From Gemmatimonadales bacterium (lineage in GTDB: Bacteria; Gemmatimonadota; Gemmatimonadetes; Gemmatimonadales; GWC2-71-9), in the NCBI GenBank assembly GCA_019637315.1, contig JAHBVU010000015.1, positions 1 to 64,000 of the forward strand: a stretch of 64,000 nt of DNA, read 5' to 3'. The stretch's first letter is position 1. Every line of letters starts with the position of its first letter. The notes beneath the pieces are model-generated. The model was not told the DNA's origin. It ran no database searches and was given only the letters and a program-made list of their open reading frames with translations. Made by a program: the position numbers and the translations under genes. Below, one piece after another: positions 1 through 64,000 of this stretch.

Positions 1-672
1 CGTGATGTTGAGCGGCACATGGCCGATCAGTGGCACGCCGGCTTCGCGGCTTGCCTCGGCGATCCGGCGCAACGCATCCCACCCGACCCAGTTGTGGACT
101 TTGAGAAAGTCGACGCCGTGCGCCAGCGTCTCGGCCAACTGGTCTTCGAGCGCCGAACCCGGGGTGAGGAAGCGTAGCCCGCTTCGACTTCCATCGAAGA
201 GCTGTCCGCTCTGGAAGAGGCGAGGCAGCGCGGGCTCAGTGGTCATCCAGGCGCGGATGTCCCGAAGCGCCGCCAACGAGTTGCCGGTATCGCGGGCCCG
301 CGTAACGCCATGGGCAAGCAGAGCTCGCAAGATCCATCGGGCGCGGACCGGCTCGTTCAGATGCACGTGCAGGTCTGAGAGGCCTGGGGTCAGCGTGAGA
401 CCGCGGGCATCGAGATGCTGCGCGCCAGCCCGTTCGGGGGCCGCCCCGCGACCCACGGCCGTAATCCGGTCTCCTTCGATCACGACCCAGCCATTGCGCC
501 ACGCCGGGGCCCCACTCCCGTCGATCACGGTGGCATTGCTGATGATCAGTGGGCCCTGCTGCGCAGCAAGTTGGGTGCAGAACCCAAGGAGCAACGTCAG
601 GAGGATTGCCGCCGATCGGTAGCCCCAACCATGAGCTGCGCGGATCGAACAGTCGGCCGGTGATGTTATCAT
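1..672 (-). CDS. Amidohydrolase family protein, N-terminal part (cut by window edge)
   Basis: Only the first 224 codons are present and the frame stays open through base 1. The ATG at 672 gives a hydrophobic export segment (ILLTLLLGFCTQLAAQ, about residues 19-34). It is followed by the beta-sandwich start of an amidohydrolase (LIISNATVIDGSG) and the metal-binding HxH of the TIM barrel in LSDLHVHLNEP. A lysine in VDFLKVHNW fits the bridging-lysine strand. This family (imidazolonepropionase/prolidase-like) hydrolyses C-N bonds with one or two metals; the substrate cannot be read. It is divergent from the alpha/beta hydrolase at 733. It resembles the amidohydrolases at 51222 and 54398. Confidence 0.85.
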   Translation of the reverse strand, partial: MITSPADCSIRAAHGWGYRSAAILLTLLLGFCTQLAAQQGPLIISNATVIDGSGAPAWRNGWVVIEGDRITAVGRGAAPERAGAQHLDARGLTLTPGLSDLHVHLNEPVRARWILRALLAHGVTRARDTGNSLAALRDIRAWMTTEPALPRLFQSGQLFDGSRSGLRFLTPGSALEDQLAETLAHGVDFLKVHNWVGWDALRRIAEASREAGVPLIGHVPLNIT

Positions 673-732
673 TAACGTAGTTTAGTTATAGTGAAGCCCG
701 GACGTCCAGTCCATGCCAAACAGGAGACCACG

Positions 733-1590
733 ATGGTCCGATCCGTTCCCATCTTCGCGCTGGCTTCGATCGTGGCCGCACCGGTCGCCGCTCAGACGCG
801 GGCCATCGAATGGATCCAGACCCGCTTCGTCGAGCAGGGTGAACCGGTTCGTCTCGAGGTTGTGATCTACCGACCAGCGGGGCCGGGTCCGTTTCCGACG
901 TTGGTTTTCAATCATGGATCAACCGGCAACGGTCGCGACACCACGCTCTTCCGGAACACCAGCGAGTACCCCTCGCTCGCCAACTACTTCAATCCGCGAG
1001 GTTGGATGGTGGTGGTGCCCCAGCGCCGGGGGCGGGGCCGCTCGGGCGGGCGCTACGGCGAAGGCGTTCGCTACGACGGCACGGGATACACCTGTGACGT
1101 GGGTCCGACGCTGGCGGGGTTCGAACGCGCCTTGGACGATCTCGATGAAGTGGTTCGCCACCTGGTGACCCGGCCTGACGTCGACACCACCCGGCTGCTG
1201 ATCGGCGGACAGTCTCGGGGCGGCATTCTTTCCGTGGGCTATGCGGGAACGCGACCGGGGCGCTTCCACGGTGTGATCAACTTCGTCGGCGGCTGGATGA
1301 GCGATCGATGCCCCGAGATCGAGGCGATCAACACGGCGACGTTCCGGCGGGGCGCGACTTCAGGCGTGCCGGTCCTGTGGCTCTATGGCGAGCAGGACCC
1401 CTACTACAGTCTCCCGCACAGCCGTCGCAACTTCGATGCGTTTGTCGCAGCCGGCGGCATTGGTACCTGGCGGGAGTTCGCTCCCCGGCCCGAGACCAAC
1501 GGCCATCAGATCCTCCGGACGCCGGAGCTCTGGGAGGCTGACGTGACTGCGTTGCTGGCCGATCTCGAGAAACGTCAACGGCGGAAGTGA
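733..1590 (+). CDS. Secreted alpha/beta hydrolase (dienelactone hydrolase-like)
   Basis: 285 residues from the ATG at 733, chosen because AGGAG lies at 722-726 and the product then begins with a clean signal peptide (about residues 1-21, ending VAAQ). The fold shows an HG oxyanion loop (VFNHGSTG, about 60), the nucleophile elbow GGQSRGG with Ser at about 161, an acid in LYGEQDPYY and a His in NGHQIL near the C terminus. It is therefore a likely serine esterase or peptidase acting outside the cytoplasm; the substrate is unknown. An in-frame ATG at 691 would add 14 unlikely residues. Confidence 0.85.
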   Translation: MVRSVPIFALASIVAAPVAAQTRAIEWIQTRFVEQGEPVRLEVVIYRPAGPGPFPTLVFNHGSTGNGRDTTLFRNTSEYPSLANYFNPRGWMVVVPQRRGRGRSGGRYGEGVRYDGTGYTCDVGPTLAGFERALDDLDEVVRHLVTRPDVDTTRLLIGGQSRGGILSVGYAGTRPGRFHGVINFVGGWMSDRCPEIEAINTATFRRGATSGVPVLWLYGEQDPYYSLPHSRRNFDAFVAAGGIGTWREFAPRPETNGHQILRTPELWEADVTALLADLEKRQRRK

Positions 1591-1719
1591 GGCAGAAGCG
1601 CTCACCAAGGAGCTTCCCAGGCCGGAGCATTCCGAGCCGGCGGCCTGGTATGCAGCCTCGCCCCATCGAGTAACTCGACCCATACAACCTCCTTGCCGGG
1701 GTTCTGATTGCCGGTGCGC

Positions 1720-2106
1720 TCAGCTGCCTGGCTGCTTCTGCTCCAAGCCGGTAAAGTCATCGCCCGGCAACCAGAAGAAGATCTCGTTGCCGTCTTCGTC
1801 CCGGAGCCGAAGCGTCGGTCTCCCCCATTCGACCCGGTCGGTCTGGATCCCGTGGGCAATGAAGTGCTGGCGCACTGGCTCGCCCTGGTCGTCCTCGAGC
1901 CCGACGAAGACGCGCCCGTGGCCTGCTCGTGCGCGAGTTTGATCGCCCGTCTGATTGAGGATGAGTTCGAAGCCGAGCAGGCTCACCTGGAAGACGCCAT
2001 CGTTGGAATCCCAGTCCAACGAAAAGCCCAGGCGCTCCGTATAGTATCGGCGCGATCGATCGGCGTCCGTAACGAAGAACACTGCCCTGGCGTACAAGTC
2101 AGCCAT
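1720..2106 (-). CDS. VOC (glyoxalase/bleomycin resistance) family protein
   Basis: About 128 residues from ATG 2106, preceded by GGAGG at normal spacing. The single VOC domain has the typical openings ARAVFFVTDADRSRRYYTE and ERLGFSLDW and ends with DEDGNEIFFWLPGDD. These proteins are small metal-dependent enzymes or drug-binding proteins; neither role can be chosen from sequence. There is no signal peptide, so it is cytoplasmic. An in-frame upstream start at 2148 has no ribosome site and adds a basic tail. Confidence 0.82.
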   Translation of the reverse strand: MADLYARAVFFVTDADRSRRYYTERLGFSLDWDSNDGVFQVSLLGFELILNQTGDQTRARAGHGRVFVGLEDDQGEPVRQHFIAHGIQTDRVEWGRPTLRLRDEDGNEIFFWLPGDDFTGLEQKQPGS

Positions 2107-2315
2107 CGGCGCCTCCGCCCGTTCAGGTCGAGGTCTGAGAGCATCCACAATCTACGCCTTGGCATTCGGTTGGAGCAATCGATCTGCTTGAACGTTTACA
2201 TTTTGCTGACACCCACACGTCACCAGCACTCTCAACGCGGTCTCACCGGACCGCGGTCATCGTGATTACCCGGGTCAGCGATCGCTGGCGCCTTTCAAGT
2301 AAGGAGATGGGGACA

Positions 2316-3737
2316 ATGATGCGTCGAACCCTTCAGACGTTCGGATGGTTGCTTCTTGCGCTGGGCTCGAGCGCTCAGCTTGGCGCACAGGGACGCTTCG
2401 ATCTCGAAAAAACCAAGACGATCGTCTCCGGTCTGGTCCAGAAGACGCTTGCGGAGAACGGGATTCCGTCGATGTCGATTGCGCTCGTCCGGGGCGACTC
2501 CATCGTCTGGGCTGCCGCGTTCGGCTACGCCAACGTCCGGACCAAGACACTCGCGACACCCGAGACGTACTACAGCACCGGGTCGTCGTTCAAGTCCGCC
2601 ACGGCCACCGCGATCATGCAGCTTGTGGATCAAGGCAAGATCCGTCTCGACGATCCGATCAACCGCTATCTCGGCGATCATCGGGTCATGGATCGGATCC
2701 AAAGCGAAAAGCAGGTGACGTTTACTCACATCCTCTCGCACTGGTCCGGTCTTCGGGCCGGTGCGGAGACCAAGCCGATCTGGGGTCGGACCCTGCCGAA
2801 GACGCTCGAGGCGATGACCTCATCGCTCTATTCGATCCGGGCTCCGGAAGCCCGTTACGAGTACAACAACTTTGCCTACGGGATGGCTGGCCTCCTGGTC
2901 GAGAAGATCTCAGGCGTCGAGTACGAGAAGTACATCGTCGAGAACATCCTCAAGCCGATCGGCGTCACGACGCCGCACCCGGTGTACCCTTCGCCTGAGA
3001 TGGTCGAGACCATGGCGCTGCCGTATAACGCGGGTGGCTCTCACGGTACGCCGCGTCCGGAGGTTCAGGTGCATTTCGACGTCTATCCGGCCGGCGACAT
3101 CTATCTCACCGCCTCCGACATGGCCCGATTTCTCGGCGCGCACATCAACGGCGGCGTCTTCAACGGCAAGCGGATCCTGTCGGCCGAGTCGATCAAGGCA
3201 ATGCATGAGCCGCGCTTCGGCAGCAACTATGGCTTTGGGTTTACGGTCACCAAGGACAGCGCAACCGGCAACACGCTGATTAACCATGGCGGAGCAATTC
3301 CCGGCCAACGCGCCTTCATGATCGGCGACGTCGATGCCAAGGTTGGCCTGTACTATATGACCAACTCGGACTTCCTCCCGGACAGCCCGACGCGCTACTC
3401 CGAGCTGGTCGAGGCGGCGTTGCGGTTGCTGCGCGGCCAGGACCCGCTGCCGCGAGCCGAGAAGAAGGAAATTGCGGTCGACGACCGGACCCTCAACCGC
3501 TACGTCGGTACGTACGAGCTGGAGAATGGAACGATCACGATCAGCCGGGTCGGCAGGGCGCTCGTCTTCCAGCAAGGCGAGAGCCTCGCTCGGCACGAGC
3601 TGCTCGCCGAGACGCCGACCCGGTTTTTCCGGCGCAACAGCAACGCCGTCGTCACCTTCGAAGGCGACGGCGGCGCAGTCGATCGCCTCGTCCTGGAGAC
3701 CGGTAACCAGCGGCGTACGGCGATTCGGCGCAGGTAG
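2316..3737 (+). CDS. Secreted S12-family serine hydrolase (beta-lactamase/DD-peptidase fold) with DUF3471-like tail
   Basis: 473 residues from the ATG pair at 2316/2319; AAGGAG lies at 2300-2305. Signal peptide about residues 1-25 (FGWLLLALGSSAQLGAQ). Catalytic motifs are visible: SxxK at S90-S-F-K93, YxN at Y183-N-N185 (EYNNFAYG) and an HGG in place of KTG (LINHGGAIPGQ). The last 80 residues (LNRYVGTYELENGT onward) form the small beta domain often attached to these hydrolases. Family activities include D-amino-acid peptide, ester and beta-lactam hydrolysis; the true substrate is unknown. First of six such genes in the window. Confidence 0.88.
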   Translation: MMRRTLQTFGWLLLALGSSAQLGAQGRFDLEKTKTIVSGLVQKTLAENGIPSMSIALVRGDSIVWAAAFGYANVRTKTLATPETYYSTGSSFKSATATAIMQLVDQGKIRLDDPINRYLGDHRVMDRIQSEKQVTFTHILSHWSGLRAGAETKPIWGRTLPKTLEAMTSSLYSIRAPEARYEYNNFAYGMAGLLVEKISGVEYEKYIVENILKPIGVTTPHPVYPSPEMVETMALPYNAGGSHGTPRPEVQVHFDVYPAGDIYLTASDMARFLGAHINGGVFNGKRILSAESIKAMHEPRFGSNYGFGFTVTKDSATGNTLINHGGAIPGQRAFMIGDVDAKVGLYYMTNSDFLPDSPTRYSELVEAALRLLRGQDPLPRAEKKEIAVDDRTLNRYVGTYELENGTITISRVGRALVFQQGESLARHELLAETPTRFFRRNSNAVVTFEGDGGAVDRLVLETGNQRRTAIRRR

Positions 3738-3753
3738 CCCCGGTCGCCCCTCG

Positions 3754-4911
3754 TCAGATCCAGATCTGTCCGAGGACCCGCTGAAAGTTTGCGCCCAGAA
3801 TGCCGAGGATCTGACCGTTCGTGTAGCCACGGCGGATCAGACCCTCGGTGACGTCGAACATCCGCTTCGGGTGGGCGATCTCGTCGATGTCGAGTTTCTC
3901 GCGAAATCGGTAGCTCGAGTCGTAGCTTGCCTTGGTCGCAGCCTGCTCAGCTGGCGAGAGGTCGTCATAGCCGTCGAGGTCGATGTCGCTGCCGATACCG
4001 ACATGCTCCACCCCGATCATCCTGGCGATGTAGTCGATGTGGTCGAGGAAGTGCTCGATCGTCGTCGGCTCGCGGTCGGTCACGAAGTTGCGAACACCGG
4101 TCACGCCGAAAACGCTGCCGGCCTTGCCCACTGCGCGGATCACCTCGTCCGGTTTGCAGCGCGGGTGCCCCGCCGCAAGGTTCCGCACGTTCGAGTGGGT
4201 AACCAGGACAGGCTTGGTGGACACCTCGAACGCATCGAGCGTTGTCCGGTCGCCGCAGTGGGAGGTGTCGATGGCCATGCCGACCTTGTTCATCCGGGCG
4301 ACGAGCTGGACCCCGAGCTCGCTGAGCCCAGGATCTCCACGGTCGGTCGCGCCGCTGCCGAACCAGGTGAGCGTGTTGTAGGTGAGCTGTGAGACCCTTT
4401 GCCCGTAACCGTAGAACTCGTCGACCGTCGCCAGCAGATCGCGGGGATCGAGACCCGGCTTGATGAAATGGTCCGAGTTCTGCGCGCCGAGCAGGATGCC
4501 GGTCTTGCCGGTTGCCTTGACGCGAGCGAGGTCGCCGGCGCTGTCGATCCGCAGAAACAGGTCCTCCCGCCCCGCAATCAAGGCGTTGTGACTCAGGAAG
4601 TACTTGAGCGCGTCGAGATACGCGTCCGGACCGCCCCAGCCTACGGCGGTATGGAAGACCGAGATGCCCGACGCCCGATACCGGGCGGCAACCTCGGCTG
4701 AAAGGGATTCTGGCTGCCTGGCCCACGCCGCCCAGGTCGATCGCCGGATGGTGAGCGGACTCAGCATGTCGATCACCAGGGCCTGTCGCATCAGGTCGAG
4801 GCAACGGACGGAGTAGCTCTGCCCTCCGAATCGGGTGAACCTGCCCCGGAGAATCCAAGGCCCAGCGGTTGAGGCGCCAACCGCACAGAGAAACGCGCGC
4901 CTGGTGGTCAT
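3754..4911 (-). CDS. Peptidase M19 (renal dipeptidase)-like protein with incomplete metal site
   Basis: 385 residues; the N terminus TTRRAFLCAVGAS looks like a Tat export signal. The M19 barrel is recognisable from DTSHCGDRT (H218), LVTHSNVR (H239) and HVGIGSDIDLDGY (D309). However, the usual DGHxD near residue 48 reads IDMLSPL, and the bridging Glu strand reads LLGAQNS (Q144). M19 enzymes cleave dipeptides, including those with a C-terminal D-residue, using two zincs. This member lacks most ligands of one site, so activity is uncertain. It overlaps the upstream TetR gene by 4 bases (4908-4911), so the two are translationally coupled. Confidence 0.85.
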   Translation of the reverse strand: MTTRRAFLCAVGASTAGPWILRGRFTRFGGQSYSVRCLDLMRQALVIDMLSPLTIRRSTWAAWARQPESLSAEVAARYRASGISVFHTAVGWGGPDAYLDALKYFLSHNALIAGREDLFLRIDSAGDLARVKATGKTGILLGAQNSDHFIKPGLDPRDLLATVDEFYGYGQRVSQLTYNTLTWFGSGATDRGDPGLSELGVQLVARMNKVGMAIDTSHCGDRTTLDAFEVSTKPVLVTHSNVRNLAAGHPRCKPDEVIRAVGKAGSVFGVTGVRNFVTDREPTTIEHFLDHIDYIARMIGVEHVGIGSDIDLDGYDDLSPAEQAATKASYDSSYRFREKLDIDEIAHPKRMFDVTEGLIRRGYTNGQILGILGANFQRVLGQIWI

Positions 4912-5549
4912 CGAGCCCTCCCACGTCGTGGTCCTGCTGGTGCAACCATGCGTAGCGCGAGCGTTGCGTAGAGACCAGCAACGCGTTCGACCTGAGGCTT
5001 GCCGCGCAGTGTGAACCAGGCCGGGGTGAACTCGCCGAGCGCAATGATTCCCATAGCGGTGACCATTCGGTCCTCGATGTGGAACTCCCCCGTCGCGAGA
5101 CCGCGCTCCAGGATGGCGTCGAGTCGTCCGCGGAACCGTTGTCGCAGCGCGGTAATTCTTGCCTGCTGGCTCCGCGAGAGGGCCGCGTACATCGTGCTCG
5201 TCCCGAGGAACATCGCGTTGTAGACCCGCGCCCCGGCCACACCCTCGAGCTGAAATCGGGTATGCTCCCGCACGAATGCCGTCAGCTCCTCGGTGGCCGT
5301 TGCCGCGGTGAGGCTCTCGATTCGGCTCACGATCCGAGCCAGGTTCGATTCGATCACCTCGAAAAGGAGATCCTGTTTCGAGTCATAGTAGTAGTAGAGG
5401 GCAGGGGCGGTCATTCCGATGCTGGCCGCCACGTCCTGCATCGTGGCGGCTTCATAGCCGCGCTCGGCAAAGAGCGCGACCGCCGCATCGAGAATCCGGG
5501 CCACGACGGTTTCGCGCGGCGGGCGGCGAAGGGTAACGGCGCGGGGCAT
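4908..5549 (-). CDS. TetR family transcriptional regulator
   Basis: 213 residues from ATG 5549 (MPRAVTLRRPPRE). An in-frame ATG at 5585 would place the start inside the palindromic operator and lacks a ribosome site. The N-terminal helix-turn-helix is classic TetR: ILDAAVALFAERGYEAATM, then IGMTAPALYYYYDSKQDL. The C-terminal helical domain would bind an unknown ligand. It is the first gene of a pair with the M19-like gene and is divergent from the serine hydrolase at 5632. The shared palindrome at 5573-5612 suggests it represses both directions. Confidence 0.92.
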   Translation of the reverse strand: MPRAVTLRRPPRETVVARILDAAVALFAERGYEAATMQDVAASIGMTAPALYYYYDSKQDLLFEVIESNLARIVSRIESLTAATATEELTAFVREHTRFQLEGVAGARVYNAMFLGTSTMYAALSRSQQARITALRQRFRGRLDAILERGLATGEFHIEDRMVTAMGIIALGEFTPAWFTLRGKPQVERVAGLYATLALRMVAPAGPRRGRAR

Positions 5550-5572
5550 GGGCTCGCTTGACAGGGAGTAAT

Positions 5573-5612
5573 GTTGAACCTTCATTCAATGATAAGTGAA
5601 TGACTATTCAAC
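5573..5612. promoter_or_regulatory. Nested palindrome, probable TetR operator
   Basis: Two nested inverted repeats share one centre at 5592.5: outer arms GTTGAA (5573-5578) and TTCAAC (5607-5612), inner arms TCATTCA (5582-5588) and TGAATGA (5597-5603), all perfect. It sits between the TetR start (5549) and the divergent hydrolase start (5632), about 20-25 bases from each. Position and symmetry fit a TetR dimer site that controls both promoters. Binding itself is inference. Confidence 0.7.
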
Positions 5613-5631
5613 GGCAATTCGCGAGACTTAC

Positions 5632-7146
5632 ATGCGCCTTCGTTCGCTGGCGGCCCTTGGCCTGACATTGCTCTTCGGGTCCGGTACCACGTTTGCCCAG
5701 GGGGCAGGGCGGGAGCGGGCGCCGTTTGCCGGGTTCGATCAGTATGCTGCGTCCACGATGCGGACGTGGCAGGTGCCGGGGATGGCGGTCGCCGTCGTGC
5801 GGGGAGACTCGATCGTGTTGGCGAAGGGATACGGCGTCCGCACGCTTGGCGGGACCGATTCGGTCGGGGTCAGGACGCTCTTTGCCATCGGCTCGACCAC
5901 CAAGGCCATGACCGGAGCCGCGCTGGCGATGCTGGCGGATGACGGCGTGCTCCGATTCGGGCAGCGGGTGACAGACTACCTGCCTGAGTTTCGGGTCGCC
6001 GATCCCTGGGTCACCCGCGAGCTCACCGTAGCCGACCTGCTGCTCCATCGCAGCGGTGTCGCGCGGGCCGACGGATTGTTCTACGGCACGACGCGGTCGC
6101 GAGACGAACTGGTCCGAGCCCTCGGGAACGTGCCGATGGCTCGAAGTTTCCGAAGCGAGTTCGAGTACCATAACCTGATGTACGTTGTGGCGGGCGAGGT
6201 CATCGCGAGGGTCTCCGGCACGTCCTACGATGACTTCCTGCGTCGCAGGCTGCTCGACCCGTTAGGCATGCGGGAGGCCACCCTGTCTGTCCGAGACCTC
6301 GTGGGTCGCCCGGATGTGGCCACGCCACACGCCGTCGTCGAGGGCGCCGTGCGGCCGGTACCGTGGCGAAACCTGGACGCGCCGGCCGCGTCCGGCGGGC
6401 TCAACGCCAATGTGATCGAGATGGCCTCATGGCTGCGGCTCTGGGTCAAAGGTGGCGTGGTGAATGGCCGCCGCCTTCTCAGCGAGGCCCGGGTGGCTGA
6501 GGCGTCCAGCCCGCACATCCTGATTCAGGACCCCGCCTTCGTGGCCCGGCTGATGGCGCAGGAATACCTCGGGTACGGCTACGGATGGTTCGTGACGATG
6601 CATCGTGGCCGGCGCTGGGTCACCCACGGGGGGCACATCGACGGAATGGCGGCGCTCGTGAGTTTCATGCCATCCGAGCGTCTCGGTGTCGTCATCCTGA
6701 CGAACATGAATCAGGTGGACATCGGGGTGCCCCTGACCCGCTATCTGCTCGATCAGGCGCTCGGCCAGGCACCTCACGACTATTCCGCCGAGTACCGCGC
6801 TGCGGAGCTGGCATTCGAAGCCGGGTCGCGGAGCAATCCCGGTGTCTCCCGCGTCGAGGGCACTCGGCCCAGCCTGCCGGAGTCGGCCTACGCCGGCACC
6901 TATCGCAATCCGATCTTCGGCAGCATCGTCATTGCCGCCAGTCAGGCGGGTGGACTGACCCTCCAGGCAGAACAGGGGCCAACCATTCGCGGCCCACTCG
7001 AGCACTGGCAGTTCAACACGTTCACTGCGAAGCTGGAGGACATCATCTTCGGCCGGCCGCGCGTCAATTTTCAGCTCGGCGCCGATGGCAGGCCTCGATC
7101 GTTGACCTTCTCTCTGGTCGGCGACAGCGAGTGGATCCGGCAATGA
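5632..7146 (+). CDS. Secreted S12-family serine hydrolase
   Basis: 504 residues from ATG 5632, which begins a clean signal peptide (MRLRSLAALGLTLLFG, cut near FAQ23); an in-frame start at 5596 would lie in the operator. Motifs: SxxK at S88-T-T-K91 (AIGSTTKAM), YxN at Y179-H-N181 (FEYHNLMYV), HGG in VTHGGHIDGM. The C-terminal ~110 residues form a beta domain (YAGTYRNPIFGSIVI). It is divergent from the TetR/M19-like pair and probably under the same repressor. That grouping suggests the hydrolase and the M19-like protein act on related peptides (inference). Confidence 0.88.
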   Translation: MRLRSLAALGLTLLFGSGTTFAQGAGRERAPFAGFDQYAASTMRTWQVPGMAVAVVRGDSIVLAKGYGVRTLGGTDSVGVRTLFAIGSTTKAMTGAALAMLADDGVLRFGQRVTDYLPEFRVADPWVTRELTVADLLLHRSGVARADGLFYGTTRSRDELVRALGNVPMARSFRSEFEYHNLMYVVAGEVIARVSGTSYDDFLRRRLLDPLGMREATLSVRDLVGRPDVATPHAVVEGAVRPVPWRNLDAPAASGGLNANVIEMASWLRLWVKGGVVNGRRLLSEARVAEASSPHILIQDPAFVARLMAQEYLGYGYGWFVTMHRGRRWVTHGGHIDGMAALVSFMPSERLGVVILTNMNQVDIGVPLTRYLLDQALGQAPHDYSAEYRAAELAFEAGSRSNPGVSRVEGTRPSLPESAYAGTYRNPIFGSIVIAASQAGGLTLQAEQGPTIRGPLEHWQFNTFTAKLEDIIFGRPRVNFQLGADGRPRSLTFSLVGDSEWIRQ

Positions 7147-7185
7147 GCCGCGATCGGGCAGGCATGATCCGGCCTGCCCGCCGCG

Positions 7186-8667
7186 TCACGCGCCGAAGAC
7201 GAGCTCGACCAGGAGGTAGCCCAGCGTCGACAGCAGCCCGACGAACAGGATGTTGAGGGCCAGCCCCGCTCGCGCCATCTGCGGTATGGTGAGCTGGCCG
7301 CTGCCGTAGACCACCGCGTTCGGCGGCGTCGCAATCGGCAGCATGAAGGCGCAGCTGGCGGCCACCGCCACCGGCACCATCAGCACGAGCGGATTCAGGC
7401 CCATCCCGGTCGCCATCGAGGCGGCAATCGGCAGAAACGCGGCCGCGGTGGCCGTATTGCTGGCCAGCTCGGTCAGGATGATGATCGCGAGGCTCAGCAA
7501 GGCAACGACGACGGGGGCGGGCAGCGCGTCGAGACCGGACAGCGCCTGCCCGATCCACTCGGCCAGGCCGCTCCGGCTGATGGCCGCTGCCAGCGAGAGC
7601 CCGCCTCCGAAGAGCAGCAGCACGTGCCACGGCAGCCGCCGGGCCCAGTCCCAGTCAAGCGCGAAGACGCCGCGCCGGGCGTCGACCGGAATCACGAACA
7701 GCAGCACTGCCGCGGTAATGGCAATGCCGGCGTCCGACAGACCCGGAATCCAGGCCGATAGCAGCGGTCGAGTGATCCAGGCAATCGCGGTGACCCCAAA
7801 GACGCAGGCGACGATCAGCTCGCCCCGGGTCAGCGGGCCCATGGCCCGGAGATCCGCTTCGATCGGCTCGCGACCATCCAGCAGGGCGCCGTCGGCGTGG
7901 ACGGGGTAGAGCCATCGAGTCAGCAGCAGCCAGGCGAGCGGCAGGCCGACCACGACCAGCGGTACCCCCAGCATCATCCAGGCGCCGAAGCCGACCTCGA
8001 TGCCGTAGCGCTCTGCTGCGAAGCCGGCGAGGAGCGCGTTCGGCGGACTGCCGATCAAGGTGCCGAGCCCGCCGATGCTGCAGGCATAGGCAATGCCCAG
8101 CAAGAGCGCCACGCCGAAGTTCGAACTCGCCGGGGGAGCGCCGTCGAGCGCGGTGTCGCCCTGGACCCGCTGGATTACCGAGAGCCCGATCGGCAGCATC
8201 ATCACGGCGGTGGCGGTGTTGCTGACCCACATGCTGAGAATGGCGGCGGCCGCCATGAAGCCGGCAATCAGCGGACCGGGCCGAGTGCCGGTTTGCCGAA
8301 TCACGAGCAGGGCCAGCCGCCGGTGGAGCTGCCAGCGCTGCATGGCCTGAGCAATCAGGAAGCCGCCCAGGAAGAGGAACACGATCGGGTTGGCATACGG
8401 CGCGGCCGCGCCTTCGAGGTCTGCAACGCCGAGTGCGGGCAGCAGCACCAGTGGCAGGAGGGCCGTAGCCGGGATGGGAATGGCCTCGGTGACCCACCAG
8501 AGCACCATGAACGCGGCTACCGCCGCGACTCGCCAGGCCTCGGGGCTCAGCCCCGCGGGTTCGGGCAGGGCCAGGATCGCGACAAAGGCGGCGGGGCCGA
8601 GTGCCAGCCGTATCCAGGTCCAGCGTGGCCCGCCGCCGGTCACTGCGGGGCTGCGCGTCCCTTCCAT
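7186..8667 (-). CDS. SLC13/DASS-family sodium- or proton-coupled anion permease
   Basis: 493 residues with about 11-12 hydrophobic segments. Both DASS signature SNT motifs are present: WVSNTATAVMMLPIG (N150-T151) and ELASNTATAAAFLPIA in the second half, matching the two inverted repeats that bind the carboxylate and cation. Family members import dicarboxylates, citrate or sulfate; which one cannot be read here. It is a single gene, convergent with the serine hydrolase at 5632 and divergent from the PerM-like gene at 8817. Confidence 0.92.
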   Translation of the reverse strand: MEGTRSPAVTGGGPRWTWIRLALGPAAFVAILALPEPAGLSPEAWRVAAVAAFMVLWWVTEAIPIPATALLPLVLLPALGVADLEGAAAPYANPIVFLFLGGFLIAQAMQRWQLHRRLALLVIRQTGTRPGPLIAGFMAAAAILSMWVSNTATAVMMLPIGLSVIQRVQGDTALDGAPPASSNFGVALLLGIAYACSIGGLGTLIGSPPNALLAGFAAERYGIEVGFGAWMMLGVPLVVVGLPLAWLLLTRWLYPVHADGALLDGREPIEADLRAMGPLTRGELIVACVFGVTAIAWITRPLLSAWIPGLSDAGIAITAAVLLFVIPVDARRGVFALDWDWARRLPWHVLLLFGGGLSLAAAISRSGLAEWIGQALSGLDALPAPVVVALLSLAIIILTELASNTATAAAFLPIAASMATGMGLNPLVLMVPVAVAASCAFMLPIATPPNAVVYGSGQLTIPQMARAGLALNILFVGLLSTLGYLLVELVFGA

Positions 8668-8816
8668 TCACCACCTCGAGTCAGCAGTCGGTGCGGCCGG
8701 GTGCACGCCGCGAGGTCCCATGCCGCGAACCGGCGTACCAAGGTTGGCCCCGGGGCGCCGTAAGTCAACGTAAACAGACCACTTGTGGCGAAACGGCGCT
8801 GAGACAATACTCCGGC

Positions 8817-9896
8817 ATGCGCAGCCCGAGAGACCTCGCCGAGGAACAGGCTCGGCTGATTGCCGTTTCGTTGATCCTGATCGCCACGGTGGCGGTCGGG
8901 GCGGGGCTTGCCTATATGCGACCGGCCCTGGTGCCGTTCGTGCTCGCGGTCTTCGTCTACTACCTCGTCTCCCCTCTGGCCGACCTCCTCGAGACCAAGG
9001 CGCGGTTTCCCCGCTGGGCCTCGACCGTTACCACGCTCCTGGTGGTGGCGGGGCTGATTGCCCTCATGGCGGTCCTCGTGACGACCTCGGTGCGCGGCCT
9101 CCTCAATTCGGCCGATCTGTACCAGGAGCGGCTGCTACGCATCACCCGGCAGGTCACCGAGCTTCTCGACCGTCGGGGGCTCGAAGTCGGCCAGGACGCT
9201 TTGCTCGAATCCATTCAGGCGTTTCCGATTTCCCAGGTCGTGCCGGCCGCTGCGGGAACTGCGCTGACGGTGGTGAGCAACGGCTTTCTCGTGATGATCT
9301 TCGTGATCTTCCTGCTGCTGGGCCGGCAGCCGGGACGGTTCCGGTCGCAGGTGTTTCGGGAAATCGACGCCGGAATTCGCCGGTTTCTGGGCATCAAGCT
9401 CGCGATCTCCGCGGCGACCGGTGTACTCGTCGGCGCGATCCTGGCGCTGCTGGGCCTCGAGCTCGCCCTGGTATTCGGGGTGCTCACCTTCCTGCTCAAT
9501 TTCATTCCCTCGGTGGGGTCGATCGTGGCGGTGCTGTTGCCGCTTCCGGTCGCGCTGGTGCAGTTCGAGAGCTATTGGCCGGTGGTCGGTGTCTTCGTGC
9601 TGCCGGCCATCGTGCAGCTCGTAATCGGCAGCGGGATCGATCCCAAGCTGACCGGTCGCGGCCTCGATTTGAGCCCGGTGACGGTGCTGATTGCTCTGGT
9701 GTTCTGGGGTCTGATCTGGGGTGTGGTCGGGATGCTGCTCGCTGCGCCGATGACGGGCATTCTTCGGATCGTGCTGGCCCAGTTTGCCACGACTCGTCCG
9801 ATGGGCGAGATCCTGGCTGGGCGGTTTCCTCAGGGCACCACGGGTACCTGGCCGGTGCCTGGGCAGGCAACGGCAGCCGAGAAAGAGCCCGCCTAA
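8817..9896 (+). CDS. AI-2E/PerM family membrane protein
   Basis: 359 residues from ATG 8817 (MRSPRDLAEEQARL); an earlier frame opening overlaps the divergent permease and is not used. The layout is that of the family: two close N-terminal membrane segments (residues 15-60), a soluble helical stretch, then a block of membrane helices with LTFLLNFIPSVGSIVAV and a conserved PKLTGRGLDLSPVTVLIAL near the end. The family includes the autoinducer-2 exporter TqsA and Na/H antiporters; the role is unassigned. Confidence 0.88.
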   Translation: MRSPRDLAEEQARLIAVSLILIATVAVGAGLAYMRPALVPFVLAVFVYYLVSPLADLLETKARFPRWASTVTTLLVVAGLIALMAVLVTTSVRGLLNSADLYQERLLRITRQVTELLDRRGLEVGQDALLESIQAFPISQVVPAAAGTALTVVSNGFLVMIFVIFLLLGRQPGRFRSQVFREIDAGIRRFLGIKLAISAATGVLVGAILALLGLELALVFGVLTFLLNFIPSVGSIVAVLLPLPVALVQFESYWPVVGVFVLPAIVQLVIGSGIDPKLTGRGLDLSPVTVLIALVFWGLIWGVVGMLLAAPMTGILRIVLAQFATTRPMGEILAGRFPQGTTGTWPVPGQATAAEKEPA

Positions 9897-9924
9897 CGCC
9901 GCCTGCGGGCGCGGTGGGGGTACC

Positions 9925-10824
9925 TCAGGGTGCGACTGTGAGCGGCATCGCGACCTCGAGCTCTCCCGCAGCGAGCTCGGCGGTGACTACGATCGTGGTC
10001 GTACCCGGGGCCACGGCCCGAACCAGCGCACCGGCAATATCGATCGAGACGACGGCAGGATCGAGCGAGCGCCATTCCGTGGGCCGGAACCCGATGGCAC
10101 CACCGCAGGTGCGGATCGTGGCATCCATCGGAAACGTCATGCCGACTCGAAACGGCAGCGCCGGTGGTGTCGCCAGCTTCAACTGGAGTTCAGCGGTGCA
10201 GACGGCGACCATGCGCACCGAGTCGGCCAGCTCCCCGTACGTCGTGGTCGCCGAGGCGATGATGTACGCCTCGCCCGGGCCAACGGCCGAGACGGTGCCC
10301 CCGGCGTCGACCCGAAAGGCCGTGGTGTCGGTCGATCGGAGCGACACAGGCACTGGGGCGGCGATCGGGTTGCCGTTGCGGTCGAGCGTAGCAACCGTCA
10401 GCGGCCCTGATTGCGGTACGGTGTAGTGGTTGGAGCCCCCTGATAAGGACAGGCTGATCGTAAAGCCTGGGTCGATCCCGACGATGCGCACCGAGTCGGC
10501 CAAGGTCCGTCCCTCGATCTCGACGCTGGCAACGATGAAGCCGCTGCCCGAGTCCGCGACGGTAACCAGGCCCGCCCCGTCGACGGTCAGCGCCTCGGGT
10601 CGGGTCGAGCGAAAGGCGACTCGGCCGGCGACGTCTACCGCCAGGCCACTCTGGCGCGCCGCGGTCACCTCGAGCGCGACCGTGCGGCCCATCAGCAGGT
10701 GATCAGGCCCGGCGAGGTTGATCCGCAGTGAGGCTGGATCGACTGCGGCTGGCGGCTCCTGCGGAAGCGGGTCGCCTCCGCAGCCGATCAGTGCGGCGGT
10801 AAGGAAGACAAGGGGTCGGCGCAT
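9925..10824 (-). CDS. Lipoprotein with three BIG2-like immunoglobulin repeats
   Basis: 299 residues. Lipobox ALIGCGG puts the lipidated Cys at residue 15. Three repeats of about 85-90 residues follow, each ending with a BIG2-like strand (GLVTVADSGSGFIVASVEI, GTVSAVGPGEAYIIAS, ALVRAVAPGTTTIVVTA). BIG2 domains are extracellular adhesive or structural modules. No catalytic motif is seen, so it is probably a surface lipoprotein. Confidence 0.8.
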   Translation of the reverse strand: MRRPLVFLTAALIGCGGDPLPQEPPAAVDPASLRINLAGPDHLLMGRTVALEVTAARQSGLAVDVAGRVAFRSTRPEALTVDGAGLVTVADSGSGFIVASVEIEGRTLADSVRIVGIDPGFTISLSLSGGSNHYTVPQSGPLTVATLDRNGNPIAAPVPVSLRSTDTTAFRVDAGGTVSAVGPGEAYIIASATTTYGELADSVRMVAVCTAELQLKLATPPALPFRVGMTFPMDATIRTCGGAIGFRPTEWRSLDPAVVSIDIAGALVRAVAPGTTTIVVTAELAAGELEVAMPLTVAP

Positions 10825-10916
10825 GGTCCAACATAGCCCCGACCGAGGTTTCGGGCTGTGAGGCAGCGCACAACTCGGTGCGCTGCCCCTGGCTCGGGAC
10901 CCTCGTGGCCCGCCGG

Positions 10917-12893
10917 CTAGCGCAGGACTCGTTCGAACAGGATGCCGCGCGCCCGCCCGTTGCCGGCCTCGAAGCCGGTCACGTTGCCTTGCGCATCGCG
11001 GCGGAAGGCCACACTGCTCACCGGCATCGTCCCGGAGAAATTGTCGCCGCTGGTGTGCGTCAGCGCAGCTGGCCCGAAGCGGCGATGCCGAATGACGAGC
11101 TGGTCCTTCTCCACGCTCAGGTCGTAGTAGGTTTCCAGCTCTTCGCTGAAGTAGCGACCTGCGAAGCTGGCAAGGTCCACCTTCTGCTCTTCGACGCGCT
11201 TGCCCGGGTGTTCGCCACTCTGGTGGAAGGTGATGCCCTCGACCGCTCCGTCCGCGGCGGTGTTGAAGGTGATCGAGGCCGGCGCGCCAACCACTTCGAA
11301 CGAGGTCGTCGAGGTGGGCCGGAGCGGCAGCGGCGGCTGACCGGGAACCTGGAGGCGGAGCTGACCGCCCTGCTGCTCGACGGTCAGCTGCATATCGCCG
11401 AGCGTGGTCATCTGATACTTGCCCGCGTAGCGCCGCAAGGTCGCGGGTGGAACCGTGACGCTTGAGCCTGCAGTCGCGGTCGGGCGAGGTGCCGCCGTCA
11501 TGTGCTGACCGAAGTATGCATCCGCCACGACGCCGGCCAGGCCGCCCGGCACGCCCTGATAGTTGCTGAACACGACATACCCGGCGTCGAGGTCAGGGAA
11601 GTACACGAACGTCGAGCTGTGGGCGATGTCGTTGCCGCCGTGCTGCCAGCGTTTCACACCGCGGGTCGAGTCGATGAAGATGCCGTAGCCGTAGTTCGTG
11701 GCCGCGCCGCTGTTGAGCACGAACGACGTCGTCATCTCCTTGATGACGGCCGGCCCGCCCAGGGCGCCGGTCTTGAAGTTGTGCATCCACTTCGCCATGT
11801 CTCCCGGCGTCGTATAGATGCCGCCCGCGCCCGCGGAGCCATGGAGATCGCGCACCTCGCGGAAGCCGTAGGAGCCTGCCTGGTAGCCCACCGTTCGGTT
11901 CGGAATGATCTGGCCCGGACTCGCGCGAACCCAGGTCTTCGTCATGCCCAGCGGCAGGAATACCTCGTCACGCATCCACTCGGCGAAGGGGCGGCCGGTG
12001 ACGCGCTCCACCACGATCGTGGCCAGGCTGAAGGCGGAGTTGTTGTAGTTGAACTCCGCGCCGGGAGCGTTCTGCAGCGTCGGCTGCCGGTTGAGCACCT
12101 TGATGACTTCATCCGGCGCGATGTAGTCACCCTCCATCACCTGACGCCCTTCGATGAGCAGCAGATTGATGAACTCGCGGTACCCGGTGGTGTGGGTCAG
12201 CAAGTGTCGCAGGGTGATCGTCGTGCCGAAATCCTTGAGCTCGGGAATGTGCTTCCGAACGTCGTCGTCCATGGAGAGCTTGCCTTGTGACGCCAGCACG
12301 GCAAGCGCAAAGCCCGTGAACTGCTTCGAGGTGGAGCCGATGTTGGTCGGCGTCTCGGCCGTGAACGGCAGGCTGTTGGTCAGGTCCGCAGCGCCATATC
12401 CCTTGACGAACGTCAGCTTGCCGCTCTGAATCACGCCGACCACAGCGCCCGGGGTGTCCTTGTACAATTGCGCGGCGGCCTGGTCGACCTTGCCTGCCGG
12501 CGTCGTTGCCGCTGCCTCGGAACGAGTCAGCTGGACCCGCACGGCGCCGCTGGTGCCGGCCGTCGCGGGCGCAATCGCGATGATATACCGGCCCGCGACA
12601 CTGTCCGTCGCGAAGGCAAACGCCTCAGGGCCGCCGCGTCCAACCCGGGCTCCTCGAAACACCTGGTTGCCCGTCGGGCCCCTGACCGTCACCGTGGCGT
12701 CCACCCCGTCCTGATCGATTCGACCGGCAACGAAGTGCCGTGCCGGCAGGTCGAGCTCGTATCGGACGGTATCGTTGGCCGCGAGCGTCGCAGGCACGGG
12801 CTTGCCGACCTGAAGCCGCGTGGCTTGCTGAGCGTTAACTCCGTTCGCGCCCAGGAGAACGAGCACGACACTACCAGTGATGCAGGCTTTCAT
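10917..12893 (-). CDS. Secreted S12-family serine hydrolase with N-terminal beta domain
   Basis: 658 residues from ATG 12893, preceded by GAGGAA and followed by a signal peptide (SVVLVLLGANGVNAQQ). Residues ~25-125 form a PPC-like beta-sandwich (DTVRYELDLPARHFVAGRI). The hydrolase domain follows with SxxK at S187-T-S-K190 (NIGSTSKQFTG), YNN in FNYNNSAFSLA, HGG in WQHGGNDIAHS. A C-terminal DUF3471-like domain (LRRYAGKYQMTTLGD) comes last. The N-terminal module suggests carbohydrate or cell-envelope attachment. An in-frame extension to 13169 lacks a ribosome site. Confidence 0.88.
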   Translation of the reverse strand: MKACITGSVVLVLLGANGVNAQQATRLQVGKPVPATLAANDTVRYELDLPARHFVAGRIDQDGVDATVTVRGPTGNQVFRGARVGRGGPEAFAFATDSVAGRYIIAIAPATAGTSGAVRVQLTRSEAAATTPAGKVDQAAAQLYKDTPGAVVGVIQSGKLTFVKGYGAADLTNSLPFTAETPTNIGSTSKQFTGFALAVLASQGKLSMDDDVRKHIPELKDFGTTITLRHLLTHTTGYREFINLLLIEGRQVMEGDYIAPDEVIKVLNRQPTLQNAPGAEFNYNNSAFSLATIVVERVTGRPFAEWMRDEVFLPLGMTKTWVRASPGQIIPNRTVGYQAGSYGFREVRDLHGSAGAGGIYTTPGDMAKWMHNFKTGALGGPAVIKEMTTSFVLNSGAATNYGYGIFIDSTRGVKRWQHGGNDIAHSSTFVYFPDLDAGYVVFSNYQGVPGGLAGVVADAYFGQHMTAAPRPTATAGSSVTVPPATLRRYAGKYQMTTLGDMQLTVEQQGGQLRLQVPGQPPLPLRPTSTTSFEVVGAPASITFNTAADGAVEGITFHQSGEHPGKRVEEQKVDLASFAGRYFSEELETYYDLSVEKDQLVIRHRRFGPAALTHTSGDNFSGTMPVSSVAFRRDAQGNVTGFEAGNGRARGILFERVLR

Positions 12894-13282
12894 GATGATT
12901 CCTCGGGAGACGGCGCCCCAGGCGGTGGGGAGGTTGCCATGGTTTGTATACAATTTGAGGTGCAAACTGCAACAGCGCAACCGGGGGCAGTCTGACACGC
13001 CCGTTGCCGGCTTACTCGCCCTGTCTCGTGGTCCGACGCCAGTCTCTGAAAAAGAAGACCCCCAGGAGCCTGGGTGACCCCGGCGCATTCGTACCAGGCA
13101 GACGTTGTTCGTGTACCTCGATCTGCTGTTGGGATCAACTTCATCGACGGGTAAGGGCAATCGTCTCATACTTCATAGGCGCTGCGAACGCACCGACTGG
13201 TCGAGGTCGTCCGGATCGGCGTTCGTGTGTTGAGCAGGGCGTCGCGAAGGCGCCCTTCGATTCTTACCAGCGGAGGCACATC
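12894..13282. promoter_or_regulatory. Divergent intergenic region with a small palindrome
   Basis: 389 bases without a convincing gene, separating the hydrolase at 10917-12893 from the GlcG-like gene at 13283. It must hold both promoters. A perfect 10-base palindrome TTGTATACAA lies at 12944-12953, about 50 bases before the hydrolase start, in a locally AT-rich patch; it could be an operator or part of a -10 region. Nothing else stands out. Confidence 0.4.
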
Positions 13283-14131
13283 GTGAGGGGACGTACAGGG
13301 GCTGCACTTGCCACGGCCATACTGGTTGTGGCCACCACCGTTCAGCCGATGGAAGGGCAGCAGGGGGCGCCGGCAGCCGCCAGGATCACGCTCGACGAAG
13401 CCCGGACCGCGGTGGACGCGGCCGTAGCGGAGGCGCGCCGCAACGGTTGGAACCTCGCCTTCGTGATCAGCGACGCCGAGGGCACCCCGATCTACCTGGG
13501 TCGGATGGACGGAGTGCCGAAGCGGAACTATGACGTTGCCATGAACAAGGTCAACACGGCCATCACCTCCGGGATGCACACCGCCGAGTACGTCGCGGGT
13601 GTTCGGGCCGGTACCGTCAAGGCAATCGAGGGGGCGTTGCCGTTCGAGGGGGGCCTGCTGTTGCGGCGGGGCGGGCAGCTCGTCGGCGCGTTCAGCGCTA
13701 GCGGTGCCAGCGGTGCGGACGATGCCCGGGCCGTGCGCGCCGGAATGGCGGCCATTGGAATCGAGGCGACCCCCACGCCGGGGGCCGCGGTGGCGTCAGC
13801 ACCGACGCCGACGCCGACTGCCCCAGCGGCCACCGCACCAGCTGCAGCGCAGGCAGCGGTGCGTGTTCCCGTGGAAGTGCTCGATCGGTACGTCGGTGAG
13901 TACGAGCTGGGACCCGATGCCTTTGTCGTGGTACGTCGCAAAGGCGATACGCTGACGGGGCAGCCGCCGGGGCAGCCGGAGTTTGTCCTCGAGCCGATCT
14001 CACAGACCCGGTTCAATGTGCGGGGGACCTCGGTGAAGCTGGAAGTGGAGTTCGTCACCGATGCTGCGGGCGCGATGTACAAGGTGCTGCACCAGAACGG
14101 TCAGGAAATGCGGGCGCCCAAGCGTAAGTGA
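13283..14131 (+). CDS. Exported GlcG/HbpS-like (DUF336) protein fused to a DUF3471-like domain
   Basis: 282 residues from the GTG at 13283; GGAGG at 13272-13276 with 6-base spacing decides this start. Signal peptide about residues 1-25. A GlcG/HbpS domain follows (LDEARTAVDAAVAEARRNG, SDAEGTPIYLGRMDGV, GALPFEGGLLLRRGGQLVG), then a Pro/Ala/Thr linker (PTPTPTAPAATAPAAAQ). The C-terminal ~85 residues (LDRYVGEYELGPDAFVVV) are of the type normally found behind S12 hydrolases. GlcG/HbpS relatives bind heme or cofactors; function here is unknown. Confidence 0.8.
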   Translation: MRGRTGAALATAILVVATTVQPMEGQQGAPAAARITLDEARTAVDAAVAEARRNGWNLAFVISDAEGTPIYLGRMDGVPKRNYDVAMNKVNTAITSGMHTAEYVAGVRAGTVKAIEGALPFEGGLLLRRGGQLVGAFSASGASGADDARAVRAGMAAIGIEATPTPGAAVASAPTPTPTAPAATAPAAAQAAVRVPVEVLDRYVGEYELGPDAFVVVRRKGDTLTGQPPGQPEFVLEPISQTRFNVRGTSVKLEVEFVTDAAGAMYKVLHQNGQEMRAPKRK

Positions 14132-14143
14132 TCCGCTCGGCGT

Positions 14144-15223
14144 TCAGTGTCCGTGCGAAGGCGGGGCGGTGCGATAGTGCTCGCGCAGCAGGTCGCGACC
14201 GAAGTCGCCGTCGAAGTCGCGCCAGACGGTGTGGATGTGGTTGGCGCCGTTCTGAGTATTGTCGTACTCGACGAGAAAGGTCGGCCCCTGGATGCGGTAG
14301 TAGTGCCCCGCGCCGCGCTGGGTCGAGCCCGCCCAGGCGAACGCGACCCGGCCGAAGTCGGTTCGCTCGAGAGAGGCGCGACGACGCGCAGCAAGCGGCT
14401 CAGCCATCCGGTCGAGATAGAGATCGAGCAGCCGGACCAGGATCGCGGCCTGGTCCGGCCGGAGCTCGGTGGCGCGGATCCCGATCGGCGCGAGCGGATC
14501 GACCCGCGCGGCATTGCCGGTCACAATATCGCTCGGCGCCACCGCCGCGATCAGCGCGACGCGACGCTGGCGCTCGTCGAGCGACAGAATGAGCTCACGG
14601 CCGATGTCCTCCTCCGCAGCCAGCGCTCGGAGCCCCCGCCGTGTCCCGCTCCGCACTTCGGCCGGGTTCGCGCCCAGGAACGCCGGAGCGGTCGCGATCA
14701 GCGAGTCCCGGACGAGCGTGAAGTTGAGGGAGAGGTGGTGACCTTCGGCTCGAAAGCCCCACGGGGTCGTATCCGAGGGTGTGCCAAAGATGCTGAAGAA
14801 GTACAGCTCCGGGTCGCGCACCCGCGGATTCTCGCCCATCTCACGCAGCACGAGTTCAAGCTCGATGATCGTACTTGCCGTGAGGTAGCCGCGCTTGCTC
14901 AGGCCCACCCGGAGAATACCGCGCGCCAGGCCCTGCTGCTCCGGGGTCATCTCCTTGAGCGACAGGCCCCGCCGCGTCCGCGGTACGAAGTGCCAGTTGA
15001 GGCGCTCGGCGTCCTCGAACGCGAAGACCGCCCTCGAGCGTTGCCCCGGTTCGAGACTGGCGAGGAACGAGTCCGCCGCCTGCCGCAGGTCCGCAAACTC
15101 AGGTACGTGTACAGGCCCGGTCGGTTCAGATGCGGCCCCGCCGCGACGGTCGGCGGAGGCGAAGACGCCGCCCGCGATCGTCAACAGAAGGATGAACGTG
15201 GCCGCCCGTCTGCCGCTGCCCAT
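14144..15223 (-). CDS. DUF3500 family exported protein
   Basis: 359 residues with an N-terminal signal segment (RAATFILLLTIAGGVFAS). The body matches the DUF3500 pattern: FAFEDAERLNWHFVPRTRRGLSL early, an EGHHLSLNFTL block mid-protein and a closing HIHTVWRDFDGDFG. Conserved His and Asp residues suggest a metal site, but the family has no established biochemical role. It lies 15 bases downstream of the aldo/keto reductase at 15239 on the same strand, so the two are probably co-transcribed. Confidence 0.8.
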   Translation of the reverse strand: MGSGRRAATFILLLTIAGGVFASADRRGGAASEPTGPVHVPEFADLRQAADSFLASLEPGQRSRAVFAFEDAERLNWHFVPRTRRGLSLKEMTPEQQGLARGILRVGLSKRGYLTASTIIELELVLREMGENPRVRDPELYFFSIFGTPSDTTPWGFRAEGHHLSLNFTLVRDSLIATAPAFLGANPAEVRSGTRRGLRALAAEEDIGRELILSLDERQRRVALIAAVAPSDIVTGNAARVDPLAPIGIRATELRPDQAAILVRLLDLYLDRMAEPLAARRRASLERTDFGRVAFAWAGSTQRGAGHYYRIQGPTFLVEYDNTQNGANHIHTVWRDFDGDFGRDLLREHYRTAPPSHGH

Positions 15224-15238
15224 ACCGCCTCCCTGCGT

Positions 15239-16186
15239 TTACGCCGGCAGCGCCTCCACGTGTGCAATCATCCGCTTCCGCATGGCCGCGTCCGGGAGTC
15301 GACCCACCGCCGCCCCGAGGTTGTCGGTCATGTTCGCGGCGCGGCTGGTGGCCGGCGTGATGACGGTGACCCGCGGATCGGCCGCGACGAACTTGAGGAA
15401 GAACTGACCCCAGGTATGCGCGTCGAACTCCTTGGCCCACTCCGGCACGGGCCGACCCGCGACCCGCTTCCACAGCCGAGTGCGGCCGAACGGAAGGTAG
15501 ATCAGCGTGCCGATGCCGCGGTCCGCTGCTGCCGGAAGAATGCGCTCCTCGACGCTGCGGTTGTCGATGGCGTAGTCGATGCCGATGAAGTCGAGCGGCT
15601 CGCTCCGCATCAGGCGCTCCATCTCCTCGTACTGCGATTTGGAGGTGCTCGTCACGCCGATGTAGCGAATCCGTCCCGCCTTCTTCACCTCTTTCAGGAC
15701 GCCGAGCTGGGTCGGCATATCGATTGGGCCGTGGACCTGGATCAGGTCGACCGGCCGCTTGCGCAGCCGCTTGAGCGAGGTCTCGACCTGCTCCCGCGCT
15801 CGCGCCGCGTCCGCAGGCGCGTTCGGGCCCTGGGCCACGTTCATCTTGGTCGCCCAGAAGACCTTGTCGCTGATGCCGAGTTCCGCTGCAATGTCACCGG
15901 CAACCTGCTCCGACGAGCCGTAGGAAGGCGCGGTATCGAATACGGTGGCGCCCTTGTCGGTCATGGCGCGGAAGACCTCGCGCAGTGCGGAGCTGTCCTC
16001 GCTCCGGGCGACCTGCGCGAACGTGGCGGAGCTGCCCAGTCCGATCAGCGGCAGACGCTCGCCGGTGGACGGCACGGCCCGGGTAAGGAGTTGCTGGCTA
16101 CTGAGGGCGGCAAGCAGGCGCGGGTTGAGGGCCAGCGCGGCGCCCGCGCCCCCCGTGATTCCCAGCCAATGGCGTCGATTCATCAT
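15239..16186 (-). CDS. Tat-exported aldo/keto reductase
   Basis: About 316 residues from ATG 16186 (second ATG at 16183). The N terminus NRRHWLGITGGAGAALAL is a twin-arginine export signal, unusual for a classical cytosolic AKR but common in this type. The catalytic set is intact: Asp and Tyr in VFDTAPSYGSSEQ, Lys in WATKMN, His in IQVHGPID. The C-terminal VTVITPATS fits the nucleotide-binding region. It should reduce a carbonyl with NAD(P)H after folding with cofactor. It is paralogous to the gene at 18440. Confidence 0.88.
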   Translation of the reverse strand: MMNRRHWLGITGGAGAALALNPRLLAALSSQQLLTRAVPSTGERLPLIGLGSSATFAQVARSEDSSALREVFRAMTDKGATVFDTAPSYGSSEQVAGDIAAELGISDKVFWATKMNVAQGPNAPADAARAREQVETSLKRLRKRPVDLIQVHGPIDMPTQLGVLKEVKKAGRIRYIGVTSTSKSQYEEMERLMRSEPLDFIGIDYAIDNRSVEERILPAAADRGIGTLIYLPFGRTRLWKRVAGRPVPEWAKEFDAHTWGQFFLKFVAADPRVTVITPATSRAANMTDNLGAAVGRLPDAAMRKRMIAHVEALPA

Positions 16187-16417
16187 GGCGTCTCCAGGAC
16201 GGTCGGTGATGCGAAGAGTTCGATATTCAGTATGGAACGGGCTTGCCCATCCGGCAAGAGAACGGGTACCAAGTCCAGGCATGGCGGTACGAAGAGCGGA
16301 ACGGTGAGTACGCCTCGGCCGGGCGTACGGTTAGCCGCGCGACAACAGGCGCGAGAGAGCATGAGACGGGCGTGGCCAGAGGCTTCGCAAGCGAAACACA
16401 CTGGGGTATTCTGACCA

Positions 16418-17545
16418 ATGCCAGAGATCACGGAACGAAGCGGCACGGTACGCTTTCGCGGGCGCGGCTGGACCGTTCTTGCCTGGTGGCTGCTCGCGTG
16501 GAATGCCGCCGTTCCGATCCGCCTCGTCGGCATGCTCGCCGGCCCTGCGCGCAGTCCCGCCCCCATGGACGAAGCCGTCGTGATGCTGATCCTGGATCAG
16601 ACGTCCTGGGCCCTGGCGACCTACCTGATGTACCACCTCGCGCTTCGGGCTCGTCACCGTCCGCTCCGACAAGTGCTGACAGTCCTCGGCGTGCTGGCCG
16701 TTCCGCTCATGGTGCTGCGGCATTGGGTCTACACCGCCTCACTCAGTACTCTGCTTGGCTGGCCGGCGCCGCCGCCCATGCGCGCCCTCTGGTTCCAGGG
16801 GCCGCTCTATCTGTTCCTGCTGATTGCGGCCGCTGCGCTTGGCCTGCTGGTGGTGTATATGCAGCGCGAGCGCGACAACGCCGTGCTCCAGGCCAACCTG
16901 CAGGCCGAGCTCGCCTCGGCGCGGCTGCAGACGCTCCGGCTCCAGCTCAACCCGCACTTCCTGTTCAATGCGCTCAACTCGATCGCGAGTCTCGTTCCCT
17001 CCGATGCGGCCAAGGCCGACACCGCCATCGCGGCCCTCTCTTCCTTTCTGCGCGCCTCGCTGTCCGTGACGCGCGGTGAAGAGACGACCCTGGAGAACGA
17101 GCTTCGCCTCGTTGATGCCTACCTGGAAATCGAAGCCCTCCGGTTCGAGTGGCTGACCGTCGATCTCGACGTGCCGGACCCGCTGCGCTATGCCTGCGTG
17201 CCGGCGTTCGTGCTGCAGCTCCTGGTGGAGAACGCGATCCGCCACGGGTTGGCGCCGCGCCGCGCACCGGGGCGAGTCCACCTTGCCGCGCGGCGTGATG
17301 GCGACGCGCTGGAGCTCTGCGTGACTGACGACGGCGTCGGGCTCGGCGCCGAGCTGAGCGCGGGGTCGGGTGACAGCTCGCTGGGCATCGGCTTGCAGAA
17401 CGTGCGAGCGCGGCTGGCCCAGCTGTATGGCTCCGGGGCGACCCTGACGCTCGGGCCAGCCGATCCGCAGGGGACCGTCGCGACGATGCGCATTCCCTAT
17501 CGCATCTGCCCCGCCGAACCTGTGCTAAGGGGAGCTGACGTATGA
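16418..17545 (+). CDS. LytS/AlgZ-type sensor histidine kinase
   Basis: 375 residues. Four hydrophobic segments occupy residues ~18-150, followed by a short coiled linker (RERDNAVLQANLQAELASARL). The His_kinase domain has LQLNPHFLFNALNSIA with phospho-acceptor H180. The HATPase_c domain has N272 in LLVENAIRHG, then DDGVGL and GIGLQNVRARL. It lacks an extracellular sensor domain, so the signal is probably sensed in the membrane. The stop overlaps the start of the response regulator by 4 bases. Confidence 0.93.
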   Translation: MPEITERSGTVRFRGRGWTVLAWWLLAWNAAVPIRLVGMLAGPARSPAPMDEAVVMLILDQTSWALATYLMYHLALRARHRPLRQVLTVLGVLAVPLMVLRHWVYTASLSTLLGWPAPPPMRALWFQGPLYLFLLIAAAALGLLVVYMQRERDNAVLQANLQAELASARLQTLRLQLNPHFLFNALNSIASLVPSDAAKADTAIAALSSFLRASLSVTRGEETTLENELRLVDAYLEIEALRFEWLTVDLDVPDPLRYACVPAFVLQLLVENAIRHGLAPRRAPGRVHLAARRDGDALELCVTDDGVGLGAELSAGSGDSSLGIGLQNVRARLAQLYGSGATLTLGPADPQGTVATMRIPYRICPAEPVLRGADV

Positions 17546-18336
17546 CGGCTCTTCGGGTGCTGATCGTGGACGACGAGCCGCTGGCACGTCAACGGTTGCG
17601 CCACCTCCTGGCCGAGCTGCCTGGTGCGGAGGTCGTCGGCGAATGTGGTGACGGTAGCGATGCGGTCAGGCTGATTCGAGACCTCGATCCTGACGTCGTC
17701 CTCCTCGATGTGCAGATGCGCGAGACGGGCGGCTTTGCGCTCGTCGATGCGATTGGCGCGGACCGGATGCCGCCGGTCGTCTTCGTCACCGCGCACGACC
17801 AGTTCGCGCTCCGGGCCTTCGAGGTCAGCGCGGTCGACTACCTGCTCAAGCCGGTTCAGACCTCCGAGCTGGCTCGCGCGCTGCACCGCGCTGCGGAGCG
17901 CCGCCGGGCCACGAATCCGGCGCTGCATCGCAACCTGCGCGCCCTGCTGGAGACGGTGCGGACCATGCTCGGTGAAACGCCTGGTGCGCAACTGCCGGTG
18001 CCGCTCGGGTCGATCAGTGCGGCCGGGTCAACGGTCACCTTTTCCAACGTCGTCGTCGACCTGCGCGCTCACACGGTCCACCGGGACGGGGTCGGTGTCG
18101 CGCTCTCGCCCCGAGGGTACGCCCTTCTGGTGACGCTCGTCACGCGGCCGGATGAGGTGATCACCCGGGCGCAACTGCTGCGGGAGATCTGGGGCTACTC
18201 GTCCGACGTGATGTCCCGCACGGTCGACATGCACATCATGGAACTGCGCCGTAAGCTCGAGGCGGACCCGGCGGACCCGCGCCACTTTCTCACCGTCCGG
18301 AAGATCGGGTATCGCTTCACGCCTGGAGGCTCTTGA
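17542..18336 (+). CDS. Response regulator: LytT-like receiver with OmpR-type winged helix
   Basis: 264 residues. The receiver begins RVLIVDDEPLARQRL, has phospho-acceptor D56 in VVLLDVQM, Thr in FVTAHDQFALRAFEVSAVDY and K103 in LLKPV; this wording is typical of LytT/AlgR regulators. The output domain is instead OmpR/PhoB-like (ALSPRGYALLVTLVTRPDEVITR, then MSRTVDMHIMELRRKLE and VRKIGYRF). It should be phosphorylated by the overlapping kinase and bind DNA as a dimer. The following Tat-AKR at 18440 is a natural candidate target. Confidence 0.93.
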   Translation: MTALRVLIVDDEPLARQRLRHLLAELPGAEVVGECGDGSDAVRLIRDLDPDVVLLDVQMRETGGFALVDAIGADRMPPVVFVTAHDQFALRAFEVSAVDYLLKPVQTSELARALHRAAERRRATNPALHRNLRALLETVRTMLGETPGAQLPVPLGSISAAGSTVTFSNVVVDLRAHTVHRDGVGVALSPRGYALLVTLVTRPDEVITRAQLLREIWGYSSDVMSRTVDMHIMELRRKLEADPADPRHFLTVRKIGYRFTPGGS

Positions 18337-18439
18337 CGGAACCTGAACGGAATCTTGACGGACGCTCGTTGCGCTGATCGGGACCCCAGACCCACAATCC
18401 AGGATAACGTACTGTCGGGAACCTCAACCTGAGCGCACC

Positions 18440-19447
18440 ATGATCAACCGCCGAGAGTTCTTGGGGGTCACCGCCGGCGCCGGCGCTACGATGGCGCTGA
18501 CACCGGAGCTGCTGCGCGCCGTCCAAGCTCTGCAGGGCCAGGGTGCCCTGATACACCGAGCGATTCCATCGACCGGTGAGACCGTCCCGATGGTTGGGCT
18601 GTCGTTCTCGAATCACGTCTCGTGTTCGGATCCCGCCGCGCTCAAGGAGGTCGTCAAGACGTTTGCCGACGGTGGCGGCAGGGTCTTCGACCTGATGCAT
18701 GGCAACGCAGCCGCCGAGCAGTTCCACGCCACGGTGGCCAACGAACTCGGCATTCAGAACAAGCTCTTCTGGTCGACCCGGGGCTCTCCGTCGGGCGGCC
18801 CGGGTGGCCCGCCGGTGCACAACGCCGCCAACGCGAGAGCGCAGATCGAGACGACACTGGCGCGGCTCAAGGTGTCGAGGATCGACCTCGTCATGGTCAA
18901 CCCCATAGCCGACCCCTCGTACATCGGTGTGTTGCAGGAGGCGAAAAAGGCGGGGCAGGTCCGGTACATCGGCGCGCAGGTCATCAGCGACAACGCCTAT
19001 CCCCAGCTCGAGGCCGCCATGCGCAACGAGCCGATCGACTTCATCGGGGTCGACTACGATATCGGAAATCGCGACCGCGTCGAGGACACCATCCTGCCGC
19101 TGGCTCAGGAGCGGAAGATCGGCGTGATGGCCTTCTTTCCGTTCGGCAACGCTGGAGGAGTCAGTTGCGCAGGTGGCACCAGACTCTTCCAGCGCGTGGC
19201 CAGCACGCCCCTTCCCGAGTGGGCTGCCGGCTTCGGCGCCACGACGTGGGCGCAGTTCTTCCTCAAGTATGTCATCAGCCACCCGGCCGTTACGGTCGCG
19301 CGGGTGGGCACGACCAAGCCGGCGCACATGCTCGACAACCTGGCGGGTGGCATCGGTCGCCTGCCTGACGAGGCGACCCGGAAGCGGATGGCGGCGCTGA
19401 TCGATGCGCTGCCTCTGCCACCGCCGCCAGCGCCCAGGCGCCAGTAG
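18440..19447 (+). CDS. Tat-exported aldo/keto reductase paralogue lacking catalytic residues
   Basis: 335 residues with Tat signal NRREFLGVTAGAGATMAL. It aligns along its length with the AKR at 15239, but three of four catalytic residues differ. FDTAPSYGSSEQ becomes FDLMHGNAAAEQ (Tyr to Asn), WATK becomes WSTR (Lys to Arg) and VHGPID becomes VNPIAD (His to Asn). The Asp is kept, and the barrel and C-terminal region remain (VTVARVGTTKPAHM). It is likely a binding or sensory pseudoenzyme, or acts by different chemistry (inference). It sits 103 bases after the response regulator. Confidence 0.85.
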   Translation: MINRREFLGVTAGAGATMALTPELLRAVQALQGQGALIHRAIPSTGETVPMVGLSFSNHVSCSDPAALKEVVKTFADGGGRVFDLMHGNAAAEQFHATVANELGIQNKLFWSTRGSPSGGPGGPPVHNAANARAQIETTLARLKVSRIDLVMVNPIADPSYIGVLQEAKKAGQVRYIGAQVISDNAYPQLEAAMRNEPIDFIGVDYDIGNRDRVEDTILPLAQERKIGVMAFFPFGNAGGVSCAGGTRLFQRVASTPLPEWAAGFGATTWAQFFLKYVISHPAVTVARVGTTKPAHMLDNLAGGIGRLPDEATRKRMAALIDALPLPPPPAPRRQ

Positions 19448-19480
19448 GGCATTGGTTGGGGCCTTCGGTGTGTGGGGGCG

Positions 19481-20827
19481 CTACCTGTACACGATGCAGG
19501 ACTGGCTGGGATCGTCCGGGTCGTAGAGGACCGCGACGGTGTCCGACGCGATCCAGTACCGGGCCATTTCTCTCGGCTGACGCATGTAGCCTCGGTAGGT
19601 AGCGCCGTCGACCTCGAACTCATACTTGATGGTCGTAGACATGGCCACGTCTGAGGTCGGAATGCTCAGAATCGTGCCCGTGGTGAAGGTACCCCGCCGG
19701 AACAGATCCTCGTACGTCTTCCGGCGCCGGTGGACGATCCAACTGTAGACGGCGGGCACAACACCGAGCGTGGCCACGGATGCGAACCCGGCAAACCCGA
19801 CCCAGAAGAAGTGCTCGACATCCGACCAGGGTCGGCGGGCGGGGAAGAGCGGGTGCATCAGGTTCCGATAGACGTCGCTGAGCTCCCCTTTCGGATCGCG
19901 GGGCGGATTGCCCATATGGACGAACCGCGGTTCGCCGCTCTCGCCCATGGCGGTCTTGCGCGGCGCCGCCACGGCGGTTGCCGGCGCCGGTCGCCTGGCG
20001 ACCGCCTGGGTCGTGGTCCGTGGCGCAGGATTCATCAGCAGGTCGCGGGCGGCACTCGCCGTACTCGGCCGGTCTCGCGGGGCAGGGCGCAGCAGTGCCT
20101 CGAGCAGGCCGATCAGCGGCTTGTCGCCCGGCAGGTCCTCGGGCACTTCGATGCGCCCGGTCTCGGAGAAGAACTCGCTTGGTGGGCGCCCCGTCACGAG
20201 GTGAAGCAGCGTCGCGCCGAGCGAGTAGAGGTCGGACTTCGGCCCGGCCTGCCCGGCGAAACACTCGGGCGCCATGTATCCGAAGGTACCGACCACGGTC
20301 GCGCCCGTCGTACCGCCAGCCTGCCAACCGGCGCGCACGCCGCCAAAGTCGATCAGAGCTGGGGTTCCATTCGTGCGTAGCAACACATTGGCCGGCTTGA
20401 TGTCGCGGTGAACGACCGGCGGCGCCCGACCGTGCAGGTAGTCCAGCACGTCGAGCAACCCGACCGCAATGCCGTGGATTTCCTGCTGACCGAGCATCGG
20501 GCCGGCGTCCAGTCGTTGCAGCAGGGAGGGCGCCTCGATGTACTCCTGCACGATATAGAAGGTTGCTGCCTCGCCCTCGCCCTGGAAGTAATCGAACACG
20601 CGGGGAATGCTCGGGTGCTCGAGGCGGCCGAGCATCTTGGCCTCGCGCTCGAAGAGTTCGAGGTGCTTCCAGTCGGTCAGGTGAGCAAAGTGCAGCTCTT
20701 TGACGACGACCTGTCGGCTCTCGCGCAGGTCGGAGCAGAGGAGTGTGCGCGCCGATGATCCCTGGCCGATGACCGAGAGCACCTCGTAGCGATCCGCAAT
20801 GACGCGGCTGGGTGTGTCCCCGCTCAC
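19481..20827 (-). CDS. Membrane-anchored Ser/Thr protein kinase with DUF3592-like C-terminal domain
   Basis: 448 residues from the GTG at 20825-20827, which overlaps the stop of a small upstream ORF (GTGA). Kinase motifs: glycine loop GQGSSA, K43 in VVVKEL, E62 in EREAKML, HRDIKPAN with D142, DFG at 160-162, and APE in YMAPECF. After a Pro/Ala-rich linker, one membrane segment (about 340-365, FFWVGFAGFASVATLGVVP) precedes a small beta domain (GTILSIPTSDVAM, VLYDPDDPSQS) resembling DUF3592. The small domain at the C terminus may sense a signal or act in the envelope. A longer frame to 21169 runs into the neighbour and is rejected. Confidence 0.88.
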   Translation of the reverse strand: MSGDTPSRVIADRYEVLSVIGQGSSARTLLCSDLRESRQVVVKELHFAHLTDWKHLELFEREAKMLGRLEHPSIPRVFDYFQGEGEAATFYIVQEYIEAPSLLQRLDAGPMLGQQEIHGIAVGLLDVLDYLHGRAPPVVHRDIKPANVLLRTNGTPALIDFGGVRAGWQAGGTTGATVVGTFGYMAPECFAGQAGPKSDLYSLGATLLHLVTGRPPSEFFSETGRIEVPEDLPGDKPLIGLLEALLRPAPRDRPSTASAARDLLMNPAPRTTTQAVARRPAPATAVAAPRKTAMGESGEPRFVHMGNPPRDPKGELSDVYRNLMHPLFPARRPWSDVEHFFWVGFAGFASVATLGVVPAVYSWIVHRRRKTYEDLFRRGTFTTGTILSIPTSDVAMSTTIKYEFEVDGATYRGYMRQPREMARYWIASDTVAVLYDPDDPSQSCIVYR

Positions 20828-20922
20828 GTTGGCAGCTGCTCGGCGAGTGGTATTACGAATGCCTTCGTTGCCTTGGGATCGTCGACGACGATCAGGGTGT
20901 TGTTCATTCGGCTGACGATCAC
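20824..20922 (-). CDS. Possible 32-residue ORF translationally coupled to the kinase
   Basis: GTG start at 20922 preceded by AGGGGGGAG with a 6-base gap, the best ribosome site in this stretch. The ORF reads VSRMNNTLIVVDDPKATKAF and stops in a GTGA overlap with the kinase start, which has no ribosome site of its own. The same frame is open back to the stop of the neighbouring gene at 21004, with protein-like sequence (IPIDAPGHAPAHVPLRDRG). It may therefore be the C-terminal remnant of a longer upstream gene. Function unknown. Confidence 0.45.
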   Translation of the reverse strand: MIVSRMNNTLIVVDDPKATKAFVIPLAEQLPT

Positions 20923-21003
20923 GTGGAGCTCCCCCCTGTCGCGTAAAGGTACGTGGGCAGGCGCGTGGCCGGGAGCGTCTATCGGGATCCGCTGCCAGGG
21001 CCA

Positions 21004-21675
21004 CTAGATCGCGGTTGGACCTAAATCCCCGAACCCATGCGCCTCCAACGCCGCGAGCAGGGGCAGCGTCAGGGCCCCGCCGGGAACATCGGCAGGGAGG
21101 ATGGCGTCGATTCCGCAGTGAGGGCAGATCGCGGTGCGCTGAACTCCAGCACGCAGTGACGGAATCCATTCCGTGATATCGTCAGGTGGAAACAAGGTAA
21201 CGCAGTGATAACACCCCACGATCGGACTGGCCCGCACTCGCTGCTCGTGTGCTCCAGCATGGCCACCAATGGCCTCGAGATCGGCCTCGGACCATTGAGT
21301 ACGAGGTGGTCCAACTGCGGCGACTGCCGCCTCCCAGTCGGCAAACGCGTCGCTCGGCAGTACCGCGAACAAGGCCGGGCCGAGTCGATGGTGGTCATCG
21401 ACAAAGTACGCCGCTAGGGCGAGCCGGAGGGTGGGGTCTGCGGCGAGATGCCGCAAGTAGTCTTCGACGACTGCCTTTCGGATCGATCGGTGCCTGTCGG
21501 GATGATAGCAGTAGGCTGCGAAGGCGCCCGCACGCAGGAAGAGTTCTGACTCTGGCCCGGCAGCGCGGACAGCGAGCACCAGCTCAAAGCAGAAATCCGA
21601 CAGGCGGTGCTTCCGCTTGTCGGAGAACAGCTCCGGAAGGAGGGCTTCTGCTGCCCGCCGCCAACGGCGGATCAT
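21004..21675 (-). CDS. Cytoplasmic zinc-ribbon protein of unknown function
   Basis: 223 residues, no signal peptide. The N-terminal two thirds are helical (FCFELVLAVRAAGPESEL, AYCYHPDRHRSIRKAVVE). The C-terminal third carries paired cysteines CYHC and CPHC around FPPDDITEWIP, a likely zinc ribbon seen in small uncharacterised cytoplasmic proteins that end with CPxCGID. No enzymatic motif is evident. It is on the same strand as the kinase. Confidence 0.75.
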   Translation of the reverse strand: MIRRWRRAAEALLPELFSDKRKHRLSDFCFELVLAVRAAGPESELFLRAGAFAAYCYHPDRHRSIRKAVVEDYLRHLAADPTLRLALAAYFVDDHHRLGPALFAVLPSDAFADWEAAVAAVGPPRTQWSEADLEAIGGHAGAHEQRVRASPIVGCYHCVTLFPPDDITEWIPSLRAGVQRTAICPHCGIDAILPADVPGGALTLPLLAALEAHGFGDLGPTAI

Positions 21676-21715
21676 CGGCGGTACTCAGGGGCGGTAGAGG
21701 AGTCGATCCGGTGCA

Positions 21716-22198
21716 CTACCGCCCGATCGGACCGGTCGCGTAGCCGGCCCAGTCATAGAAGATCGAATCACTCGGGAAGCCTAGCGGCTTGCCAGTGAGG
21801 GGGATGGCGACTGTGCCGCCGTAACCGGGAATGTCGCGGTTGGGGAAAAAGGTCAGTCGATAAGTGTGGTACTGCTCGACGGGAAAGCCGAGGTCTGTGT
21901 CGACGAGCGTACCGTTGTCCCCTAGGAGGACCAATCGAATCGCCAACGGTGTGGCAGATGGAATTGGTACGAAATCCGAATAGAAGGTGCGTGCGCTGTT
22001 GGCGTGCGGGTGGAAGTCCCCACCGCGGAGCGTCCGGCTCCACGAGCCGCTGGATAGCTCGAGTCGGAGGCCATCGACACGCAGGCTCTCATCGCTGACG
22101 AAGCCTACCAGGACCTCGCTTTGCAGCCGAGGATCGGTAACCGGTTCAACGCAGGCAATGAGTGCCAAGCTGACAGCGATAACGCTGGTCCGCTTCAT
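21716..22198 (-). CDS. Hypothetical lipoprotein
   Basis: 160 residues with a signal ending in a lipobox-like ALIACVEP (Cys about 16). The rest is beta-rich with no recognised domain (LRVDGLRLELSSGSW, HTYRLTFFPNRDIPGYGGT). It ends shortly before the zinc-ribbon gene on the same strand. I do not recognise the family. Confidence 0.65.
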   Translation of the reverse strand: MKRTSVIAVSLALIACVEPVTDPRLQSEVLVGFVSDESLRVDGLRLELSSGSWSRTLRGGDFHPHANSARTFYSDFVPIPSATPLAIRLVLLGDNGTLVDTDLGFPVEQYHTYRLTFFPNRDIPGYGGTVAIPLTGKPLGFPSDSIFYDWAGYATGPIGR

Positions 22199-22320
22199 TC
22201 GCTCCTTCTGGTCGTGGGACAGAGCCGGGCGGCCCTTAGACGATACTGGCCGTCTCGGAGGAGCGCAACTTCCGCCATCCGCAGCGGCTAGGGTATCTGC
22301 CAGTATGCGCCAGCGAACGA

Positions 22321-23058
22321 TCAGACTCGTTGTAACGCGAAGAAGACATAACCATAGGCCCCATCGGACCGATCGAAAATCTCGATCTCCCTCAGGGTTT
22401 CAGTTGCAAAGTCCCTGACAGATTGGTCTGAGTGGTCAACCAAGGCCTTTGCTCGCGACTCGAGGATGTCGTAATAGCCCTCGATCCAAGCCTCCCGAGG
22501 TAGCGTATAGGTCGCGAGCACTCTAAAGCCCGCGGCCTCAGCGATCGCCAGATTCTCTTGAACCGACTTCATCTCCGGGTACCCGACTCTGAAGTACTCC
22601 GTAATGGCCGCAGGCGCCTGCGGCGTGAGCCAGCATAGTTCGCTGACAACCGCGAATCCCTGGGGCACGACCGCAGAAGCCCAGGTAGAGAGCGCGTTGG
22701 CGTAGCCGATGTTGTAGGCTGCGCCTTCGGACCAGAGCAGATCGATGGCTGGAAAGGCATTCGGGACGCTTTCCATGTCCATGCAATGAGTTTGCACCAG
22801 CGAGTCGACCCTGGCTTCCCGAGCGCGCCGGGTCAACTCACTCAAGAATGGCTCGTAAGTGTCGACTGCGTGAACCAGCACGCCGAGTTCCGTGGCCAGG
22901 GCCAGGGTCTGACGGCCTGTTCCGCATCCGGCGTCGACAACGACCTGGAACGATCGCGTTGGAAGGAGACCAAGCACATGCAGTGTATGGGTGTTGCCGC
23001 CGGGCCCAAGCTTCTCCATGCCGCTGAAGAGCAGGCTGATCGGATCCGGTGTGCTCAT
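22321..23058 (-). CDS. Class I SAM-dependent methyltransferase
   Basis: 245 residues from ATG 23058, preceded by GAGGG at good spacing. SAM-binding motif I is VVDAGCGTGRQTLALA, then AVDTYEPFLSEL (motif II) and IDLLWSEGAAYNIG (post-motif IV). The remainder (LCWLTPQAPAAITEYFRVGYPEM) resembles small-molecule methyltransferases of the UbiE/Methyltransf_11 group. Substrate unknown; cytoplasmic. An in-frame start at 23106 adds an unlikely hydrophilic tail. Confidence 0.85.
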   Translation of the reverse strand: MSTPDPISLLFSGMEKLGPGGNTHTLHVLGLLPTRSFQVVVDAGCGTGRQTLALATELGVLVHAVDTYEPFLSELTRRAREARVDSLVQTHCMDMESVPNAFPAIDLLWSEGAAYNIGYANALSTWASAVVPQGFAVVSELCWLTPQAPAAITEYFRVGYPEMKSVQENLAIAEAAGFRVLATYTLPREAWIEGYYDILESRAKALVDHSDQSVRDFATETLREIEIFDRSDGAYGYVFFALQRV

Positions 23059-23136
23059 GTCAGTCCCTCGCTCATTCACATCACCACTACCGTTGTGACC
23101 TCGCAAAGTCGCCGCCGAGTGCTTGTGCTTGTAGCC

Positions 23137-24366
23137 TTAGCGCGCGCTTCGGAGCGGCCGAACCTGAACGAGGACACCATCATTCTCATCGGTCAGTGTA
23201 CCGACGACATGCTCACGCGAAATCGCATAGGGCATGAACGCGGCCGGCAGCGGGACGTCGCAAAGCCACTCGCCCTTGGCAGAGAAAACGGACCACGTCG
23301 AGAATCCGCCGCCCAACGCCGAGACTGTGAACTGGCGGATCCAGATCTCACCCGCATCGCTGAGCAGAACCCGGTCATACTCTGGCTTCGTCGACCGATG
23401 CGGGGTCTCGCGAAGCCGCTGTCCCATCCTCTCGTGAACACCCGCCGGCAGGCTGGCAAGCTGCGCCGTAATCAGCACCTCGACCTCGGCCGCCGTCACG
23501 GGATGCGCAGCCGCTGGACGCCGAAACTGTCCCACGAGTTCGCCGGTCTCCCGGCGGATCAGGAAATCAAACCCGGCGCCATCCCCGATGACGATCGCAG
23601 AGTCCCGGGCCGTCACGATGGCCGTCCGTCCGAAGTGAATCGGTGTCATCGACATCGCTTGGGGGGTAGCCTGCAACAGAATCTCGGAGCCAGAGATTGC
23701 GCCGATCGAGTCGACTGACGCGCCATTCAGCGGTACCCGGTACAGCGGTGTCAGAGCCTGAAGCTCACCGGACTGCCCACCCGTGACTACGCTAGGACCA
23801 GCAGTGCCGCTGGGCCTGAGCGGGAAGCCGTCCCGGATCAGGAGCGCCCCATCGTGGAACGCACCAACCGGAATCGGCATCCCGGTGCCAGCCGTGAACG
23901 AGCCGCTGCGGACGAATCCGCCCGCGCCATCAAAGACTGAGTACCGCCGCAGTAGCACGTCATAGGCGACAAGACTGTCCCCCGCGAACCGGGCAATCGA
24001 GGTGATCGACTCAAACTCCCCAGGACCTCGGCCCTTGCGTCCAAAGGTATTGAGGGGTTGCCCCTGAGGGCTGAAGAGATGGATCTCCCACGCGCTCGGG
24101 TCTGCCACGACGATGCGGCCGTCAGATAGCTTGGCAGGAATAACATTGGTATCAAACTCGTGCCCCTCGCCGCGAGAGGAGCGAATCTCGACGGTGGCGA
24201 CGGAGTCGACCCTGTACCGCGGGCTGTCACCGTCGAGGGGTGCTTGATTCTCGACGATCGTGACGCCCGCGCTGTCCCGGGTTACCGATGCTGGCGCTCC
24301 GTCCGCGCGGCCGCAGCCCATCAACACGAGCGTACTGAGCAGTACTGGTACTATCGCCAGTTTCAT
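23137..24366 (-). CDS. Beta-propeller lipoprotein ('DSAGVTIVEN' type)
   Basis: 409 residues; lipobox LVLMGCGR. It opens with VTRDSAGVTIVENQAP and continues with propeller-like blades (LSDGRIVVADPSAWEIHLFS, FGRKGRGPGEFESIT, GGFSTWSVFSAKGEW). Such six-bladed propeller lipoproteins are frequent in Gemmatimonadota-like genomes and have no known biochemical role. It is complete, unlike the related broken gene at 26926. Likely attached to the envelope. Confidence 0.78.
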   Translation of the reverse strand: MKLAIVPVLLSTLVLMGCGRADGAPASVTRDSAGVTIVENQAPLDGDSPRYRVDSVATVEIRSSRGEGHEFDTNVIPAKLSDGRIVVADPSAWEIHLFSPQGQPLNTFGRKGRGPGEFESITSIARFAGDSLVAYDVLLRRYSVFDGAGGFVRSGSFTAGTGMPIPVGAFHDGALLIRDGFPLRPSGTAGPSVVTGGQSGELQALTPLYRVPLNGASVDSIGAISGSEILLQATPQAMSMTPIHFGRTAIVTARDSAIVIGDGAGFDFLIRRETGELVGQFRRPAAAHPVTAAEVEVLITAQLASLPAGVHERMGQRLRETPHRSTKPEYDRVLLSDAGEIWIRQFTVSALGGGFSTWSVFSAKGEWLCDVPLPAAFMPYAISREHVVGTLTDENDGVLVQVRPLRSAR

Positions 24367-24387
24367 GGTGCCCCCGAGGCAATTGTC

Positions 24388-26151
24388 TTACTGGCCCGCT
24401 GCGTACCCGTCCCGCCGCGGATCCGCTGCGCCGATCCGCCGCCCGTCGGGCGTCACGTACACCGCGTGCACCCCGCCGAACATGATATCTCCCACCCGCG
24501 ACCGCGGCCGGAAACCCCGCGCCACGAGGGCACTGTACACATCGGGTCCAAACCCGGGCTCGACCTCGACTTCACGCGAGTTCCAGTTCGGATGGAGACG
24601 GGGCGCCGCGAGCGCCATGGCCGGATCCTCCCCGAACGCGAGCATCCGCACGCTCACCTGCGCAATCGCCGGCTGGATGTACTGCGAACCTGCCGCACCC
24701 ACCACGAGCCGCACGTCCCGCCCGTCGAGCACGATCGTGGGCGACATGGTCGAGTTGCTGTACCGATCCGAGCCCCGGGTGCGCCCGTCGAAGTTCCGGC
24801 CGACCGAGTTGAGCCAGACGCCGTCGACCCAGACGCCAGAGCCGAACAGCACACCCACCGTGGTCGTCATCGAGACTGCGTTGCCCTCGCTGTCCACCAC
24901 GCTCAGGTGCGATGTGAAGCTGCTGTCCTCACCTGCCGACCCGCTGCCGAGTCCGTCGAAATCCCCGGCTGCCGAACGCGGTGCCGCGGGATACGGGTCG
25001 AGCGCTGCGCAGGCACCTTCCGGCCCCTCGGCGTCGGCGCTCCACGGATCGGCCGGGGAGAGCGTGTCGCGCATCGGGGCGGTGAGCTCGCTCGCGCGTG
25101 CCGCGGCGAACCGCGCGCTGGCCAGGCCGCGCGCCGGGACTGGCATCACGCCCGGGTCGCCCCGCCAGCGCTGCCCGTCGACCTGGGCGATCCGGATGAG
25201 CTGCGCAAACGACGTCGCGGTCGCCGGCGATTCGGTGTAGCCGGTCGCACTCGTGAGCCCCGACTGCTCCGCAAGGTGAAGCATCTGCAACACCACGGCC
25301 CCGCCCATCGGCGGTGGCGCGCCAAGCACGGTGAGTCCGCGCCAGGGGGTGCAGAGCGGGCGAGTCCAGGTGCTGCGGTAGGCGGCCATGTCGCGCGTCG
25401 TAATCAGCCCGCCGCGCGCCTGCACATGCTGCGCAAGCCGTTCTGCAAACGGGCCGCGATAGAAGGCGTCCGGTCCGGTCGCCGCAATCCGTTCGAGGGT
25501 CGCGGCGAGCTCGGGCTGAATGAGTCGGTCGCCGGGGCGGAGGGGCTCACCGTCGGGCATGAACCGCGCGGCGGCGCCGGGCTCCTCGAGCACGCGCGCG
25601 CGTGAGGACGTAATCGTGCGGGCGAGCAGGGGCGACACCGTGAATCCGTCGCGGGCAAGCGCGATCGCCGGCGCCATGACCTGTTCGCGCGAGAGCTTGC
25701 CGTGCTTCTCATGGAGCGTGAGCAGGCCGCTCACCATACCGGGTACGGCAGCGCCTCGCCCCGGCCCGCGCGATCCGGTATCAGCCGTGCCCCACTCGGG
25801 CCGTTCACCCGCTCGGCCATAGAACGACAGATGGTCCACGCGCTGGCTGGCAGGCATCCAGACGGTTGCTGCGCCGCCGCCGCCGATGCCGGTCTGTGAG
25901 GGATCGGTCACGGAGAGGGCGAACGCGGTGGCGACCGCTGCGTCCACCGCATTACCGCCTGCGCGGAGCACGGCGACGCCGACCAGCGTGGCCTCGGGCT
26001 GCGAAGCCGACACCATCCCGGCCCGTCCTTCCGCCCGCTTGCCAGCCAGCGGCGAAGCCGCCGACGGCGGTGCGGGCCGCGTGCAGCCAGCTGCGAACAT
26101 CACCCCCACCGCGAGGGCAATGCGCGATCGGAACATTGTGGTGCTCTTCAT
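24388..26151 (-). CDS. ggt: Gamma-glutamyltransferase lipoprotein
   Basis: 587 residues from ATG 26151, with a lipobox (VMFAAGC, Cys 23), so it is probably anchored rather than free in the periplasm. Ggt landmarks: AVDAAVATAFALSVTDPSQTGIGGGG, then the autoprocessing site FTSHLSVVDSEGNAVSMT with the nucleophile Thr at ~413, and the oxyanion stretch NSTMSPTIVL. The TTH of many homologues reads TSH here, but the Thr is kept. The enzyme transfers or hydrolyses gamma-glutamyl groups, for example of glutathione, consistent with the peptide-scavenging neighbourhood. Confidence 0.93.
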   Translation of the reverse strand: MKSTTMFRSRIALAVGVMFAAGCTRPAPPSAASPLAGKRAEGRAGMVSASQPEATLVGVAVLRAGGNAVDAAVATAFALSVTDPSQTGIGGGGAATVWMPASQRVDHLSFYGRAGERPEWGTADTGSRGPGRGAAVPGMVSGLLTLHEKHGKLSREQVMAPAIALARDGFTVSPLLARTITSSRARVLEEPGAAARFMPDGEPLRPGDRLIQPELAATLERIAATGPDAFYRGPFAERLAQHVQARGGLITTRDMAAYRSTWTRPLCTPWRGLTVLGAPPPMGGAVVLQMLHLAEQSGLTSATGYTESPATATSFAQLIRIAQVDGQRWRGDPGVMPVPARGLASARFAAARASELTAPMRDTLSPADPWSADAEGPEGACAALDPYPAAPRSAAGDFDGLGSGSAGEDSSFTSHLSVVDSEGNAVSMTTTVGVLFGSGVWVDGVWLNSVGRNFDGRTRGSDRYSNSTMSPTIVLDGRDVRLVVGAAGSQYIQPAIAQVSVRMLAFGEDPAMALAAPRLHPNWNSREVEVEPGFGPDVYSALVARGFRPRSRVGDIMFGGVHAVYVTPDGRRIGAADPRRDGYAAGQ

Positions 26152-26188
26152 CTGTGTAACCTTTCGTCTCGTGCTGAGCGAGCGTCCG

Positions 26189-26686
26189 CTACTTGCGGAG
26201 GACCTGAGACAGCAGCATGCCGCGCCGGTCCTCGATATCGTCGATGTACCAGCGCTCATCGTTGCGCTCCAGGTCGTTGCGCAGGAGGTATGTCAGCGTC
26301 CACTCGTTAGTCCCGTCGCTGAACCGGACCGGTACCCGGGCCTTCTCGACGCGGACGCGTGCGTCGCCGATGGCATAGGTCGTGGCGCCCTGACTGCCGG
26401 TGAACGGGTCGGTCACGAGCGGAGGGGCGGAATCGGTCTTTGCGATGCGCTCGAAGAAGCTGTACATGCCGCGGCGGAAGCGCCGGGAGAGAAAGCGCTC
26501 TTTCCGATCGAGCCCGCGCGCCGTGAAGTCGCGCGACCCTGCGAAATGGATCTTGAGGAACTCCCGGACGGGGCGCTCGGCGTAGTCCAGCCGCGGCGCC
26601 GCGACGACCGACGGGGCGAGCGGCAGGGGTGCCCCCAGCAGGAGCCCGGCAAAGGCGAGGGACCGAAATCGGCGTGCTTTGCGCAT
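26189..26686 (-). CDS. Small exported protein, possibly DUF3828-like
   Basis: 165 residues from ATG 26686; signal peptide about residues 1-28 (SLAFAGLLLGAPLPLA...VVAAP). The rest reads VREFLKIHFAGSRDFTARG, FLSRRFRRGMYSFFERIA and ERWYIDDIEDRRG. This is the shape of small DUF3828-type secreted proteins, though I am not certain of the family. It lies just upstream of ggt on the same strand and may be co-transcribed. Confidence 0.65.
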   Translation of the reverse strand: MRKARRFRSLAFAGLLLGAPLPLAPSVVAAPRLDYAERPVREFLKIHFAGSRDFTARGLDRKERFLSRRFRRGMYSFFERIAKTDSAPPLVTDPFTGSQGATTYAIGDARVRVEKARVPVRFSDGTNEWTLTYLLRNDLERNDERWYIDDIEDRRGMLLSQVLRK

Positions 26687-26925
26687 GATTCGTCGGGGTC
26701 GAGTCTGAGGTTGTATAGGCCAGAATACGCACATTCAGCGGTTGTCGCCAGGCTTGCACTGTCGTGCGTGTCCATAGCCATCGCGCTCATCCCGCGCTCA
26801 GGGGTGAGATTGCGCGGCCTGCGGCCGGAGCTAGCTTGGATCTATCACCGAACCTGGGATTGAGATACTACGCAGCAGACTCGAAGGGTATGGCTTCGGA
26901 TGAGCCAGAACGCGAGCTGGTTACC

Positions 26926-28062
26926 ATGACGAACCTGCGCTGGGGTTGGGCGTTGCCGCTAGTCTGTGCAGCAGGCGGCCATGGAGATCGGGACCAGGTG
27001 GTGGCTCGATCCCTCGGTACGCCTGACGCCACAGTTTCACGGCCGTTCGATCGTCTGCGCGGGGTGCATGAACTGCGTGATGGTCGCGTGGTCGTTGTGG
27101 ATGCGAATGAACAGGGCGTCATGGTTGTCGACCTTGCTCGCGATCGGGTTGTGCCGCTGGGGCGGATCGGGTCGGGGCCGCGAGAGTACCGGTATCCGAC
27201 GGGCCTGCTCCGGTTGGGCGGTGACAGCATCGGGATCATCGACAACGGTAACAGCCGAATCCTGGTCGTAACCGGCGCAGGGAGGCCAGGCGGCACGCTG
27301 GGGCCTCACGGTCTGCCGCTTGCGTAACAGACCGCCCTGATAGGCCAACCCGCACAGGCGGGCGATTCCCTCGGTCACCTGTACACCCTCGCGTTCTCGA
27401 ACTTTACCCCAGAACATCTCCAGCCGACGGATTCCGCACCGATCGAGCGCTGGCGTATAGGTGCGGTTCGCAAGGACACGATTGCGTACCTGCCACTCGT
27501 GCCCGTCCGGGATCGGACCCTTCCTCCAGGAGAAGGCACGCGGGCCTTCAGGACAGGTCCGCAGTGGGCTGTTGGTCCGGATGGGCAGGTGGCGATCGTT
27601 CGGCCCAATCCGTATCGCGTGGAGATCATCGATCGGAGGGGCGTTCGGAGGGTGGGTAAGCCGGTTGCCTATCAGCGGGTACGGATAAGCGAGGCCCACA
27701 AGCAGCAATGGCGACGAGATCAAGAGCGTCCGATGCCCGTCATGATCCATATGCCAGGGTCGGCGGCACCTCACGCGGGGTTACGCGTGCGGAAGCCCTT
27801 TGAGCCGGTGCAATGGCCAGCCTACCTGCCGCCGTTCGTGCGCGATGCGGTCCAGTTCGATCATGCCGGCCGGCTTTGGGTTCATCGGACGAGCCAGCCG
27901 GGGACGCCTGAGACGTTCGATGTCTTTGACGGCCAGGGAGCATTGGTAGAGCGGGTCCTGGCTCCGCCTCGCACCCGAATCGTTGGGTTTGGCCGCTTGC
28001 ACGTGTATCTCGCTAGGCTCGATCCCGATCATCAGGAATTCCTCGAACGCTACCGGCTGTAG
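26926..28062 (+). pseudogene. Beta-propeller exported protein interrupted by one in-frame TAA
   Basis: Two open stretches lie in the same frame, separated only by a TAA at 27325-27327 (GCG TAA CAG). The first carries a signal segment (LRWGWALPLVCAAG) and propeller blades (HELRDGRVVVVDANEQG, PLGRIGSGPREYRYPTG). After the stop the frame continues with protein-like sequence (HLYTLAFSNFTPEHLQPTD) through FDVFDGQGALVERVL to a stop at 28062. The family is that of the intact gene at 23137. It is either a recent nonsense mutation or a sequencing error; an earlier start at 26890 is possible. Confidence 0.7.
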
Positions 28063-28186
28063 CCCAGGATCGATCGTGATTGGAGTCGCCCTCACCCCTA
28101 TCAGGCGTCTCCGGCTAGTCGGGTTCCGTGTTACTGGTCCGTGCGGAGCGCGGCGACCGGTCGGTTATGGTGGCGTCGCGCCGCCG

Positions 28187-30013
28187 TTAGACCGACCAAT
28201 CGCAGTCCTCCTTGAGAAACGGTGTTTCCCACGCAGCCCTGTATCCCTTAGGGTTCTTGGGACTGGCCACGACAAATGGTGCGGAGAGTCGCTGCGCTCG
28301 AAAGAATGTCGCAAAGTCGTTCCAAGCCTGTGCGACGACCGCCCTCGGAAGCTCGCGGCACTTGAGCTTTTTCGGATTCTTTAGGTCACGAACCGCGAGA
28401 ACAATGGTTGGTGCAACGCCCGCCTCGTCGGGACGGAGCACGTCGACGTTGTATACATAGTAGCCCTGATCTGCGACGTCCTTGAGCGAAACCCACTGAT
28501 TGTCTACATACGCCTTTGTAGGTGCGTGGCCGCCTTTGATGGGCTCGACTCGCTCACCGTTTCGGTACAGGTATGCAGCGCGAACGTCACCTTTGAACTT
28601 GTACGTAGCCTTCAGGTTAGGTCCTAGCATCACCCGAGTGAATAGGGAACCACCGGTCTCACCGACCTTCGGGATGATCGACATTGATACTACGGGTGCG
28701 GTGAGCCCTCCGACGTACTCTCCCCAGTCGCGGTAATCCCTGACTTCAGAGTACCTCTCGGCGTCCGCTAACCCGGCTATGGCCTCCCGTTTCTTACGAT
28801 CCTTGGCGATGTCGTTCTCAAACGCCTTTGCCGCTACGAAGGTCTGTAGTGGCGTCTGAACTGTGATATCGAACCCTCCAACGGCGATTCCACTGAACTT
28901 TCTGTATGCGCGAACATCGGCGGTGTCGGCAGCACTTTTCAGGGCGGCGATGTCGATTCGCAGCGAGGGCATTACTGGCAGGCTGTCTGCTGGCGGTGCC
29001 TCGCGCGAATCAAGCTCCGCTGCTGCTTTAACGAGGACATCCGTTGCGCGGGAGATAAGGACTGATCCAGAAATACCTGGACCACCTGAACGACCAACGT
29101 CGCCGAACGTGTTGACGGCTATGGCCTCGCCTAAGGCGTTTAATAGCGGGCCACCGGAGTTGCCTTGGTTGATGTTTACGTCTGAGATAATTGCGCCAGT
29201 CCTGATACTAGAGGCGATCCCAGAAGTGATGGTTAAGTCCTGGTTCAATGGAAAGCCCATCGCGACCAAGCGCTCTCCTGGGCTTGCGGCTGGTCTGTCT
29301 GCCGCTGCTTGCAGAGGGATCCGCGTGCGGTCAACTAGGTGGGCGGGATTGATCCGGAGGATGGCGATGTCGGCATCGTTATCCCTGCCAACCACCTGAG
29401 CCGCAACACGCACGAGCGAGTCAAGGACAACTGAGATACCATCGTCCTCGACGCCATCTACCACATGTGCATTCGTGATAATGACGCCGTCCAGAGTATC
29501 CGCGAGGAAACCGGAGCCGTGCCTAAGGCCGGCCTGGATTTTGAAGACGGAGCTCTTGAAGCGAGAGAACAAGCTCGCTACGAAGTCGCCCGATGCTGTT
29601 GCAACACTTTCCTGAAGCGATTTCTCCGGGGCATCAGCATTGTCATTTGTAAGGGCGACGTCTGTCGCTGCCCCTGTTCGAACAAGGACATCCACAGTCC
29701 AGCGATATGGTCGGCCCTGGAACTGAACGGGTGCACGGCTCATGAGCCTATATCCGCCGGCGGGTAGGGTGATGGATGCTTTCCCATCGACCGCCGTCCG
29801 CATGGTCGTCGAGTCACCTTGATCGGACGTTAGGAGCAGGCTGTGAAGTGGCACTGGGCGCAGTTGCATCTCGCCGTCAAGGAGGACCGCTGTAACCGTA
29901 AGGGTCCCCAAGCTGTCACTTTGGCGTTCGCCTTGCTTCGTAGCGACCTGACCACGCATGGATAGGGGTGCTGTAACCAAGGCGACTAATAGAACCAAGC
30001 GCGGTGTCAGCAT
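28187..30013 (-). CDS. HtrA-like trypsin-family serine protease with unknown C-terminal half
   Basis: 608 residues with signal peptide (1-22). Residues ~35-125 form a carboxypeptidase-regulatory-like beta domain (GKASITLPAGGYRLMSRAP). The protease core has the triad H183 (IITNAHVVDG), D215 (DADIAIL) and S286 (NINQGNSGGPL), as in DegP/HtrA. No PDZ domain is visible after it; instead ~270 residues of unrecognised sequence follow (YRDWGEYVGGLTAPVVSMS, LGPNLKATYKFKGDV). Codon use looks less GC-rich than flanking genes, suggesting transfer. Confidence 0.85.
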   Translation of the reverse strand: MLTPRLVLLVALVTAPLSMRGQVATKQGERQSDSLGTLTVTAVLLDGEMQLRPVPLHSLLLTSDQGDSTTMRTAVDGKASITLPAGGYRLMSRAPVQFQGRPYRWTVDVLVRTGAATDVALTNDNADAPEKSLQESVATASGDFVASLFSRFKSSVFKIQAGLRHGSGFLADTLDGVIITNAHVVDGVEDDGISVVLDSLVRVAAQVVGRDNDADIAILRINPAHLVDRTRIPLQAAADRPAASPGERLVAMGFPLNQDLTITSGIASSIRTGAIISDVNINQGNSGGPLLNALGEAIAVNTFGDVGRSGGPGISGSVLISRATDVLVKAAAELDSREAPPADSLPVMPSLRIDIAALKSAADTADVRAYRKFSGIAVGGFDITVQTPLQTFVAAKAFENDIAKDRKKREAIAGLADAERYSEVRDYRDWGEYVGGLTAPVVSMSIIPKVGETGGSLFTRVMLGPNLKATYKFKGDVRAAYLYRNGERVEPIKGGHAPTKAYVDNQWVSLKDVADQGYYVYNVDVLRPDEAGVAPTIVLAVRDLKNPKKLKCRELPRAVVAQAWNDFATFFRAQRLSAPFVVASPKNPKGYRAAWETPFLKEDCDWSV

Positions 30014-30087
30014 ATTGCTCCTTGCAGATTCAAGCTGGATCCATGTGATGCCTCAAGCGATCCAGTTGGCCCCGGATGTGTGCACAC

Positions 30088-30645
30088 CTAGACCCCTTGT
30101 ACTGGCCGCGGCTGCGGACCGCCTTGGCAAGCAACCACGGCTCGCCCCGCGACGGTCTTGGCCGTGAAGTTCGACCACCGATTCGAGATGACTACTCGAT
30201 AGCTTCCTGGCGACGTTAGTGGCGTTTCAACCGATGTCACTGTCTGCCGAGGACCGTCGAATAGTGCGGTATGGTTCCCATTCGGATTGTTCTTCCAGTT
30301 TGTAAACTGATCTTCCGTCATGACGAAGACCTGAACGTCCTTGTTGCCGCCCGAGAGCGTCTCAATCCTGCCCTTCAGGAAACAAGACCCTCCACCCGAC
30401 AGCTCGAAAGCTGTGCTCCAAATCTGCGTGGCTGGTAGGGTGATTCCGGTACTGGAGAAGACCTCAAGGGCCCGCGGCTTCACGCGCTCCTGTTCGGCAC
30501 GCGCCTTCTCCTTTGCCTCACTTTGAGCGAGGGCCGCTGCCAACGAATCCGCCCGCTGGAGCGCAGCTCTTTCGCCACCAGATTGACAACCAAGTACAAG
30601 TAAAGCGCTCGTAGCAGCCGAAAGTCGCCACGGATAGCTCGGCAT
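30088..30645 (-). CDS. Lipoprotein with GOLD/emp24-like domain
   Basis: 185 residues, lipobox LLVLGCQSG (Cys 20), then a charged helix (ALAQSEAKEKARAEQERVK). The C-terminal ~125 residues have alternating strands with DVQVFVMTEDQFTNWKNN and SPGSYRVVISNRWSNFTA, similar to small GOLD-type beta domains. Function unknown. It lies 74 bases upstream of the HtrA-like gene on the same strand, so the two may form an envelope-stress unit (inference). Confidence 0.65.
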   Translation of the reverse strand: MPSYPWRLSAATSALLVLGCQSGGERAALQRADSLAAALAQSEAKEKARAEQERVKPRALEVFSSTGITLPATQIWSTAFELSGGGSCFLKGRIETLSGGNKDVQVFVMTEDQFTNWKNNPNGNHTALFDGPRQTVTSVETPLTSPGSYRVVISNRWSNFTAKTVAGRAVVACQGGPQPRPVQGV

Positions 30646-31430
30646 GACCCCTCCCTTTTGGTACCAAGCGTCTTATCACACAAGATTCGTGCCACAAGGG
30701 GACAGATGACGCGGCCGACATGGCTTTGCTTGATCCCGCTTGAGCGATTCGTGCCCGAACGCTCGGTTGTCTCTGTCTGCCCTCGACTCATTCAGGTAAC
30801 CGGATGAGGTCGCTCCGAAAGCTGCGCCGGGCAATGTGGGAGCTAAGGATCGGTCATGATGCTAAGGTAGCGTGTGGTACTGTCATGGCAGTTCTATTGG
30901 GCGGGCCGACGGGGGCTGCTGCGGGGGTGGCCTGGAAGTACCTCAGCCGCCCCACTCGCTCAAACGTGTGCTGGGCACCCGAGAGCTTGGGCCCACTGTT
31001 CGTTCGAGCACTCAGCGCGCAAGCTGGAGTCGTGCAACTCTCGATAAGCACGTTTCTGTGTGGGATCTCCCGGCTCGATAGGCGCGAGTCATGATTTCTA
31101 GTCGCTCAATGGCGGCTGTGTTCCCACCCCTCCGCGATATCGGAATGCTAACCAACCGAGGTATCACAGCAGGTCCCGCGTGATACCTCCACCAAGGTGA
31201 AGTGCGCATCGAGCGAACTGTTGGCGGGCGAAAGCGAAGGATGTCGTGTCATCCAAGCAAGCGCATGAATCACATAGCCTTAGAGGATCCAGGTCGGCAC
31301 GAGAGCGTACCTGGCATGGTGCTTGCGTAGGAAGTGTGGTGATGCCGGAAATCTATCATGGGGAAGCGCTCCCGCATTCCCATGGATGGTGGGCAGTCGA
31401 TGTGAAGGTCCCCATTAACAACGAGGCGAT
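30646..31430. other. Intergenic region without a convincing gene
   Basis: About 785 bases. Short open frames exist (for example 30804-31094 on the plus strand), but none has a good ribosome site, signal or family resemblance. The base composition is lower in G+C than the flanks, consistent with acquired or decayed DNA. The last bases hold the GAGG ribosome site of the gene at 31431. Confidence 0.5.
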
Positions 31431-31967
31431 ATGCGTACGCAAATATCAAGGATTCTGGTAGCCGGAGTGTTCGCAGCACTGATGACCGTATCGGCAAGTG
31501 CGCAGGAGCGGACCAGGAGCGGATTCTGGTTCAATGGTGGGCTGGGCGTTGGCTCGCTTGGCTGTGATGACTGTTCCTCTCGCGAGACGGGCTTAAGTGG
31601 CGGCATCGCGCTCGGTGGGTCAATTAGTCAGAATGTCCTTCTTGGTGTCGGAACTACTGGTTGGACGAAGTCAGAGAGCGGAGTTACGCTCACGACGGGT
31701 ACGCTCGATGCTCGGCTTCGGCTGTATCCTAGCTCGACCGGTGGATTTTTCATTACCACGGGTATCGGGTTGGGTTCAATTAGCGCAGATATTGCCGGGT
31801 TTGGCGGAGATGCAGAGACAGGTGTCGGGGTTTTGGTCGGGTTGGGTATCGACATCCGGATTGGGCGGAATGTGAGCCTCACTCCTTTCTGGAACGGGTT
31901 TGCCGTGCGGACAGAGAATGCTGACGTGAATGTTGGCCAGCTTGGATTGGGAATAACTGTCCATTGA
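31431..31967 (+). CDS. Small outer-membrane beta-barrel protein
   Basis: 178 residues; ATG 31431 follows GAGGCGAT. Signal peptide about residues 1-25 (ILVAGVFAALMTVSASAQ). The mature part alternates short amphipathic strands and Gly-rich turns (FWFNGGLGVGSLG, GGFFITTGIGLGSISADI, VLVGLGIDIRIGRNVSL) and ends in a strand LGLGITVH. This is the pattern of an 8-stranded OmpA/OmpX-type barrel. A CDDC pair near the start of the mature region is unusual for a barrel. Function unknown. Confidence 0.75.
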   Translation: MRTQISRILVAGVFAALMTVSASAQERTRSGFWFNGGLGVGSLGCDDCSSRETGLSGGIALGGSISQNVLLGVGTTGWTKSESGVTLTTGTLDARLRLYPSSTGGFFITTGIGLGSISADIAGFGGDAETGVGVLVGLGIDIRIGRNVSLTPFWNGFAVRTENADVNVGQLGLGITVH

Positions 31968-32125
31968 GCTGAGTGTGTTGCCTGGCCGTTGTACTTAGTG
32001 TTGGGCGCCAGAGCGTCCGATGCCCGAATCATGAGATCTATATGTGGAGGGCGGCGACTCCTCAACGATCGCGGTTGGTACCCCTTGGTCCCAACCGCGC
32101 GTCTTGAGGTAGTCGTCGGGTTTAG

Positions 32126-32923
32126 TGTGCGGGGCGCCCGGGGCGGTATGCGAAGGCCACCGATCGGGTGGTCACCGCCCAGGTGCGCACGATCATTCGG
32201 ACCGGGTCGTCGTATGGCGCGCGTCGTGTCCACGCGCTCGTCAATCAGCGCTTTGTGACCGGCTACAATGTGAAGCGCATTCAGCGCGGGATGGCGCTCC
32301 ATGGCTGGACGCTCTCGTCGGTCGTCCATCGCCGCACGGGCCGGGCGCACCGCGGGCGCATTCAGCGGGACGTGTCCAATGAACGCTGGTGCAGCGACGG
32401 CCTGGAGATCGCCTGCTGGAACGGGGAGCTCGTGCAGGTCGCCTTTGCCCTCGATTGCCATGATCGCGAAGTGATGGCCCACGTCGCGGTGCCCCGCGAC
32501 CTCGTGGCCGCCGATATCCAGCAGCTCATGCAGGACGCGGTCGCGGCCCGTTTTGGGCCTGGACGCCGCCCGCCCACCCCGATCCAGTGGCTGAGTGACA
32601 ATGGGAGTATCTATACGGCGCTGGCGACCCAACTGATGGCGGAGCGCCTGCACTTGGTGCCCATTACGACGCCGGCCGCGAGTCCGCAGTCCAACGGCAT
32701 GGCCGAAGCCTTCGTGCACACGCTGCGGCGCGACTACCTCGCGGGGGCGGACCTCGCGACCGCGGCGCAAGTGCTGGCCCAGCTCCCCGCGTGGATGGCG
32801 GATTACAACGGCGTCGCGCCGCACTCCGCGCTCGGGTACCAGTCACCCCAGCAATATCGGCGTGCGCAGTCCCTGGCAGGTGAGATCAGTGCGCCCAAAG
32901 TGCCTCACGAATTGGGGTACTAA
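32126..32923 (+). mobile_element. Truncated IS3-family (IS2-like) transposase orfB
   Basis: The open frame starts after a stop at 32123-32125; the first usable start is GTG 32168 (251 residues). It carries the HTH_21-like region (SYGARRVHALVNQRF), NVKRIQRGM and the DDE integrase core: D in RWCSDGLEI, D in WLSDNGSIY, E in NGMAEAFVHTLRRDY. The ending WMADYNGVAPHSALGYQSP is typical of IS2/InsD-type OrfB. The first ~50-60 residues and orfA are missing and I see no matching terminal repeats, so it is an inactive remnant. The GC-rich coding style contrasts with the lower-GC DNA just before it. Confidence 0.8.
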
Positions 32924-33551
32924 GCAAGTGACCCATATATAACCCTCGCATCACGGACAGACCGGCTAGCCCGGCCTTGACCTTGCAGATGAGCGGATGG
33001 CGCTCCAAGCCATCGCGCCGCTGCAGCCGGGCGAGGGCGGCGAACTCGCACCTTTAACGCCCCGTTTCACAGGTTGCCAACTCGGCTAGCAACACCAACG
33101 GGCTCGATGTCAGCGTTCCCGGTCACGTGGGCAGCCCTCGCCAAGCCGACTCCGCTGCGGTACGCCCCGATACCGGAACCCACCGCTCTGCCACCCCCAT
33201 TCCCCATACCGCGCGACGCCCTCACGTCCTGATGGTTGGGCCTTCCCACTCCGCTATCCACCTTCGAGGCGCGAAAGGACTCATTCGCCGCGAGCCAACT
33301 TCTTGTTGCCACGCACCCAGCTCGACTGGCGCCGGCTCCATCCGTTCTTCCTTTCGCGTCGTACACCCTTGACCCATCGTGATCATGTACTGGAACGACG
33401 CCAGACTCTCTTGTCATAACCTCATCGTCGCTCTCCCCTCCGATTACGCTCCCCTTCCAGGACGATCGCGACCTCGCGCTATGACCGAAGCCCTATGCAG
33501 TCACCAGGCGCGGTCCCGCATGCTTAACCCGTTCAGGCGCGCACCCGCGAC
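32924..33551. other. Long non-coding or decayed stretch next to the IS remnant
   Basis: 628 bases between the transposase remnant and mgtE. A minus-strand frame at 33067-33417 (116 codons, starting MTRESGVVPVHDHDG) is preceded by GGAGGGG, but its composition (RASRGMGNGGGRAVGSG) does not resemble a known family. The stretch could be structured RNA or the edge of a decayed element. No terminal repeats were found by eye. Confidence 0.4.
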
Positions 33552-34853
33552 CTACAGCCAGGCGCTCGCCAGAGCGGCAAAACCGAGGAAGGTCAGAAAC
33601 CCCAATACATCCGTGATGGTCGTGAGTACGATGGACGACGCCGCTGCTGGATCCTGACGCATTAGCGTCAGCGCCATCGGAACGGACGCTCCGGCCACCG
33701 CCGCAATGACCATCGACAACACCATCGCGCTGCCGATCACCGCGGCCAGGCCAAGCGAGCCGCTCCACACCAGCACGCCCAACGATGTGACCAGCGCAAC
33801 AGCCACGCCGTTGACTGCGCCGACCAGCAGTTCCTTGCGCGCCACGCGGAACCAGTGGCGCAGCCGGATCTCGCGGAGCGCCAGCCCTCGCATGGTGACC
33901 GCCAGCGCCTGCGCCCCAGTGTTTCCCGATTGGCCGGCCACCACCGGCAACAACACCGCCAGGGCCGTGAACTGGGCAATCGTCCCCTCAAACAGTCCGA
34001 CCACCGTCGCCGCGAGGAACGCGGTGGCAAGGTTGATCTGCAGCCACGGCAGCCGCTTGCGCACCGCAAACCAGGGACTGGACAGCGCCCGCTCCTCGGG
34101 GCTCACGCCAACCATGGTCTGGAGGTCAGCCGTGGCGTCGCGCTGACTCGCTGCCAGGATGTCGGCATGGCGGATGACGCCCACCAACCGATCCGTGGCG
34201 TCCACCACGGGCAGCGTCGAGAGCCGCCCCTCCTCCGCGAGCGCGACCACCTCCTCCTGCGGCGTCAACGCCTGAACCCGCGGCGAATCCGGTTGCGCCA
34301 GGTCGGCAAGAACCGTCTCCGGCTCGGCCAGCGCGAGGTCCTGAAGGGCGACCGCGCCAGTGAGCACGCCGTCCTCATCGACGAGAAAGACCGTCAGGAT
34401 GCTGCGATTCCGCAGCGAGCGCAGCCGTGCGAGCGCCTCGCGCGCGGTCGCATCGGACCGAAACGTGGTCGCGCGCGGGTCCATCATCGAGCCGGCAACC
34501 CCGGGGGGATATGACATGAGTTCGCCAAGCTCGGCAGCCAGCCGGGGGTCGAGCGCCGCCAGTCGAGCGGCTCGCGGACCGGGCTCGAGACGGGCGAGGA
34601 GGGCCGCCGCCTGCGCAGGCTCGATGGCATCGAGCACCGTCGAGGCGGGCGGGTCCGGAAGCAGCACGATCACATCGGCGGCCAGATCCGGCCGGAGCCG
34701 CTGGCACACCTGCGCAGCGAGAGCCGGCTCCAGTCGGCCGAACAGATCCGCGATCTCGGCGGCGCGCATCGGCTCGAGACGGAGCGCCGCCTCCGCTGGA
34801 TGCAGTGCCATGGCGCGCTGCGCCAGCCGGCTCACCAGCTGATTACGAGACAT
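33552..34853 (-). CDS. mgtE: Magnesium transporter MgtE
   Basis: 433 residues from ATG 34853 (MSRNQLVSRL, AAGGGG upstream). N-terminal MgtE_N superhelix (ALHPAEAALRLEPMRAAEIADLFGRLE), two CBS domains (TVFLVDEDGVLTG, LPVVDATDRLVGVIRHADI) and five C-terminal membrane segments with the pore signature PVVAGQSGNTGAQALAV. It imports Mg2+ and is gated by Mg2+ binding in the cytoplasmic domains. The start overlaps the end of the upstream MgtE_N/CBS gene by 11 bases; last gene of a three-gene operon. Confidence 0.93.
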   Translation of the reverse strand: MSRNQLVSRLAQRAMALHPAEAALRLEPMRAAEIADLFGRLEPALAAQVCQRLRPDLAADVIVLLPDPPASTVLDAIEPAQAAALLARLEPGPRAARLAALDPRLAAELGELMSYPPGVAGSMMDPRATTFRSDATAREALARLRSLRNRSILTVFLVDEDGVLTGAVALQDLALAEPETVLADLAQPDSPRVQALTPQEEVVALAEEGRLSTLPVVDATDRLVGVIRHADILAASQRDATADLQTMVGVSPEERALSSPWFAVRKRLPWLQINLATAFLAATVVGLFEGTIAQFTALAVLLPVVAGQSGNTGAQALAVTMRGLALREIRLRHWFRVARKELLVGAVNGVAVALVTSLGVLVWSGSLGLAAVIGSAMVLSMVIAAVAGASVPMALTLMRQDPAAASSIVLTTITDVLGFLTFLGFAALASAWL

Positions 34854-35703
34854 CGTCGGCCCCTTTCCGAGCTGCGGCGTCATCGCCGTCGGCATTCCCG
34901 CTCACCTCGAGGGGCCCGAGGCTCCGAAGGATCCGGGTGAGGCCGGCCCAGTACAGTTCGGACAATCCCACGAACGTGGCCATCACCGGACGCGCCGCCG
35001 AGCCGGCCAGCTGGCGCACCTCCTTATGCTGGATGGCGCCGACCAGGCGCTGCCCCGAGTCCACCACCGGCAGCGCATCGTAATCGCGCCAGGCGGGATG
35101 CGCCTCGACGGTTGCGAGGTCGGCGTATCCGTCGAGCCGGACGACGTCACGGTGCATCACGGCCGCAAGCGCATCCTTGCCGCGGGCCGCCATGAGCTCC
35201 CCGATGCTGAGCACCCCCGTCAGAACACCGTCGCGCGAGATGACGTAGACGTAGTAGTGCAGGTGCAGGCCTGATCCGCGCAGCCGCCGCTGGGCGTCGG
35301 CGACGGTGATGTCCTCAGCGACCGCCAGAACCAACGGGTCCGCCATGGCGCCCGCCGTGTTCTCGGGATATCGCAACATGAGGCGGAGCTGGTCGGCGAG
35401 CTCGGGCGCGAGGAGCGGAAAGAGCAGCTCACGGCGGGCGGGATCGACCTGGCGGATCAGCCCTGCAGCGATGTCCACAGTAAGTTCGGCCACGATCGCG
35501 GCAAGATCGTTCGGCGCCATCGCCACGGCACACGCGGCGGACGGTGTGGGGCCGATCGCGCGGAAGACCCGGGCGGCAACGGCCGGCGCCACAGCAGAAA
35601 CGACCGCGGCAGCAGCACTGGGGTCCGCGCCTTCGATGATCCGCGCGGCCTCCTCCGGATGTGATGCCATGAACGCGAAGGCGAGGCGTTCTTCGGCAGT
35701 CAT
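34843..35703 (-). CDS. Soluble MgtE_N plus CBS-pair protein without membrane domain
   Basis: 286 residues, no signal and no membrane segment. It carries an MgtE_N-like helical repeat (FMASHPEEAARIIEGADP, LLAPELADQLRLMLRYPE) and two CBS motifs (YYVYVISRDGVLTGVLS, DALPVVDSGQRLVGAI). The C terminus is charged and flexible. It is a stand-alone copy of the regulatory half of MgtE, encoded between an MscS-type channel and full MgtE with short overlaps on both sides (4 and 11 bases). It may regulate one or both by sensing Mg2+ or nucleotides (inference). Confidence 0.85.
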   Translation of the reverse strand: MTAEERLAFAFMASHPEEAARIIEGADPSAAAAVVSAVAPAVAARVFRAIGPTPSAACAVAMAPNDLAAIVAELTVDIAAGLIRQVDPARRELLFPLLAPELADQLRLMLRYPENTAGAMADPLVLAVAEDITVADAQRRLRGSGLHLHYYVYVISRDGVLTGVLSIGELMAARGKDALAAVMHRDVVRLDGYADLATVEAHPAWRDYDALPVVDSGQRLVGAIQHKEVRQLAGSAARPVMATFVGLSELYWAGLTRILRSLGPLEVSGNADGDDAAARKGADDVS

Positions 35704-36521
35704 GACTGCGGCGCCTCGGTCACCAGTACCGAGGTCGCCTCGCTGAACAGGCTGGCCGGGACGAGCACGCGACCCTCAGCCGTCGCGATGAAGACGGCCG
35801 CCGGCGTGATCTGAATGATCTTCCCCTCGACACCCCCAACCCGAACGGTCTGGCCGACCCGGTACGCCTGGGCGACGTAATGCGAGGCGACGATGTTGCT
35901 AACGGCGCTCCGGGCGCCGAGCCCGAACGCGAGTCCCGCGCCGGCCAGGGTGGCGCCGACGACCACGGCCACCATCACCACAAGGAGGTCTGCCTGGATA
36001 CCCACCTGCTCGATGGCAACCACGATGGCGACCAGCACGATGGTGCCCCGCACGGTATTGCCGATCACCGAGCCTAACGCCATGCCGCTTGCGGTGGCGG
36101 CGCGGGTCACGGCGTTGCCGACGATCTTACCACCCACAACGCCGGCAATGACCAAGAGCAGCGCAGCGAGCACGTTGGGCAGGTAGTTGGCCGCCCGACT
36201 GAGGGAGGCGGTCACGACCGGAAGACCGAGCGTCTCCATCGCGGCCGCAAGGAAAAGGACGAACACCACCCAGAATGTGAAGGCGCCGACGACGCGGGGT
36301 AGCTGTGTCGCTGCCCCGCTGCTTTCCATCGCCCCGGCGAGTGCGGGCTGTTTCGCCAGCCGGGTAACGATCACAGCGATGCTGCGGCGGGCTGCCCACG
36401 AGACGAGGCGACCGATGAGCCACCCGGCCAGCACGAGGGCCGCCGCAGTCAGCACCATCGGCAGCATGGCAGACGCCGTATCGAGCGTCTCGCGAAGGGA
36501 AGCGAACCGGTCCTGTTGCAT
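35700..36521 (-). CDS. Small-conductance mechanosensitive (MscS-family) channel protein
   Basis: 273 residues from ATG 36521 (MQQDRFASLRETL). N-terminal membrane helices (MVLTAAALVLAGWLIGRLVS, FTFWVVFVLFLAAAMETLG, LAALLLVIAGVVGGKIVG), a pore-like Gly/Ala helix (ATLAGAGLAFGLGARSAVSN) and a short beta domain (VGQTVRVGGVEGKIIQI). The large C-terminal vestibule of classical MscS is missing. First gene of the operon with the MgtE_N/CBS gene and mgtE; divergent from the gene at 36704. Confidence 0.85.
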   Translation of the reverse strand: MQQDRFASLRETLDTASAMLPMVLTAAALVLAGWLIGRLVSWAARRSIAVIVTRLAKQPALAGAMESSGAATQLPRVVGAFTFWVVFVLFLAAAMETLGLPVVTASLSRAANYLPNVLAALLLVIAGVVGGKIVGNAVTRAATASGMALGSVIGNTVRGTIVLVAIVVAIEQVGIQADLLVVMVAVVVGATLAGAGLAFGLGARSAVSNIVASHYVAQAYRVGQTVRVGGVEGKIIQITPAAVFIATAEGRVLVPASLFSEATSVLVTEAPQS

Positions 36522-36703
36522 GGGGGTCTCCGCAGTGGGGTCGGCACGGTGGGGCGCGTCTCCGATAATACCCGCAGGGCGGCGTTTCGGAATCCGCGTT
36601 GCCGGCCGGAAATGGGACACCCGGGCTCGAGCGAGCGGCCCTCGATCTTGCCAGCCTCTGCCGGTCGGCGTATTGTATCCAATTCCGCCCTGTTCCCCTC
36701 AAA

Positions 36704-38344
36704 ATGCAAACGCCAATGAACGCTCCATTTCTCGCCAGCCTCCTTCTGACCATCGGGCTCGCTGCCTGCGGAGCTGGCAGCGAACCGGTCGACCTCCTGA
36801 TCCGCGGCGGCACGGTCATCGATGGCACCGGCGCACCGGGCCAGATCGCCGATGTCGGCGTTCGTGACGGCAAGGTCGTCATGATCGGCTCCGGGCGCGG
36901 TGTGCGCGCCGCCGAGACGATCGATGCCACCGGTCTGGTCGTGGCACCCGGCTTCATCGATGTGCACAACCACAGCGACCGTGGAATTGGCGAGCCCGAG
37001 CACCGGCTCAACGAAGGGTTCATCCGCCAGGGCGTAACGCTGATCGTAGGAGGCCCGGATGGGGGGTGGGCGCCGGATGAGATCCGCAAATTGAAAGCGG
37101 CCTACGAGGCGAATGGCGTGGGCACCAACTACGCCTTCTACGTTGGGCACAATGGGATCCGCCGAGCCGCGATGGGCGAGAGCCAGCAGCGGCCGCCGAC
37201 CGCGCAGGAGCTCGACGCCATGCGCGCCATGGTTCGTGAAGGAATGGAGCTGGGCGCCATCGGCCTCTCCACTGGCCTGATGTACGAGCCGGGGATGTTC
37301 AGCACTACGGACGAGGTCGTCGAACTTGCCCGGGAGGTCAAACCGTTCGGCGGGATTTTCGACTCGCACGTTCGTGATCCGGTGAAACGCCTGATCGAAT
37401 CTGACGCCGAGGTGATCGAGATCGGTGAGCGCGCCGGGGTCCCGGCGAACATTGCCCACGAGAAATCCGTTGCGCTGGAGAATGAGGGCAAGATCCGCGA
37501 GGTCATCGCCATGGTCAATGCGGCGAGGGCGCGCGGCGTGACGGTGACGTCCGATCAATACCCCTACGACGGGGCCGCGACCAGTTCGGTCCAGGCGATC
37601 GTCGTCCTTCCGAAGGACCTGCGGGGCCGTGACAACTTCGACCTCAAAGCCGCGCTCCGCAACCGCGCGATGCGGGCGCGCCTCAAGCAGACGAGCGAGA
37701 ATGGCGTCGACGGCGGCTTTGCCTGGATCAAGGCGACCGGCTACAGCTCGATGCGCATCACCAGCAGCCGCGACTACCCCGACCTGGTCGGCAAATACCT
37801 CTCGGAGTTGGCCAAGGAGCGCGGGTTGAGCGGCTTCGACCTGGTCAGCGATCTCATCCTGCGCGCCGAGCATCCCGTCGGCATCACGCTCGGCGCGATC
37901 AAGGAGCACGAGGTGCGAGAGCTGATGACGCAGCCCTGGAACATGATCGCGAGCGATGGCGCCGTGATCGCGCCTGGGAGCAACCGCGGCCATCCCCGCT
38001 CGACAGGTACCTTTCCCCGGGTGCTCGGCCACTACGTCCGCGAGGAAGGCGTGCTCTCGCTCGAGGACGCGATCATGAAGATGACTTCCCTGCCGGCGGT
38101 CTATGCCGGGTTCACCGATCGGGGCCGGCTGGCGCCGGAGATGGTCGCGGATATTGCGATCTTCGATCCGAAGACGATCATCGACCGCTCGACCTGGGAC
38201 GAGCCCGGACTCTATTCAGAGGGCGTCGTTCATGTGCTGGTCAATGGCGTGTTCGTGCTGAAGGACGGCAAGATGACGGGTGAGGCGCCAGGGGTCTTCG
38301 TTCCGCGGAGCAAACCGGCCACGACCCAGACGGCCAACCGTTGA
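36704..38344 (+). CDS. D-aminoacylase-like amidohydrolase lipoprotein
   Basis: About 546 residues from ATG 36704 (second ATG 36716). Lipobox LAACGAG, then the amidohydrolase beta domain (DLLIRGGTVIDGTGAPGQ) and the barrel with DVHNHSD, His in FDSHVRD and NIAHEKS, and the late metal Asp in IASDGAVIAPG. This is the N-acyl-D-amino-acid deacylase family. The usual NCG motif of D-aminoacylase reads GGPDGG here, so the Cys ligand is absent and the metal site differs. It likely hydrolyses N-acyl or D-residue amides at the envelope. Divergent from the MscS operon. Confidence 0.88.
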   Translation: MQTPMNAPFLASLLLTIGLAACGAGSEPVDLLIRGGTVIDGTGAPGQIADVGVRDGKVVMIGSGRGVRAAETIDATGLVVAPGFIDVHNHSDRGIGEPEHRLNEGFIRQGVTLIVGGPDGGWAPDEIRKLKAAYEANGVGTNYAFYVGHNGIRRAAMGESQQRPPTAQELDAMRAMVREGMELGAIGLSTGLMYEPGMFSTTDEVVELAREVKPFGGIFDSHVRDPVKRLIESDAEVIEIGERAGVPANIAHEKSVALENEGKIREVIAMVNAARARGVTVTSDQYPYDGAATSSVQAIVVLPKDLRGRDNFDLKAALRNRAMRARLKQTSENGVDGGFAWIKATGYSSMRITSSRDYPDLVGKYLSELAKERGLSGFDLVSDLILRAEHPVGITLGAIKEHEVRELMTQPWNMIASDGAVIAPGSNRGHPRSTGTFPRVLGHYVREEGVLSLEDAIMKMTSLPAVYAGFTDRGRLAPEMVADIAIFDPKTIIDRSTWDEPGLYSEGVVHVLVNGVFVLKDGKMTGEAPGVFVPRSKPATTQTANR

Positions 38345-38351
38345 AGAAAGC

Positions 38352-40373
38352 CTAGAACACGCGGAGCAGGAGTCGAAGCGACCGGCCCGGAAGCGGCAGA
38401 CCACATTGATCGAAGACGGCGCGGTCTCCCAGGTTCTCGAGGGAGACCCGCGCCTCCAGGCGTGACAGCATCCCGCCCCTCCGCACCGACCACCGCCGGC
38501 TCAGCTCAGCCCCGAACAGCGCGCCGCCATCGAGTCGGGTATCCGCTCCGGTGCCCGGATCGATGCAGAATTGCCGCCCCGTGAAGCCGAGATCGACGCC
38601 GCCGAAGAGGCCGACCGGCAGCGGAAAACGGGTCCGAACACTGCCGTACACCTCCGGCAGACCCTCCGGCTGCCGAGGCACCGCCGCCGTGTCCGAGATG
38701 CCAATCGACTGGAGCGTCAGGTCCGCAGACAGCGTCACCGCCCCGATGGGCACCGTGCCGAGCAGCTCGACACCGGTACTTCGGATCCGGTCACGGTTGA
38801 CGCGCATGAACCGGCGGTCCGGCGCCGGCAGGGTCACCCGCACCACCGCGTCGTTGACCTGATGCCGGAAGGCGACGACCTGGACTTCCCCTCTTCCGAT
38901 TGGCGCGGTGACGCCGGTCTCCATCCCAACCAGATTCTCGGGCCGAAGCTCCGGATTCGGCGCGAAGCGATCGAGGGCTCCCGAGTAGAGCTCGCGCAGC
39001 GCGGGAAATCGGGCACGGCGACTGACTCCGCCGTGGATCCGAGTGCCTCCGTCCAGGCCTAACGTGGCGCCGAGCCGGCCGCCCCATTCCGAGTACCGGG
39101 GAAACGAAGGGCGCCCACCGGTCTCGGGCGTGCGGGCGTTGTCATACGCACCCCCGATCGACAATCGAAGCGACTCGATCGCACCGCGACCCTCGATCAA
39201 TCGCCAGACCGTTTCAGCCCCCAGACTGGCAACGCGCTGGCGATAGCGCGCCGACTCACCCGGCAGCCGCTCGTCGTGCCGAGTCTCGGCGAGGGTAAAG
39301 GCGCTGCGCAGCTCGCCTCGGGAACCAAGCGTGTGGTCACCGAGGAGACGGAGTGTCAGGGTTCGGTCGTGACCGTCTTCGAAGCCATTGACAGCGGTAT
39401 AGTCCCGGCCGGTGTAGGAGTCGATCTCGGTCCGTCCGACGTCCACGCCGAGGCTCGCCTCGAGGTCGCCGCGGCCCCCGAAGAGCGCAGCACGATCACC
39501 GGTACCGCCGGAGGCGACAGCCACCGCGCGCGAGAGGTGCGGATAGCGCCAGAAGCGTGCGTTGCTGTTGCCGAGCTCCGCCGCGATGCCCCGCGATCCC
39601 CGAAAGCCGAACCCTGTCACCGACCCCCAGGTGCCGGAATGGCCCTGAAACCGAACCGCGGCAAAGCCATCGTAGCTCCTGCTGTCGGTATTGACGCGGG
39701 TGTCCCTTGTGCCCGGGATAGGCTCTACGATCCCTCGAGCCAGCGGGTATCCCGGCGAATCGGCGAAGCCCGCGCCTGTGCGTACCAACCAGCGACCGGC
39801 CCCGGTCTCGAAGGGAAGCGAGAGGGTACCCGAGGTGCTGACACCACCCAGCGCGTCGGCGCCAAAGGCAAGCTGCGCCGATTTGCCCGACGGCTGCAGC
39901 ATGCTGCTCCCGACCCGGATGTCGAGGACCCCGCCGAGCGCGTTGGGTCCCTGGAGCATGGTGGCGAGGCCGCGAGTATACTCGAGCCGATCGACGGCCG
40001 TGGCGGGCACCACTGAGAGGTCGACCCGGGCATCCCAGGCCAGGTTGAGGGGGATGCCGTCGACCAGCACCGCAACCTGCCGCGAGTCGGAGCCGCGTGC
40101 CGAAAGCTCGGCCTCACCGCGGGAATTGCGCCTGACGCGGAGTGCCGGCAGCTCCCGCACGACGAGCTCGAGGCTCGGCGCCGGCGGCACCCGGAGGGAA
40201 TCGAGCCGAAGCTCGAACGCGCTCGCACCCCCGACCGTGACGATCGGTTTGACCGCCCGGACCACCAGCTCCTCCAGCGCGGCGGGCTTCTTCCTGACTG
40301 TATCGGCCGGCTCCTGGTAGGAGAGGCCGACGGAAGCGGAGAGCCCGAGCAGCAGACAGCAGAAAGCAAGCAT
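38352..40373 (-). CDS. TonB-dependent outer membrane receptor
   Basis: 673 residues from ATG 40373 (MLAFCCLLLGLSASVG, signal peptide). Plug domain: LEELVVRAVKPIVTVGG, LVVRELPALRVRRNSRGEAEL, VAVLVDGIPLNLAWDARVDLS, DRLEYTRGLATMLQGPNALGG. A long beta barrel follows, ending with the aromatic terminal strand RSLRLLLRVF. There is no carboxypeptidase-type N-terminal extension. It should import a siderophore, vitamin or oligomer with TonB energy. Divergent from the VPS10 gene with only ~60 bases between starts. Confidence 0.9.
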   Translation of the reverse strand: MLAFCCLLLGLSASVGLSYQEPADTVRKKPAALEELVVRAVKPIVTVGGASAFELRLDSLRVPPAPSLELVVRELPALRVRRNSRGEAELSARGSDSRQVAVLVDGIPLNLAWDARVDLSVVPATAVDRLEYTRGLATMLQGPNALGGVLDIRVGSSMLQPSGKSAQLAFGADALGGVSTSGTLSLPFETGAGRWLVRTGAGFADSPGYPLARGIVEPIPGTRDTRVNTDSRSYDGFAAVRFQGHSGTWGSVTGFGFRGSRGIAAELGNSNARFWRYPHLSRAVAVASGGTGDRAALFGGRGDLEASLGVDVGRTEIDSYTGRDYTAVNGFEDGHDRTLTLRLLGDHTLGSRGELRSAFTLAETRHDERLPGESARYRQRVASLGAETVWRLIEGRGAIESLRLSIGGAYDNARTPETGGRPSFPRYSEWGGRLGATLGLDGGTRIHGGVSRRARFPALRELYSGALDRFAPNPELRPENLVGMETGVTAPIGRGEVQVVAFRHQVNDAVVRVTLPAPDRRFMRVNRDRIRSTGVELLGTVPIGAVTLSADLTLQSIGISDTAAVPRQPEGLPEVYGSVRTRFPLPVGLFGGVDLGFTGRQFCIDPGTGADTRLDGGALFGAELSRRWSVRRGGMLSRLEARVSLENLGDRAVFDQCGLPLPGRSLRLLLRVF

Positions 40374-40435
40374 TCGGCGTAGATTTGGTGTGACCGGCCC
40401 CGGCCGGCCCCCCGACCTCAACGGAGATAGTTTCG

Positions 40436-43400
40436 ATGATCCACGGCGTCCCCGCCCGCGGGCTCCTCACGGCGTTCTTCCTCGGCGCGACGGTGTTCCC
40501 TGCGGTCGGCACTGCTCAGCCGGCGGCCCATGCGGTCGACTCGATGCTCTTCCGCGGCCTGGCCTGGCGCAACGTCGGCCCGAACCGCGGCGGCCGGTCC
40601 ATCACGGTCGCCGGCACCGTCGCCCGCCCCCTGGAATACTACTTCGGTGCCACCGGCGGCGGGGTCTGGAAGACGACCGACGCCGGCGCCACCTGGGATC
40701 CCGTCGGCGACGGCCAGTTTGCCACGTCCTCCGTTGGCGCCGTGGCCCAGTGTGAGGCCAATCCGGACGTCGTCTGGGCCGGCTTCGGCGAGGTGCAGTT
40801 CCGGGGCAACGTGATACCGGGCGACGGCGTCTACAAGAGCACGGACGCCGGGAAGACCTGGACCCACAAGGGCCTCGATTCGCCCACCGGCCAGCAGATG
40901 GTAGGACGAATCAGGATCGACCCCGCCGATTGCAACCGAGTCTATGTGGCGGTCCTCGGCGATCCGTTCGGACCGAATGAGGAACGCGGCGTGTTCCGGA
41001 CGACCAACGGCGGCGACCGGTGGGAGAAGGTCCTCTTCCGCTCCAATCAGGCTGGCGCGGTGGACCTCGTGATCGACCCTGGCAACCCGCGCACCCTCTA
41101 CGCCGGATTCTGGCAGGCGCACCGGAAAGAGTGGAAGCTCGAGAGCGGCGGTCCCGGCAGCGGCCTCTTCAAGAGCACCGACGGGGGCTCGACCTGGAGC
41201 GAGCTGACGAAGAAAGCCGGGCTGCCCACCAGCACCTGGGGCAAAGTCGGCGTCAGCGTCTCGGGAGCGGACCCGAACCGGGTCTACGCCATCATCGAAG
41301 CCGATTCCGGCGGCGTGTTCGCCTCCAACGACGCCGGCGAAAGCTGGGCACGGGTGAGCGACAACCGCAACCTGCGCCAGCGCGCCTTCTACTACACCCG
41401 GATCTACGCCGACCCCAAGGACCGGGAAACGGTGTACATCGTGAACGTTCAGTTCTGGCGCTCGAAGGATGGCGGCAAGACCTGGAACAGCATTGAGGTT
41501 CCCCACGGCGACAACCACGACCTCTGGATCGATCCGACCAACAATCAGCGGATGATCAACTCGAACGACGGCGGCGCCAACGTCTCCTGGAACGCGGGGC
41601 GAACCTGGACCGGGCAGCCCTACCCGACCGCTCAGATGTATGATGTCCGAGTCACCAACCACTTCCCGTACCAGATTTGCGGTGGGCAGCAGGACAACAG
41701 CACGGCGTGCGTGCCGATGGATGGCGACGGAACCTACATGTACGCTCCCGGTGGCTGCGAAACCGGACCGGTCACGCCGCATCCGGCCGACGTCAATCTC
41801 TTCTATGCCGCGTGCTACGGCGGCTACATGAGCTTCATGAGCCGGGTCACCGGCCAGAATCGCGCCGTCACCGTCTGGCCCGTCAATCCGATGGGCAACT
41901 CGGCGCGCGACCTGCGAGAACGGTTTCAGTGGAACCATCCGATCACGGCCTCGAGCCATGACAGTCGAGTCGTCTATGTCGGCTCGCAGCACGTTTGGCG
42001 CTCGGACAACGCCGGGCAGAGCTGGCGGCGGATCAGCGGTGACCTCACCTGGGCGGACCCGGAGACCCTGGGGCCCTCTGGCGGCGACATTACCCGCGAC
42101 CAGACCAGCGTCGAGTACTACGGCACCGTGTGGCGGATCACCGAATCGCGTCACGCCAAGGGCGAGCTGTGGGTCGGGTCGGACGACGGCAAGCTGCATC
42201 TGACGCGCGATGACGGCGGCACCTGGACCGATATCACGCCGCCGGGGCTTCCCAAGTTCAGTCGCATCCACGAAATCGACGTGTCGCCGCATACGCCAGG
42301 CAAGGCCTATGTCGCTGCGGTGCGGTATCGGAGCCAGGACGTGGCGCCGTATCTCTACCGGACCACTGACTACGGGCGAACCTGGACCACAATCGTGAAC
42401 GGCATTCCAGCCGGGCACTACGTTCGCACGGTTCGGGAAGATCTCGTTCGTCCAGGGCTGCTCTACGCAGGTACCGAGCGCGGCGTGCTGGTCTCGTTCG
42501 ATGACGGGGCCCGCTGGCAGTCGCTCCAGCTCAACCTCCCGACCGTGCAGGTGCCGGGCCTCGTGCTCAAAGGCGACGACGTGATCATCGCCACCCACGG
42601 GCGGTCATACTACGTGCTCGACAACGTCACACCGCTGCGGCAAGCCTCCGCGGGGCTCGCTGCCGCCCCGGCGCATCTCTACCGCCCGGCAACCGCCGTG
42701 CGGACGCTGTCGCGGCCGGCCGAAAATTATGAGCGGACCCGAGCGTTCCTGCCCGAAATCGACTACGTGCTGCGACAGCCGGCCGACACGATAACCCTCG
42801 AGATTCTCGATGCGGATGGTCGGGTGATCCGCACCTTTGCCACCAAGCGGCCCGACACGACTCGGCCTGATACACTTCGGCGGCGGCCCGACAGCCTGTC
42901 GATCGCGGCGGGTCACCACCGGTTCCGTTGGGACATGCGCTATCCGGGTCCGCGCGACTTCAAGGGCCTCATCTTCTGGGGAGCCAACACGCAGGGACCG
43001 CTGGCGCCTCCGGGGCGCTATCAGGCCCGCCTGACGGTCCACGGTCGGTCGTTCACGGAGCCGTTCGAGATCGTCAAGGACCCGCGGCTCGCCGATGTGG
43101 CACAGGCCGACTTCGAGGCGCAGTTCCGGCTTTCCTCCGAGATCACGACCCGGGTGGATGATGCCCATCGGGCCGTGATCCAGGTGCGCAGCGTGCGTGA
43201 GCAGGTCGACGACCGGCTCAAGAAGAGCAACGATCGGACCCTTGCCACCCTGGCCGCTCGGTTCCGGACCGGAATCGGCGCCGTCGAGGAAGAGGTGTAC
43301 CAGGTCCGCATGCAGGCGCGTCAGGACCCGCTCAACTTCCCGATCAAGCTCAACAATCAGATCGCGGCGCTGAAGGGTGTGGTGGAAAGCGCCGACGCGC

Positions 43401-43579
43401 GCCCGACCGACCAGGCGGTTGAGGCCTTTCAGTTCCTGTCGGGCGAACTGGCTGCGCGGCTGACGCGGCTCCAGGTGCTCTTTACCGAAGACCTGTCACA
43501 GCTCAACGAGCAGCTCCGGCGGCTGGGGCTCGAGCCGATCGTGGTGCCGGACCGTCAGGCTCCGCCGGCGACCACATGA
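40436..43579 (+). CDS. Large VPS10/sortilin-like BNR propeller protein
   Basis: 1047 residues with a signal peptide (1-28). Many Asp-box/BNR repeats: SxDxGxTW-type turns as GVWKTTDAGATWD, GVYKSTDAGKTWTHKG, LFKSTDGGSTWSEL, WRSKDGGKTWNS and WRSDNAGQSWRRI, giving a 10-bladed sortilin-like propeller over residues ~35-750. The C-terminal ~270 residues have a FlgD/CARDB-like beta strand block (TLEILDADGRVIRTFAT) and a helical tail. Such secreted proteins are abundant in this kind of genome; ligand binding or glycan hydrolysis has been suggested. Its stop overlaps the start of the CocE-like gene by 4 bases. Confidence 0.88.
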   Translation: MIHGVPARGLLTAFFLGATVFPAVGTAQPAAHAVDSMLFRGLAWRNVGPNRGGRSITVAGTVARPLEYYFGATGGGVWKTTDAGATWDPVGDGQFATSSVGAVAQCEANPDVVWAGFGEVQFRGNVIPGDGVYKSTDAGKTWTHKGLDSPTGQQMVGRIRIDPADCNRVYVAVLGDPFGPNEERGVFRTTNGGDRWEKVLFRSNQAGAVDLVIDPGNPRTLYAGFWQAHRKEWKLESGGPGSGLFKSTDGGSTWSELTKKAGLPTSTWGKVGVSVSGADPNRVYAIIEADSGGVFASNDAGESWARVSDNRNLRQRAFYYTRIYADPKDRETVYIVNVQFWRSKDGGKTWNSIEVPHGDNHDLWIDPTNNQRMINSNDGGANVSWNAGRTWTGQPYPTAQMYDVRVTNHFPYQICGGQQDNSTACVPMDGDGTYMYAPGGCETGPVTPHPADVNLFYAACYGGYMSFMSRVTGQNRAVTVWPVNPMGNSARDLRERFQWNHPITASSHDSRVVYVGSQHVWRSDNAGQSWRRISGDLTWADPETLGPSGGDITRDQTSVEYYGTVWRITESRHAKGELWVGSDDGKLHLTRDDGGTWTDITPPGLPKFSRIHEIDVSPHTPGKAYVAAVRYRSQDVAPYLYRTTDYGRTWTTIVNGIPAGHYVRTVREDLVRPGLLYAGTERGVLVSFDDGARWQSLQLNLPTVQVPGLVLKGDDVIIATHGRSYYVLDNVTPLRQASAGLAAAPAHLYRPATAVRTLSRPAENYERTRAFLPEIDYVLRQPADTITLEILDADGRVIRTFATKRPDTTRPDTLRRRPDSLSIAAGHHRFRWDMRYPGPRDFKGLIFWGANTQGPLAPPGRYQARLTVHGRSFTEPFEIVKDPRLADVAQADFEAQFRLSSEITTRVDDAHRAVIQVRSVREQVDDRLKKSNDRTLATLAARFRTGIGAVEEEVYQVRMQARQDPLNFPIKLNNQIAALKGVVESADARPTDQAVEAFQFLSGELAARLTRLQVLFTEDLSQLNEQLRRLGLEPIVVPDRQAPPATT

Positions 43580-45465
43580 AATCGGTGCTGGAGGGTGGTA
43601 TAAGGCGACTGCGGAGGGCCCGCGTCGGGCTGGTCGTCCTGCTCAGCTTGAGCTCGACGGAGACCTGGGCCCAACCCGCGGCCGCTGCCCGGGTATCGCG
43701 ACCTGGCGAGTATACCGGCTGGTCCTCGCCCACGTACGATGGTCACGAGCGAACCTCGTTCTACCTCCCGATGCGCGACGGCGTACGCCTCGCGGTGGAC
43801 CTCTTTCGACCCACCCGAGGCGGCGCATTGCACACCGAGCGACTCCCCGTCGTCTGGACCCATCATCGCTACAACCGCGCCTTCCGAAGCGGCGACCGGC
43901 TGGTCGACTATCTGCAGGGCTTCGGGCGCGGCGTGGACCGGCTGCTCGCGCACGGCTACGTGGTCGCGGCGGTCGACACCCGGGGCGGCGGCGCGTCGTT
44001 CGGGACCCAGCAGGGTTTCTTCATGCCGGAAGAAACCCGGGATGCGCACGAGATCACCGAGTGGCTGGCTTCCCAGCCCTGGTCCACCGGGAAGATCGGC
44101 ATGACCGGGCGCTCGTACCTTGGCATTACCCAGTTCTTCGCAGCCAGCACCAGGCCGCCGCATCTGGTAGCCATCTTCCCCGAGATGTACGTCTTCGAGT
44201 GGTATCCGATGATCTGGCCTGGCGGGATCTTCCGCGACGACTTCTTCGCCAAGTGGCAGTACCTGACCCACCAGCTCGATAACGCGGTGTCATTCACCTG
44301 GGGCCCGATTCAGTTCGGCGGTGTCGCCCCCGTCGACGGGCCTGGCGCGCTGGCCCGCCGTGATTCTGCCATCGCCGGGCATCGTGCCAACCGTGACATG
44401 CTGGAGATGTGGCGCGGGGTCCCGTTCCGCAACAGCATCGATCCCGTGAGCGGAAAGCCGATCCACCACGAGCGTGGCCCGGCCACCTACCTCGACGAGA
44501 TCAATGCCTCGGGCGTCGCCGTCTATGGCCTGGCCGGATGGTACGACGCTTTTCCACGCGACGCCTTCCTGTGGTTCGCCAACCTGAGCGTTCCCCAGAA
44601 GCTGATCGTCGGCCCCTGGTTCCACGGACAGACGGACGGTTTCGATCTCGGCGCCGAGCGGGTCCGCTGGTTCGATCGCTGGCTCAAGGGAATCGACAAC
44701 GGCATCGACCGCGAGCCGCCGATCCGCTATTACGTGATCGACGGCGAGCCGGGGCGCGAGTGGCGGACGGCCACGACGTGGCCGCTGCCCGAAGCGCAGC
44801 CCGTGGCCTACTACCTCCGTGAAGGTCGCTCGGAAAGCAGTGGCTCCCGAAACGATGGACGGCTCCTGACCGCCGCACCGACGGTCGCCACGGCGGCGGA
44901 CAGCCAACGGGTCGACACCACGGCCACACTCGGTCCAGGCAACCGATGGGCCAACACCTACGGTGGAGCCGTTGGCTATCCCGACCTCGCGGCCAACGAC
45001 GCCAAGGGGTTCACGTTCACGACGGCGCCACTCGCGAGGCCCGTCACGGTGGTCGGGCACCCGGTGGTGCACCTGTGGGTGACGTCCAGCGCCCACGATG
45101 CCGATGTGATGGTCTATCTCGAAGAAGTGGACGCCGCAGGCCGTTCAACTTACGTGACCGAGGGTGTGCTCCGCGCGTCGCACCGCAAGCTCGGCATGCC
45201 GCCCTTCAAGAACTTCGGACTGCCGTGGCCAAGGAGCCATCGTGAGGACGTCGCGCCGCTTCCTGCGGAGCCGACCGAGCTGGTATTCGATCTCCATCCA
45301 ACGGCCAAGCGGTTCCGGGTCGGCCACCGGATTCGGGTTACCGTTCAAGGCGCCGACCGGGACACCCATCTTGCGGTGCATCCGAATCCGCCCCCGACCG
45401 TGGCGGTATGGCGCGATGCCAGCCGCCCGTCGCGCGTCATCCTGCCGGTCGTGCCCAGCTCATAG
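43576..45465 (+). CDS. CocE/NonD-type S15 alpha/beta hydrolase (X-Pro dipeptidyl-peptidase-like)
   Basis: 629 residues with an N-terminal signal segment (VGLVVLLSLSSTETWAQ). S15 landmarks: DGVRLAVDLFRP, nucleophile S180 in GKIGMTGRSYLG, acid region GLAGWYDAFPRDAF, His in VGPWFHGQTDG, followed by the jelly-roll domain (VVHLWVTSSAHDADVMVYL, RFRVGHRIRVTV). Relatives hydrolyse cocaine, beta-lactam esters (glutaryl-7-ACA) or Xaa-Pro dipeptides. Translationally coupled to the upstream VPS10 protein (ATGA overlap). Confidence 0.9.
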   Translation: MKSVLEGGIRRLRRARVGLVVLLSLSSTETWAQPAAAARVSRPGEYTGWSSPTYDGHERTSFYLPMRDGVRLAVDLFRPTRGGALHTERLPVVWTHHRYNRAFRSGDRLVDYLQGFGRGVDRLLAHGYVVAAVDTRGGGASFGTQQGFFMPEETRDAHEITEWLASQPWSTGKIGMTGRSYLGITQFFAASTRPPHLVAIFPEMYVFEWYPMIWPGGIFRDDFFAKWQYLTHQLDNAVSFTWGPIQFGGVAPVDGPGALARRDSAIAGHRANRDMLEMWRGVPFRNSIDPVSGKPIHHERGPATYLDEINASGVAVYGLAGWYDAFPRDAFLWFANLSVPQKLIVGPWFHGQTDGFDLGAERVRWFDRWLKGIDNGIDREPPIRYYVIDGEPGREWRTATTWPLPEAQPVAYYLREGRSESSGSRNDGRLLTAAPTVATAADSQRVDTTATLGPGNRWANTYGGAVGYPDLAANDAKGFTFTTAPLARPVTVVGHPVVHLWVTSSAHDADVMVYLEEVDAAGRSTYVTEGVLRASHRKLGMPPFKNFGLPWPRSHREDVAPLPAEPTELVFDLHPTAKRFRVGHRIRVTVQGADRDTHLAVHPNPPPTVAVWRDASRPSRVILPVVPSS

Positions 45466-45569
45466 CCGCCCGGCCGAGAGGTTGAGCGACGCGCGTCCGA
45501 CGCCCTATCCCAGGACCCGGCGGAATCGGTCGATCAGGTCGCGCACGGGCACCACAAAGCCGCGCTGGT

Positions 45570-46997
45570 TCATCGGGTCGGAAACGCCTTGAGAACTTCC
45601 CGCGTCAGATCCCAGGCGTCAAATCCCTGGCGTCCGTAATCCAAGCCACGGCGCACGATCACCAGATCATGCGAAGGAACGATGATCGTGTACTGTCCGC
45701 GATTGCCGCGAGTGGCGTAAGCATTGGCCGGGATCTCACCTTTACGGTTGTCAGGCACCAGCCAGAACTGCCCGCCGTAGTCGTGCCCGCGCACTGCGCT
45801 CGAGGGTGCCGGCGTGCGCACAAAGCGAATCCAATCCTCCGAGATGATTCGCTGCCCGTCCCACACCCCGTTGTTCAGGTAGAGCAGCCCAAAGCGCGCC
45901 AGGTCTCGCGCGTTGGTGTAGATCTGGCTGCTCAGGATGAAGTCGCCGAAGCGATCGGTGCTCACCAGCGTGTTTCGCATCCCGATCCGGTCGAACAGCG
46001 CCTTGCGCGGCCAGTCCAGGTAGGCCTGCTCGCTGCCTAACGCGAGCTTCATGCGGTAGGTCGCCAGGATCGTATCGTAATTCTCATAGTCCCAGCTCGT
46101 GCCGGGCTTCCGGATCAAGGCTCGGTCGCGCGCTTGGTCGACGGAGCTCACGCCGGCCCAGTACGACATGCCCGAGCCCGTTGCGTACTCGAGCCCGGCG
46201 TTGTCGATCGGATAGAGGCCGCTCGCCATGTTGAGCACGTGGCGGAGGGTAATCGCGTTCCGCGGATCGTCGGCCGGGCTCTCCGCTTTGGGCAGCCACT
46301 CGATACCGAGCGGCTCGTCGAGCGCGAGCTTGCCCTGATCGACCAGGATGCCAATCAGGGTGGAGGCAATGCTCTTGGCGGTCGACCAGGTGCGGGTCCG
46401 GGTACTCACATTCACGCCAGGTGCGTAGCGCTCGTGGATGATCTGGCCCTTGTGCACGACGAGCAGGCTCAGGGTAATCTGCTCCCTGCTCGACCGATTG
46501 AAGGACCAGTCCGAGGCCGCCTGGAGCGCGGATGCGCTGATCCCCGCCGGGAGCGGCCGAGACTCGACCTTGTCGCCGTTAGGCCACGGAATCGTGGCGG
46601 GATCTCCCGACAGTGGCGGCGTGGACAATCTGGGCAGCTCGTCGATGCTGTCGAAGGTCTGGTCGGGTGCCATGACGACACAGCCGATGCCCTCACGGTA
46701 CGCGGCCCGCACCGTCGGGGCGCCCCCCGCCGGCAACCCGATCGCGACGGCCTTTCGCACCTGATCCACGGTATAATCCCCGCCCCTTGCAGTACCGACA
46801 ACGCCCGAGACGAGCTTCAGCTCCTGATCGAAGATCTGCTCCAGCGTCCGATGCGATGTGAAGAGGCCGTTGCACATCAGGACCGCCTGCTGACCGCGCT
46901 GGATCATGACGCGTTGCGGGGTCCAGTAGTCGAATCGGTCGGGCGTCTGGGCCAGGAGCGCCGAAGGGACGAGAGCCGCAATGAGGAAGGAGCGCAT
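45570..46997 (-). CDS. Secreted S12-family serine hydrolase
   Basis: 475 residues from ATG 46997 (MRSFLIAALVPSALLAQ, signal peptide). SxxK at S205-T-A-K208 (TWSTAKSIAS), YxN at Y304-E-N306 (WDYENYDTI). No KTG/HGG is clear; the last active-site strand reads ATRGNRGQYTIIVP. It has about 170 extra N-terminal residues before the hydrolase domain. This resembles the 6-aminohexanoate-dimer hydrolase (NylB)-like branch, which acts on amides. Divergent from the VapBC module. Confidence 0.85.
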   Translation of the reverse strand: MRSFLIAALVPSALLAQTPDRFDYWTPQRVMIQRGQQAVLMCNGLFTSHRTLEQIFDQELKLVSGVVGTARGGDYTVDQVRKAVAIGLPAGGAPTVRAAYREGIGCVVMAPDQTFDSIDELPRLSTPPLSGDPATIPWPNGDKVESRPLPAGISASALQAASDWSFNRSSREQITLSLLVVHKGQIIHERYAPGVNVSTRTRTWSTAKSIASTLIGILVDQGKLALDEPLGIEWLPKAESPADDPRNAITLRHVLNMASGLYPIDNAGLEYATGSGMSYWAGVSSVDQARDRALIRKPGTSWDYENYDTILATYRMKLALGSEQAYLDWPRKALFDRIGMRNTLVSTDRFGDFILSSQIYTNARDLARFGLLYLNNGVWDGQRIISEDWIRFVRTPAPSSAVRGHDYGGQFWLVPDNRKGEIPANAYATRGNRGQYTIIVPSHDLVIVRRGLDYGRQGFDAWDLTREVLKAFPTR

Positions 46998-47139
46998 AGC
47001 TGGCCTGGGTTCTGAGTTGGTTCCGGACGCGGGCGTGAGGGGAATCCGCCGACCGACAAATGTCAGTCTACGCGCCAGCCCACGCCAGTCCCGGCGGCCG
47101 GGCACCGATCGGGCGCTCCTCCCTGTGGTTTCTTGCCTG

Positions 47140-47170
47140 ATATGTACGAATTAGCCATATTCATACATAT
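47140..47170. promoter_or_regulatory. Inverted repeat, probable VapBC operator
   Basis: Arms ATATGTACGAAT (47140-47151) and ATTCATACATAT (47159-47170) match at 11 of 12 positions around a 7-base spacer. The repeat ends at the vapB ATG (47169). AT-rich repeats at this position are typical of type II TA autoregulation. Function inferred from position. Confidence 0.7.
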
Positions 47171-47375
47171 GAAGACGACGCTGAACATCGATGACCATCT
47201 GCTGACCGAGGCCCGCCGGCTCACCGGGATCGCGGAAAAGACCGAACTGGTTCGCGCCGGCCTCGAATCATTGATCGAACGGGAAAGCGCTCGGCGGCTC
47301 GCCCGCCTCGGCGGGTCCGAGCCAGGCCTGCGCCCGGTCCCTCGGCGACGCTCCCGGGCGCGCCGCGCCTCGTGA
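47169..47375 (+). CDS. vapB: VapB-family antitoxin
   Basis: 68 residues from ATG 47169, which lies at the end of the operator. The N-terminal ribbon-helix-helix is MKTTLNIDDHLLTEARRLTG, followed by EKTELVRAGLESLIERE, the DUF2191-type VapB pattern. The C terminus is a basic Arg-rich tail (RRRSRARRAS), which should wrap the toxin. It forms a unit with the PIN toxin by GTGA overlap. It should bind the palindrome at 47140 and repress the pair. Confidence 0.88.
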   Translation: MKTTLNIDDHLLTEARRLTGIAEKTELVRAGLESLIERESARRLARLGGSEPGLRPVPRRRSRARRAS

Positions 47376-47731
47376 TCCTGGTCGACACATCGGTCTGGAT
47401 CGATCACCTCCGCCGGGGCAACGACCAGCTGGCATTGCTGCTCGAGGCAGGCACCGTTGCCTGCCACCCGTTCGTCATCGGGGAGATTGCCTGCGGGACA
47501 CTCCGAAATCGGAGCCGCGTGCTCGACCTGCTGGCCCGTCTCCCGTCGACGTCGGTAGCCACGCATGAGGAGGTCATGGCGTTCAACGAGGTCCATCGTC
47601 TGATGGGACTCGGACTGGGGTACATCGATCTTCACCTGCTGGCCGCGGCATCCCTCGATCGAGTCGCCTTCTGGACCCTGGACAAGCGCCTCGAGGGGGT
47701 GGCCCGCGCCCTGGGCCTGCCCAAACCGTAG
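47372..47731 (+). CDS. vapC: VapC-family PIN-domain toxin
   Basis: 119 residues from GTG 47372. The PIN acidic residues are in place: D5 (VDTSVWIDHL), E38 (IGEIACG), D86 (GYIDLHLLAA) and D104 (TLDKRLEGVA). VapC toxins are Mg2+-dependent endoribonucleases cleaving tRNA or rRNA; target unknown here. Translation depends on the antitoxin through the overlap. Confidence 0.9.
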   Translation: MILVDTSVWIDHLRRGNDQLALLLEAGTVACHPFVIGEIACGTLRNRSRVLDLLARLPSTSVATHEEVMAFNEVHRLMGLGLGYIDLHLLAAASLDRVAFWTLDKRLEGVARALGLPKP

Positions 47732-47850
47732 TGCTGCCCGCTTCAGCACGTACCGGCTTCTGCCAGCGTGCAACCGTTCTTAGCTTTGAACTGTCCAAGA
47801 CTGAGTACTATCAGGTCCGTTGATCCACCAGTCAATCCCGGAAAACTGCT

Positions 47851-49491
47851 ATGCTCCGTCCCGCTGTTGTCGCGCTGTTGACCTCTCTCGTCGGCACCAC
47901 CCTCGCCGGCCAAGCCCCCGAACCACGCGTCGACTCGCTCTTTGCCATGCAGCGTCACAATGACCGAGCCGGTTGCGCGGTTGGAGTCGTCAAAGCCGGC
48001 AAGCAGATCTTCGCCAAGGGCTACGGCATGGCGGACATTGCGCAGGGTCTCGCGATCACGCCGCACTCGGTCTTCCACGTTGCGTCGGTGTCGAAACAGT
48101 TTGCCGGCATGAGCCTCGTGCTCCTGGCCCAGGCGGGCAAACTCTCGCTCGACGACGACGTCCGGAAGTATCTCCCCGACCTTCCGTCCTATGGGGCGCC
48201 ACTCACGATTCGTCAGTTTCTCAACCACACCAGCGGCATCCGCGATCAGTGGAACCTATTGATGACATCGGGTTGGCGGCTCGGTGACGACCTCGTGAGC
48301 GAGCAGGACGTGGTCGACATCGTCAATCGGCAGCGGGGCCTCAACTTCGCGCCGAACACGTCCTGGAACTACAGCAACACGGGCTTTACCCTGGCCGGGC
48401 TGATCGTCAAGAAGGTGACCGGACAGACCCTGCGTCAGTTTGCCGACTCCGCGCTGTTCAAGCCGCTCGGCATGACCCAGACCCATTTCCACGACGACAA
48501 TCTCCATATCGTGCCGCTCCGGACCCGGGGTCACACCTTCCGCAACGGCGAGTGGAAGGAGACCAATCCGAACTACTCGAACGCCGGCGCCACCAGCCTG
48601 TTCACGACCGTGACCGACCTGACTCGCTGGCAGGATCAGCTCACCAACGGCGTCGTGGGCGGCCGAGCCGGCATCGACATGCTCGCCACCCGCGGGGTCC
48701 TCGCCAACGGCGACACCCTTTCCTATGCGTTAGGCATCTTCGTGGGCACCTACCGCGGCGCCCCGACGCTCAGCCACAGCGGCGGGGACCCGGGCTATTC
48801 CTCATACCTTGTCAATTTCCCGCGGACCGGCTCGGGCGTTGCGGTGCTCTGCAATAGTTCCGGGACGACGAACCCCGGTCGTCTGGCCGAACAGATCGCG
48901 GACATTCTGCTCGCCGACGAACTGGGCCCGGAACCGCCGGTGCCCGCGCAGGCCACCGCCGCCGCAGTTGCGAAACACCTCGGCCTCTACTGGAGCGACA
49001 GCACCGAGGGGACCGGCTCGATCGTGGTCGAAAGCGATGGCGCCGGGTGGCGGTCGCTGGGCGGCAACGTCACGAGGCTTCGAGTCTCGGGTACCGAAGG
49101 CAAATTGCTGCTGGGCAACGGACCCGCATCGCTCACGCTCCGCCCCGATGGCACGGTCCTGATGCGTGCCGGCACCGGCGAAACCAGCATCTATCGCAAG
49201 GTGGCGCCGTGGACCCCGACCCCGGCCGCACGCGCCGCGTTGGTGGGCCGCTACCACAGCGAGGAGCTCAACGTGACCTGGGAAATCAAGGCCGCGGGCG
49301 ACACCCTGACCCTGCACCGCTGGAAGTTTCCACCCGCACGACTCAATCCGGTGTTCGAGGAGATGTACACGTCGTCCGGTCAGCTCGGCTTCGTGCTTCG
49401 ACCAATCCGTGGCAGGGATGGCAAGGTTGCGGCGATCACGGCCGGCTCAGGGCGCGTCGTGGGCATGAGGTTCGATCGCGTCGCGAAGTAG
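47851..49491 (+). CDS. Secreted S12-family serine hydrolase
   Basis: 546 residues with signal peptide (AVVALLTSLVGTTLAGQA). SxxK at S79-V-S-K82 (HVASVSKQFAG), YSN at Y174-S-N176 (WNYSNTGFT), HSGG in LSHSGGDPGYSSY. The C-terminal ~180 residues hold beta-rich domains (HLGLYWSDSTEG, GRYHSEELNVTWEI). This is close in layout to the gene at 10917 without its N-terminal domain. Likely peptidase or esterase in the envelope. Confidence 0.88.
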   Translation: MLRPAVVALLTSLVGTTLAGQAPEPRVDSLFAMQRHNDRAGCAVGVVKAGKQIFAKGYGMADIAQGLAITPHSVFHVASVSKQFAGMSLVLLAQAGKLSLDDDVRKYLPDLPSYGAPLTIRQFLNHTSGIRDQWNLLMTSGWRLGDDLVSEQDVVDIVNRQRGLNFAPNTSWNYSNTGFTLAGLIVKKVTGQTLRQFADSALFKPLGMTQTHFHDDNLHIVPLRTRGHTFRNGEWKETNPNYSNAGATSLFTTVTDLTRWQDQLTNGVVGGRAGIDMLATRGVLANGDTLSYALGIFVGTYRGAPTLSHSGGDPGYSSYLVNFPRTGSGVAVLCNSSGTTNPGRLAEQIADILLADELGPEPPVPAQATAAAVAKHLGLYWSDSTEGTGSIVVESDGAGWRSLGGNVTRLRVSGTEGKLLLGNGPASLTLRPDGTVLMRAGTGETSIYRKVAPWTPTPAARAALVGRYHSEELNVTWEIKAAGDTLTLHRWKFPPARLNPVFEEMYTSSGQLGFVLRPIRGRDGKVAAITAGSGRVVGMRFDRVAK

Positions 49492-49542
49492 CTGAGCCCG
49501 GGCCTGGCATCGAACCGGAGGGTGGCTGATTGGACCTGAGCG

Positions 49543-50034
49543 TTATTGAGTTGCGGTCGCCTCGGGCCCCCGCGACTCGGCGCTGATCTGCCGGATCGCG
49601 CCGAGATGGTAGCCCAGGTGAATCACGCTGCCGAGCACCCCGTCGAGCTCGATACCGCTGATCTCGCGGGGCGAGGCCAGGGCCTCCGCCCATCCGGCAA
49701 GTTCGCTTGCCAGCTCGTCGCGCAGTGCGGCCCAGCGCGCCTCGCTGACGGTGGTCGTAGCCCAGGCCGCGGTCCAGTCGGCGTCGCCAAATGGGTTCTC
49801 CCCCGCGGCCCAGCGATTCAGCAGCGAGATACCATAGCGGAGGTGGTCAACGTGCCCGGCAATCGTAGCACCGCCGCCTGACGACCGGGACGCCTCCATC
49901 GCCGAGAGTTTGTCGAGCGAGTCGAGCAGGCCGGGATCGCCCGGGTTCAGCACGAATCCGGAGCCGTCCCGGGTGCCGTGCACCAGCTCCCGGAGCAGCG
50001 ACGAGAGGCTGCGGGCAAGATCATTCGAATGCAT
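49543..50034 (-). CDS. DinB-like four-helix protein
   Basis: 163 residues, no signal peptide. Helical bundle with His residues at DinB-type positions: GHVDHLRYGISLLNRWA and HLGYHLGAIRQISAE. DinB/YfiT relatives bind a divalent metal and use bacillithiol- or mycothiol-type thiols; no substrate can be inferred. Convergent with the serine hydrolase at 47851. Confidence 0.8.
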   Translation of the reverse strand: MHSNDLARSLSSLLRELVHGTRDGSGFVLNPGDPGLLDSLDKLSAMEASRSSGGGATIAGHVDHLRYGISLLNRWAAGENPFGDADWTAAWATTTVSEARWAALRDELASELAGWAEALASPREISGIELDGVLGSVIHLGYHLGAIRQISAESRGPEATATQ

Positions 50035-50069
50035 GGTGCGACCCTCCCTCGACCCCGTGACTCGTCCGG

Positions 50070-50522
50070 TCAGTCTATGCGCAGCGTTCCGGCCAGCGCC
50101 GGCAAGCCCTCATCGAAATTGAACTCGACTCGAAGGTCGAAGGTTCCGCGTCGCTCTCGGGTGGTCAGGGTTTGACGAAGCGAGATCGTCGCACCAGGCA
50201 GGATGGTCTCGATCGCGCCGAGCGGGGTGCAGAGGTCCAGCCGCTCGAGGACCAGGGCGCCGGGCTCCGACCCGCCGCCGTTGCCGACGGTGACCTTGAG
50301 CGGACGGCAGCCGCGGGTCTGCAGATCGATCGACTCCTTGCCGAGGTTCGTCAGGTCGACTCGGACGTCGAACTGCTGGTTCGTTGTCACGCTCCCGGGC
50401 TCGATCGACAGAACGGCACGCAGGTCGCCGTTATCGAACGAGGGGCCGGCAGAAGCACAGCCGACCGCGAACCCACCCCCAACCAGCACGAAGAGTGTAC
50501 CCAACACTGCGCGATTCGACAT
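50070..50522 (-). CDS. Lipoprotein with BsuPI-like beta domain
   Basis: 150 residues from ATG 50522; GAGGAG precedes it. Lipobox GGFAVGCASA (about Cys 22). A single beta-sandwich follows with LSIEPGSVTTNQQFDVRVDLTN and LPGATISLRQTLTTRERRG, resembling the BsuPI proteinase-inhibitor fold. It is a paralogue of the next upstream gene (50619). Role unknown. Confidence 0.65.
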   Translation of the reverse strand: MSNRAVLGTLFVLVGGGFAVGCASAGPSFDNGDLRAVLSIEPGSVTTNQQFDVRVDLTNLGKESIDLQTRGCRPLKVTVGNGGGSEPGALVLERLDLCTPLGAIETILPGATISLRQTLTTRERRGTFDLRVEFNFDEGLPALAGTLRID

Positions 50523-50618
50523 CTGCAAGCCGCTCCTCTCACGCCTCAGCGAACTACGGTTGAACTGACGGCCGCCGGACCCGCCATACGGTAACCGAAC
50601 CGGGGGACATCAGCCTCG

Positions 50619-51116
50619 TCATGGTCGAACCTTGAGTTTCGCCGCGAGGGGTCGAAACGGCGGCTGCGAAATCGTCCAATCGATTTCCACCACGAAGTCG
50701 CCAGGTGGGACGTTGGCCGTCACGACCGGGCCACCCACATATCGTCCCCTAGCTGGGATTGTGATCGAGCTGCCGATCGCGAGACACGGGTACCCAGCCC
50801 CCGGAAAGCCCTCGCCGGGAAACGGGCCGTTCAACGGATTGCCTCCCGGCCGAACCGCCACATAGAACGGACAGCTCATTCCCGTCGCGAGCACGATTGG
50901 CTCGTCGCTTTGATTGATCAACTCGACTCGTACCGTGAACTGCTCGCCAGGTCTGACGATGGCCGGTTCGAGCCTGAGCGCCGTACGAACCGGTCCATAG
51001 GTCAGGTCGGACGGTCCGACTGACTCGCAACTCGCAATCAGCACCGCCAGGCCAAGTACGCCGGCTGCGCGCACCAACGGGGTTCCACGTCGCGCTCTGT
51101 GACATTTCGTGCTCAT
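50619..51116 (-). CDS. Lipoprotein with BsuPI-like beta domain (paralogue of 50070)
   Basis: 165 residues from ATG 51116 (MSTKCHRARRG), lipobox LAVLIASCES. The body parallels its neighbour: LRLEPAIVRPGEQFTVRVEL aligns with the same segment of the gene at 50070, then PARGRYVGGPVVTANVPPGD. Same strand, about 100 bases apart: probably a tandem duplication. Role unknown. Confidence 0.65.
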   Translation of the reverse strand: MSTKCHRARRGTPLVRAAGVLGLAVLIASCESVGPSDLTYGPVRTALRLEPAIVRPGEQFTVRVELINQSDEPIVLATGMSCPFYVAVRPGGNPLNGPFPGEGFPGAGYPCLAIGSSITIPARGRYVGGPVVTANVPPGDFVVEIDWTISQPPFRPLAAKLKVRP

Positions 51117-51221
51117 CGAGACTCCCCACTTTGCCGGGTTCATCCCACTCGACACACGTGTCAGCGGTCCCCACGACAAGCCAGACGCGCAGCTGGCTCA
51201 CCAGATTCCTGCATGGTCGCG

Positions 51222-52682
51222 CTACTGTCGCGCGGCGGTCTCGGCAGTTTGCAGCAAGCGGTCCAGGACCGAACGTTCGAGCAGCTGACCCCGCACGACG
51301 ACCGTCTCGATCGTACGGGTATTGCCGATGTCTGCCAGCGGATCGAGCCGCAGCAGCACCAGGTCGGCAACGTTGCCCTCGACTACGGTACCGCTCTCAG
51401 GCCGGCCCGCCGCCTGCGCAGCGTTCCGGGTCGCGGCCTGCAGGGCCTCGAGCGGCGTCATGCCGAGGTCGACCAGCACCTGCAGCTCGCGGTGCAGGCT
51501 GAACCCCGGCACCAGCGGCGTCACCGGCACATCGGTGCCAGCGATAAACTTGGCCCCGGCCCGGACCAGCGGCCTGAACGAGGCGAGCAGCCTGCTCCAG
51601 CGAGCTCGTTCCGCCTCGCCGGCAGCGCGATCGATTGGTGACGACGGCGGGCGACGCCCGCCCAACAGATAGCGGTGCTCGGGCAGGTTGCGCAGCGACG
51701 GGTCGTTTGGTCTATACCTGTTCTCCGCCACCACGAAGGTCGGGTCGAACCAGACATCCTTCCTGGCCGCGTATTCCGCAAACTCCCATGCGGCGGCCGA
51801 GTCGGACACGGCAATCGCTGAATCGATTGCTGCGATCTTACTGGCAAAGACACGCTCGACGATTTCCCGCCCCGACTCGACCGTCGCCCGGATCTCGGCT
51901 GCTTCGGCCTGAAAGGCCGCTCGGACCGCCGAGGCTTGGGCGCCATTCTCGAAGGCGAGGCCAAAGGTATGCTCGATCGTCCGCTGCCCGGAGTCGATTG
52001 CTTCGCGCGCGGTGACCTCATCTGGAACGTGGCCGATCACGGCGAGGCCGTGCCTGCGCGCCTGACGCAGGGTCGCAAAGTACGGCTCTCGTGAGAGCAG
52101 CGAGTGGACCTTGATAATGTCGACCCCAAGGGCCGCGAGGGAATCGACGACTCGCTCCGCATCCGCCGCGGTGCTGAGCCCCACCCGACCACTCGGCGCC
52201 ACCTCGACCACCTTGGGATCATCGAGAATCGGGCCCGCCATCAGAATGGTCGGACCCAGGGTTCGACCGGCCCGTACCTCCTGACGCCAATAGCCTATCT
52301 GCTGGGGGTCGGTGCCCACGTCGCGCACCGTGGTAACGCCGTTGGCGAGGTAGAGCGGGAAGCCAATTTCTTTGTAGCCGCCCTGGTGGGTATGCATGTC
52401 CCAGAGGCCCGGGATCAGATACATCCCCTTCCCGTCGACCCGCACGGCGACGGAATCGTCCTCGAACCCGCCCGTCGGGCGGATCGCGACGATGCGATCG
52501 CCGCTGATGGCAATCGACATCCCGGGCACGGCGCCGCGATCGGTGCCGTCGATCAGGACGACATCATCGATCAGGACCGAGACCCGGAGCGGCTCGCGTC
52601 CGCATCCGGCCAGCCCGCTCACCCCCGCGAGCACCAGCAATACGGACCACAATCCACGAGCCCCACGACGCGTCTGTCTCAT
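51222..52682 (-). CDS. Amidohydrolase family lipoprotein
   Basis: 486 residues. Lipobox SGLAGCGR. HxH in LWDMHTHQGG, a Lys in VDIIKVHS, His in GLAVIGHVPDE and TIEHTFG, and Asp in FIAGTDVPVTPLVPGF: the complete two-metal site of the imidazolonepropionase/prolidase-type branch. A long helical insertion (~residues 250-310) lies inside the barrel. Same group as the genes at 1 and 54398. Substrate unknown. Confidence 0.9.
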   Translation of the reverse strand: MRQTRRGARGLWSVLLVLAGVSGLAGCGREPLRVSVLIDDVVLIDGTDRGAVPGMSIAISGDRIVAIRPTGGFEDDSVAVRVDGKGMYLIPGLWDMHTHQGGYKEIGFPLYLANGVTTVRDVGTDPQQIGYWRQEVRAGRTLGPTILMAGPILDDPKVVEVAPSGRVGLSTAADAERVVDSLAALGVDIIKVHSLLSREPYFATLRQARRHGLAVIGHVPDEVTAREAIDSGQRTIEHTFGLAFENGAQASAVRAAFQAEAAEIRATVESGREIVERVFASKIAAIDSAIAVSDSAAAWEFAEYAARKDVWFDPTFVVAENRYRPNDPSLRNLPEHRYLLGGRRPPSSPIDRAAGEAERARWSRLLASFRPLVRAGAKFIAGTDVPVTPLVPGFSLHRELQVLVDLGMTPLEALQAATRNAAQAAGRPESGTVVEGNVADLVLLRLDPLADIGNTRTIETVVVRGQLLERSVLDRLLQTAETAARQ

Positions 52683-52806
52683 ATGGTTTCGAACCAGGAG
52701 GGAAGCAAGGTTGATGTCCCGTCAACCTAGCAAGCGAACTGGTGGGGTGCAACGCGAGGCGCGCTTTGCGCCACGGGCCGGGGAGGCCCGCGGCGCTGGG
52801 GCGGAA

Positions 52807-54237
52807 TCAGGGGTTAGCGGCCACCGGGAACCGGTTGGCGGTGTACATCGACATCCGCTCCGCGGCGGGCGGATCGAGGTTGGCCAGAGCCGCGACCACC
52901 CAGCCCGTATCCCGGAAGATCTCGAGATCGCCGTTCATGCCGGGTGCCCCGCCGCCGTGGCCGACAGCGCGCTGGCCGTTGATCGTCCTTTCGATGAACC
53001 CATAGGCGTAGCGCCCGCCGAAGGCGTCGACCTTGCCGGTCAGCAGCAGATCGGTGTGCTTCGCGTCGAGCAGCTTGTTGCCCGTGATGGCGTTGCCAAA
53101 GCGCACCAGGTCGCCGACGGTGGTGTAGCCGCCACCAGCCGCAGTACCGCGCCAGGGCAGCGTTTCGGTGTTGGGCTCCCAGTCGCCGCTCTGGCCACGC
53201 AGGTAGCCGATGGCCCGACCTTCGACCGCTTCGCTCTCGGGCTCCAAGCCGGTCCGCGTCATGCCGACCGGGAGAAAGACGTGGTCGCGGACATAGTCGT
53301 AGTAGCTCTTTCCACTGACCCGCTCGATCACGATGCCGGCCAGAACGAAACCGTAGTTGCTGTACTGAAATCGGGCGCCGGGTTCGTAGAGCAGATCGCG
53401 CTCGCCGTAGAGCTTGAGATAGTCGTCGTGAGTGCGCAGGGTGTTGCGGTTGGCCATGAACTGGGGCCCGAAGATGTCGCCGGTGCCGCCGGTGTGGGTC
53501 AGCAGGTGATGGACGGTGACTTTGGTTGCCACGTTCTGATTCGGGTAGTCCTTGATATAGGTCCCGATCGGCGCGTCGAGCTTGACCTTCCCTGCCTGGA
53601 CGAGCTGCATCACCGCGACGGCAGTAAACATCTTGTTCATCGAGCCGTTCCGGAAGCGGGTGTCCGTCGTATTGCGGGTACCCTTGGCGCGATCGGCCAG
53701 GCCCCAGACGCCGGAGACCGCTTCCTTGCCATTGTGCGTAGCGAGCACTGCCCCGGTGAAGCGATCCTCAGCGGCTCGCCGGTCGCCTTCGGCCTTGACG
53801 GCTTTTGCCAGGTCGGCGGTGCTGCCGGCACGGGCAATCGGGGTCTCGAGCGGTACGCCGGGCTGCAACTGCAGGCTGGTGAGGCGATGCGGAGCTTCCG
53901 CCTCGACTTCGGCGGTAGCGCGCACCAGGGAGGCGTCGTTGTCACGCGCCTGCAGCAAGGCGACGGCGCGCGTCGGAGTGGTCTCGGTCAGACGAATGAA
54001 GGTAAAGCCGCCGGTCTGCCGTCGAAAATTGAGTTCCTGCCCGGCGTTTGCTGCGCGGGACGGGAAACTCTCCTTGAGAAAGGCTTCGTGCGCTGCACGA
54101 TCGTTCGCGTTGAAGCTTTCGAGCCAGCGCGCCAGCTGGCGGGAGGCGGGCGTTTCCTGCTGGGCTGCGGCGGGGGCAACGATCGCCACGAGGGCGACGA
54201 GGGCGAGGGCGCCAAGGCGCCGAAACGGATTGGTCAT
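52807..54237 (-). CDS. Secreted S12-family serine hydrolase with extra N-terminal domain
   Basis: 476 residues from ATG 54237; signal peptide ends near APAAAQ. Residues ~30-130 are a small NTF2-like domain (ARWLESFNANDRAAHEAFL). Then SxxK at S199-M-N-K202 (RNGSMNKMFTA), YSN at Y292-S-N294 (FQYSNYGFV), HGGG in VGHGGGAPGMNGD. The extra domain is unlike the other five copies. Convergent overlap is avoided with the neighbours; an ATG at 54249 is an alternative start. Confidence 0.88.
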   Translation of the reverse strand: MTNPFRRLGALALVALVAIVAPAAAQQETPASRQLARWLESFNANDRAAHEAFLKESFPSRAANAGQELNFRRQTGGFTFIRLTETTPTRAVALLQARDNDASLVRATAEVEAEAPHRLTSLQLQPGVPLETPIARAGSTADLAKAVKAEGDRRAAEDRFTGAVLATHNGKEAVSGVWGLADRAKGTRNTTDTRFRNGSMNKMFTAVAVMQLVQAGKVKLDAPIGTYIKDYPNQNVATKVTVHHLLTHTGGTGDIFGPQFMANRNTLRTHDDYLKLYGERDLLYEPGARFQYSNYGFVLAGIVIERVSGKSYYDYVRDHVFLPVGMTRTGLEPESEAVEGRAIGYLRGQSGDWEPNTETLPWRGTAAGGGYTTVGDLVRFGNAITGNKLLDAKHTDLLLTGKVDAFGGRYAYGFIERTINGQRAVGHGGGAPGMNGDLEIFRDTGWVVAALANLDPPAAERMSMYTANRFPVAANP

Positions 54238-54397
54238 GCTGGAGAACATAGCGCCCCTGTCGCCAGCCGTCTTGAACGCCAGCAAGCCGGCTCGAAGACC
54301 CCGGCCGAGTCGCCGGAGGCGACGGAATGACCCGTCGCGGCGCCAGGGGGCATGGGGCGAAACAGAGATGGGTCGGGGCTCGTAGTTACCACATATC

Positions 54398-55747
54398 ATG
54401 ACATTACTGCACTCGATCGTCGTCGCCCTTGCCGCGGTGGCCCCTGCCCCCATGCCTCTCGCCCCGGCGGCTCAGACTCTGCCGGCCTCCGACACTTCCG
54501 CGCTTGCGCTGGTCGGCGCCTCGGTTCGCACCATGCTGGACGACCGGCTGGCGCCGGATCAGACGGTCGTGATTCGCGGCGGCCGGATCGTGGCGGTCGG
54601 GCCGCGCGTCTCGACCCCGATTCCGGCCGGGGCGCGCCGAGTCGAGGTGCAGGGTCGGACCGTCATACCGGGGCTGACCGACGCGCACGTGCACCTCGAG
54701 GGCACGCCCGAGCAGTGGCTACCTCTGTTCGTCGTGCACGGCGTCACCACCGTCTTCAACCTCCAGGGCCGTCCCGAGCATGTTGCCCTCCGCGAACGCG
54801 TCCGCCGAGGGGAGCTGGTCGGGCCCGCGATCTACACGACGGGCCCGTATACCAACAATCCCGCGATCGGCACGCCCGAGGAGGCGGTCCGCGCGGTCGA
54901 GGAGCACAAGCGGGTCGGCTACGACATGGTCAAGGTTTACGGCAACATGACCGCGGAAACGCATCGCGCGCTGACCGACGCGGGTCGGCGCCATGGCATT
55001 CCGGTCATGGGTCACGCGCCCCGCAACCTGCCGTTTGCCGCAGTCATCGATGCGCGCCAGGCAATGGTGGCGCACGGTGAGGAGCTCATCTACACCCATT
55101 TCCGTGATGGCGATACGACTGATCTGGCCGCCGTTGCCGCCCGGATGGTTGCCGCCGACGTCTGGCTGACTCCGAACCTGGCGATGTTCCACGGTATTGC
55201 GGCGCAGTGGGGTCGTGCGACGGGTGCGGACTCGTCGCTCGCGCTGCCTGAGGCGGCGTACCTGAACGGATTCCTCCACGGCATCTGGACCGCGTCCAAC
55301 CCCTACACCAGGCGGGACCCTGCCGGCGCCGCGAACGTTGCGACGCGGTACCAGTTCCTCCGCACCCTGACCCGGACGTTCGGCGCGGTCGGGGTTCGGA
55401 TGCTGGCGGGCACCGACACGCCGCTGCCGCTGATGTTTCCAGGCTACTCTCTGCACGATGAACTCGCCGAGCTTGCGGCGGCTGGGCTGGGTGGACATGG
55501 AGCTCTGCTCACCGCCACCCGTAACCCGGCCGAGTGGATTGCGGCGGGCATTGATCGAGGCTACAGGGGTGGTGTGGTGGCGGTGGGTGCTCGTGCGGAC
55601 CTGCTGGTGCTCGAACGCGACCCGGTTGCCACGCTCGAGGCCGCCCGCCGGCCGATCGGGGTGGTGCTCGCCGGGCGCTGGCTCGATCGGGCGGCCTTGG
55701 ACCGGCTCCACGCTGGGGCAATCCAGGCGAGTCGAGCCTCGCGCTAG
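54398..55747 (+). CDS. Secreted amidohydrolase
   Basis: 449 residues with signal peptide (IVVALAAVAPAPMPLAPAAQ). HxH in LTDAHVHLEG, Lys in YDMVKVYGN, His in IPVMGHAPRN and in MVAHGEELIYTH, Asp in MLAGTDTPLPLMFPGY. Two-metal amidohydrolase of the imidazolonepropionase/prolidase-like branch, like 51222. Divergent from the S12 gene at 52807. Substrate unknown. Confidence 0.9.
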   Translation: MTLLHSIVVALAAVAPAPMPLAPAAQTLPASDTSALALVGASVRTMLDDRLAPDQTVVIRGGRIVAVGPRVSTPIPAGARRVEVQGRTVIPGLTDAHVHLEGTPEQWLPLFVVHGVTTVFNLQGRPEHVALRERVRRGELVGPAIYTTGPYTNNPAIGTPEEAVRAVEEHKRVGYDMVKVYGNMTAETHRALTDAGRRHGIPVMGHAPRNLPFAAVIDARQAMVAHGEELIYTHFRDGDTTDLAAVAARMVAADVWLTPNLAMFHGIAAQWGRATGADSSLALPEAAYLNGFLHGIWTASNPYTRRDPAGAANVATRYQFLRTLTRTFGAVGVRMLAGTDTPLPLMFPGYSLHDELAELAAAGLGGHGALLTATRNPAEWIAAGIDRGYRGGVVAVGARADLLVLERDPVATLEAARRPIGVVLAGRWLDRAALDRLHAGAIQASRASR

Positions 55748-55759
55748 GGTGATAGACCG

Positions 55760-56194
55760 TCAGCTCTGACTGTCGGGCAGCACGTCCAGTCCGAGCGCAG
55801 CGGCGTTGGCCCGAATCCGTTCATCGAACGACAACACGGTCACGGGACCGAGGGTTTCGAAGAAACGGATCGCGGTGGCCAAGTGGAGTGCGTCGAGCGT
55901 GCGGACCGGCTCAACCGGAAACCGGACGCGAGCCCGGGCCAGGACCCGGTCGGTAAGCAAGTGGACATCCCAGCTGGCCGCCGCAACATCGAGGAGGCGG
56001 AGTGCGGCTAGCTCGTCCTTTGCGGTGATGCGGCCACTGGCACGGGCGCGCACCAGGCCGCGAGCGCACTCTACGGCTGTGAGCGATGACGCAACGACTC
56101 GCTCCGCACTCGTCAGGGTCGACCGCACCGCTTCCGCAGTCGGCTCACCCAACAACCAGGCAAGGATCCCGCTCGACTCTGCATAAACGATCAT
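55760..56194 (-). CDS. PIN-domain toxin with Glu in place of the first Asp
   Basis: 144 residues; coupled to the antitoxin by an ATGA overlap (56191-56194). PIN residues: the first acidic position is E6 (VYAESSG) where VapC normally has Asp; then E42 (TAVECARG), D101 (LDALHLATA) and D124 (FDERIRAN). A Glu can still bind metal, so the enzyme may be active. Probably a VapC-type ribonuclease. Target unknown. Confidence 0.85.
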   Translation of the reverse strand: MIVYAESSGILAWLLGEPTAEAVRSTLTSAERVVASSLTAVECARGLVRARASGRITAKDELAALRLLDVAAASWDVHLLTDRVLARARVRFPVEPVRTLDALHLATAIRFFETLGPVTVLSFDERIRANAAALGLDVLPDSQS

Positions 56195-56484
56195 TGTTCG
56201 CCGCGATCCTCGGCTAACAGCTCGAGGGCGGTCCCAGGGGGAGATGTCACGGGTGAGGGCGGATATGGGTCGGGCGATGGCTCGGCAAGCCGAAGTTGTC
56301 CCTCTGCCGCCATCCCGGCCAAGGTGCGGCGCAATGGCGAGTCTATCCAGCTGGAGCCCCCCGGACGCCGGAGCTCGGCAACTACCCGTCCGCGATCGGT
56401 AACCAGCACAGCCTCACCCGACTGCACCTCCCGCAGAATGCGGCTCAGATGAGCCTTGAGCTCTCGAACCCCGACCGTACGCAT
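56191..56484 (-). CDS. Phd/YefM-type antitoxin
   Basis: 97 residues from ATG 56484 (MRTVGVRELKAHLSRIL). The Phd fold is clear: ELKAHLSRILREVQSGEAV, VTDRGRVVAELRRP. The C terminus is Pro-rich and probably disordered (EPSPDPYPPSPVTSPPG), where the toxin would bind. Its operator at 56490-56517 lies just upstream. Pair with the PIN gene. Confidence 0.88.
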   Translation of the reverse strand: MRTVGVRELKAHLSRILREVQSGEAVLVTDRGRVVAELRRPGGSSWIDSPLRRTLAGMAAEGQLRLAEPSPDPYPPSPVTSPPGTALELLAEDRGEQ

Positions 56485-56489
56485 GACAA

Positions 56490-56517
56490 ACAATGTAGTT
56501 ACATGTGACTACATTGT
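56490..56517. promoter_or_regulatory. Near-perfect palindrome, probable antitoxin operator
   Basis: Arms ACAATGTAGT (56490-56499) and ACTACATTGT (56508-56517) are exactly complementary. The 8-base centre contains the palindrome ACATGT, so only one base pair of the 28-base site is unpaired. It starts 5 bases upstream of the antitoxin ATG. Fits Phd/YefM autorepression. Confidence 0.75.
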
Positions 56518-56542
56518 AAATCAGTTCACTGCGGAATGCGGT

Positions 56543-57352
56543 TTACGCCGAGTGGCGGGCCAGCGAGGTGCGGTAGGCACCGGGAGTCATGCCGGTGTAG
56601 CGCTTGAAGGCGCGGGTCAGATGGCTCTGATCGGCGAAGCCGACGGCCGCCGCTACCTCGGCAAGCGGGCGATCGAGTTCGGCCAGGGAGCGCCTAGCCT
56701 GTGCTACGCGGCGGCGGCGGAGGTAGTCGCCGACGGAGCAACCGTAGCAGCGGCGGAAGACGGCCGCGAAGTGCACCGGGTGGACCCCGGCCGCGGCGGC
56801 GAGATCCCGAAGCGAGCGCGGCGCCGAGTTGTCGCCATCGAAGAGATCCGGGGCGTCGGCCAACCAGCCGGGTCGGCGACCGCACTCGGCGGCCTGGAAC
56901 CGGCAGAGCGCCGCGACGACCTCGGCTGTGAGAGCATCGACGGTCAGCGGGTCTCCCCCCTGCTCCATGGCGGCGGCGAGGCGGGTCCCGGCCTCGGCGA
57001 CCGGGCCGCCCCGGGTGTCGGAGGGGGCGTCGGTGGCAAAGCCGTGATCGAGCATCCAGCCGAGCCAGGCCGGCCCGGGCTCCAGATTGAGGGCGTTGAC
57101 CGGGCGCTCGAGGGTAATCGTGTGCTGCATGCCGGGCGGGTGCCATGCGACAGTGAGCGACTCGCAGATCCGCTGGCGGCGGCCGAACCGTTCGGTATAG
57201 CGGCCGCCGTGGATCAGGCAGAGGTAGGGTCGTTCGTGGGCGTGCGCGGGGGCGCCGGCGGTGTACCGGATATCTGTCAGCCGGAGGTCCGGGGTGACAT
57301 AGGTTCGGAAGGGGTGCCCGAGGAAACGCCCCGGCGGGAGGGCCGCGCGCAT
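56543..57352 (-). CDS. AraC-family transcriptional regulator
   Basis: 269 residues. N-terminal cupin-like region (HAHERPYLCLIHGGRYTERFG, HPPGMQHTITLERP) and C-terminal double helix-turn-helix (LRDLAAAAGVHPVHFAAVFRR and VAAAVGFADQSHLTRAFKRYTG, ending MTPGAYRTS). Likely activates nearby genes in response to an unknown ligand. It lies upstream of the Phd/PIN unit on the same strand and is divergent from the next TA module. Confidence 0.92.
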   Translation of the reverse strand: MRAALPPGRFLGHPFRTYVTPDLRLTDIRYTAGAPAHAHERPYLCLIHGGRYTERFGRRQRICESLTVAWHPPGMQHTITLERPVNALNLEPGPAWLGWMLDHGFATDAPSDTRGGPVAEAGTRLAAAMEQGGDPLTVDALTAEVVAALCRFQAAECGRRPGWLADAPDLFDGDNSAPRSLRDLAAAAGVHPVHFAAVFRRCYGCSVGDYLRRRRVAQARRSLAELDRPLAEVAAAVGFADQSHLTRAFKRYTGMTPGAYRTSLARHSA

Positions 57353-57685
57353 AACCTAAAGATGCACCGGTCGGGGCGAAGGTTGCGTCTCCAGACCGAG
57401 GGATGCGTGTTGGCCGCTCGACGGGGCCGCTCCTATCCCAGGGCCTCGATGGCAGCCGCTTGGCCGTGGGGCGAGCAGCGGACGGTCCTGCTGATATGAC
57501 AGGGGGGCCGGGCCTGGTGTTATGCGGGGGTCTTGTGCCGCAGTAACGGCGCGGTTGTGGCAGTCCGGCGGCGAAAAGCAGCGGTACCTGCCGTGTTATA
57601 CCGCACCAAAGATTGCCGCAAGCGGATTTGGCGATCAGACCAGATCATATGTACATTATATCGTACATTTTGCTGGAGCCTCCCG
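57353..57685. promoter_or_regulatory. Divergent region before the Phd/ParE module, with repeat-containing operator
   Basis: About 333 bases between the AraC start and the antitoxin. It contains ATGTAC (57649-57654) and GTACAT (57663-57668), an inverted repeat with 8-base spacer; GTACATT also recurs as a 12-base-period direct repeat (57651 and 57663). This AT-rich patch stands out in GC-rich DNA and fits an autoregulatory site. The rest shows no gene. Confidence 0.55.
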
Positions 57686-57967
57686 ATGGCCCGAGTCCGG
57701 CCAACCCAAGATATTCGTCCGCTAGCTGACTTCCGCGCGAACTTGGCGGCCGTCGTGCGGCAAGTCCAGGACACCAAACGGCCCGTCATTCTGACGCTGC
57801 ACGGCCGGAGTGCCGCTGTTCTGGTTGACGCTGGTGAGTACGAAGCCCTGCTCGACCGAGCGGAACTTCTGGAGGATATCCGCGTCGCGGAGTCCGAAGT
57901 GGCTGCCGGGAAAGGCCTCCCGCATGCTAAGGCCAAAGCCGCGGTACTGGCGCGCCTGCGGGGATGA
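57686..57967 (+). CDS. Phd/RelB-type antitoxin
   Basis: 93 residues from ATG 57686; GGAG lies just upstream. The text ADFRANLAAVVRQVQDTKRPVI with LHGRSAAVLVDAGEYEALL is the Phd/YefM fold; the C-terminal ALLDRAELLEDIRVAESEV is helical. It overlaps the toxin by 4 bases (ATGA). It should repress through the repeat at 57649. Confidence 0.88.
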   Translation: MARVRPTQDIRPLADFRANLAAVVRQVQDTKRPVILTLHGRSAAVLVDAGEYEALLDRAELLEDIRVAESEVAAGKGLPHAKAKAAVLARLRG

Positions 57968-58269
57968 GGGTCATCTGGGCCCCTCGGGCGCTCGTCCGAG
58001 TGACCGAGATTGCCGAGTACATCGCGGCGGATCGTCCCCGTGCCGCCTCTCGCTGGGTCACGGCCCTGTTCGAGCGAGTGGCGACGCTCCGTCACCACCC
58101 ACGGCGCGGCCGCCGGGTGCCGGAGGCGATCAACCGCGATGACCTCCGGGAGGTCGTGCACGGCGCGTATCGGGTGATCTATCGCGTGGAACCCCGGCGC
58201 CTCGTGGTCCTGACGGTGCGTCATGGTCGCCGGCAGTGGGATGCGGCGGACCTGGAGGACGAGCTCTAG
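57964..58269 (+). CDS. ParE/RelE-family toxin
   Basis: 101 residues. ParE-type features: WAPRALVRVTEIAEYIAAD, RVATLRHHPRRGRRVPE, LREVVHGAYRVIYRVEP and the closing VRHGRRQWD. RelE toxins cleave mRNA on the ribosome while ParE toxins inhibit gyrase; this sequence fits the ParE/plasmid-stabilisation side better, but the target is not certain. Followed 12 bases later by the hairpin-repeat region. Confidence 0.88.
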   Translation: MRVIWAPRALVRVTEIAEYIAADRPRAASRWVTALFERVATLRHHPRRGRRVPEAINRDDLREVVHGAYRVIYRVEPRRLVVLTVRHGRRQWDAADLEDEL

Positions 58270-58284
58270 CTGCGCGTGCGGCAT

Positions 58285-58372
58285 AACATGGGTTTGCAGC
58301 CGGCGGCCGGGCGAGCCGCCTCTTCCGGGGTCGCGGCCGCGCCCCATGTTGAATTGTGGATGGCGCGGCCGC
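58285..58372. repeat. Strong hairpin repeat, copy 1
   Basis: Directly after the toxin gene. The stem GCGGCCGCGCC (58333-58343) pairs exactly with GGCGCGGCCGC (58362-58372) around an 18-base loop containing CCATGTTG. A second pairing possibility, AACATGGG (58285-58292) with CCCATGTT (58343-58350), overlaps it. A second copy is at 59721-59769, sharing TTCCG, GTCGCGGCCGCGCCC, ATGTTG and GATGGCGCGGCC. It has resemblances to an integron attC site but does not satisfy the consensus. It could also act as a terminator-like structure. Confidence 0.65.
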
Positions 58373-58545
58373 TTGGTTCCTAGCCGGCCGCCGCTGAAAC
58401 CCAGATGCGTTGGGAGGCGTCCATCACTCGTCTTGAGGGCGGGCCATCAGGAGCTCCCAGAACGCCTCAGGTCCCACGATGAGCAAAGGCACCTTGGCGG
58501 CTAAGCTGAGCAAGTCCTACGCGGTCGACAATCAGGTTGGTGCCA

Positions 58546-59142
58546 ATGAGCGAGGATGGTTCGAACGGATACGAGGAAATTGCGAGCATCTACGTTGCCA
58601 GACGTGGCACCCGTCCCCTAGTCGGCGACGCGGTTGGGGCTGCTACGGTCCGCGCGTGGGCGGATGCCTTTCCCCCAGGTGCAACAGTCCTCGATCTCGG
58701 CTCCGGCCCCGGTGAGCCGAGCACGCGGATCCTGCAGGAAGCCGGCCTCGCGACCTACGCCGTCGAGGCATCACCGGCGATGGTCGCTGCATTCCGCGAG
58801 CGCTTCCCGGATTCGCCGATCGAGCACAACACGGTCGAGGCGTCGGCGTTCTTCGATCGGACCTTCGATGGCGTGCTTGCCTGGGGGCTCCTGTTCCTGC
58901 TCGAACCAGCAGCGCAAGCACTCGTGATCGACAAGGTGGCTAGCGTGCTCAACCCCGGAGGCTGTTTCCTCTTCACAGCCCCGAAAGAGCCTCTCGAGTG
59001 GCTGGATGCCATGACCAACCGCCAGTCGCAGTCACTCGGCGCGCAGACCTATGAGCGATTGCTGCGCGATGCCGGCATGACGTGGGTAGCCGCCGCACGG
59101 GACGAAGGCGAGAATCACTACTACTTCGCGGTGAAGCGGTAG
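58546..59142 (+). CDS. Class I SAM-dependent methyltransferase
   Basis: 198 residues from ATG 58546 (MSEDGSNGYEEIASIY). SAM motif I VLDLGSGPGEPSTRIL, then YAVEASPAMVAAFRERFP and FDGVLAWGLLFLLEPAAQ. Small-molecule methyltransferase of the Methyltransf_11/25 type; substrate unknown. It sits alone between the two hairpin repeats. Confidence 0.85.
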   Translation: MSEDGSNGYEEIASIYVARRGTRPLVGDAVGAATVRAWADAFPPGATVLDLGSGPGEPSTRILQEAGLATYAVEASPAMVAAFRERFPDSPIEHNTVEASAFFDRTFDGVLAWGLLFLLEPAAQALVIDKVASVLNPGGCFLFTAPKEPLEWLDAMTNRQSQSLGAQTYERLLRDAGMTWVAAARDEGENHYYFAVKR

Positions 59143-59346
59143 CCGCGAATCGACGACCGTGCCGCGGCTTGGAGGGACGAGTCACCGCACCGAGGGGGAC
59201 ACCTCACGGGCTGAAACGTTCCGGGGTTCCCGAAGGCTCCATTCGGAGAGAGATTGAGAGGATCTCAAGATCGCGACGACACGCGCACACGGCGTTCACC
59301 TAGCCGAGTATCTTCTGGCCTTCGCCATCAAGCACTGTGAGCCTGG

Positions 59347-59619
59347 ATGACGAACCTGCCGACGCTGCCTGAGGTTCCCCCGGACTACCACCCGGCACTA
59401 CGGACCCTGCTCGACCGCGAGCTCGCGCTCGGCAACACGGTCCGCTCGATCACCCGCGGCTTTCCCCAGCCGGAGAGCGTGCTCGTCCAGCTGAGCGAGC
59501 CGCTGCGGTCACGTCCAGTCCCGCCGACCGATGGCGTGACACACGTCGCCGTGAGCGACCCACACTGGTGGATGGATGAGTACCGCGCAGGTGATCCGCC
59601 GCATCTGCTGGTCGGTTGA
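59347..59619 (+). CDS. Small hypothetical protein
   Basis: 90 residues, no signal. LPEVPPDYHPALRTLLDREL and GVTHVAVSDPHWWMDEYRAG read as a real small protein, with coding-type composition. I do not recognise the family. The ribosome site is weak (GTGAGCC before ATG). Located between the methyltransferase and the second hairpin repeat. Confidence 0.6.
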   Translation: MTNLPTLPEVPPDYHPALRTLLDRELALGNTVRSITRGFPQPESVLVQLSEPLRSRPVPPTDGVTHVAVSDPHWWMDEYRAGDPPHLLVG

Positions 59620-59720
59620 TCGGCAGAAGGGCCGGAGCGTCGGCGTCCTGGTAGTGAGGCCAGGCCCGATGCGCCTGGCGCTTGCTGTGCCGTCCGGCGA
59701 GGCTTTGCAAGCTTCTGATG

Positions 59721-59769
59721 GCTTCCGAAGTCGCGGCCGCGCCCTATGTTGGCTGACGATGGCGCGGCC
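59721..59769. repeat. Strong hairpin repeat, copy 2
   Basis: Stem GGCCGCGCC (59735-59743) pairs with GGCGCGGCC (59761-59769) around a 17-base loop containing CTATGTTG. It shares about 40 bases of similar sequence with the copy at 58323-58370, with a somewhat different loop and 5' flank. It precedes the CMD gene at 59818. Possibly an insertion or regulatory element (inference). Confidence 0.65.
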
Positions 59770-59817
59770 AATCGGCAGCGCGTGTATTCACTCACAACCA
59801 CCTTTCATGGGCATCAC

Positions 59818-60147
59818 ATGACTTCACCGACCGCGGTCCCGGGCATTAGTGCGGCCTTTCAGGCCTTTCTGACGCAAGCGCCCAATCACGCGAGCGCCTG
59901 GATGACAGGCATCAGCGGACTCGAGAACGCCACCAAACTCGACAAGAAGACCGCAGCGCTGGCGTACTTGGCGGTGCTTGCCGCGGTGCGTCTCGAGAGC
60001 GGCGTGCCATTTCATGCCCGCTTGGCCAAGCAGGCTGGCGCTACTCGCGACGAGGTCATCAGCGCTGTGCTGATTGGGTTGCCGGCGGTCGGCAACGCTG
60101 CGACCCAAGCGCTGCCGATGGCTCTCACTGCCTACGACGCGCCTTGA
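59818..60147 (+). CDS. Carboxymuconolactone decarboxylase/AhpD-like protein without cysteines
   Basis: 109 residues from ATG 59818 (MTSPTAVPGISAAF). All-helical CMD fold with KKTAALAYLAVLAAVRLESG and VPFHARLAKQAGATRDEVISAVL. The redox CxxC motif of AhpD-type members is absent: the position reads LESGVPFHA, and the protein has no Cys at all. It could therefore be a decarboxylase-type rather than peroxidase-type member. The upstream hairpin repeat ends about 48 bases before the start. Confidence 0.8.
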   Translation: MTSPTAVPGISAAFQAFLTQAPNHASAWMTGISGLENATKLDKKTAALAYLAVLAAVRLESGVPFHARLAKQAGATRDEVISAVLIGLPAVGNAATQALPMALTAYDAP

Positions 60148-60185
60148 CCGTCCTCCCATTCAGGGCGATAGCGGCGCTCTGATCG

Positions 60186-61118
60186 TCAGGCGTGCTGGTG
60201 CGGTGCAGCTGGCTCGGCGGAAGCCCCCTGCAGGGTGCCCCCGTGCCGCATACTCCGCCAGAGCAGTAGCGCCACCGCTCCGCCGCCCAGTACGCCGGCC
60301 AGGCAACCGACGAAGCCGCCGACCACCGGGAGCTGGGCCGCGAGCAGCAATACTCCGACACCCGCCGCCGCAGACAGGAACGGACGCCCATCTTCCCTGC
60401 TGCCGCGAGCCCGACGAGTCAACGCATCGCCAAGCCGGGTACCGGACACGACGAACCCAATAAGGCCGAGGGCGGGAAGGAGAAACCCGATCAGAGCGAT
60501 CGCGGCGGGGATGCCGATGACAGTCGTCGCGAGGAGCGCCGCCAGCAGCGGCAATCCGACCCAGACCACGACGGCAGCGAGCACGGTTGGACCCGGCTCC
60601 GTAGCGAGCGCGGTTCCGGCGGTGCGGAGCGCGACTGGTGCGATCGCCGCCGCCAGCAACGCCACCAGCACGATGGCGATGGCGAGACCGAGCGCCGCCA
60701 GAGCCGCGACGACCGCCAGCCCATGGACGATCTCGGTGGTGACGCCGCGGTCGATTTGGCCGAGGACTCGCGAGCCCTGATCCTGGTCGAGGGTCGCGTC
60801 GATCAAGTGCACCGGCCCTGCGATCTCCGCTCCGTTGACCAGTTCGACCCGGCCCCGGACCACCACCAGCTCCTGGACTCGCCCGCCGTCGAGCCGCGCG
60901 GTTCCGTTGATCACGACCAGCGTCTTGACGGTCCCCTGGACCTGAGCTGTTCCGTTGACCACCAGTCCGAAGGCTTCGTGGTCCGCCGCAGCCACGGTGA
61001 GGTTGCCGCCGAACCGGAAGTACGCGCCGGTGAGTGAGTCGGGGGATTGGGCCGCGCTGACCCGGGCACCGGGGACGAGAAGTGCGATCGTCGACAGGAA
61101 GACGGTAAGGCGGCGCAT
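60186..61118 (-). CDS. Bactofilin-like beta-helix plus multi-span membrane protein
   Basis: 310 residues from ATG 61118 (MRRLTVFLSTIALLVPG, signal peptide). Residues ~30-120 are short Val/Gly-rich rungs (FGLVVNGTAQVQGTVKTLVVI, VQELVVVRGRVELVNGAEI), as in bactofilin or polymer-forming proteins. The remainder has about five hydrophobic helices (VAALAALGLAIAIVLVALLAA, AALIGFLLPALGLIGFVVSG type) and a His-rich tail. It may form a surface scaffold anchored in the membrane; role unknown. Confidence 0.75.
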   Translation of the reverse strand: MRRLTVFLSTIALLVPGARVSAAQSPDSLTGAYFRFGGNLTVAAADHEAFGLVVNGTAQVQGTVKTLVVINGTARLDGGRVQELVVVRGRVELVNGAEIAGPVHLIDATLDQDQGSRVLGQIDRGVTTEIVHGLAVVAALAALGLAIAIVLVALLAAAIAPVALRTAGTALATEPGPTVLAAVVVWVGLPLLAALLATTVIGIPAAIALIGFLLPALGLIGFVVSGTRLGDALTRRARGSREDGRPFLSAAAGVGVLLLAAQLPVVGGFVGCLAGVLGGGAVALLLWRSMRHGGTLQGASAEPAAPHQHA

Positions 61119-61395
61119 GACACCTCCGATGGTTGCGAAGATCACCGTTGACGTGAGCCGGTCGGTACCGCGCCCAATATTGCGTCCGTCCTATGAACCC
61201 GAAATGAAATTTGCCTAAATCGTATCGATCAGTGGGCCACCGTCGCGAGGACCCGCCGGCATCGATGCCCTGCCCCGCGCCAGGTGCTGCACCGGAAGAT
61301 TCCTTCATCCGAACTCCATCGGTACCTCACCACCAAGCCGCGACCTTTCTCCAGGCCCGCTGGACGATGCTGCGCCGCTTCGAGCGAGGACTCCG

Positions 61396-62676
61396 ATGAT
61401 CGCGCCCATGCTTCCCGTCGAGTTTGTCCTGGTAGCCTTCGAGGGCCCCGATCCCTACGCGCAGGCCGGAGGACTCGCCACCCGCCTCGCCGGCTTGACC
61501 GAGGTCCTCGTGGCCCGGCAGATCCAGACCCACTTGATCTTCTTTGGTGACCCCGACTTGCCGGCGACCGAGACGCGGGCCGACGGGCTCCTGACACTCC
61601 ATCGCTGGGGCCAATGGATCAGCAGGTACCACCCGAGAGGCTGCTATGATGGGGAGGAGGGCAAGCTCCGCGACCTCGCCAGTGCGCTTCCTGACTACCT
61701 GATCGACCGGGTGATCGCTCCAGCTCGAGCACGGGTCACCGCGCCGATAGTACTTGCCGAGGAGTGGCAGACCGCGCCGTTCACCGTCGCCCTCGACCAG
61801 CGGCTCCGGCACCGGGGTATTCGTGCCGATGCGGTGCTCTTGTGGAACGCCAACAACCCGTACGGATTCGATCGGATCGACTGGCCCGCGCTCGAGAGTT
61901 CTGCGACGATTATGACGGTCAGTCGCTATATGAAGGCCATCTTGCGGGCCCGCGGCGTGGATTCGACCGTAGTCGCGAATGGGATCCCGGAGCGGCTGCT
62001 CGCCAAGGCGGTCGCCCCGCGCCCCAACCCCTCGACGCGTCCGTTCTTCTTCAAGATGGCGCGCTGGGAACCGGAGAAAGGGTGGAATCAGGCACTGGAC
62101 GCCATTGCCAACCTCAGGCGCCGGGGCCAACGGGTCCAGTTGATCGCCCGGAGCGGCGGTCCGGCGGGTCGGGGCACCGGCTTGGCCAGCGCGGCGACCG
62201 AGCGCGGCCTGGCGGTGGCGGAGGTGGAGGATCCGGATGTTGTTGCCGCCTCGGTCGTGGCGGGTGGCTTCGACGAGGTGGACGTGATCGACCTTCGCTT
62301 TCCGGTATCGGAAGACCTGGCCCGTCTCCTGTACGCTACCGCCGATGCGGTGCTCGCAAACTCGGTCTCGGAACCGTTTGGCCTTGTCGGGCTCGAAGCG
62401 ATGGCCGCTGGTGGCGTCGTCTTCACCGGAGGAACCGGTGAGGATTACGCAGAAGCGGAACACAACGCAGTGGTGCTGGAAACTACCGACCCGGCCGAGC
62501 TGGTGGCGCGGGCGGAGCGACTCTGGGGCGACCCCGCAGCGGTCGCGCTCCTCCGCGATCGAGCCCGTTCCACGGCCCGATTGTTCACCTGGAATTCCGC
62601 GCTCGATCAGCTGCTGGCCCTCGCGGTGAGCCCGGGCCCTGCCGCCGGGCCAGGTCTTCCAGCCAGGCTCGCCTGA
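61396..62676 (+). CDS. GT4-type glycosyltransferase
   Basis: 426 residues. Rossmann-type domains with AGGLATRLAGLTEVLVAR near the N terminus (acceptor side) and a donor-binding second half: RPFFFKMARWEPEKGWNQALD and the EX7E motif SEPFGLVGLEAMAAGG. A retaining nucleotide-sugar transferase, probably on glycogen or envelope glycans; specificity unknown. An ATG a few codons downstream (MLPVEF, about 61408) is an alternative start. Confidence 0.88.
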   Translation: MIAPMLPVEFVLVAFEGPDPYAQAGGLATRLAGLTEVLVARQIQTHLIFFGDPDLPATETRADGLLTLHRWGQWISRYHPRGCYDGEEGKLRDLASALPDYLIDRVIAPARARVTAPIVLAEEWQTAPFTVALDQRLRHRGIRADAVLLWNANNPYGFDRIDWPALESSATIMTVSRYMKAILRARGVDSTVVANGIPERLLAKAVAPRPNPSTRPFFFKMARWEPEKGWNQALDAIANLRRRGQRVQLIARSGGPAGRGTGLASAATERGLAVAEVEDPDVVAASVVAGGFDEVDVIDLRFPVSEDLARLLYATADAVLANSVSEPFGLVGLEAMAAGGVVFTGGTGEDYAEAEHNAVVLETTDPAELVARAERLWGDPAAVALLRDRARSTARLFTWNSALDQLLALAVSPGPAAGPGLPARLA

Positions 62677-62821
62677 ACCCGGCCGCTCTTCCGGGGTATG
62701 CGCGGGATCCACCCCCATGACGCTCTGGGCGAGCGCCTGGGTCGTGTTAGTTTCGAAGTGCAGTTCCTCCTCGCAGGGTGCCACGAAGACCGGAAGCGCG
62801 CCTTTTCAGCGGAGTCCTCAT

Positions 62822-63313
62822 ATGAGAAGCAACCTGATCCTCGCAGCGTCCCTGGCGTTGGTGCTGGCTGCGCATGGGCAGCCCAGCCGTCAAGCGGCGC
62901 TCACCTTCAACCATCTGGCATTGTCCGTGACAAACCTCGAGCGGTCGGCTCAGTTCTACGAGCGCGTACTGCGCTTGCGCGAGATCTCTCGAGGAACGCG
63001 CGCTCCAGGCGTGCGGTGGTTCTCCCTCGGCGAGGGCAAGGAACTGCACCTGATCTCCGCCGAGTATTACCGAGGTGGCGTGGTCACCATCAATAAAGCC
63101 GTCCACTTGGGACTGGCGACCAGCCACTTCGACGGTATGCTCGAGCGCCTCGACGCCGAGCGCGTTCCCTATGGCAACTGGACCGGCACATCAAGGGTGG
63201 TCGAGACGCGAAGCGATGGAGTGCGACAGATATTTTTTCAGGATCCCGACGGATACTGGATCGAGATCAACAGCACCGGAGAACTGCGAGACGATCCCGG
63301 GCACCGGAAATGA
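62822..63313 (+). CDS. Exported VOC (glyoxalase-fold) protein
   Basis: 163 residues from ATG 62822, starting with a signal peptide (LILAASLALVLAAHGQ), which is unusual for a VOC protein. VOC elements: LTFNHLALSVTNLERSAQFY, ELHLISAEYYRGG and FFQDPDGYWIEINS. Metal-binding His and Glu positions (FNHLAL, YWIEIN) are present. Substrate unknown. Confidence 0.8.
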   Translation: MRSNLILAASLALVLAAHGQPSRQAALTFNHLALSVTNLERSAQFYERVLRLREISRGTRAPGVRWFSLGEGKELHLISAEYYRGGVVTINKAVHLGLATSHFDGMLERLDAERVPYGNWTGTSRVVETRSDGVRQIFFQDPDGYWIEINSTGELRDDPGHRK

Positions 63314-63317
63314 CCGT

Positions 63318-63546
63318 ATCCAGGCGTTCGCGAATCAACCCTTCGGTTGGTCGGCTTCCGTGGCTGCCATCACGGCACCGACGCTCCTCATCCTTGCGGA
63401 TGCCGACACGTTTCGCCCTGAACACCTGGTGGAGTTCTACAAGCTGCTGGGCGGCGGACAACGTGACGCAGGTCTCAACGGATCGCTGCGACCACGCCCA
63501 TCGCCTCGCGATCATCCCGAAGACGACAGATGCCCTGGGGCGACTG
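63318..63546 (+). pseudogene. Alpha/beta hydrolase C-terminal remnant with a frameshift
   Basis: In one frame the stretch reads WSASVAAITAPTLLILADADTFRPEHLVEFYKLLGGG, part of the acid-containing C-terminal core of an alpha/beta hydrolase. Near 63490 the frame changes, and the neighbouring frame then continues with HRLAIIPKTTDAL, the position of the catalytic-His strand, although the His itself is not evident. The 5' part of the gene is absent. It is a remnant, not a working gene. Confidence 0.6.
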
Positions 63547-63564
63547 GAACGAAACAGGAGTCTG

Positions 63565-63828
63565 ATGCAGTCGTCCGAGCCACTGATGGCAACGCCCTTC
63601 GCCACGGCGCTCGATCTGGGCGGCACCTTTGTCTTTGCGCTGAGCGGCGCACTGGCCGGTGTCAGGCACGGCTTCGACCTGTTTGGTGTGCTGGTGCTGT
63701 CGTTCGCGACGGCGACATCAGGCGGGATCATCTGCGATCTGCTGATCGGCGCCGGTCTGTGCTTCGGGCTCCGGCTCCTGGCGATCCGGCGCGGCTGGCA
63801 ATTGCCGGCGGCGCGACGGCATGACTGA
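63565..63828 (+). CDS. Internally deleted TRIC/UPF0126-family channel protein
   Basis: 87 residues from ATG 63565 (CAGGAG upstream). The text ATALDLGGTFVFALSGALAG and LFGVLVLSFATATSGGIICD are the first part of the family's repeat domain. It then passes directly into the family's C-terminal end (LRLLAIRRGWQLP). The intact family is about 200 residues, so roughly 110 residues are missing in frame. Probably non-functional or only a partial channel. Confidence 0.6.
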   Translation: MQSSEPLMATPFATALDLGGTFVFALSGALAGVRHGFDLFGVLVLSFATATSGGIICDLLIGAGLCFGLRLLAIRRGWQLPAARRHD

Positions 63829-64000
63829 GCCTCGGCACCTGTGCGATCAGCGAACTGGCCGCGCCCCTAGTGCGGAACCACGGGTGATGGCCCCAGGGGG
63901 CGCGGAGCCTCGAGGTACCTGCTGAAGCCCTCGAGGGTTCGTTGTCAGTGCGCTTCCATGTTTACCCGCTGTCCGCCTGCAGCACGCACCTGCCGGACCT
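63829..64000. other. Right-edge intergenic DNA
   Basis: 172 bases with no convincing gene. The stretch is GC-rich and contains several short inverted repeats (CCTCGAG near 63910), but none strong enough to name. Confidence 0.4.

Follow-up and report, generated by a model that had tools for sequence, protein, structure and literature searches.

Why would a bacterium keep, beside a two-component signalling pair, an exported aldo-keto reductase (AKR) stripped of most of its catalytic residues? The question is raised by a locus within a 64-kb stretch of DNA from a Gemmatimonadales bacterium (hereinafter, the window), for which a preliminary description had reported two Tat-exported AKR paralogues on either side of a two-component system, the first with the catalytic Asp, Tyr, Lys, and His, and the second with Tyr replaced by Asn, Lys by Arg, and His by Asn while retaining the Tat signal and the fold. 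All four genes are present in this arrangement, and the aligned residue table reads D84, Y89, K114, and H152 in the first paralogue (AKR1) and D, N, R, and N in the second (AKR2). The features of the locus are:

14144..15223, minus strand: DUF3500 protein (PF12006, 3.4e-88), 15 bp downstream of AKR1
15239..16186, minus strand: AKR1, Tat-type exported aldo-keto reductase (PF00248, 5.7e-32) with intact D84/Y89/K114/H152
16418..17545, plus strand: LytS-type membrane histidine kinase (PF06580 His_kinase and HATPase_c)
17542..18336, plus strand: response regulator, a LytTR/BtsR-like receiver fused to an OmpR-type winged helix; overlaps the stop codon of the kinase gene
18333..18365, plus strand: candidate operator, three 11-bp direct repeats (TTGACGGAACC/TGAACGGAATC/TTGACGGACGC), the first base lying 107 bp ahead of the AKR2 start
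18440..19447, plus strand: AKR2, exported pseudo-AKR (PF00248, 1.3e-17) with D84, N89, R114, and N154

The open reading frame of AKR1 spans positions 15239-16282 on the minus strand, with the Tat signal (MMNRRHWLGIT...) running from 16186; the more likely start is at 16186 or 16183, rather than at 16282, because the RR motif is common to the homologues. AKR1 and AKR2 are about 49-50% identical and, judging by the alignment and the tree discussed below, are old paralogues; a recent tandem duplication of AKR1 yielding a local duplicate pair is ruled out by the tree, where AKR1 does not branch as sister to the AKR2 clade. The DUF3500 gene is the probable operon partner of AKR1 and lies outside the AKR2 unit. 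Besides the window (14144-16186), the source genome contains a second adjacency of a DUF3500 gene with an exported AKR gene, on contig 19 and in divergent orientation (L003:3322-5654).

AKR2 scores 64.2 bits against PF00248 (cut-off 24), and its AlphaFold2 model (mean pLDDT 87.7) is a (beta/alpha)8 AKR barrel, for which the best match among solved structures is AKR11C1 (1ynp; Z 29.2, with 265 residues superposed at an rmsd of 2.8) and AKR14A1 is also among the closest. The twin-arginine signal with its hydrophobic stretch (MINRREFLGVTAGAGATMAL) includes the plain motif NRREFLG; the match to the TAT_signal profile (PF10518) is weak, at 20.3 bits under a 22.7 cut-off, and the RR pair is kept across the whole clade. 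Thus, AKR2 is predicted to be exported via the Tat pathway. The Asp-Tyr-Lys-His tetrad is incomplete, with Tyr and Lys absent from all 14 clade members, and because these two residues are missing, we strongly infer that the AKR chemistry has been lost. A loop deletion (see below) and the C-terminal motif, TTK in AKR2 vs TSR/TSK, further suggest that the ability to bind NAD(P)H and reduce carbonyls was lost. AKR2 also lacks the C-terminal DUF3471-like domain that is found in most of its relatives. This domain is present in most exported pseudo-AKRs as well as the intact AKR of contig 27 (L001, L002, L004, L005, L006, L008), and it terminates two other genes in the window, 10917-13169 (beta-lactamase type) and 13004-14131 (HbpS-like).

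Whether the loss of the catalytic residues is conserved was addressed by collecting homologues through a scan of public genomes together with the relatives of the source genome and the phylum, which yielded several dozen exported AKRs of this subfamily. The tetrad (DYKH) is retained in nearly all of them, a few distant relatives carrying one or more changes (DYKW in L082 and L089; also L088 and L051). Tyr and Lys are missing in 14 proteins from 10 genomes, mostly of Gemmatimonadota: AKR2 of the window, a tandem pair from contig 28 of the source genome, two proteins from Roseisolibacter sp. H3M3-2, other Gemmatimonadota proteins, and one from a bin labelled Planctomycetota. In the tree, these pseudo-AKRs form a single clade (SH-aLRT 100) nested among DYKH relatives, that is, they have one origin. 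All 12 core members show the residues D-[NS]-R-[N/P/G], and the two earliest-branching members deviate, with D-W-Q-S in contig 28 copy b and D-T-R-H in the Planctomycetota protein; given these two patterns, His probably disappeared only after Tyr and Lys had, with a separate loss in copy b. Branch lengths within the clade are ordinary, the end branch of AKR2 (0.18) equalling the median, and the NG86 dN/dS values, which are rough given the GC-rich third positions, fall between 0.07 and 0.37 in seven pairs and reach 0.56 in one, which places the pseudo-AKR form under purifying selection. Because the catalytic loss is common to relatives in ten genomes, the AKR2 clade is a real protein family, not a case of gene decay; the isolated substitutions that the preliminary description had named as the mark of decay are not what the homologue alignment contains.

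The changes extend well beyond the tetrad. Four residues of the beta1-alpha1 loop (GSSA in AKR1) are deleted in all clade members, and the core clade carries an insert of ~9 amino acids after beta7. Every full-length core member (11 of 11) has Cys62 and Cys243, a pair that is absent from the corresponding columns of all 50 intact relatives. Among the 19 columns with fixed differences, 12 map to the catalytic face of the barrel, at the C-terminal ends of the strands (hypergeometric p about 4e-6), and none to the opposite face. The retained fold, the purifying selection, and the clustering of the changes together indicate that the clade kept the AKR scaffold while the pocket was rebuilt and then fixed. 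Possibly, a Cys62-Cys243 disulfide closes or reshapes the AKR2 pocket; the conserved D84, H87, N/S89, R114, and H96 could form a new catalytic site.

The kinase encoded between the two AKRs scores 81.3 bits against PF06580 (cut-off 25.2). Its N-terminal part contains about four hydrophobic segments (three clear in a hydropathy scan and one more discerned by eye), with predicted outer loops that are all short, and produced no Pfam match at an E-value of 0.001, so that no 5TMR-LYT sensor region was detected. The DNA-binding domain of the regulator is an OmpR-type Trans_reg_C domain (PF00486, 8.2e-25), and its receiver is closest to that of BtsR. The LytS-type kinase and the regulator of the preliminary description are both there, and the regulator is not a LytTR protein, given its Trans_reg_C output domain and the absence of a LytTR DNA-binding domain. 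LytTR domains are found in the partner regulators at the contig 28 locus and on Roseisolibacter contig 677. The chimeric architecture is shared by an 81% identical orthologue in genome G301 and a 45% identical relative in G086; a LytTR/BtsR-like receiver joined to an OmpR-type winged helix beside a LytS-type kinase is seen in three genomes (window 17542-18336, L141:8894-9682, and L142:966-1718), and this combination is a recurrent domain swap.

The candidate operator sits in the 103-bp gap between the regulator gene and AKR2 and consists of repeats with the core TTGACGG. No other period-11 triple in the 64-kb window scores as well, and none of 2000 shuffled versions of the intergenic sequence equalled it. 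In G301, a similar element (TTGACGGAACGTGAACG) precedes the kinase gene by about 140 bp. The 17-base core (16 specified positions) occurs exactly once in the whole source genome and once in that of G301, and no further site with up to two mismatches was found in either genome; by our own arithmetic, about 0.001 exact matches would be expected by chance in G301. We infer that the repeats are the binding site of the regulator, which would make AKR2, immediately downstream, its direct target in the window. The G301 genome (89% complete) yielded no match to AKR2, and no AKR gene comes after its operator; because of this placement upstream of the kinase, the operator may serve primarily for kinase autoregulation. 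Co-regulation of AKR1 was rejected, the operator being absent from the AKR1/kinase intergenic region, where the best match has 8 mismatches among 18 positions. Neither a sigma-70-like promoter nor terminators were found between 16150 and 18480. An upstream motif common to all clade members was sought and not found, with the triple repeat absent from L136, L127, L128, and L135. The regulatory claim is accordingly confined to the window because other loci carry LytTR regulators and lack this operator.

The preliminary description had proposed a co-occurrence analysis of the pseudoenzyme with the kinase and regulator, and LytS-type pairs indeed recur beside the clade in other genomes. The source genome (3.91 Mb, 95% complete) encodes only two PF06580 kinases, both beside clade members; the second shares its strand with the contig 28 pseudo-AKR copies, from which it is separated by 4.7 kb that include kelch and TonB-receptor genes. 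On Roseisolibacter contig 677, a kinase, a LytTR regulator, and a pseudo-AKR are contiguous in that order, and on contig 9 of the same genome, an intact AKR and a pseudo-AKR flank a kinase/regulator pair, reproducing the layout of the window in another genus. A PF06580 kinase is found within 9 kb at 7 of the 12 pseudo-AKR loci, including three distant links that we counted as weak (6.0 kb in G233, 6.9 kb in G164, and 8.6 kb in G306). Narrowing the range to 6 kb leaves 5 of the 12, vs 1 of the 33 intact-AKR loci (Fisher p 0.003), the latter being the mixed Roseisolibacter locus. Of the five pseudo-AKR loci where the 9-kb range contains no such kinase, four come from contigs shorter than 8 kb; the clade member of G252, on a long contig with the nearest PF06580 kinase 43 kb away, is a true negative. 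Because the clade-adjacent kinases are mostly 30-45% identical to one another (two closer pairs reach 64% and 86%), the association is a repeated one and does not reflect a single cassette passed on vertically. Genes for exported hydrolases, kelch proteins, and TonB receptors surround several clade loci. One tandem pseudo-AKR locus (L135/L008:1781-4203) is near a class-I HisKA kinase and an OmpR-type regulator, not a LytS-type pair. Another tandem pair (L136:987-3402) follows kelch and TonB-receptor genes, all in the same orientation; its second copy shows D-W-Q-S and lacks the Cys pair. In two genomes, a near-identical C-terminus of an MFS-type transporter is encoded beside pseudo-AKR genes (L124:7620-8966, and upstream of 5706 in L135; RETLFTVVSR.DKYKSKAFIDTFVYRGGDVVGAQVEG).

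With a probability of roughly 0.6, we read AKR2 as a conserved exported binding or scaffold protein that is not a reductase and that is the transcriptional output of the adjacent kinase/regulator pair, which probably switches it on. Under this reading, an envelope or membrane signal would stimulate the kinase, which would phosphorylate the regulator; the OmpR-type winged helix of the latter would bind the three repeats just upstream of AKR2, such that AKR2 is made upon kinase stimulation. In the cell envelope, AKR2 would then act as a ligand-binding or scaffold protein incapable of NAD(P)H-dependent aldo-keto reduction, its old pocket closed or reshaped, possibly by the Cys62-Cys243 disulfide, and AKR1 would be the active-type paralogue, divergent from the kinase gene. 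Of the two interpretations offered in the preliminary description, a regulated reductase pair and a ligand-binding partner of the kinase, the word "regulated" gains support from the operator-like triple repeat that recurs near the orthologous G301 pair, and "reductase pair" is weakened by AKR1, which has no operator and is not a close sister of AKR2. An obligate partnership with the kinase is unlikely as well: G301 has the orthologous pair with no match to AKR2, therefore the pair does not appear to need AKR2, and we favour a regulated output over an obligate sensor partner.

Other explanations deserve comparison with this reading. Under one of these, which we consider unlikely, AKR2 is an input, an extracytoplasmic ligand-binding accessory that docks on the outer loops of the kinase and gates it, by analogy with the solute-binding proteins that serve some kinases. 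A kinase with short predicted outer loops and no recognised sensor domain would suit this role, as would the proximity of clade members to LytS-type kinases of several lineages, and the intact and dead AKRs around the kinase pair on Roseisolibacter contig 9; conversely, G301 does have the orthologous kinase and regulator (the latter 81% identical) and no AKR2 match, some clade loci have no such kinase nearby, and the operator points to AKR2 as a target. An autoregulated accessory AKR2 would fit both the operator and an input role. A more elaborate version, less probable still, casts the pseudo-AKR family as a detachable redox- or ligand-sensing extracytoplasmic receptor for sensor-less LytS-type kinases, with Cys62-Cys243 as a possible redox switch and autoregulation by the same pair.

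Just as unlikely as the simple input role is a re-invented enzyme, with a new cofactor-free site (D84, H87, N/S89, R114, H96) on the same barrel. The replacement residues are themselves conserved, mostly on the catalytic face, and the hydrolase, kelch, and TonB-receptor surroundings of several clade loci are congenial to an enzyme; yet the Cys pair, the loop deletion, and the insertion might equally shut the pocket, the His position is occupied variably (N, P, G), and no enzyme with such a set of residues is known to us. Somewhat more doubtful is a coincidental neighbourhood in which the repeats serve another purpose, for example, kinase autoregulation, left in place by a rearrangement. The 6-9 kb distances at three loci are indeed weak links, the linked kinases do not form one orthologous group, and the G301 operator is upstream of the kinase; against coincidence, there is immediate adjacency in two genera, both PF06580 kinases of the source genome are beside clade members, and the operator falls within the 103-bp gap just upstream of AKR2. 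Finally, AKR2 as a degenerating copy of AKR1 would account for the loss of three catalytic residues and the DUF3471-like domain, but hardly for an open frame, residues shared across 10 genomes, monophyly, dN/dS below 1, uninflated branches, and a shared Cys pair. Simple decay is ruled out for the clade by its monophyly, dN/dS, and shared derived features and, given the end branch of median length leading to the window copy, is highly improbable for AKR2 itself.

Compared with known systems, AKR2 shares the TIM barrel, the position of the catalytic Asp, and family membership with the AKR superfamily (PF00248; 1ynp AKR11C1, 4ast AKR14A1, 4exa PA4992), and differs in the lack of the catalytic Tyr, Lys, and His, the cofactor-loop deletion, the new Cys pair, and the Tat-type signal. 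The Kv-beta (AKR6) subunits of potassium channels (1exb/3eau), which are among the matches of the AKR2 model (Z about 26.7), place the AKR fold in a membrane-signalling setting as well. Kv-beta retains the catalytic residues, binds NADP(H), and is cytoplasmic, whereas AKR2 is predicted to be exported and has lost the catalytic residues. PhoB/OmpR-type operators consist of tandem 11-bp repeats, and the window shares direct repeats at 11-bp spacing beside a winged-helix regulator gene, although the candidate operator comprises three repeats with the core TTGACGG. The BtsS/BtsR and YpdA/YpdB LytS/LytTR systems (PMC10653868, PMC5552118) have a PF06580-type kinase in common with the window; BtsS is described as a 7-transmembrane pyruvate receptor. 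By contrast, the window kinase has about four hydrophobic segments and the regulator, despite a receiver closest to BtsR, has an OmpR-type output domain.

In the part of the literature that was covered, no exported clade of AKR pseudoenzymes was described in connection with LytS-type kinases, and nothing linked aldo-keto reductases with LytS and histidine kinases; a search on AKR and pseudoenzyme produced an unrelated result only, so that AKR-fold pseudoenzymes appear to be little described. Taken singly, the AKR fold, export by the Tat pathway, and kinases of the LytS type are familiar, and what seems to be new is the exported pseudo-AKR clade linked to these kinases. The regulator domain swap, a LytTR-type receiver with an OmpR-type output, is accompanied by a matching candidate operator that two genomes share. 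Because this conserved exported clade arose once, can be recognised by defined sequence features, and is repeatedly found near signalling genes, its role is directly testable.
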